Source: a virus. From it: 25,295 nucleotides of DNA. The stretch lies in IMG/VR virus record IMGVR_UViG_3300025085_000171, positions 1-25,295 of that record. The stretch is one strand, 5' to 3'. A program made the position numbers and the translations under genes. The stretch's first letter is position 1, and each line of letters starts with the position of its first letter. The notes beneath the pieces are model-generated. The model was not told the origin of the DNA, did no database searches, and was given only the letters and a program-made list of their open reading frames with translations. Positions 1 through 25,295 of the stretch are shown here, piece by piece.

Positions 1-408
1 ATCTTGGCCCAGATCGCCACAACGTTAGCCAGCACGGCTGGAGTTAATGGGAGGGTGTATCGGTCAAGGGTTACGGCACTAGCTAGGGCTGAATCTCCCT
101 CGCTCATTGTTGAGCCGACAACTGACACCTGTCAGCAAAACACAAGCTTGCCAAAGCTTGACTGGACAATGCGGGTCAGGGTGATTGTTACCGTTAGATC
201 ATCTAATCCATACACGGACGCTGATCCCGTAATTGAATCAATGCACTCTTTACTTATGACAGATTTGACCCTGGGTGGATTAGCCATTGATATTCAGCCT
301 GTAATCACTAATTTTGACTTTTTTGATGCTGATCAGCCTGCAGGGGTGTTTTCTTGCGATTACGAAGTGCTTTATCGCACACAGGTAGCAGACCTTACTG
401 TCTACTAA
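1..408 (+). CDS. Tail terminator/completion-like protein, 5' end cut by the window
   Basis: The frame is open from base 1. A TTG at base 4 could serve as a start, but the gene probably begins upstream. About 134 residues are visible, ending at TAA 406-408. The segment around residues 55-100 (basic strand, then an alternating helix with TDLTLGGLAIDI) resembles the small proteins that cap siphovirus tails and join them to the head-tail connector. The position, just before the tail tube gene, is where a terminator gene sits in lambda-like phages. The role is inferred from context and general sequence style; no catalytic motif is expected. It could instead be another neck or completion protein. 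Confidence 0.6.
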   Translation: MLAQIATTLASTAGVNGRVYRSRVTALARAESPSLIVEPTTDTCQQNTSLPKLDWTMRVRVIVTVRSSNPYTDADPVIESMHSLLMTDLTLGGLAIDIQPVITNFDFFDADQPAGVFSCDYEVLYRTQVADLTVY

Positions 409-433
409 GGTTTAAGCAGTCGCAAGGATTACG

Positions 434-670
434 ATGAAAGACGAGTACAGCGGTCAAGGTGGGTCGTATTTTCTCGATCCAGAAACCGGAAAACGCACTC
501 TGATTCAGCGAACACTTCCCGCCGACACCCCACAAGAAAATGGCACCACTTCTCTTACGGAAACGACTGATTCTGATCGAAACAGAGTCGAGCTACGGAG
601 TCGATCCAACTCCAACAGGAACCGACGCGGTTTTGGTGAGAGATCTGAACATCACCCCACAGCAGAGTGA
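434..670 (+). CDS. Small ORF overlapping the tail tube gene
   Basis: 78 codons with a good ribosome binding site (AAGGA, five bases before ATG 434). The first ~36 residues look like a real protein: the stretch GGSYFLDPETGKRTLIQRT resembles short proteins of unknown function found near tail tube genes in many siphoviruses. The remaining ~42 residues run out of frame inside the start of the tube gene (540-670), and their Ser/Asn/Arg-rich composition looks like a by-product of that frame. It may be a small gene that lost its original stop, or a genuine overlapping gene. I cannot assign a function. Translation through it would deliver ribosomes to the tube start at 540, which has no clear Shine-Dalgarno. 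Confidence 0.5.
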   Translation: MKDEYSGQGGSYFLDPETGKRTLIQRTLPADTPQENGTTSLTETTDSDRNRVELRSRSNSNRNRRGFGERSEHHPTAE

Positions 671-1478
671 TGTTGTTAATCGTGATCTGATTCGTCCTTA
701 TCTTGGAGCATCAGAGCAGCTTCTTGCCAACACTCGCGTTGAATGCACGTTCAGCGTTGAGCTAGCAGGATCTGGTACTGCTGGCACTGCTCCGCAGTAC
801 GGCAAGGCGCTTCAAGCTTGCGGCCTTAGTGAAACGGTGGCTGCTGGTACTAGCGTGACTTACGCACCAGTAAGTTCAAATTTCAGCTCAGTCACCATTC
901 ACTACAACATTGATGGCGTTCGTCACAAAGTGACTGGTGCTAGAGGAACATTCACCTTGAATGGATCTGTTGGAGAAATCCCTTCGATTGATTTTACTTT
1001 CACTGGGATCTATAACGCTCCTGACGATTCGGCACTGCCTAGCGTTACTTACGCAAACCAGGCAACACCGCTGATCTTTAAGAACGGCAACACAGACACA
1101 TTCTCCTTACTGTCTTACTCTGGCTGCTTGCAGTCAATTAGTCTAGACATCGGCAATTCTGTTGTTTACCGAGAGTTGATTGGTTGCACGAAGGAAGTGC
1201 TGATCACTGATCGCAGTGCAAGCGGTAGCGTGAGCCTTGAGATGATCTCGATTGCCACGAAGGACTACTTCACTGCTGCTTTAACTGACAACACGCTTGG
1301 CGACTTGACGTTCCAGCATGGCACCACTGCTGGGAACATTGTTGATTTTTCGAGCAGTCAAATCGACATTGGGGACGTGAGTTACGGCGATCAAGACGGT
1401 ATCGCGATGCTGAACATCCCATACACCGCGATTCCTTCAACAGCAGGGAATGATGAGTTCAGCTTGGTGTACACTTGA
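540..1478 (+). CDS. Major tail tube protein
   Basis: 312 aa. This protein would polymerise into the hollow tail tube around the tape measure protein. The N-terminus (PLLLRKRLILIETESSYG, then VRDLNITPQQSDVVNRDLI) and the C-terminus (GIAMLNIPYTAIPSTAGNDE) match the layout I know for siphovirus tube proteins of this type: an N-terminal strand-rich arm, a beta-sandwich core and a conserved closing strand. ATG 540 is chosen because homologues begin at this leucine-rich segment, although no strong Shine-Dalgarno precedes it. It lies after the terminator-like gene and before the assembly chaperones, as in lambda. A hairpin terminator after it fits the need for a high dose of this abundant protein. 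Confidence 0.87.
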   Translation: MAPLLLRKRLILIETESSYGVDPTPTGTDAVLVRDLNITPQQSDVVNRDLIRPYLGASEQLLANTRVECTFSVELAGSGTAGTAPQYGKALQACGLSETVAAGTSVTYAPVSSNFSSVTIHYNIDGVRHKVTGARGTFTLNGSVGEIPSIDFTFTGIYNAPDDSALPSVTYANQATPLIFKNGNTDTFSLLSYSGCLQSISLDIGNSVVYRELIGCTKEVLITDRSASGSVSLEMISIATKDYFTAALTDNTLGDLTFQHGTTAGNIVDFSSSQIDIGDVSYGDQDGIAMLNIPYTAIPSTAGNDEFSLVYT

Positions 1479-1550
1479 TCTGTTGCAGCTCTGCCCTAGG
1501 ACGCTAGGAACAGCATCTGTATTTGCACTCCCTGCAGAGGCCGCTCCCGC

Positions 1551-1585
1551 CAAAGCCTCCGACCCTCACCGGCACGGGGGCTTTG
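1551..1585 (+). terminator. Hairpin terminator after the tail tube gene
   Basis: An 11-bp stem pairs CAAAGCCTCCG (1551-1561) with CGGGGGCTTTG (1575-1585), with one G-T wobble and a 13-base loop. The A-rich left edge and T-rich right edge fit a factor-independent terminator, possibly bidirectional, although the best T run (CTTTTT) is about 15 bases further on. It would act as a partial stop, limiting expression of genes after the tube gene. Confidence 0.6.
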
Positions 1586-1665
1586 TGCTGTATAAGCATT
1601 CTTTTTGGCTCTACATTGCGGAGGGATTTTTATTGCTGTAAGCTAATTGCAGTTAAATCTGCTCA

Positions 1666-1983
1666 ATGGCATTCGTTCGCAAAAAGGTCAAGACTTTTAA
1701 GTGGCCCGTGAAAGTTGAGGAGCCTGCAGATGGTGGAGTGTTTGAGACTTCGACCTTTGATGCAGTCTTTAAGCGGGTGCCAACCTCTGAGTTAAAGGAG
1801 AAGGGTGAGTTTGAGCTTTTAGCTCAAGTCGTTTGTGGATGGGAAGGTATTGAGGACGAAGACGGCAAGCCTGTAAAGTTTTCTCAGGAGAATCTAAAAG
1901 AGTTTTCTGAGGACACCTGCTTTGTGCGAGGAATAACCAATGCATACATCGAGTCAATCGCAGGGGCACAAGAGGGAAACTAA
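1666..1983 (+). CDS. Tail assembly chaperone, short form (gpG-like)
   Basis: 105 aa. The layout is that of phage tail assembly chaperones: a basic N-terminus, a strand with VKVEEPADGGVFETSTF, FDAVFKRVP, then WEGIEDEDGKPVKFSQENL and a helical end. Such proteins are absent from the virion; they coat or guide the tape measure protein while the tube polymerises. The stop TAA (1981-1983) follows directly after a slippery heptamer, so a fraction of ribosomes would bypass it and make a longer product. ATG 1666 is the first start after the terminator and lacks a clear Shine-Dalgarno. Lambda gpG is the functional analogue; sequence similarity to it is not claimed. Confidence 0.82.
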   Translation: MAFVRKKVKTFKWPVKVEEPADGGVFETSTFDAVFKRVPTSELKEKGEFELLAQVVCGWEGIEDEDGKPVKFSQENLKEFSEDTCFVRGITNAYIESIAGAQEGN

Positions 1984-2324
1984 GAGGCGCTGTCAAGCAC
2001 TGGCTTGATGGCGGGAAAAGAGTTGATGATAGGACGCACGATGACGCAGCTGCTTTTGGTGTAAAGGTAGTCAGTAAAAAAAAGCCTAAGAACGATACGT
2101 TTGAGGTTTGGGATGAGAATTGGGATACTGTGATGATGTTTTTGCGTATGCAGACCCAGTGGAACGTGACAATGGGTGGTTACGTTGGCTTGAAGTATGA
2201 GGTGTTGCTAGGTGCGTCAGGGCTGATGTCCCTTTATGATGTAGACAATCCCCGTGAGATGCTGGAGGGTCTTCGAGTAATGGAAGCCGCAGCACTCTTA
2301 GAGCTAAACAAGTCGGATAAGTAA
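1666..2324 (+). CDS. Tail assembly chaperone, long form made by -1 frameshift (gpGT-like, DUF1799-type C-terminus)
   Basis: If ribosomes slip back one base at 1974-1980, translation leaves the 105-residue short form and continues LRGAVKHWLDGG, later THDDAAAFGV, to TAA 2322-2324, giving about 219 aa. The added domain carries FEVWDENWDTVMMFL, MGGYVGLKYE and LRVMEAAALLELN, which match the DUF1799 tail-protein pattern I know. The -1 frame has no good start near the junction; its first in-frame start is an internal GTG at 2130, inside the conserved domain. This is the arrangement of lambda G/T, where the T domain links the chaperone to the tape measure protein. The stop overlaps the tape measure ATG by one base (TAATG). 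Confidence 0.85.
1974..2013 (+). promoter_or_regulatory. Programmed -1 ribosomal frameshift signal
   Basis: The heptamer GGGAAAC (1974-1980) is read G GGA AAC in the short frame, which fits the X XXY YYZ rule; slipping gives GGG AAA. The zero-frame stop TAA follows at once. After a 7-base spacer, an 11-bp hairpin pairs 1988-1998 with 2003-2013 (two G-T wobbles) around the tetraloop ACTG. Slippery site, spacer and stimulatory hairpin are all present. Lambda uses GGGAAAG at the same place, differing in one base. Confidence 0.88.
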
Positions 2325-5098
2325 TGGCTGTCAATCCAACCGTATTGGAGATCAAGGCCAAGATTAGTGGTCTGAAAGGTCTTAATCAGCTCAAGTCTTC
2401 TTTGCGGAAGCTAGGAACTGAATCCGTAAATGCTGAAAACACGCTAAAAGGATATACGGCTGAAATCGTAAAATTCGCTCAGAAGACTGGGAACTCCATA
2501 AATTCACTGGAAGCGCAAAAGAAAGCATTTGAAGCTCTTAGACGTTCTGTTGATGTAACTGGTGATGAGTTCAAGCAGGCGGGTATAGAACTTGAGAAGC
2601 TGGACAAAAAACTTGCTAAGGCGGAAGGCCGCAAGCAAGGTGGTGGGCGATTAAGAGGTGCAGCGCAAATTGCTGGTACGGTTGCCGGTGCTGGGGTGTT
2701 CGGTGGACCTGAAGGTGCGATTGGAGCCGCAATTGGCGCAATTGGCGGACCTGCTGGCTCAATCGTTGGCGGTGCTATTGGGGCTCAGGTTGGACAATTA
2801 AGGCAAGCATTGGGCGCAACAGCCGAATATGCGGCAAACCTGAAAAAACTCAGGATTGCCCTCTTGGGTGTCACTACAAGCAATGAGGAGTATGCAAGGT
2901 CTTTGCAGGCTATTGAGCAAGGCACAAAAGACTACGCGATTCCTCAAGACATTCTCACCAGGCAATTTACTAAATTACAGGCTTCCGTCCAGGGTGCTGG
3001 CGGGAACCTAGACGACACTAAAACTGCATTTAATGGAATTGTTGCAGCCGTCCGGGCAACTGGCGGATCGCTGCAAGATGTTGACTCTGCGCTTACAGCA
3101 ACTGCTCAGGTCTTTAGTAAAGGCAAGGTTTCCGCTGAGGAACTGCGTCAACAGATTGGTGAAAGACTGCCAGGTGCTTTCAGTATTTTTGCTGAAAGTA
3201 TTGGCAAAACTCCTCAAGAATTAGACAAAGCACTTGAGGGTGGAAAAGTTAGCCTTCAGGACTTCCAAACCTTCGCCGAAGCATTGCTTGAACGTTATGG
3301 CGAAAATGCAAAAATAATTGCATCTGGACCTGAGTCTGCTGGCGATCGTTTAAAAATTTCACTCTCTAAGCTAAGCGAAAGCGTCGGCGCTTTGCTCGCT
3401 CCAATAGGAAGTGCTTTTCAAGAAACTTTCATAAATGTTGCGGACATTGTAACGAAAGCCACAAGAGCACTTAATAAGTTTTTTGGCGTTACAGATGATG
3501 CCAAAATCAATAAGAATACTGTTCTCATACAGGCCGCGAACAAAAGCCTAGTGAGCCTAAGGGCTCAAAGAGCAAGTATGCAAAAAGAGATGGACGAAAA
3601 GGGCGACTTTTTAGGTACAAGGTCTGGAAGAATCAGAGACTTTGATTTAGACATAAAATCAATAACAGACAGAAGACAAAGGCTTAGGGATGAAATTAAT
3701 TCTCTAACGTCTGGCAGCGTTGATATTCAAAGGCCAGACGAAGGGACAGGTCTTTCCGGTATAGATCTCACGTTCAAGCCTCCGACCGGAGGCAAGAAAG
3801 GAAGAACCCCAGTTGACAGGCGACCAGCTGCACTGGAAAAGCTCCGTAAGCTCATGCTCAAAGTAAGCCGAGAGTTTACAGATATAGGCACTGAGGCTAC
3901 GAAGGTAGGAGCAAATGCAAGAACAAGGATACTCTTAGAGCGAGAACAGGCTTATCAAAAAGTTTTACAGCAAGATCAGGACAGAATTGTTATCATAAGA
4001 CAAGTTTCGGCAGTGACAGGGGAAGCCTACGAAGACGAAATAGCCAAATTAGACAAGCTAAAACAAGCAAGAATTTCCTTAATAAATCAACAGGTAGATG
4101 AGCAACTATTTGCGCAAAGATTGAGCCAATTTGGCATGGATCAAAAGTCTTTTGATCGAAACGGGCAGGCCATTACTGGTTTGGATCAACAAGCCTTCCC
4201 TGCTGATGTTGATAGTATCCTGAATCCAGGCAAAATAACCGTAGCAATTCAAGAGCTAAAGAAGGGTCTTGAAGAATTAACCAATCCAGCGAATCAGGTG
4301 ATTGGTGCAGCAACAGCTATTGGCAGTGCATTCTCTCAGTCGTTTACCAATGCAATCACTGGTGCCACAAGTGCGAAGCAGGCATTGGCTGATTTCTTTA
4401 AGAGTGTTGGTAGCTATTTCTTGGATATGGCTGGTCAGATCATTGCAAAAATGGTGACGATAGCGATTTTAAATACTGCTGTTAAGTTGCTGCCTGGTGG
4501 TGGAGGATTCAATCTTGGGAGCACATCGCTAGGAGCAGGTGGTGGTGAAGTTGGCGGGATAGGAACTTTAGGGCCAAACTTCGGCATCGCTCAACGCGCC
4601 GCAGGCGGCCCAGTAAATGCAAACACTCCTTACATCGTTGGCGAGCGTGGGCCTGAGCTTATGGTCCCCTCAGGTAACGGAACCATTATTCCAAACGATG
4701 TCTTTTCGGCAAGTCGTGCTGCTATTTCTGGCGGCAGCCCATTGGGCCTTGCTGGCGGCCCTGGTGATCTTGGTCAAGACGGAATGGCCGAAAGTCGTAA
4801 TTACATCAACAACAACTACTCAACTCAGCAAGCCATTGCTCAAAGTCAAGCGGCTGTATCGTCAAGCTCTATGTCAATGGAGCGAGTGATCGAACGTAAG
4901 GCAGCAGAACGCCAAGCGACTGAAATGTCAGAACCGATCAGGGTTAAGCTAGATACCACAGTGATCAACAACGTGGAATATCTAACGGTTGAGCAAGGGC
5001 TTGCGCTTTCCGAATCCGCTTCTCGCAAGGCTCGTAGCCAGGTCTTTTCTGATCTAAGGCAGCGGCCTGCATCAAGGTCCAAGGTGGGGCTTGGCTGA
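2324..5098 (+). CDS. Tape measure protein
   Basis: 924 aa. Sets tail length and, on infection, leaves the tube to help DNA cross the envelope. After a coiled-coil N-terminus there is a glycine/alanine-rich hydrophobic stretch (about residues 110-158). Next comes a classic tape-measure domain (about 170-350) with FNGIVAAVRATGGS, FSKGKVSAEELRQQIGERLPGAF and ALEGGKVSLQDF. Long helical segments follow, then a hydrophobic helix near residues 690-725 and the typical motif GERGPELMVPSG (about 772). At roughly 0.15 nm per residue the tail would be about 140 nm long. Its start overlaps the chaperone stop by one base and its stop overlaps the next start, so the genes are translationally coupled. Confidence 0.95.
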   Translation: MAVNPTVLEIKAKISGLKGLNQLKSSLRKLGTESVNAENTLKGYTAEIVKFAQKTGNSINSLEAQKKAFEALRRSVDVTGDEFKQAGIELEKLDKKLAKAEGRKQGGGRLRGAAQIAGTVAGAGVFGGPEGAIGAAIGAIGGPAGSIVGGAIGAQVGQLRQALGATAEYAANLKKLRIALLGVTTSNEEYARSLQAIEQGTKDYAIPQDILTRQFTKLQASVQGAGGNLDDTKTAFNGIVAAVRATGGSLQDVDSALTATAQVFSKGKVSAEELRQQIGERLPGAFSIFAESIGKTPQELDKALEGGKVSLQDFQTFAEALLERYGENAKIIASGPESAGDRLKISLSKLSESVGALLAPIGSAFQETFINVADIVTKATRALNKFFGVTDDAKINKNTVLIQAANKSLVSLRAQRASMQKEMDEKGDFLGTRSGRIRDFDLDIKSITDRRQRLRDEINSLTSGSVDIQRPDEGTGLSGIDLTFKPPTGGKKGRTPVDRRPAALEKLRKLMLKVSREFTDIGTEATKVGANARTRILLEREQAYQKVLQQDQDRIVIIRQVSAVTGEAYEDEIAKLDKLKQARISLINQQVDEQLFAQRLSQFGMDQKSFDRNGQAITGLDQQAFPADVDSILNPGKITVAIQELKKGLEELTNPANQVIGAATAIGSAFSQSFTNAITGATSAKQALADFFKSVGSYFLDMAGQIIAKMVTIAILNTAVKLLPGGGGFNLGSTSLGAGGGEVGGIGTLGPNFGIAQRAAGGPVNANTPYIVGERGPELMVPSGNGTIIPNDVFSASRAAISGGSPLGLAGGPGDLGQDGMAESRNYINNNYSTQQAIAQSQAAVSSSSMSMERVIERKAAERQATEMSEPIRVKLDTTVINNVEYLTVEQGLALSESASRKARSQVFSDLRQRPASRSKVGLG

Positions 5099-5565
5099 TG
5101 CTTGCGATTGGCACTTATCTGAAGCTTGTTGACTTCCAGGGCTCAGACACCGGCTATGCCTTCCAAAACTTTTTCCAAGGCGAGTCGCGTACTTATTTAG
5201 GTACAAGTTATGTTTTTGCAGGGTTTGGCTTTAGCGGTGGAACGCTTGACCTGCAAGCTGCCAACATTTCGGCGGCAGTTGTGTTTGCTGTCAATCAATT
5301 GGATCTAAACATTTTCCAAACAGCATCAGATCAACGCTGGCTTGCAGAGATACGAACGGTATGGCTTGACCCAGATACGCTGGTTGAGACAAACCGCTAC
5401 AGCGAAGAGCTGTACGCCGTGCTTGGATTTGAGCATGATACGAGTAGGCTACAGGTAAGACTAGGCAACCCTTTGGACGCGATTGAAGCAAACATCCCAA
5501 GGCGCGTCCTCACTCAAGTCAGTGTGGGCGAGCTTCCCTCCACTGGAAACATTTCATTGAGATAA
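5098..5565 (+). CDS. Minor/distal tail protein
   Basis: 155 aa, directly after the tape measure gene (ATG overlaps its stop: TGATG). In siphoviruses this slot holds the proteins that close the distal end of the tube (lambda gpM/gpL or Dit-like). The C-terminal motif IPRRVLTQVSVGELPSTGNI resembles a conserved ending of small minor tail proteins (gpL/DUF1833-like group), and the middle is strand-rich (TVWLDPDTLVE, YAVLGFEHDTSRLQVRLG). Assignment rests on position and this motif; I do not see the cysteines of lambda gpL's iron-sulphur site. Its stop overlaps the start of the hub gene (TAATG). Confidence 0.65.
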   Translation: MLAIGTYLKLVDFQGSDTGYAFQNFFQGESRTYLGTSYVFAGFGFSGGTLDLQAANISAAVVFAVNQLDLNIFQTASDQRWLAEIRTVWLDPDTLVETNRYSEELYAVLGFEHDTSRLQVRLGNPLDAIEANIPRRVLTQVSVGELPSTGNISLR

Positions 5566-8500
5566 TGCTGAGCCCTAACAAAAATCGAATTATGCTCCTC
5601 CCGCAAGATCGGGAAATTATGGGCATCACCGGGATGTCTCAAGAGCAATATGTGTTTTTCTGCAGACAGGCGATTCTGCATAGCAAGCTAAAGCCTGGCG
5701 AGCCTGTTGCCTTAGAGCCATTCACTATCGTTCTGATCAACCTTGCGATTGGTCTTGTGCTATCCGCTGCTTCGGCACTGCTAGCGCCTAAACCCCAAGT
5801 AAGAAAAGCTCCCGACGTTAGAACAAGGAATGTAGACGGGCAGACTATTGTTAGGGGGGATCAGTTTACAGCCAAAAGTGGTTTTGACACTGTTCAAAAC
5901 GTTGTTGAGATCGGTAGCACTATACCTATTGTTTACGCCAATCGCCAGTTAATTGATGGCAAGTATTACGGTGGAATTAGAATCAATACAAACTTACTTT
6001 GGAGCCAGATTTATAGTATAGGTGGGGGGCAACTGCTGAGAGCTATTTTTTTAGTGGGCGAATCTAGCAGCATCGATGACAGTCTTGCTGGAATGATTCT
6101 TGACGACGAGCAGTTTGCTATTGGTAACAATCTTTTGAACGGTTACGATTTAAGCCTTTCAAGAACAGGAAGGTTGACTGTCTATTACAACAACACTGGC
6201 GGGAGGATTACTTCAGGTGACTATATTGCTGGAGCTTCTCCTTTTTTTGATATAGCAAATTCAGAAAATGAAGGCGCAGATGATGTATTCCAAATAAAAA
6301 ATGTAAACGGGGGGTATCAGCCTTCTTTTTGTTTTACATCAAAGCCTTCTACTCAAACCTCAATAGGAGTGTATGGATTTATTGGGAACAATTTAGGCTA
6401 CAGGGTAAATCCTGTGTTTAGACCTGGCAGGCAGTTTGTTGTAAGAGAAGACAATGAAGTCAATTGCAAGTCTGATTGGCAGGAACTTGCAAATCGTGAT
6501 AAGCAAAACACGATCTTCCCCGGCAAGTCTTGTCTTTACGCAAGAAATGGATCAGAAACCTCTGGCAACAGCGTTCAAGTCGCTGTAGGAGATCAGCTGA
6601 GCTATAGGCTTTTAAGTACATGTGCCTTAAGCGATTATCCAAACGGTTTCAGCCGGGGTGGAAACTTAGGGCAAGCGACTGTTGGAGACGTTGCCGGGGC
6701 GGTAGCAGGTCGCCAAAAACAATACGACGAATTGATAAGTATTGGTCAACTCTATAAGATAGGCAGCGCATTAGCTATTTGCTCTAATCGGGATACGCAG
6801 CCATTCTTATCCGACGCCGATCAAACTCCAACTGGTGGAGGCCGGGATATGACCGCAACATTTACAGTGGTTCGCTCAGGCGCAGTTGATTTTGTCTCTT
6901 TAAGCGATGCAAACAGTTTTTCCTCTCGAATAGCAAGCAGTACTGCTCATATAATGCGCTGTTCCATAGCAAATGTCGTGACCGAGCGCGGTTCCAGAAT
7001 GATAGAAATTGGACTTAGGAGTCGCTTGCAGTTAAGCGTTTCAGGTATCTGCAATTTTAGAGACACTAAGCCTTACTCTCAAATAGACGCAGAGGCTTGT
7101 GACAACTTCCTTGGCGAAAATGCCGATGGCGCTAATCCTGTCAATTTTAATAGCGGCACCTACACCGGCCCGGAACTAAGATACAGTTTTTTCCGTATTT
7201 CCTACCGAGCAGCATCAAGCAACGCATTCTTTACAGAAATAGGAACTATTTTTGGAACTAGAAGCGCTACAGGCGTCGATGTCTACAACTACATAAAATT
7301 AGATTTTACTTTTGAAAATCGTTACGAAATAAGGATTGAGCCCTTGACTTCTTGGGAAATAAGAACCGGCGCAGCTAGTGGGGATCTGGCTGTTCTGGAT
7401 TACGCGGTTCAAGATACTCAAATTATCAACGAAGGTGGAGTTCGGATCGAATTTTCTGGAGAAATTATTCCGCGAAGTGTTGGCAGTTTTGGAGTATCAG
7501 TTTTCTATCCAAAAGATGGCAACCAACTGACGGCTAGCAGAGAAGATAGCCCTTACTATGTTGATTCTTACGCGAAAATCGCTGAGGCTTTTATTTATAA
7601 CGAGGTTACCAGTACTGCCACTCAGCCTGAGCATGAAATTGTTTATGTAAACAACGTTTCAACCAGCTCTATAGTCCCAAAGTATTTCGCTTCAGCAATT
7701 GTAGGACTAAACATCAAAAGCAGCGAGGAGGTGAAAAACCTTCAGCAATTTAGCGTTTACGTTAATCAAGGCGTTGCCTCTACAAGCATGTTCCCTAGCG
7801 TGCTGTACGATCTTTTTACGAACGATAGGTACGGGGTTGGTACAATAATGAGTTCTGCTCAGATCGACAAAGCAAGTTTTGATTCGGCGGCAGATTGGAA
7901 CTATTCAAGAAAGTATTTTTTTGATGGCGCTATTACCGAAAAGCAAAATCTCAGAACTTGGGGAGCCCAAAGAGCTGCCGATTTCCTTCTAGACCTCGTT
8001 ATAAGGAATGGTAAATTTGCTTTGCAACCTTCAGCCAGCTTTGAAGGGCCAGAAAAGATAACGCAACTTTTCACCTCAGGTAATATCATAGATGGCTCGT
8101 TTGAGTTAAATTATTTTGACGCTGCGGATCGCATCCCGCCAAGGGTGTCCGTCAAGTGGCGACAAGAGCGAACCGATCTTGGAGACTTTTCCAGGGGCCT
8201 ATTCCCTGTCGTAAGAGAGGTCATAGTCAGAGAAGCCGGTGTCGAGAATTTTGCTCCTATAGAATCAATTGATATTAGCGATTTTGCCACAAGCGAAAGG
8301 CACGCAATCGATAGAGGCAAATGGGAGTGTAAGTTTCGTAGGCTTGTGACTCATTCGATCAAATTCAAGACTACCCCTAGCCAAGCAAGTCTTGATATTG
8401 GAGGAGTCTTCAAGCTAGGGCTTGAAACCACAACTTTCAATCAACCGCAGAATGGAGCAATTGCCGCTGACGGCACGATTACTTCTTGGCCACCTTTGGG

Positions 8501-8786
8501 TGACGGTAATTACTCTGTATTGCTTTGGGATGGTGCGTCAACAAGCATTACCGAAACAACAATGTCGGTTCAGGGCGGTGCAACGAATTTTTCTAATTCA
8601 GTGTTTTGCATAAACAGTGGAAGCACGAATGTGCAGACATACAAAACTCAATCTCTTTCATTCGATGAAGACGGTAACATTGAGGTTGAGGCTATTCACT
8701 TTCCAACCAACAGTAACGACGAAAGCCTGATCGTCGATGGCTTCGACAATGACAGTAACTGGATCTTGGAGGGTCTGATCAACTAA
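5565..8786 (+). CDS. Central tail hub protein (gpJ-like)
   Basis: 1073 aa, the largest gene at the distal-tail position. The N-terminus has REIMGITGMSQEQYVFF, then LKPGEPVALEPFTIVLINLA and a hydrophobic helix (about residues 52-74), as in cyanophage hub proteins that combine lambda I- and J-like parts. VVEIGSTIPIVYANR and IYSIGGGQLLRAIFLVGE are typical hub strands. The C-terminal region (about 945-1060) reads GDGNYSVLLWDG, QTYKTQSLSFDEDGNIEVEA, as in gpJ-type tail proteins. It would form the trimeric hub below the tube and carry fibres or contact the receptor. It is translationally coupled on both sides by one-base overlaps. The middle third (about 150-500) has little I can assign. Confidence 0.82.
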   Translation: MLSPNKNRIMLLPQDREIMGITGMSQEQYVFFCRQAILHSKLKPGEPVALEPFTIVLINLAIGLVLSAASALLAPKPQVRKAPDVRTRNVDGQTIVRGDQFTAKSGFDTVQNVVEIGSTIPIVYANRQLIDGKYYGGIRINTNLLWSQIYSIGGGQLLRAIFLVGESSSIDDSLAGMILDDEQFAIGNNLLNGYDLSLSRTGRLTVYYNNTGGRITSGDYIAGASPFFDIANSENEGADDVFQIKNVNGGYQPSFCFTSKPSTQTSIGVYGFIGNNLGYRVNPVFRPGRQFVVREDNEVNCKSDWQELANRDKQNTIFPGKSCLYARNGSETSGNSVQVAVGDQLSYRLLSTCALSDYPNGFSRGGNLGQATVGDVAGAVAGRQKQYDELISIGQLYKIGSALAICSNRDTQPFLSDADQTPTGGGRDMTATFTVVRSGAVDFVSLSDANSFSSRIASSTAHIMRCSIANVVTERGSRMIEIGLRSRLQLSVSGICNFRDTKPYSQIDAEACDNFLGENADGANPVNFNSGTYTGPELRYSFFRISYRAASSNAFFTEIGTIFGTRSATGVDVYNYIKLDFTFENRYEIRIEPLTSWEIRTGAASGDLAVLDYAVQDTQIINEGGVRIEFSGEIIPRSVGSFGVSVFYPKDGNQLTASREDSPYYVDSYAKIAEAFIYNEVTSTATQPEHEIVYVNNVSTSSIVPKYFASAIVGLNIKSSEEVKNLQQFSVYVNQGVASTSMFPSVLYDLFTNDRYGVGTIMSSAQIDKASFDSAADWNYSRKYFFDGAITEKQNLRTWGAQRAADFLLDLVIRNGKFALQPSASFEGPEKITQLFTSGNIIDGSFELNYFDAADRIPPRVSVKWRQERTDLGDFSRGLFPVVREVIVREAGVENFAPIESIDISDFATSERHAIDRGKWECKFRRLVTHSIKFKTTPSQASLDIGGVFKLGLETTTFNQPQNGAIAADGTITSWPPLGDGNYSVLLWDGASTSITETTMSVQGGATNFSNSVFCINSGSTNVQTYKTQSLSFDEDGNIEVEAIHFPTNSNDESLIVDGFDNDSNWILEGLIN

Positions 8787-9166
8787 TGACAGTTTTCTTT
8801 CCATCGCTTACACCGACTCGGCGTACTTACACGGTTGGTGACTACCCAACCAAGCGTTTTAACAGTATAAGCGGGGCTGGTACGACCAGGCTTTATGGCA
8901 GCAAAGCGTTTGATGCTGTCTTGGACTTGGAGTTTTCAACTAACGATGAAGAGCTAACAACAATTTTGGCTTGTTTTAACTCTGCATATGGCTCAGGCAC
9001 TGCTTTAACCCTTCCGTCTTCAATCTTCGACGGGATGAATGCTGCCTTGCAGAGCCAAATCTCAAGTCATGTGACTTGGCGTTGGCAGGAAACTCCTGAA
9101 GTCCAATCAGTTTTCAGTAATCGATCAAGAGTCACGGTCAAATTAATTGGGACATTGGATGGTTGA
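8786..9166 (+). CDS. Conserved tail protein of unknown role
   Basis: 126 aa. I recognise the pattern from cyanophage tail regions: FPSLTPTRRTYTVGDYPTKR at the N-terminus, then KAFDAVLDLEFS, ALTLPSSIFDGM, WRWQETPEVQSVFSNRSRVT and a closing VKLIGTL strand. The fold is probably beta-rich with one helix. It is translated directly from the hub stop (TAATG), so a stoichiometric partner of the hub or of the fibre base is likely. No signal peptide or membrane span is visible, and no enzymatic motif. The exact function is unknown. Confidence 0.75.
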   Translation: MTVFFPSLTPTRRTYTVGDYPTKRFNSISGAGTTRLYGSKAFDAVLDLEFSTNDEELTTILACFNSAYGSGTALTLPSSIFDGMNAALQSQISSHVTWRWQETPEVQSVFSNRSRVTVKLIGTLDG

Positions 9167-9202
9167 CTTCGGTGAGTAGAATGGATCAAAAGGCTTATAG
9201 GC

Positions 9203-9601
9203 ATGGCTGTTCGCACTGGCAGTAATGGGCAATTGCGATGGAGGGGGACTGTAGTCGCTCGTGTGCGCTCTTGGTCAGCAAATATTGCAAAAGACTCGCT
9301 GGAGACTACGGATCTTGGGGTCTTTGACCGTTCATACGTTTCGGGCTTGAGGGGTGTAACGGGAACAGCAGACATTATGTACGACCCAGGCGAGGCAAGC
9401 GCAACAGCGCTTTTCAACGATGTTTTGAATAATTCCTCAGAACCCTTGAGCAACATTGAGCTTGTTTTGGATTCCGCTGGCGGCAGTCAGTTAAGCGGTT
9501 CTGCAGTTTTGACAAGTGTTTCCCCCAGCGTTTCTGTTGGTGCGGTCACCTCTTGCAGCGTTGGCTTCCAGGTTTCTGGACCTTTGACTGGAGGATTCTA
9601 A
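9203..9601 (+). CDS. Tail tube-like structural protein
   Basis: 132 aa. Strand-rich with VRSWSANIAKDSLETTDLG, then VSGLRGVTGTADIMYDPGE, and a C-terminus SVSVGAVTSCSVGFQVSGPL. This is the pattern of a tube-type beta-sandwich found in cyanophage tail proteins, with the long loop between SLETT and the GLRG turn. It is distinct from the major tube protein at 540-1478, so the window has a second tube-like gene downstream of the hub. The same pattern recurs in the C-terminal part of the next gene. A distal-tail or baseplate ring adaptor is a reasonable inference. The start at 9203 is the first ATG giving this N-terminus. Confidence 0.72.
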   Translation: MAVRTGSNGQLRWRGTVVARVRSWSANIAKDSLETTDLGVFDRSYVSGLRGVTGTADIMYDPGEASATALFNDVLNNSSEPLSNIELVLDSAGGSQLSGSAVLTSVSPSVSVGAVTSCSVGFQVSGPLTGGF

Positions 9602-9605
9602 TGCC

Positions 9606-10688
9606 ATGGCGGTACTTGGAATTGATGGAATTGTTCGACTAAGAAGAGAAGCGCCGCTGCCTATTGTCGTAAGCTCTTCAGTACTCAGGGCCGATATTGA
9701 CGCTATTGTTTTAAGTAATCAAGATTTCTGGTCAGGGGATGAGGTGTATCTCTTCTCCCAGGAAGGGCTTCCTTTATCAGGCCAGTGCTCAAACGGCTCT
9801 GCAATGTACGCAGGAGGATTTCTTGAAACAGGCCCTAATCGTTCTCACATAGCAGACAACGATGATTTCTTCTACAAAAGAGGTGTAGGAGAAGATTCAG
9901 ATAACTTTTACTGTGGCGTTGGAGCCAAAAGTGCGGAATATTTTGTTTATAAAGATTCTCTAAACAGGCTAAGCTTTTACACAGATTATTGCTCTGCTGT
10001 TAACGGCGGGTCTATCAACAAAGTTAACTTGGCTCAGTACGATTTCAACGTTTTGTTAATTGCTGCGGCAGGCACTCAGGAGTACAACAATGCTCTAACT
10101 GAATGCGTTTCAGGCGTCGGAGACTACAGATTCAGCGACGTTAGAGACGAGGCGACGCTTGAAAGCATTTGCGACTTTGCGCCCTCTTACCAGAGCCCTG
10201 CCGCAGGCACTGCTGAGTATGATGACGCAGACCTTACGCCAAGGAGTGCGGTAAACGGTTTCCCTTGGGTGTTGCAATGCGAGTTAGCTGAGTGGTCTTT
10301 AGAACTAGACGGTGCGGCTGTTGATACCACTCAGGTTGGCGAGAAATTTGGCGAAAATATAAAAAGTATCATTACCGGTGGTGGAAAATTTGATTTCCAA
10401 ATTGGAGAGGCAGGGCACTCGTCCGCTAGCGGAGACAGGCCCGTCGACCCAAGCTACTTGCTTCAGCTTCTGCAATTAACGGAGCGAGGCGCGAAAGCTG
10501 AAGCGGAATTTTGGTTAATGCAGCGGAAAGTCAGCGATACGTGCAGTATTTTGGCTAGAGGTGGGCTTTATTACGCTACAAATATTTTGATAACGAACAT
10601 TGCGGTGAACGTCAGGGCTACGGATGTGATCGTTGGTTCAGCCAACTTCGCGACATCTGGCGAGATTGCATTAAAAGTGGGAGTATAA
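9606..10688 (+). CDS. Tail protein with C-terminal tube-like domain
   Basis: 360 aa. The N-terminal ~200 residues (GIDGIVRLRREAPLPIVVSS, FYCGVGAKSAEYFVY, LSFYTDYCSAVNGG) are not recognised; they contain several cysteines. From about residue 217, CELAEWSLELDGAAVDTTQ and SIITGGGKFDFQIG align by eye with the WSANIAKDSLETTDLG and GLRGVTGTADIMY segments of the preceding 132-aa protein. This suggests a shared tube-like domain with an extra N-terminal head. It starts four bases after the upstream stop. A likely role is a ring or adaptor between hub and fibres; I cannot prove it. The stop TAATG overlaps a 10-residue mini-ORF leading to the next gene. Confidence 0.7.
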   Translation: MAVLGIDGIVRLRREAPLPIVVSSSVLRADIDAIVLSNQDFWSGDEVYLFSQEGLPLSGQCSNGSAMYAGGFLETGPNRSHIADNDDFFYKRGVGEDSDNFYCGVGAKSAEYFVYKDSLNRLSFYTDYCSAVNGGSINKVNLAQYDFNVLLIAAAGTQEYNNALTECVSGVGDYRFSDVRDEATLESICDFAPSYQSPAAGTAEYDDADLTPRSAVNGFPWVLQCELAEWSLELDGAAVDTTQVGEKFGENIKSIITGGGKFDFQIGEAGHSSASGDRPVDPSYLLQLLQLTERGAKAEAEFWLMQRKVSDTCSILARGGLYYATNILITNIAVNVRATDVIVGSANFATSGEIALKVGV

Positions 10689-10720
10689 TGACTAAAGTGG
10701 GACAAAGAGCATTCGGTTAA

Positions 10721-13700
10721 ATGGCAATCGTTACACCGGGTCAGCCTGGAGCTATTGACAATATTGACATTAGTCAAAACACGTTCCGTACTCAGGCCGG
10801 AGAAGTCACCAGCGCGGTGTTGCGTCTTGCTGGCGGGGAAGTGGACTCAACGTCTACGACAACGCTTTACGTTAACCAGGAGATTGGTTCTGACAAATTT
10901 GTCGCCGGTATCGCAGACAATACGGTAACTCCTCCTCTAAGCAATCAACAACTTACTTGCGGCTACTCGGAGTCAGCACCATTCAAAACCCTCAATAGAG
11001 GGCTAATCGAGGCAGCTCGCTTGTCCGTTCAAAGCGGAGTTGGGAATGATTTGTATGACCGTGTTCTAATCAAAGTCGCTGCCAGCGAATACGTTGTTGA
11101 CAACACTCCGAGCACGGCTCTAACTGTGAGCCAGTGGCCTAATGATTACGAGCCTACCGAAGAAGACCTAAGAGCTTTTAACTCTGACGACATGGGGATT
11201 ATTCTCCCAAGAGGAGTTTCAATCATTGGGGCTGACCTTCGTAAAAGTGTCATACGTCCCAGGTCCGTACCAAGCGCAGGCGGCAATCCAGTAACCGACA
11301 GAGGTAGTTTATTCAAGACCACTGGAGGTTCGTTCTTTTTTAATTTTACTTTTAAAGATTCTCTTACCTATCAATCTTCTCATCACCTGCTTCAAGCCTT
11401 TTCTTTCTGTTCCCAGTCTGATTTAACCGCTTATTACCAGAAAATTGCAACCGCTTTTAATCTTTCATCTTCTGACGTTGAAGTTATAAATCCAGGCGAA
11501 ACACAAATCACCACCGAATACCCTGACAATCAGGTTTCAGCTGCGACAGATTCTGTTAAAGGCAGTTCTGGATATGTTTTTAATTGCAGCTTGCGCTCCG
11601 ACTACGGCATGTGCGGCATGTATCTTGACGGAAGTGATGGTGTTTCAGGACTACGCTCAATGGTCGTAGCCCAGTTCACAATTGTTGCGCTTCAGCGTGA
11701 CATGAATGCTTGGCAGATTTACACAGGAGGCTCTTGGCAGACTTGCAGTGGATACAACGAGTACATAAACGCAGATAGTAATAATGTAAGGTCGCGAATC
11801 TCTGGGAACTTTTCTTCTTCCACTGGATGCTATGAAGTGGATTATAGAAGTTTCGGCTTCAAGGTCACAAATAGCGCATTAACGCAAGAGGTCAGCTGTT
11901 TTGTTATCGGCTCAAACGTGCATCACTGGACGGCCTCAGGCGGAGAATGCACTATTACCAATAGTAATAGTAATTTTGGCAACACGGCTTTACTTAGCAG
12001 TGGTTTTAGAGGTATTGGCACAACAGGTGGCGCGTTTGTCCAAGACAAAGGATTTCAAGCACTTCGTATCCGTAGACCTCTAAAAGTAAAAACAGACGGA
12101 AGCAACATCCGCAGAATCGGAATTGGTAACGTATCTAGCTTGGGATACGACAGTGCAACAGGCGCTATTAATTTACAAGTTGCTTTTGACCCAGAGACAG
12201 CTTTTGCTAACAACGGGTATAGCTTGAAAGAAGGAGACTATATTTGGATTGAAAATAGCAGTCGTTCCGAGGGGCCTGGGGCTTCAACAAGCCAAGCAAT
12301 TGATGTACGAGCTAAGCTGGCCTCTGTGCCTTTTGATTCGGCAAATCCTACTCAGATAATTGTTGTTGACGGAGGTATTGACGACCCTAGCGTAAACAAC
12401 ATCTCAACCATTTCAAACCAAACCTTAGAAGGCAACCGTGTCTACATCAGAAGGCTTTCTGACACTAGGAAACCCGAAGAACGTGAATATTCATTGGTTG
12501 TTTCTGGTAGTGCAACAACTCGCAGGCCCGTAGGAAATTACATTTTACGCTTAGGGAACCGTAGCACCCTCAACCAACAATTAGACCCCACAAATAATCC
12601 AAATGAAGTCTTTATTGTTTCAACTTCAAAAGACTCAGACAACTCTTTTGGCAGCGATGTTTATAAAATTGTTATTCGTCCTGGGGACAGCGCGTCTCCT
12701 TTCAATCCTTCTACTTTTTACAGAGTAGGGACTCCTGTGTCAAGAAACAATAGAGTATTTCGGAGCAAGAGGAACAAAAGATTTAGCACGTTCTCCGCTG
12801 AAAATTTTGAAGCAAGCTTGCCAATGCTCCCTGACGAAAGAGGTGTTGAACTTTTAAGAACATCTTCAGGGCCGTTGTTGATTTTAGATAACGACTTGTC
12901 AAACAGTCCTACGAGTACTGACCTTGGAATAAATCAATCAACAAACAGCTTGATTCTTGATCAAATAAGAAGTAGTACTGATTTTCAAGGCGTAAGTTCT
13001 TTGATGAGAGCAATTGGGTACACGGCTCAAGATGTTGGACTGCAAGAGAACGGAACACTTTCGGGGACTGTTCTTGAGCAACAAGACACAGAAGTATTAA
13101 GAGACTGGAATCCTGCTGATCCTCTCAGCCCTGTACCTTCTGGAAAAATCGACTCTAGGACAAACTGGCCACTAGAGTTTAACCGGCCAAGTCTTATTAG
13201 AGCGTTTGCTCACGCCTATGAGTTTGTTGGATACGGCAATTACACAAAAGCGTTACCAAAGTATCAAGCAACACCGTTGTCTCAGCAAAATAAAATTGAT
13301 TATTTTGCGGTAAACCTGCTAGGTGGTCGCTGCTACAACACTGGATTCAACGAAGATGGCCTTCTAGTTCAAGGCAACGTAATTACGGACCTTGGTACTA
13401 ACCAAACTGTAAACAGTGAAATTGCTGGTTTGGGGGCTCTCGCCGGAGACCCTGATTTTCCGGCAACTCCTACTGATTTTGAAACTTTAAGCGTTACACA
13501 ACTTTTACAGTCTTCTCAGCGTACAGAGTTGACTAACGAAGTACTGATTAACGGAACAATTGAAGGTTCCGTCACATTTGCAGACGGCGTACTGCCTGAA
13601 GCGACAGAAACGAAAAGAGGTATTGTCAAACTTGCAACTGACTCAGATGCTGCAGGAATTAGCAACCCGTCAAATGCAAACGATGTTGACGCATTAACAG

Positions 13701-14341
13701 CAAAAAATCTTGGCTCTGTACGTGGGGTGGCAGATGGTCTCTGCGATCTGGACTCGACCGCCAAAATCCCAGTGGCGAGGATACCCGACCTAGATGATGT
13801 TGGCCTGATTCAAAATGCTTCTACTGCGGCCAAAGGTATTGTTGAGCTTGCTACTGGTGCTGAAACGCTTGCGCTAAGTGATGCAACCAGAACTGTAACT
13901 CCATCGTCACTAAGCAGCGCAAGAGGTGTCGCAAACGGTTTTGCAAGCCTGGATGCAACAGGTCTTGTGCCAACGGCGCAAATCCCGCCAGTTAATCTAG
14001 ATGACGTAATTAAGCTAACGCCTGTAGTTTGGGTAAACGGTTCCACTAATAACTTTGCAAATTCAACAAACTTTACTTTTGTGCAAAACGTAAACAGTGC
14101 TGCGATTGCTTTAGGAACACCGCTGAATGCTGTGCCTGGGACTTCTGGATTTATTTTAGTTACCAGAGCGGCTGGAGTAAATAGGCCATTCACTTCAATT
14201 AATGGGAGCAACTGGTCTGGAGTAGTTAATACATTTGTAAGCCCAATAACCAATTCAGAAGGATTGTCGGGGAACGTGTTGATTGGATATTATGTTGCGA
14301 CTTCAACCAACATAGTTTTCACCGCCTCTATGGTTGCTTAA
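10721..14341 (+). CDS. Large tail fibre/virion structural protein
   Basis: 1206 aa. The N-terminal part contains SAPFKTLNRGLIEAARLS, a motif I know from large virion proteins of T4-like and other cyanophages, followed by right-handed beta-helix-like sequence (IILPRGVSIIGADLRKSVIRP, GYVFNCSLRSDYGMCGMYLDG). The middle (about 450-850) is strand-rich. The C-terminus carries two copies of a tail-fibre repeat and ends in a ~100-residue beta domain (PVVWVNGSTNNFANSTNF, then FTASMVA), probably the receptor-binding tip. It would form a long trimeric fibre or side structure. ATG 10721 follows the stop of a mini-ORF directly (TAAATG) and lacks a Shine-Dalgarno. Confidence 0.75.
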   Translation: MAIVTPGQPGAIDNIDISQNTFRTQAGEVTSAVLRLAGGEVDSTSTTTLYVNQEIGSDKFVAGIADNTVTPPLSNQQLTCGYSESAPFKTLNRGLIEAARLSVQSGVGNDLYDRVLIKVAASEYVVDNTPSTALTVSQWPNDYEPTEEDLRAFNSDDMGIILPRGVSIIGADLRKSVIRPRSVPSAGGNPVTDRGSLFKTTGGSFFFNFTFKDSLTYQSSHHLLQAFSFCSQSDLTAYYQKIATAFNLSSSDVEVINPGETQITTEYPDNQVSAATDSVKGSSGYVFNCSLRSDYGMCGMYLDGSDGVSGLRSMVVAQFTIVALQRDMNAWQIYTGGSWQTCSGYNEYINADSNNVRSRISGNFSSSTGCYEVDYRSFGFKVTNSALTQEVSCFVIGSNVHHWTASGGECTITNSNSNFGNTALLSSGFRGIGTTGGAFVQDKGFQALRIRRPLKVKTDGSNIRRIGIGNVSSLGYDSATGAINLQVAFDPETAFANNGYSLKEGDYIWIENSSRSEGPGASTSQAIDVRAKLASVPFDSANPTQIIVVDGGIDDPSVNNISTISNQTLEGNRVYIRRLSDTRKPEEREYSLVVSGSATTRRPVGNYILRLGNRSTLNQQLDPTNNPNEVFIVSTSKDSDNSFGSDVYKIVIRPGDSASPFNPSTFYRVGTPVSRNNRVFRSKRNKRFSTFSAENFEASLPMLPDERGVELLRTSSGPLLILDNDLSNSPTSTDLGINQSTNSLILDQIRSSTDFQGVSSLMRAIGYTAQDVGLQENGTLSGTVLEQQDTEVLRDWNPADPLSPVPSGKIDSRTNWPLEFNRPSLIRAFAHAYEFVGYGNYTKALPKYQATPLSQQNKIDYFAVNLLGGRCYNTGFNEDGLLVQGNVITDLGTNQTVNSEIAGLGALAGDPDFPATPTDFETLSVTQLLQSSQRTELTNEVLINGTIEGSVTFADGVLPEATETKRGIVKLATDSDAAGISNPSNANDVDALTAKNLGSVRGVADGLCDLDSTAKIPVARIPDLDDVGLIQNASTAAKGIVELATGAETLALSDATRTVTPSSLSSARGVANGFASLDATGLVPTAQIPPVNLDDVIKLTPVVWVNGSTNNFANSTNFTFVQNVNSAAIALGTPLNAVPGTSGFILVTRAAGVNRPFTSINGSNWSGVVNTFVSPITNSEGLSGNVLIGYYVATSTNIVFTASMVA
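13604..14020 (+). repeat. Two tandem fibre repeats of about 69 residues
   Basis: Within the C-terminal part of the 1206-aa protein, residues ~962-1031 and ~1034-1100 follow the same order: KRGIVKLAT / AKGIVELAT, then ALTAKNLGSVRGVADG / SSLSSARGVANG, then DLDSTAKIPVARIPDLDDV / SLDATGLVPTAQIPPVNLDDV. This is the known phage tail-fibre repeat type (GIV-L-A-T ... VTP-x-L). The DNA copies have diverged, so the repeat is old. Confidence 0.75.
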
Positions 14342-14343
14342 TT

Positions 14344-15276
14344 ATGGTCACTGCAGTACCCGCTTTTTTTGGCAGCAAGGCTCAAACCCTCAAACCTTCT
14401 GCTGTAGATTTGACTATTCTTTTTGACCAATCAGGTTCTAACGCTCCGTTTATCAATGCTTTTAGAGATAAGGAAAACATTATCGCAATTGAAAACTTTC
14501 TGGTGACAGAGGGTGTTGGTGCTGGAACTGTTTTGAATAGATATAGGATTGGCGGCTTCTTATACGCTCTTACCGCAGACTCTAACCCTCAGAAAATGTT
14601 TATCAATAGCAGCGAAATTCAGGGCGCAGCATGGGGCCAAGAGTTAACTGATTTTCAATACGGGGCAAACGCAGAAGACGAAACAGGAGCTATTTTCGCT
14701 GCTTCAAATCCATTACTCGCTTTAAGTGGACCGCAAAACAATCTTAGACCTATAGGCGACAATATTGGTCGAATTACGATTTCACAATCAACAGAAGAGA
14801 GTGAAGGACTGTTCAATGGTAGTCAGCTAGATGCGTTGATGAGGACTAATGAAAAACAAAGATTGGTCTTTATTGACGGTGGCACAGATGATGAAGAGCC
14901 AAGTTGCAGCTTTTTGCCGACATTAATTGCTAGAGGCATTGTTCCTGGCTTCTCTAGGGTCTACGGGTTTGTTTTTACAGGAAAAACTGAGGCAACGGTT
15001 ATTTTCTCACCTCAAACCATAAATAGTACGACGCAGTTAAGTGACTTGACTATCGTAAAAAATATTAGCCAGACAACTCTTTCATGTGAGGGGTTTGTTG
15101 CAGGCAGAAGCCTTGGCTCTAACACTGACAGAAGTACAACTACGAAAGTTGGACATTACGCAAATCTTACAGGTGGCGCAGTGCTTGCTTTGAGTGCTTG
15201 TACTCCGAACTTTCCGTTGACGTTTGCGGTGCTAGGCAAGATCCTAGGAGAGCTATTGTTCGATGCGTCCCTGTAA
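14344..15276 (+). CDS. VWA-like virion/tail protein with a MIDAS motif
   Basis: 310 aa. The start of the domain, DLTILFDQSGSN, carries D28-x-S30-x-S32, the first part of a metal-ion-dependent adhesion site as in von Willebrand factor A domains. T114 (in AEDETGAIFAA) and D178 (in RLVFIDGGTDDEE) fall at plausible places for the other two MIDAS residues, each after a hydrophobic strand. The motifs are seen directly; the fold is inferred. The gene lies between two long fibre genes, starting two bases after one stop, so a tail-associated adhesin or fibre adaptor is likely. Residues ~200-310 continue strand-rich with no recognised motif. It has no signal peptide. Confidence 0.68.
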   Translation: MVTAVPAFFGSKAQTLKPSAVDLTILFDQSGSNAPFINAFRDKENIIAIENFLVTEGVGAGTVLNRYRIGGFLYALTADSNPQKMFINSSEIQGAAWGQELTDFQYGANAEDETGAIFAASNPLLALSGPQNNLRPIGDNIGRITISQSTEESEGLFNGSQLDALMRTNEKQRLVFIDGGTDDEEPSCSFLPTLIARGIVPGFSRVYGFVFTGKTEATVIFSPQTINSTTQLSDLTIVKNISQTTLSCEGFVAGRSLGSNTDRSTTTKVGHYANLTGGAVLALSACTPNFPLTFAVLGKILGELLFDASL

Positions 15277-15326
15277 CAGCTAGAATCAGCACAATGGTCA
15301 ATACCAGAATCTTCGCTCTATAGCAA

Positions 15327-17585
15327 ATGGCGCTCGATATTGTTCACAAGAAGAGTGGTGTATCCCAAAGGCTTCCGGTCGCTAGCGATCTAGGACTAGG
15401 CGAAATTGCTGTTAATTACAACGCTGACGGCCCATTTCTGACATGCAAAGATACTGCCGGGAATGTCCGAAAAATTAACAATATTTGGGTTAGCGCCACT
15501 GCGCCAATCGGGGCGAGTCCTGGAGACCCTTGGCTTGACACAAGCGTAACTCCGGCAAGGCTTTTTATATATCAAGATTCTTCGACGCAATTCACTCCTG
15601 CAATAACAGTAAACACAGCAACTTCTAGCGCAAGTGGCACTGTTCAGCTTGCTAGCGCAACTGACATTACTAATGGATCACCTGGGCGTGTAGTAGATGC
15701 TTCTCAACTGCAGGCTGAAATCAGCAGCCTTCTTATTGGCGTTAACGCAACATCTCCTTTGGCGGTTGGCGGAAACTCAACCCAGCCAAACATTTCAATT
15801 ACTCCTGGCACGGCAGGCCAAATACTTAGAACCAACGCACAAGGCAATGCGGTTGAATTTACAAGCGATTTAAGCGTTCCTGGAGACTTAGAAGTCATAG
15901 GCGATGTTTCTGTAGGCCCTGGAGCGCCTTCTTCTCCTAGCCTAACTATTCATTCAAACGGCGAGATTACTGCTGGAGCATACAACAATATTGACATAAG
16001 TCGTGGCGGCAATTCTGTTGTAACCAACACAAGTGTAGGATCACAAAACTTAGGCAGCAATACTACTGGGACTGGAAATTCTTCCTTCGGAAGGAAATCT
16101 CTTGAAAGCAATACCGAAGGGAGCGGTAACACGTCTGTTGGGCTTAAATCCCTGCAAGCGAACACAACAGGGCTTAATAATACTTCGGTCGGGGAATCGG
16201 CTCTTGCTGATTGCACAACAGGGTCTAGGAACGTAGCGGTCGGCAATAAAGCAGCAGGTGATCTTATCGGAGGAGAGAGTAATACTGCATTGGGAGTTGG
16301 AGCTTTAAGGCTTTCGACAACAGGAGAATACAATGTCGCGTTAGGGCAAAATTCTGCATACTACTTCAGCGGAAACAATAATACAGTCATTGGGGCCTAT
16401 GAAGGCAATTCAAGCGAAACAGCGATAAGTGATACCGTAGTTATTTCAGCAGGCCGAGCAGAGAAACTTAGAATTAATTCAAATGGATCTCTAATTTTTG
16501 GTGGTTCGTTACCTGCTAACCCCAATATTCGGCTTGATGACAACGGAGATGGAACCTTCGCTGGTTCGGTCACGATTTCAGGTGATTTGACTGTCAGTGG
16601 AACTACAACAACACTGGATACCCAGGATCTTCGGGTTGAAGATAAGAACATTGAGCTTGGCGTAGTGGCAAGCCCCACAAACACAACCGCAGACCTTGGA
16701 GGAATAACACTTAAAGGAGCCACAGACAAAACCTTTAGGTGGTTACAGAGTAGAGAAAATTGGAGATCATCTGAACATTTAGACCTTGCACTTAATAAGG
16801 AATATCGAATCGCCGAGGCAAAGGTTCTAGACGCTACAAGCTTGGGTACAGGCATTGTCGGATCAAGCCTGACAAGTGTCGGCACAATCGCTATAGGTTC
16901 TTGGCAAGGAACTGAGGTCGGAGTTGCGTATGGAGGAACCGGACAGACGACTTATACAGATGGCGAGCTTCTTGTAGGCACCAGCAGTGGGTCATTAGCA
17001 AAAGCCACTATCACTGGTGGCACAGGGCTTACAACTGTTAACGCTAGTGGATCCATTACGCTCAACTTAGACGACACCGCTGTAACGCCAGGAAGCTACA
17101 CAAATGCAGCAATCACGGTAGACCAGCAAGGAAGGATTACGGCTGCTAGCAGTGGAAGTGCAGGATCGTATCTAACTGCTTCAGATATTGGCGTAACTGT
17201 CGAAGCGTTTGACGCTGCAACAGTCAAGGAAGACGAAAATCAAACATTTACTAAAGCTCAGCGTGGAAGCATCACAGCATTAGCCGATGCAGCCAACATA
17301 GCGGTCAATTTAAATGAAAATAATTTTTACAGCGTAACGCTCGGCGGAAATAGGACACTTGACAACCCGACAAACTTAGCCGCTGGGCAATCCGGTTGTA
17401 TTTTCATTAGTCAGGATGGAGTGGGAGGCAGGACACTTGCATTCGGGAGCAATTACGATTTTGCTGGAGGTATTACTCCAGTCCTGTCGACTGCTTCTGG
17501 TGCTGTTGATGTTTTGAGTTACGTTGTCCGTCTGGCCGGAGCAAGCCCTTCAATTATTTGCACACTTGCAACCAATTTTTCTTGA
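15327..17585 (+). CDS. Tail fibre protein with YadA-head-like repeats
   Basis: 752 aa. The N-terminus ALDIVHKKSGVSQRLPVASD with LGLGEIAVNYN is the attachment domain typical of cyanophage fibres. A fibre repeat (GTVQLASATDITNG) follows near residue 103. Residues 235-361 hold eight copies of a 17-residue repeat. A collar-like segment (DLTVSGTTTTLDTQDLRVED, near 419) follows, also common in cyanophage fibres, then glycine/serine-rich beta strands and a compact C-terminal domain (about 640-752: NLNENNFYSVTLGGNRTLDN, SGCIFISQDGVGGRTLAFG). It probably forms a trimeric receptor-binding fibre. ATG 15327 is preceded by a 9-residue mini-ORF ending three bases upstream and by no Shine-Dalgarno. Confidence 0.8.
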   Translation: MALDIVHKKSGVSQRLPVASDLGLGEIAVNYNADGPFLTCKDTAGNVRKINNIWVSATAPIGASPGDPWLDTSVTPARLFIYQDSSTQFTPAITVNTATSSASGTVQLASATDITNGSPGRVVDASQLQAEISSLLIGVNATSPLAVGGNSTQPNISITPGTAGQILRTNAQGNAVEFTSDLSVPGDLEVIGDVSVGPGAPSSPSLTIHSNGEITAGAYNNIDISRGGNSVVTNTSVGSQNLGSNTTGTGNSSFGRKSLESNTEGSGNTSVGLKSLQANTTGLNNTSVGESALADCTTGSRNVAVGNKAAGDLIGGESNTALGVGALRLSTTGEYNVALGQNSAYYFSGNNNTVIGAYEGNSSETAISDTVVISAGRAEKLRINSNGSLIFGGSLPANPNIRLDDNGDGTFAGSVTISGDLTVSGTTTTLDTQDLRVEDKNIELGVVASPTNTTADLGGITLKGATDKTFRWLQSRENWRSSEHLDLALNKEYRIAEAKVLDATSLGTGIVGSSLTSVGTIAIGSWQGTEVGVAYGGTGQTTYTDGELLVGTSSGSLAKATITGGTGLTTVNASGSITLNLDDTAVTPGSYTNAAITVDQQGRITAASSGSAGSYLTASDIGVTVEAFDAATVKEDENQTFTKAQRGSITALADAANIAVNLNENNFYSVTLGGNRTLDNPTNLAAGQSGCIFISQDGVGGRTLAFGSNYDFAGGITPVLSTASGAVDVLSYVVRLAGASPSIICTLATNFS
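16029..16409 (+). repeat. Eight in-frame 51-base repeats coding a 17-residue motif
   Basis: Units start at 16029, 16080, 16131, 16182, 16233, 16284, 16335 and about 16380; the seventh and eighth are shortened. The consensus is (T/S)-(S/A)-(V/F)-G-x-x-(S/A)-L-x-x-x-T-T-G-x-x-N, for example TSVGLKSLQANTTGLNN. This resembles the left-handed trimeric beta-roll repeats of YadA-like adhesin heads. DNA identity between copies is limited, so conservation is at the protein level. Confidence 0.82.
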
Positions 17586-17594
17586 GTTAGAACA

Positions 17595-18269
17595 ATGATT
17601 CCAGGCGGCATCTCCCCATTACTTATCACATCGAGCACAAGCCAATGGCTAGTAGTTGACACTTGGGATGTCAATGCCCAAGGAAACTCGATGTCTTTCC
17701 CAAACTCACAGTCTGGGGACATGTTCCTCTTTGTGGCATCTTCAGATAACTCACAGCCAAATATTCAAAGCGGAAACGGCGTGAGTGTTATAGAAAGAGA
17801 TCGAGTTAACAGTGTAGGCTACGGTATTTTTGCAGCACCTAATAGTGGGTCAGTAAACTCTATCCCTATGACAGCTGTGCTTCAAGATTTCGATCAAGCC
17901 ATAGCTTTCACGGTTAGAGCGAATAATAATTTCACAAATACAAATGGAGTCACGTATAAAGGAGATAGTCTTAGAGCTACAGGATCGGGAAATACTCCAA
18001 GCCATGACAATCTTTCCTCAAACTATTCCGCAAATTCATTAGCACTTCAGCTCGTCTTTTGGAATCGTGACAATGTAAATAAAAATAGATGGTTTCCTCC
18101 TTCAGGGGCGACTTTGATAGAGTCTTCAACAAGCGGGAGTAACACAGGGTCGTTAGCAGTTTCCTTTCAACCGATTGGAGCAGCAGGCAGCTATTCGTGG
18201 GGTGCATGGGGGCAACTAAACGTGTCAGATGACTGGGTAACGGTACTGGTTGAGATCATTGAGCCATAA
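17595..18269 (+). CDS. Tail-associated structural protein, unknown
   Basis: 224 aa, nine bases after the fibre gene. The opening IPGGISPLLITSS resembles short attachment sequences of cyanophage virion proteins. The rest is strand-rich and polar (SQWLVVDTWDVNAQGNSMSF, DMFLFVASSDNSQ, AIAFTVRANNN, SLALQLVFWNRDNVNKNRWF, WVTVLVEIIEP), with the alternation of a jelly-roll or lectin-like beta sandwich. A tip or accessory adhesion protein partnered with the fibre is plausible, but no specific family is recognised. It is the last structural gene before the lysis block. The alternative, a secreted or cytoplasmic protein, is less likely given its context. Confidence 0.62.
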   Translation: MIPGGISPLLITSSTSQWLVVDTWDVNAQGNSMSFPNSQSGDMFLFVASSDNSQPNIQSGNGVSVIERDRVNSVGYGIFAAPNSGSVNSIPMTAVLQDFDQAIAFTVRANNNFTNTNGVTYKGDSLRATGSGNTPSHDNLSSNYSANSLALQLVFWNRDNVNKNRWFPPSGATLIESSTSGSNTGSLAVSFQPIGAAGSYSWGAWGQLNVSDDWVTVLVEIIEP

Positions 18270-18408
18270 AACTATCGGTCAACATACTCTCGAAAACTGG
18301 AAGCGCGTTAAGCAAGCGTTAGAAGAGGCAGGGAAGACAGACTGCATGTTTTACAAGCGTGCAGTTGCAATCTTGTCTGATAGGCCAGACCCTTTAGACT
18401 TGAAATAA
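18259..18408 (+). CDS. Small 49-aa protein with TTG start, unknown
   Basis: The frame from TTG 18259 to TAA 18406-18408 encodes a well-formed small protein: SHKTIGQHTLENWKRVKQ, then ALEEAGKTDCMFYKRAVAIL, ending SDRPDPLDLK. It is helical and charged with no membrane span. The start overlaps the end of the structural gene by 11 bases, and the stop lies 14 bases before the next start. An upstream TTG at 18250 is an alternative start. Normal codon-like composition and tight packing in the only gap between tail and lysis genes argue that it is real. The function is unknown. Confidence 0.65.
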   Translation: MSHKTIGQHTLENWKRVKQALEEAGKTDCMFYKRAVAILSDRPDPLDLK

Positions 18409-18422
18409 CAAGGCTAGGATTC

Positions 18423-18689
18423 GTGATTGAAATTTACGCTGCGATCCTAGGCGCGTCCATTGGTATAGCTGGGATGAGTGTCTCTGGGTTTACTAGGCGA
18501 ACCAGCGAAAGCCGTGAAGCGGTTATTCGCCTCACCGCTGGTGTCGAGTCTATTGCGACAAAACTTGAAGACTTGCATCAGGACATGAAGGCGGAAAAAG
18601 TTCAGGCCAATGCTGATCGCCGTGAAATTTACGAACGCCTGAATGATCACGGGAACCGTATAAGTGTCCTAGAAGCCGGAAAGGATTAG
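18423..18689 (+). CDS. Membrane-anchored coiled-coil protein, lysis-cassette candidate
   Basis: 88 aa with a GTG start; AGGA lies just upstream. Residues ~4-24 (IYAAILGASIGIAGMSVSGF) form one membrane span. Residues ~30-85 form a long charged helix with heptad-like spacing (VIRLTAGVESIATKLEDLHQ, ending IYERLNDHGNRISVLEAG). A single anchor followed by a coiled coil is the layout of inner-membrane spanin components and some holin-associated proteins. The gene sits upstream of the endolysin. Whether it is a holin, a spanin-like protein or a regulator cannot be decided from sequence. I have seen similar proteins in cyanophages without an assigned function. Confidence 0.72.
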   Translation: MIEIYAAILGASIGIAGMSVSGFTRRTSESREAVIRLTAGVESIATKLEDLHQDMKAEKVQANADRREIYERLNDHGNRISVLEAGKD

Positions 18690-18715
18690 AATTTACCTGA
18701 ACTGATGGATTACCG

Positions 18716-18865
18716 ATGGGCATCGAAGAAATCTTGGCATCACCAATTACGTGGATCGTTATAGCAGCAGCTTCTGAAGTCATCGCGCTATCCCCCTTGC
18801 GTGAAAACAGCCTGGTGCAGCTTATCTTCCATGCACTCGCGTCGTTAAAAGAAAAAAAGCGCTGA
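18716..18865 (+). CDS. Small single-span membrane protein, holin candidate
   Basis: 49 aa from ATG 18716 to TGA 18863-18865. The sequence begins MGIEEILASPITWIVIAAAS, continues EVIALSPLRENSLVQLIFHA, and ends in a lysine/arginine-rich tail (SLKEKKR). One hydrophobic helix (about residues 9-28) is followed by an amphipathic helix and a positive C-terminus, which fits a small class III-type holin or pinholin, or another small inner-membrane protein. The phrase AASEVIALSPL is one I associate with short conserved cyanophage proteins near endolysins. Its place between the coiled-coil protein and the endolysin supports a lysis role. Direct evidence for pore formation is lacking. Confidence 0.72.
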   Translation: MGIEEILASPITWIVIAAASEVIALSPLRENSLVQLIFHALASLKEKKR

Positions 18866-18885
18866 TCCCCGCTGACGGGCGGTGG

Positions 18886-19077
18886 TTGCTGAGATTCTCG
18901 ACAAGATCACCGCTCGAAGGCGTAAGGCGAGAAATTAAACGCCGTAAGTTCGAGGCCACGTTAAAGCCTCGGGTTGATGCTGAGGTTGAGCGATGGCATG
19001 AATCACAGCCACCAGCAATGCCGCCACCCGAAATCGACGACCTACACATCAAATCACCCTGGAATGACGAATATTAA
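18886..19077 (+). CDS. Small basic protein upstream of the endolysin
   Basis: 63 aa from TTG 18886 (preceded by a GGCGGTGG run that could act as a ribosome binding site). The frame is open further upstream, so the start is uncertain. The N-terminal half is strongly basic and helical (EGVRREIKRRKFEATLKPRV), followed by a proline-rich linker (SQPPAMPPPEIDD) and a short tail HIKSPWNDEY. Its last 14 bases overlap the endolysin start at 19064, so the two genes are coupled. Charge and context could fit a cytoplasmic partner of the lysis proteins, but there is no family match. The function is unknown. Confidence 0.6.
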   Translation: MLRFSTRSPLEGVRREIKRRKFEATLKPRVDAEVERWHESQPPAMPPPEIDDLHIKSPWNDEY

Positions 19078-20113
19078 GCCGATAACGCTTGAGCAGCTTT
19101 TCCGTTACTACAAAGCGCTCCCACATCAGGCCGCAGCAATTCAAGAGTTAGAGGCGGATCTAAGCAAAAACGGCTATGAAGTCGCGATGCGTCGCGATCG
19201 GGGATGGTTCGCGGTCTGGAGCCAGTCTGGAAAGCAACCAGATCCACCACAGGCATTTGACAACACTTGGGACGGAGTTCTCGCTGCGGCCAGACATGCC
19301 GGGGCAAAGTTTCCCGATGTCGCAGCAGCTCAATGGGCACTTGAAAGTGGATGGGGCGAACACACGTCGGGGAAACACAATTACTTCGGATTGAAGGGAT
19401 CCGGCACAGCCGCAACCACGCGGGAGTTTCTGGGCGGGCAATGGGTCACGATCACCGACAAGTTCATCGATTTTCCATCGCTGGCTGCCTGCATCGAGTA
19501 TCTTGTGTCGCGCTGGTATAAGGACTATCGGCAGCATCATGGCGTGAACCGAGCCATGACACGCGATGAATGCGCGCAGCTGCTTGTGAGCGAGGGCTAC
19601 GCCACCGACCCTGAATACGCCAGCAAGTTGGTCTCAATCATGGATAGAGCTGCAGTCAAGAGTAAGCCTGCAGAAGAGAAACCACGCGAGATTGCGAAAA
19701 TACGGCCCGGCTCACCATTCAGCACCCGGCTGACCCCGCATATCACGCTGGGTGAATTTGCGCTCGGTCGAGAGGAACGGCGTTTTGAGCACCAGTATCA
19801 GGTTGATATGGCCGCTGAGCTGGCGGCATTCCTAGAGCGTGTCCGCGTCAAGTTTGGGAACAAGCCGATCGTTATCACGTCTGGCTACAGACCACCAGCA
19901 ATCAATCGATCAGTCGGCGGAGCTAGCGGGTCAGAGCACTTGTATCCACCAGGCGCTGGCGCTGTGGATTTTTATGTGCAAGATACTGACATTTATGCCG
20001 TACAAGAATGGTGTGACCAAAATTGGCCATACAGTCTCGGTTATGGTGCAAACCGTGGATTTGTCCACCTCGGCATAAGAAAAGGCGGTCCAAGAGTACG
20101 CTGGGATTACTGA
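19064..20113 (+). CDS. Two-domain endolysin: glucosaminidase plus peptidase M15
   Basis: 349 aa from ATG 19064; the frame is open upstream to 18974, but that part is antisense-like shadow of the previous gene. The N-terminal ~60 residues (LPHQAAAIQELEADL, YEVAMRRDRGW) are a small unassigned domain. Residues ~66-215 are a FlgJ/GH73-like muramidase-glucosaminidase: AAQWALESGWGEHTSG with likely catalytic E94, then NYFGLKGSG. Residues ~225-349 are a zinc D-Ala-D-Ala peptidase of the M15 type, with ligands H292 (SEHLYPPGAG), D302 (AVDFYV) and H335 (FVHLGI). Together they cut both glycan strands and peptide stems of the host wall. No signal peptide is visible, so export depends on a holin. Confidence 0.92.
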   Translation: MTNIKPITLEQLFRYYKALPHQAAAIQELEADLSKNGYEVAMRRDRGWFAVWSQSGKQPDPPQAFDNTWDGVLAAARHAGAKFPDVAAAQWALESGWGEHTSGKHNYFGLKGSGTAATTREFLGGQWVTITDKFIDFPSLAACIEYLVSRWYKDYRQHHGVNRAMTRDECAQLLVSEGYATDPEYASKLVSIMDRAAVKSKPAEEKPREIAKIRPGSPFSTRLTPHITLGEFALGREERRFEHQYQVDMAAELAAFLERVRVKFGNKPIVITSGYRPPAINRSVGGASGSEHLYPPGAGAVDFYVQDTDIYAVQEWCDQNWPYSLGYGANRGFVHLGIRKGGPRVRWDY

Positions 20114-20125
20114 TTCGCTTCGTTC

Positions 20126-20644
20126 ATGACTGTGCTTTCTGATCTTGAGATTATTTCACTGTGCTCCAGTGGAGCGATCGAAGATTGGTCTGAAGATCTG
20201 ATCAACCCGGCCTCGCTTGATGTAAGGCTGGGCAGTGGATTGATGATTGAAGTCGCAGGGCAGAAAGACCTGCTCCATGTTGACATCTCCAGCCGGACAG
20301 AAAAGAACCCTTATCGGTTGACCCCAGGCGAGTTCGTCTTGGCCGAGACTCACGAAACTTTTAAAAAAATACCTGATCACATTTGCGCTCAGTTTGCGCT
20401 GAAATCAAGCAGGGCTAGGGAGGGATACGAAAACCTTCTTGCCGGGTGGATAGATCCAGGCTTCTGCAACAGCAAACTTACCCTTGAATTAGTGAATGTA
20501 AGGCGTCATTACGACCTTCCGCTATACCCTGGCTTGAAAATAGGGCAGATCATCTTTATGAGGATGAGCGAGGTTCCTCTGAAAAGTTACTCGAAAACGG
20601 GTCGCTATAACGGCGACGTAGGGGTCCAGGGCAGTAAAGGTTAA
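20126..20644 (+). CDS. dcd: dCTP deaminase
   Basis: 172 aa. Converts dCTP to dUTP and ammonia, the first step toward dTTP in this route. Family motifs are clear: NPASLDVRLG (27-36), FVLAETHETFKKIP (70-83), SSRAREG (94-100), AGWIDPGF (106-113) and LTLELVN (118-124) with likely catalytic Glu121. PLYPGLKIGQIIF and the C-terminal YNGDVGVQGSKG lid complete the picture. Length is close to bacterial Dcd. A bifunctional dCTP deaminase/dUTPase is possible, since no separate dUTPase is seen in the window. The gene lies 12 bases after the endolysin on the late strand, while thyX, the partner enzyme, is on the opposite strand. Confidence 0.92.
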   Translation: MTVLSDLEIISLCSSGAIEDWSEDLINPASLDVRLGSGLMIEVAGQKDLLHVDISSRTEKNPYRLTPGEFVLAETHETFKKIPDHICAQFALKSSRAREGYENLLAGWIDPGFCNSKLTLELVNVRRHYDLPLYPGLKIGQIIFMRMSEVPLKSYSKTGRYNGDVGVQGSKG

Positions 20645-20688
20645 GCTACCTTCTTGGCTACCATTAGGAAGCCTGATGACGGCAGTGA

Positions 20689-21321
20689 GTGACAGCTGAG
20701 TTCAGGCAGTGTCGAAGAAGCAGTCTGTGCCGGGAGTACCTCAGCACAGACCTAATGAAGCATGAAAAAAATGGATGGGTATGCGATCCTCACATGTGCC
20801 CCCGGAGGGTGCCGGAAAGTAATAATTCTTATCAAGTCGAAAAACGCTATCTGACAACAGCGAGAATCATGTTTCTAACCTCGGCCAAAGAGGACCAAGA
20901 CCCTGAAGAGTTTAGTGAAATATTTGCATCAAGACTAGAAGAGCTGACTGAGGAGATAGTAAGTTTTGACCTAGAAGTTGTGCCGTTAAATGGCGGTTTT
21001 ATTGGTCATGAGATCATAGGGTCCGAACTTGTACCTAAAAAAGCAAGCAAACACAGGTTCAGAAAGCAGATTTTAGACGAATGGGATAATCGCTGCGCCT
21101 ACTGCGGCCAGCCCGGTGACACGCTGGATCACATTCTTGCTAGATCTAAAGGCGGCAGTATGAGCGTCACTAATAATCTCTTATGCTGCTGCAGGTTTTG
21201 CAACGGATCCAAGAGCGATAAACCTGTATGGGAATGGTTTAGGGCGCAGCTTTTTTGGAGTCAAGAACGTGAAGACCATATCAAATACTGGATGGAGCAT
21301 GGAACTTTGGATCAGCCATAG
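20689..21321 (+). CDS. HNH endonuclease with N-terminal four-cysteine motif
   Basis: 210 aa with GTG start (an in-frame TGA lies just upstream). The C-terminal domain holds CAYCG (C136, C139), DTLDHILARSKGG (D147-H148), TNN (N162/N163) and CRFCNGSKSDK (C168, C171, N172, K175), the standard zinc-bound HNH nuclease layout. The N-terminus has C8, C14, C32 and C37 (CX5C...CX4C), an extra zinc-ribbon-like element. Residues 60-115 are helical linker. In phages such genes are often free-standing homing-type or packaging-associated nucleases; this one sits alone at the end of the late block, far from terminase. Its 3' end overlaps a - strand gene by 41 bases. Confidence 0.87.
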   Translation: MTAEFRQCRRSSLCREYLSTDLMKHEKNGWVCDPHMCPRRVPESNNSYQVEKRYLTTARIMFLTSAKEDQDPEEFSEIFASRLEELTEEIVSFDLEVVPLNGGFIGHEIIGSELVPKKASKHRFRKQILDEWDNRCAYCGQPGDTLDHILARSKGGSMSVTNNLLCCCRFCNGSKSDKPVWEWFRAQLFWSQEREDHIKYWMEHGTLDQP

Positions 21322-21535
21322 AAGGCATCATGTGATACAAATAAGTCTTTGCACGACAGAAATCATCTGAATACCTGCAAATAGCTCCCCCCGGGCTGCA
21401 AGATCGGTAGTAGACGCCTTGCGTGCTGTCATTCAAAACCTCAATATAAAAACCATTGCCAAAATCTATAGCCCAGCTGGGTACATCAGTCGTTGATCCA
21501 AAAAGCTGAACATTGGCTCGCAAATCTTCCGCCAC
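21281..21535 (-). CDS. Small hypothetical protein at the 3' end of the minus operon
   Basis: 84 aa. The GTG start at 21535 is chosen because GGAGG lies nine bases upstream (21549-21545); a longer frame reaches 21559 but lacks such a site. It begins AEDLRANVQLFG and continues SWAIDFGNGFYIEVLN, VYYRSCSPGGAICRYSDD, CRAKTYLYHMM. Three cysteines and aromatic strands suggest a compact beta-rich fold; no family is recognised. The first 50 bases overlap the end of the upstream gene, and the last 41 are antisense to the HNH gene. It is the last gene in the minus-strand chain. Confidence 0.6.
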   Translation of the reverse strand: MAEDLRANVQLFGSTTDVPSWAIDFGNGFYIEVLNDSTQGVYYRSCSPGGAICRYSDDFCRAKTYLYHMMPSMADPKFHAPSSI

Positions 21536-21794
21536 TTGATTTCCCCTCCGCAAAACCAAGGCTGCATTCTGATTGTACTAACTTCCAGTGCAGGCACTGC
21601 CAGCAATACGGTTTCGGATTAGCGACTGCACGTAAATCAGCATAAAGTTGCTCGCCCTGCAATATTGCGCTTTCGACATCTGTTGCATTTAAAGCTATCT
21701 TAAAAGTGTCGTATTCAGTGGCAATGGTTGCAAGCCATTCTCCGGTTTTGTCGGAAATATTTAATTTGCCAGAGTGAGAGCGATGACTTGTCAT
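21486..21794 (-). CDS. Small four-cysteine (zinc-ribbon-like) protein
   Basis: 102 aa. The N-terminal ~55 residues are a strand-helix unit (TGEWLATIATEYDTFKIALN, LQGEQLYADLRAVANP), followed by C64, C67, C77 and C95 in PYCWQCLHW, ECSLGF and GRFASQCSAFW. This spacing (CX2C, X9, C, X17, C) is consistent with one zinc site. I recall similar small proteins in cyanophage early regions but no known function. The start ATG overlaps the previous stop in an ATGA, and the 3' end overlaps the next gene by 50 bases. A nucleic-acid-binding or host-takeover role is only a guess. Confidence 0.72.
   Translation of the reverse strand: MTSHRSHSGKLNISDKTGEWLATIATEYDTFKIALNATDVESAILQGEQLYADLRAVANPKPYCWQCLHWKLVQSECSLGFAEGKSSGGRFASQCSAFWIND
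21543..21549 (-). promoter_or_regulatory. Ribosome binding site that decides the start at 21535
   Basis: GGAGGGG on the - strand, ending nine bases before GTG 21535. It lies inside the coding sequence of the upstream gene, so the downstream gene can be translated by re-initiation. It is one of the strongest Shine-Dalgarno matches in the window. Confidence 0.6.
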
Positions 21795-21964
21795 TTGAGA
21801 CGATCAAGAAATGAGGCTTTTAACTCTTGCGCTGACGCACGTGCGTCTGACTCAGTTTGCTCTGGATTGCCCCAATAAACAACTTTTCCGTCAAAATACC
21901 AAGGGGTGAAGTATGAATCCACCCCATATGCGATTAGTTTTACGCCTGTGCCTGAAGCGTCCAT
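21791..21964 (-). CDS. Small hypothetical protein (57 aa)
   Basis: The frame from ATG 21964 to TGA 21793-21791 encodes a protein-like sequence: MDASGTGVKLIAYGVDSYFT, then PWYFDGKVVYWGNPEQTESD and a helical, charged C-terminus (AQELKASFLDRLK). Its stop overlaps the start of the four-cysteine protein (ATGA), which supports it as a genuine member of the operon. It is the first gene after a 118-base gap containing a hairpin. No family is recognised. Confidence 0.7.
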   Translation of the reverse strand: MDASGTGVKLIAYGVDSYFTPWYFDGKVVYWGNPEQTESDARASAQELKASFLDRLK

Positions 21965-22016
21965 AGTGAGTGCTAGAGTCCTTGTTCAACTTGATTCCGA
22001 GGAGTCATCTTGTCCC

Positions 22017-22037
22017 GATGCGCATGGGGAGCGCATC
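22017..22037. other. Inverted repeat in the largest minus-operon gap
   Basis: A perfect 7-bp inverted repeat pairs GATGCGC (22017-22023) with GCGCATC (22031-22037) around a 7-base loop. It lies in the 118-base gap between the SH3-like gene and the 57-aa gene. There is no T run after it on either strand, so it is not a typical terminator. It could be an operator, an RNA-processing site or a 5' leader structure for the last three genes. The gap (21965-22082) holds no convincing gene. Confidence 0.4.
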
Positions 22038-22082
22038 AACTAAGCCATGCAGGCGCGAGAGCCGGTGGCATCCCCTTTTAAC

Positions 22083-22379
22083 TCAGTCGTGATTTAAGAT
22101 CACGTCTTGCTCTAAGGACTGAAGCTCTGAAGCAGCGCATAGTCTCATTTGGTCGTGCTCGGATGATGAGTTGAAGCCATCCCAGCGAACGGCGAGATAC
22201 TTGCGCTGATGGCCGTCTTTTCTGGTTTTGGTCCTAAGCTCTGTTACCGTGCCAATCCTCGACGAATATCGACGCTGATTCTCTGGCTTAACAGCAATGC
22301 CAAGATGAATGCGAGGTTTTTCCGCAACTCGATCGCCAACGGAGAACTTGAACGGTGTGCGGCGTGATTCTTTTGTCAT
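22083..22379 (-). CDS. Small SH3/KOW-like hypothetical protein
   Basis: 98 aa from ATG 22379, which overlaps the thyX stop (ATGA); the frame is open upstream but that part lies inside thyX. The core FSVGDRVAEKP, SSRIGTVTELRTKTRKDGHQ and YLAVRWDGF reads like a small SH3-type barrel as in KOW-motif proteins (GDRV...GTV...V-W). It ends with a polar helix (ASELQSLEQDVILN). Such barrels bind RNA or protein. Similar short proteins occur in cyanophages. The coupling to thyX suggests co-expression, not a shared pathway. Confidence 0.7.
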   Translation of the reverse strand: MTKESRRTPFKFSVGDRVAEKPRIHLGIAVKPENQRRYSSRIGTVTELRTKTRKDGHQRKYLAVRWDGFNSSSEHDQMRLCAASELQSLEQDVILNHD

Positions 22380-23101
22380 GGTGCTAAGCGGGCCTTGCCC
22401 CAGCGATTTTTTGTGTACCAGTCGTGAACTGGTGGGATCCACTCTGCGAAATGCGGCATCATCAACTGGCACATCTGATGAATTTCTATCTGCGCATCCG
22501 CCTTGCCCCGCAGGTCGAGGAAGTGCATAAGGCTGCGCAGGTTGAACGTTACGACAAAATGCTGTCGGTAATCAAACGGCAGCACTCCTCTAACGTGCTC
22601 CTCTGATATGCCAGCATCAAGAGCTTCCTTGTAACGCCGGGCTGAATCCTCGCAGTGCTGCAGATCCTTGGCCCGTAGCCGCTCGTCGTATGTATATCGC
22701 TTGCCCTGGCGATTGGTGTAATCACCAACAGGTCGCAGGTAAAAAGCTTCCTCGACATCGACAACGCCCTCAGCTACAGCAGCGATTCGCTGGCCGGTAT
22801 AGCGCATGGACTGAACGTCCCAGCTGGTGCCCACCCTGTGAGTCCGAGCTTGTTGGATTACCGAGTGAGGGAAATAGCCAACAGCAAATGTGATACTGGC
22901 GTGTTCCAGTGGGCCGTAATGTCCGCGACCTCCCAAAAGCAGGTGCTTTACGATTCGATCACCAGCGTCTGGCTCGCTCAGTGGTTCGTCATGGAAGACC
23001 CAGCCCTCGCTGTAGTCCTGATGCATCGCCTGCCAGCAAAGTGTTGCAGGATCCTTGGTCTGACTTAAAACGCCAACCTGGAAATAAGGGTCAATTTGCA
23101 T
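22376..23101 (-). CDS. thyX: FAD-dependent thymidylate synthase
   Basis: 241 aa. Makes dTMP from dUMP using methylene-tetrahydrofolate, FAD and NADPH. Seen in the sequence: HYGPLEHASITF (61-72), the ThyX signature region QQARTHRVGTSWDVQSMRYT (83-102), and a C-terminal FNLRSLMHFLDLRGKADAQ (about 188-206) that completes the flavin/dUMP site in this family. The signature is the variant seen in cyanobacterial ThyX, RTHR followed by eight residues before the serine, where the classic motif is RHR-X7-S. ATG 23101 has GGAG seven bases upstream. It overlaps neighbours on both sides (11 and 4 bases). With dCTP deaminase it would raise dTTP supply for phage DNA synthesis. Confidence 0.96.
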   Translation of the reverse strand: MQIDPYFQVGVLSQTKDPATLCWQAMHQDYSEGWVFHDEPLSEPDAGDRIVKHLLLGGRGHYGPLEHASITFAVGYFPHSVIQQARTHRVGTSWDVQSMRYTGQRIAAVAEGVVDVEEAFYLRPVGDYTNRQGKRYTYDERLRAKDLQHCEDSARRYKEALDAGISEEHVRGVLPFDYRQHFVVTFNLRSLMHFLDLRGKADAQIEIHQMCQLMMPHFAEWIPPVHDWYTKNRWGKARLAP

Positions 23102-23258
23102 CGTTCATCTCCTGTAATAATTTTTTCAGTTCTTCGTCTTCCATTGAATCTACAGCTGACAGGAAGCCAGCTGTTATAGCTTGCACAAGACGTTGAGGGC
23201 TAACAATGGCTAGCAGCGCAAACTGCAAGCGAGTGTAAACGCCAAATTTAATTTTCAT
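23091..23258 (-). CDS. Small hypothetical protein upstream of thyX
   Basis: 55 aa from ATG 23258 to TGA 23093-23091. The sequence begins MKIKFGVYTRLQFALLAIVS, continues PQRLVQAITAGFLSAVDSME, and ends in an acidic helix (DEELKKLLQEMNDAN). The middle is hydrophobic and amphipathic but not a clear membrane span. The start overlaps the upstream stop (ATGA) and the end overlaps thyX by 11 bases, as expected for a real gene in this chain. No family is recognised. Confidence 0.7.
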   Translation of the reverse strand: MKIKFGVYTRLQFALLAIVSPQRLVQAITAGFLSAVDSMEDEELKKLLQEMNDAN

Positions 23259-23419
23259 TGGTCATGCATCTCCAGTACATGCTGAATCCCGCGAATGTAA
23301 CCGTCCCAGTAACGGGAATCGCCTTGGCGGCGTTGAAGACTTTTTTCATAGTTGTTGTAGCCGTCAATCAAAAGGCGTTTGACTGACTCGATACTGACTT
23401 CAAGTTGCTTTTCATTCAT
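23255..23419 (-). CDS. Small hypothetical protein (54 aa)
   Basis: The frame from ATG 23419 to TGA 23257-23255 encodes MNEKQLEVSIESVKRLLIDG, then YNNYEKSLQRRQGDSRYWDG and YIRGIQHVLEMHDQ. The composition is normal and the protein is probably all-helical. The start overlaps the previous stop by eight bases, and its own stop overlaps the next start (ATGA), so it is embedded in the translationally coupled chain. The function is unknown; I see no cysteine, histidine or nucleotide-binding motif. Confidence 0.7.
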   Translation of the reverse strand: MNEKQLEVSIESVKRLLIDGYNNYEKSLQRRQGDSRYWDGYIRGIQHVLEMHDQ

Positions 23420-23801
23420 TGGATTCTGATCGAGCGATTGTTGAGGCTTCGTTTTGGATCTTTTTCAGTGCCGTAGGGCCAAGTTCTTCCAGAAGAATGC
23501 GTAGAAAGTGATCCTGATACCGCTGGTCGTAACCTTTGGGCAAAGGCTTTTTAATACTCTCAATCTTAGTCGCAAACTGCATTGAGATTCTTAGTTTTTT
23601 CTTTGCCCGGTACTCCCATTCACTATCCGGGGTGTGCCCGTATTTCTTCTCAAAAGTTGACACTTCGTCGAGTTGAGTACGGATGTCATCGATGCAACCA
23701 ATAAGCTCTTCGTAGAACTTATTTAATTCGCTTGTTTCCAGGAAAGGAAGTTCAGTAGTTAAGACTGGTCTTGCGAGTGAGTTGCTGTTGTAAATTGCCA
23801 T
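23412..23801 (-). CDS. Hypothetical helical protein (129 aa)
   Basis: 129 aa. Mostly helical: SELNKFYEELIGCIDDIRTQ, then LDEVSTFEKKYGHTP, a basic stretch AKKKLRISMQFATKIESIKK and a C-terminal helix (HFLRILLEELGPTALKKIQN). It starts ten bases after a GC-rich hairpin and has no clear Shine-Dalgarno. It sits between the SSB-like gene and the small genes before thyX. I do not recognise a family; a coiled-coil or DNA-associated early protein is possible because of the basic patch. It overlaps the next gene by eight bases. Confidence 0.75.
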   Translation of the reverse strand: MAIYNSNSLARPVLTTELPFLETSELNKFYEELIGCIDDIRTQLDEVSTFEKKYGHTPDSEWEYRAKKKLRISMQFATKIESIKKPLPKGYDQRYQDHFLRILLEELGPTALKKIQNEASTIARSESNE

Positions 23802-23811
23802 TTTAAGATAA

Positions 23812-23830
23812 GGGGCAGAAATACTGCCCC
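23812..23830 (-). terminator. GC-rich hairpin after the SSB-like gene
   Basis: A perfect 7-bp stem (GGGGCAG / CTGCCCC, 23812-23818 with 23824-23830) has a 5-base loop. Read on the - strand it is followed by TTATCTTAAA and then the next ATG at 23801. It could be a weak terminator or attenuator that makes the SSB-like gene more abundant than the genes after it, or a structure that limits initiation of the 129-aa gene. Confidence 0.5.
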
Positions 23831-23840
23831 CGGTAGAGGT

Positions 23841-24209
23841 TTAGAAAAAGTCGTCTACAACGTTCCCGTCAGTGGCCTTGGCCACAGACTGGGCGGCGTC
23901 GTTGACAGCGCCTTCAGCGTTTTTCTCGTACTTGTAGTGAGGCTTGAAGCTCAGGCTGAGGTAAGTTTTACCGCTTGCTGATTGCTTCTTCCAACCGCTG
24001 ATGGCGAGAGGAATTTCATTGCGCTCACCAAGAGGCTTGCCTTGCATGATGTACTCAGCTAGCTGGTAAGCCTGAGAGGCAGAAATGTTCACGACGCCTT
24101 CATACTGGGGGTAAGACTTTTGGGAGTCAAAGCGATCTCCCATCCTTTTTTTAACTTCCTCAATCGGTTGATTGAACAAGGCACCGTTTACTGAAAATGA
24201 ATCGGTCAT
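23841..24209 (-). CDS. SSB-like single-stranded DNA-binding protein (probable)
   Basis: 122 aa. The central part reads YEGVVNISASQAYQLAEYIM, then EIPLAISGWKKQSASGKTYL and SLSFKPHYKYE, strand-rich with aromatic and basic residues as in small OB-fold proteins. The C-terminus is acidic and ends VVDDFF (117-122), like the acidic aromatic-tipped tail that SSB proteins use to recruit partners. The tail is seen directly; the OB fold and DNA binding are inferred. It lies between recombination-type genes and the nucleotide-metabolism genes. The start overlaps the previous stop (ATGA), and a hairpin follows the gene. Confidence 0.58.
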   Translation of the reverse strand: MTDSFSVNGALFNQPIEEVKKRMGDRFDSQKSYPQYEGVVNISASQAYQLAEYIMQGKPLGERNEIPLAISGWKKQSASGKTYLSLSFKPHYKYEKNAEGAVNDAAQSVAKATDGNVVDDFF

Positions 24210-24481
24210 GATTTTGCTTTACAGATGATGTAGCAGCCTTTTTGGGCCGAATGGGACTGAACTGAATACCTGTAGTTGTCAGACTCCTTGGTCATGCGAC
24301 CAGCAATCTGAGCAATGGTGCTTGCTTTGTAGCCTTCGTCAAGCTCCTTGCAGTAATAAAGAACGAAAAGACTGGTCTCAGGCGTTAAAGCAGCAATTTG
24401 CTCCCGCAATGGAGTGGTTTTACTGTGTCGGCTTGTGCGTGCTGGAATATCAGCAGCACTGAGAACTTTAATAGAAGACAT
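24206..24481 (-). CDS. Small hypothetical protein (91 aa)
   Basis: 91 aa beginning SSIKVLSAADIPARTSRHSK, then TPLREQIAALTPETSLFVLY, KASTIAQIAGRMTKESDNYR and YSVQSHSAQKGCYIICKAK. The segment TIAQIAGRMTKESDNYRYSV looks like a short helix-turn-helix-like unit followed by a strand, so a small DNA-binding domain (winged-helix-like) is possible but unproven. It lies between the conserved recombination-associated gene and the SSB-like gene, with ATGA overlap to the latter and a 26-base gap upstream. No Shine-Dalgarno is evident. Confidence 0.72.
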   Translation of the reverse strand: MSSIKVLSAADIPARTSRHSKTTPLREQIAALTPETSLFVLYYCKELDEGYKASTIAQIAGRMTKESDNYRYSVQSHSAQKGCYIICKAKS

Positions 24482-24507
24482 GAAGGTCTTGGCTTGCGAA
24501 AAACACT

Positions 24508-25065
24508 TTAACTCAAGCTTGCGATTTTAGCAATAAGCTGACTGCATTCTTCCTCTGAAAGGTCGTTGGAAGCTCTGAGTTCAAGAATGCGCTGGCGAAT
24601 CGAATCAAGCTGTGACGGGTCAGCCTCTTCGATCTTTTTCATTGCAGGCTTGAATACACCTGTAGGGTGCAGCTTCTGCACAATTTTGCGTCGCTTGGGC
24701 GGGGTCCATTCGCAGCTGATTTCTGCGTCAATCTCAGGGCTCCCATAGATGCGAATGCAGGGTTCATTTTTGCGAAGAGGGTGGGGCATGACCTGATTGG
24801 TCGCGTAAAAAGTGACGCGCTTCCCAGGCCACAAAGCCACATCGTTACCCAGAAGCTTGATCAATGGAATGGCATTGATTTTGGCCAATGTCAGTTCAGG
24901 GTTGATTTCCTGAAACGACATGATCGTCTGCAGCTTGGGCTCCTGATCGTCGAAGGTCACTTCGGCTGTGCGAACACCCTTTACAGTCAGCGTCATGCGG
25001 CCAGAAGCTGGAAACATAAATGCCTTGAGCCAAGGCTCATTCATTAAGTCACCTACGAACTCCAT
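24508..25065 (-). CDS. Conserved phage protein associated with recombination genes
   Basis: 185 aa. The middle reads ELTLAKINAIPLIKLLGNDV, ALWPGKRVTFYATNQV and KNEPCIRIYGSPEI, which matches a widespread phage protein pattern (L-x-L-x-K-x-N-A ... G-x-D ... W-x-G-K-R-I-T-x-Y ... R-I) that I know from regions with phage exonucleases and recombinases. The biochemical role is unknown. The C-terminal ~60 residues are a charged helix (QLDSIRQRILELRAS, SEEECSQLIAKIASL). ATG 25065 has GGAGGGA five bases upstream and overlaps the previous stop by one base. Confidence 0.72.
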   Translation of the reverse strand: MEFVGDLMNEPWLKAFMFPASGRMTLTVKGVRTAEVTFDDQEPKLQTIMSFQEINPELTLAKINAIPLIKLLGNDVALWPGKRVTFYATNQVMPHPLRKNEPCIRIYGSPEIDAEISCEWTPPKRRKIVQKLHPTGVFKPAMKKIEEADPSQLDSIRQRILELRASNDLSEEECSQLIAKIASLS

Positions 25066-25295
25066 CAGACTCCCTCCAGCAGATCAGAAACGTCAGTGTC
25101 ATTCGCTGGATCATCAACCTGGAACCAGCGTGGAGCTTCCATGGTATTGATGCCCCACGATGGCCATTCATTGGTGCCACGGCAGGCTTTGATGCCTGCG
25201 ATGGCATCGTTGCGACGCTGACGACCAACCTCTAGTAGCTCATCGCTAATGATGTTCACCGAATAGTTGAACGGATAAGCCCACTCGTAAGCCAG
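25065..25295 (-). CDS. Probable PD-(D/E)XK exonuclease, C-terminal part only
   Basis: 76 codons are visible before the stop; the frame runs off the right edge, so the N-terminus and catalytic core are missing. A GTG at 25259 could be a start, but the 12 residues before it (LAYEWAYPFNYS) are protein-like, so the gene is longer. ELLEVGRQRRNDAIAGIKAC, then NEWPSWG and EAPRWFQVDD match the C-terminal pattern of RecE/exonuclease VIII-like nucleases (G-x(n)-I-x-x-C ... WP-x-(Y/W)-G ... PxW). This would resect double-stranded DNA for recombination. The catalytic residues lie outside the window, so the call is an inference. Confidence 0.52.
   Translation of the reverse strand: MAYEWAYPFNYSVNIISDELLEVGRQRRNDAIAGIKACRGTNEWPSWGINTMEAPRWFQVDDPANDTDVSDLLEGV

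Follow-up and report, generated by a model that had tools for sequence, protein, structure and literature searches.

Two overlapping open reading frames lie between the tail tube and tape measure genes of a marine-type phage, and the first ends in a stop codon that directly follows a potential slippery heptamer. Are the two frames joined by ribosomes that slip back by one base at this point, and does the adjoining stop take part? The locus was studied in a 25.3-kb virus record, possibly a fragment, which was analyzed over its whole length of 25,295 nucleotides and is called the window below. Tail chaperone genes expressed by −1 frameshifting are textbook knowledge. From the sequence evidence assembled here, this junction is very probably a −1 programmed ribosomal frameshift site at which the two parts of a tail assembly chaperone gene are joined.

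The junction in the window

The 3′ end of ORF1 reads ...GAG GGA AAC TAA, which places the heptamer in phase as G_GGA_AAC. The initial annotation had reported this phase, the zero-frame stop directly behind the heptamer, a 7-base spacer and an 11-bp hairpin, and all four were recovered (Table 1). Translation of the −1 frame from position 1974 gave GKLRGAVKHW... with a stop at 2322-2324. The first ATG, GTG or TTG of this frame is a GTG at 2130, within the DUF1799 domain, in line with the claim that the −1 frame encodes a conserved chaperone domain with no start nearby. The predicted fusion junction, ...E-G-N-L-R-G-A, is correct from the sequence, and the heptamer differs by one base from that of lambda, read as GGGAAAG.

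The gene order tail tube, ORF1, ORF2 and tape measure is the canonical location of the lambda G/GT pair. The locus has what is looked for in tail chaperone genes: two overlapping ORFs between the major tail and tape measure genes, an in-phase X_XXY_YYZ heptamer, kept in relatives, close to where ORF1 terminates, and an ORF2 in the −1 frame without a conserved start of its own. GGGAAAC occurs five times in the window versus 2.9 expected occurrences, and the heptamer alone is thus not rare. A chance occurrence was ruled out by its phase, the flush stop, the domain encoded behind it and its conservation in every close relative, and not by rarity.

Table 1. Position of the putative frameshift site, its parts and its neighbouring genes in the window
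Feature	Position	Strand	Basis or remark
Major tail tube protein, upstream neighbour	540..1478	+	PF18906 Phage_tube_2, E = 2.2e-24
ORF1, short tail assembly chaperone, gpG-like, 105 aa, ending ...AQEGN and stop	1666..1983	+	ATG at 1666
AGGGG, possible Shine-Dalgarno-like stimulator	1962..1966	+	7-11 nt upstream of heptamer; weak
Slippery heptamer G_GGA_AAC	1974..1980	+	phase from ORF1; conservation in relatives
ORF2, −1 frame, DUF1799 (T1 gp39-like) extension, predicted fusion to ORF1	1974..2324	+	PF08809, phrog_680
Zero-frame stop TAA adjoining heptamer	1981..1983	+	flush in relatives too
Spacer UAAGAGG, 7 nt, heptamer to hairpin	1981..1987	+	sequence and fold
Candidate stimulatory hairpin, 11 bp, 4-nt loop	1988..2013	+	fold energy
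Tape measure protein, downstream neighbour	2324..5098	+	PF20155 TMP_3, E = 5.2e-24

Elsewhere in the window, a small ORF at 434-670 (MKDEYSGQGGSYFLDPETGKRTL...) overlaps the start of the tail tube gene; it had no phage match by tblastn, and Synechococcus phage S-LBS1 has a short ORF in a similar place. Large tail fibre-like proteins are encoded at 10721-14341 and 15327-17585, the first of which matched the tail fiber families phrog_529 and phrog_4527. Further genes encode a dCTP deaminase-like protein (20126-20644, + strand), an HNH endonuclease (20689-21321, + strand) and a ThyX thymidylate synthase (22376-23101, − strand). The host is probably not an enterobacterium, and the window gave no close DNA match to known phages.

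Protein family assignments

ORF2 is a member of the DUF1799 family (PF08809; E = 6e-16, 58.9 bits at a cut-off of 26) and also matched the tail family phrog_680 (E = 4e-22). ORF1 matched two PHROG families, the tail family phrog_569 at E = 1.1e-16 and the tail assembly chaperone family phrog_313. Its score with Phage_TAC_4 (PF08748) was 19.1 bits, below the Pfam gathering cut-off of 21.1, and ORF1 is not counted in that family; T1 gp40 matched the same model at 2e-37. The models of lambda G (PF06894) and lambda T (PF06223) found no match in the window at E ≤ 0.01. Neither sequence searches of the PDB nor Foldseek run on an AlphaFold model of ORF2 (pLDDT 81) yielded a relative. Judged by these assignments, the pair belongs to the T1 gp40/gp39 (DUF1799) family and, as far as sequence tells, works like lambda G/GT without membership of the lambda G and T families.

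Conservation of the junction in relatives

Relatives in IMG/VR were located by peptide patterns that excluded the junction. In the best 80 of them (63-100% identity), GGGAAAC followed by a zero-frame TAA or TGA at distance 0 was present in 80/80. Six (L062, L063, L066, L074, L075, L080) carry in addition a TGA in the −1 frame one codon before the heptamer; with the zero-frame stop downstream, this confines the shift to approximately 10 nt. More distantly, GGGAAAC or AAAAAAC with a flush stop was found in all 11 cultured phages at 26-42% identity, including S-CBS1, RC1, PS-1 and phiES15, the hosts of which are Synechococcus, Rhodobacter-type bacteria, Pseudomonas, Cronobacter, Pantoea and Aeromonas. 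T1, Rtp, Motto, SO-1 and others have the same arrangement. The claim of a −1 programmed frameshift between tail chaperone ORFs is thus borne out by synteny, domain content, phase, the lack of a conserved ORF2 start and conservation as far as coliphage T1. An alignment of 15 diverse members offered no conserved stretch for a degenerate search. One apparently broken copy (L415) has an in-frame TAG near position 1320, within the DUF1799 domain.

The flush stop across the DUF1799 family

Among 423 loci collected with a domain HMM and derived from seeds, 397 had GGGAAAC or AAAAAAC with an abutting stop. Clustering at 60% identity left 71 clusters, of which 60 were flush and 68 had an AAC-ending heptamer. 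The seed-derived loci were checked by a scan of 398 Pseudomonadota genomes with the Pfam model, the span of which leaves out the heptamer: RRRAAAC was present in 29 and flush in 25 of the 30 loci inspected, one of the 30 being the seed genome. In 103 flush representatives, the codon after the heptamer was without exception CTA or CTG, and the next base completed a stop; as a downstream control, 31 of 293 CTN codons in the same reading frames would make a stop in the other frame. The residue after the leucine varies (I, T, K, R, A, E, S) within the set that leaves the stop intact. A tree was made with these columns omitted, and on it at least 28 changes of stop identity and at least 37 changes of residue 4 were counted versus approximately seven changes of flushness. 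In our reading, these observations reflect purifying selection on where the stop lies.

Exceptions were a group with the stop 24 nt away (L157-L160, L163, L164, L166, L170, L180), closer stops at 9 nt (L314) and 3 nt (L303, L337), and individual loci with the stop at 9, 27, 54 or 105 nt. Stops at distances of 3-105 nt show that a flush stop is not essential.

Two further kinds of junction were observed. Klebsiella Webervirus relatives and similar IMG/VR records (L167, L171-L179 and L548, Klebsiella phage Sin4, near 960-974) have no X_XXY_YYZ heptamer; their junction is of the type GCA AAA GTT TAA versus GCA AAA AAC TAA in T1, with ORF2 still in the −1 frame. The Sin4 record carries the pair as a frameshift fusion, which might form by single-tRNA slippage on A_AAA. 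The junction of L156, around 1080-1100, contains a run of nine A's, and its two ORFs stand in another frame relation, for which transcriptional slippage or an assembly indel is possible.

Flush arrangements had been seen before in single genomes, and the present counts point to a family-wide rule. The open-access literature yielded no statement of such a rule, and the sole open-access paper found to name DUF1799 does not mention frameshifting. RRRAAAC with an immediate stop is an exact, searchable signature for annotation of a gene pair that is often mis-started, T1 included.

Hairpin and other candidate stimulators

The arms of the hairpin (1988-1998 and 2003-2013) form 11 bp, including two G-U pairs, and enclose an ACUG loop. 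Its fold energy was −17.1 kcal/mol (z = −4.5), and 0 of 200 dinucleotide shuffles were as stable. The window clade shows one clear C-G/U-G/U-A series of pairs at 1994-2007, and most relatives pair this region three bases out of the register of the window. Of five measures, only two, cells paired and covariation score, placed the register of the window clearly above its shuffles; the number of compensated pairs showed no excess over shuffles (261/500), and no compensatory change was found in relatives for the alternative register. For 103 representatives, folding at the junction was slightly stronger than in synonymous-codon controls, with a mean z of −0.41, and +0.34 in a downstream control window.

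By these measures, the hairpin appears weakly conserved and would not be part of the conserved core; in the window clade, it is likely to stimulate frameshifting. Downstream structure is not universal among tail-chaperone frameshift sites. The "complete cassette" of the initial annotation is complete in the window, where all parts are present, but the term overstates what is conserved, as the hairpin is weakly favoured across the family and shifts its register. The alignment of relatives that it proposed as a check likewise upheld the heptamer, present in each of the best 80 IMG/VR relatives, and not the hairpin to the same degree.

A Shine-Dalgarno-like purine tract was enriched family-wide, with a mean anti-SD duplex energy of −4.06 versus −3.11 kcal/mol in a control window (p = 9e-4). 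The enrichment is mild and may be driven by codons or protein sequence.

Proposed mechanism and possible role of the flush stop

Translation through G_GGA_AAC would mostly end at the UAA behind it, with the 105-aa short chaperone as the product. A minority of ribosomes would slip, their tRNA-Gly and tRNA-Asn pairing anew with GGG AAA, one base upstream, as they translocate off the heptamer or shortly thereafter with UAA waiting in the A site. Shifted ribosomes would continue with CUA AGA GGC GCU... and add the 114-aa DUF1799 extension (L R G A ... K), resulting in a fusion of approximately 219 aa. In lambda, the tape measure protein is coated by the short form, and tail tube subunits are brought in by the long form (PMC5009743); by analogy with gpG and gpGT the two products of the window may share these roles. 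We infer that slippage occurs, as well as its efficiency and the roles of the short and long forms.

A flush stop would expose the slip to competition by release factors. According to Horsfield 1995, as described in PMC4373837, a stop right after the HIV slippery sequence reduced frameshifting in bacteria, and an excess of the cognate release factor abolished it; the slip was taken to occur while the stop occupies the A site. By analogy, release-factor binding at the flush stop may compete with the slip and help to set the ratio of short to long form, a plausible proposal to which we give about an even chance. Selection for the flush stop may act on this ratio, on pausing, or merely on the end of the short protein.

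The base by which the heptamer differs from that of lambda is functionally important: AAG-ending heptamers shift far better in E. coli than AAC-ending ones (PMC5009743; PMC4066793). This counts against frameshifting in the window, although IS1 makes productive use of A_AAA_AAC at approximately 2% and the host of the window is probably not an enterobacterium. None of the non-AAC tail-chaperone sites examined was flush: the stop lies 15 nt downstream of GGGAAAG in lambda and 18 nt downstream in a lambda relative, 18 nt away in an AAAAAAG member, 21 nt away in three pyrimidine-type sites of the Phage_TAC_18 family and 3-39 nt away in P2-like sites. The comparison sites are few in number: lambda plus a single relative, one AAAAAAG member, three Phage_TAC_18 sites and seven P2-like sites, one pair of which is duplicate. 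Of the Phage_TAC_18 sites that use AAC, those of KL1, Loki, phiCbK and L558 were flush and that of L561 was not. A Fisher test of AAC against flushness gave 1.8e-5 with families mixed and before the P2-like controls were added, and states an association only; inside DUF1799 alone, the association was not significant (p = 0.13). Flushness accompanies AAC heptamers, mostly within one family, and the association is confounded with ancestry. The lambda G model found no match in 229 genomes, and the lambda T relatives in IMG/VR were nearly all identical to lambda, which left no diversity for a control comparison. IS1 and the members with the stop at 3 to 54 nt ruled out that a flush stop is obligatory behind an AAC heptamer. 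The same RRRAAAC-stop cassette occurs in a second Pfam family, the extension of KL1, Loki and phiCbK (L552, L553, L554) being Phage_TAC_18 (PF23812).

With nearly an even chance, the flush stop stands outside the shift mechanism and is kept only because the short chaperone must end exactly at ...(G/K)-N; ribosomes would then have slipped along the usual A/P-site or translocation route by the time they reach the stop. The persistence of lineages with stops 3, 9, 24, 27 and 54 nt downstream is consistent with this explanation, as are the Webervirus lineage, which keeps a near-flush stop despite the loss of the heptamer, and the A_AAA_AAC of IS1, which works with a stop 15 nt away. The consistent lack of flush stops at the non-AAC sites argues against it, with the same confounding by ancestry.

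A more far-reaching reading is that RRRAAAC-stop in DUF1799 and in AAC-using Phage_TAC_18 chaperones forms a distinct −1 cassette with an active abutting stop. A heptamer that otherwise slips poorly would then do so mostly while the stop occupies the A site, where release factor competes. We regard this as rather unlikely. If true, it would tie tail-chaperone stoichiometry to the termination capacity of the host and represent a −1 counterpart of the prfB "shifty stop". The natural series of junctions (flush, +3, +9 and +24 nt; AAC versus AAG or UUY) is suited for testing the role of the stop in E. coli with T1.

Alternatives to ribosomal frameshifting

GenBank contains separate ORF2 coding sequences with internal starts for T1, S-CBS1, S-CBS3 and others, which would fit the production of ORF2 as a protein of its own by internal initiation or termination-reinitiation. 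This is very improbable. The possible −1-frame starts in relatives are scattered, the first lying 30-162 nt into ORF2 at non-homologous places, and in the window the start lies inside the conserved domain. All of 40 diverse members share the −1-frame residues K2-L3, which lie 5′ of any start; the region upstream of any ORF2 start is thus under selection in the −1 frame. In S-CBS1, S-LBS1, S-CBS3 and T1 (L082, L083, L087, L545), ORF2 is annotated from an internal start and without a frameshift, and misses the first residues of the −1 product including the invariant K-L, and in T1-like Klebsiella phages a frameshift is annotated at this junction. Homologues with a normal ORF2 start, which the initial annotation had named as evidence against its reading, were looked for and none was found; the GenBank starts are scattered internal codons with the heptamer upstream of them.

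Formation of the fusion by transcriptional instead of ribosomal slippage is less probable still. AAAAAAC contains a run of six A's, and L156 has nine with its different frame relation; GGGAAAC has three A's only and interchanges with AAAAAAC in the family, which fits re-pairing of tRNAs and not slippage of the polymerase. That a sequencing or assembly indel split one gene in this single metagenome-derived record is practically out of the question and already refuted by the relatives, as the arrangement is repeated in 80 independent contigs and in many separately sequenced cultured phages.

Comparison with known systems

The G/GT frameshift of lambda was reportedly described by Levin in 1993 and by Xu, Hendrix and Duda in 2004. 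The predicted ribosomal frameshifting at the junction of the window resembles it in its position between tail tube and tape measure genes, the −1 direction, the G_GGA_AAN heptamer and the predicted short and long chaperones. The two differ in the last codon of the heptamer (AAG in lambda, AAC in the window), the distance to the stop (15 nt versus 0 nt) and their Pfam families. IS1 insA-insB likewise uses an AAC-ending heptamer (A_AAA_AAC) for −1 frameshifting in E. coli; unlike the window, its stop is 15 nt downstream, its efficiency is approximately 2% and the product is a transposase.

Flush stops have been reported in two phages, Burkholderia phage KL1 (gp18/19; GGGAAAC directly 5′ of TGA, reported in 2012, PMC3483164) and Acinetobacter phage Loki (gp12/13, Loki/IME_AB3; AAAAAAC adjoining the stop, reported in 2017, PMC5313236), and both were confirmed in the sequences. 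Caulobacter phage phiCbK has AAAAAAC flush with TAA like the window. In all three, the extension is Phage_TAC_18 and not DUF1799. GGGAAAC tail sites have also been reported for Caulobacter phage Colossus and haloarchaeal HCTV-1; these two and phiCbK differ from the window in host and genome type.

The Synechococcus siphophages S-CBS1, S-CBS3 and S-LBS1 share the flush RRRAAAC-stop and are among the closest cultured relatives of ORF2 (31-42%). They differ in their AAAAAAC heptamer, and in GenBank their ORF2 has an internal start without a frameshift. T1 gp40/gp39 (Drexlerviridae; Phage_TAC_4 and DUF1799) has the same −1-frame domain, gene order and RRRAAAC flush with TAA. Its heptamer is AAAAAAC versus GGGAAAC in the window, where ORF1 is sub-threshold for PF08748 and ORF2 is distantly similar to its T1 counterpart. 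The site of the window represents one more example of a tail-chaperone frameshift, a kind that is very widespread in long-tailed phages.
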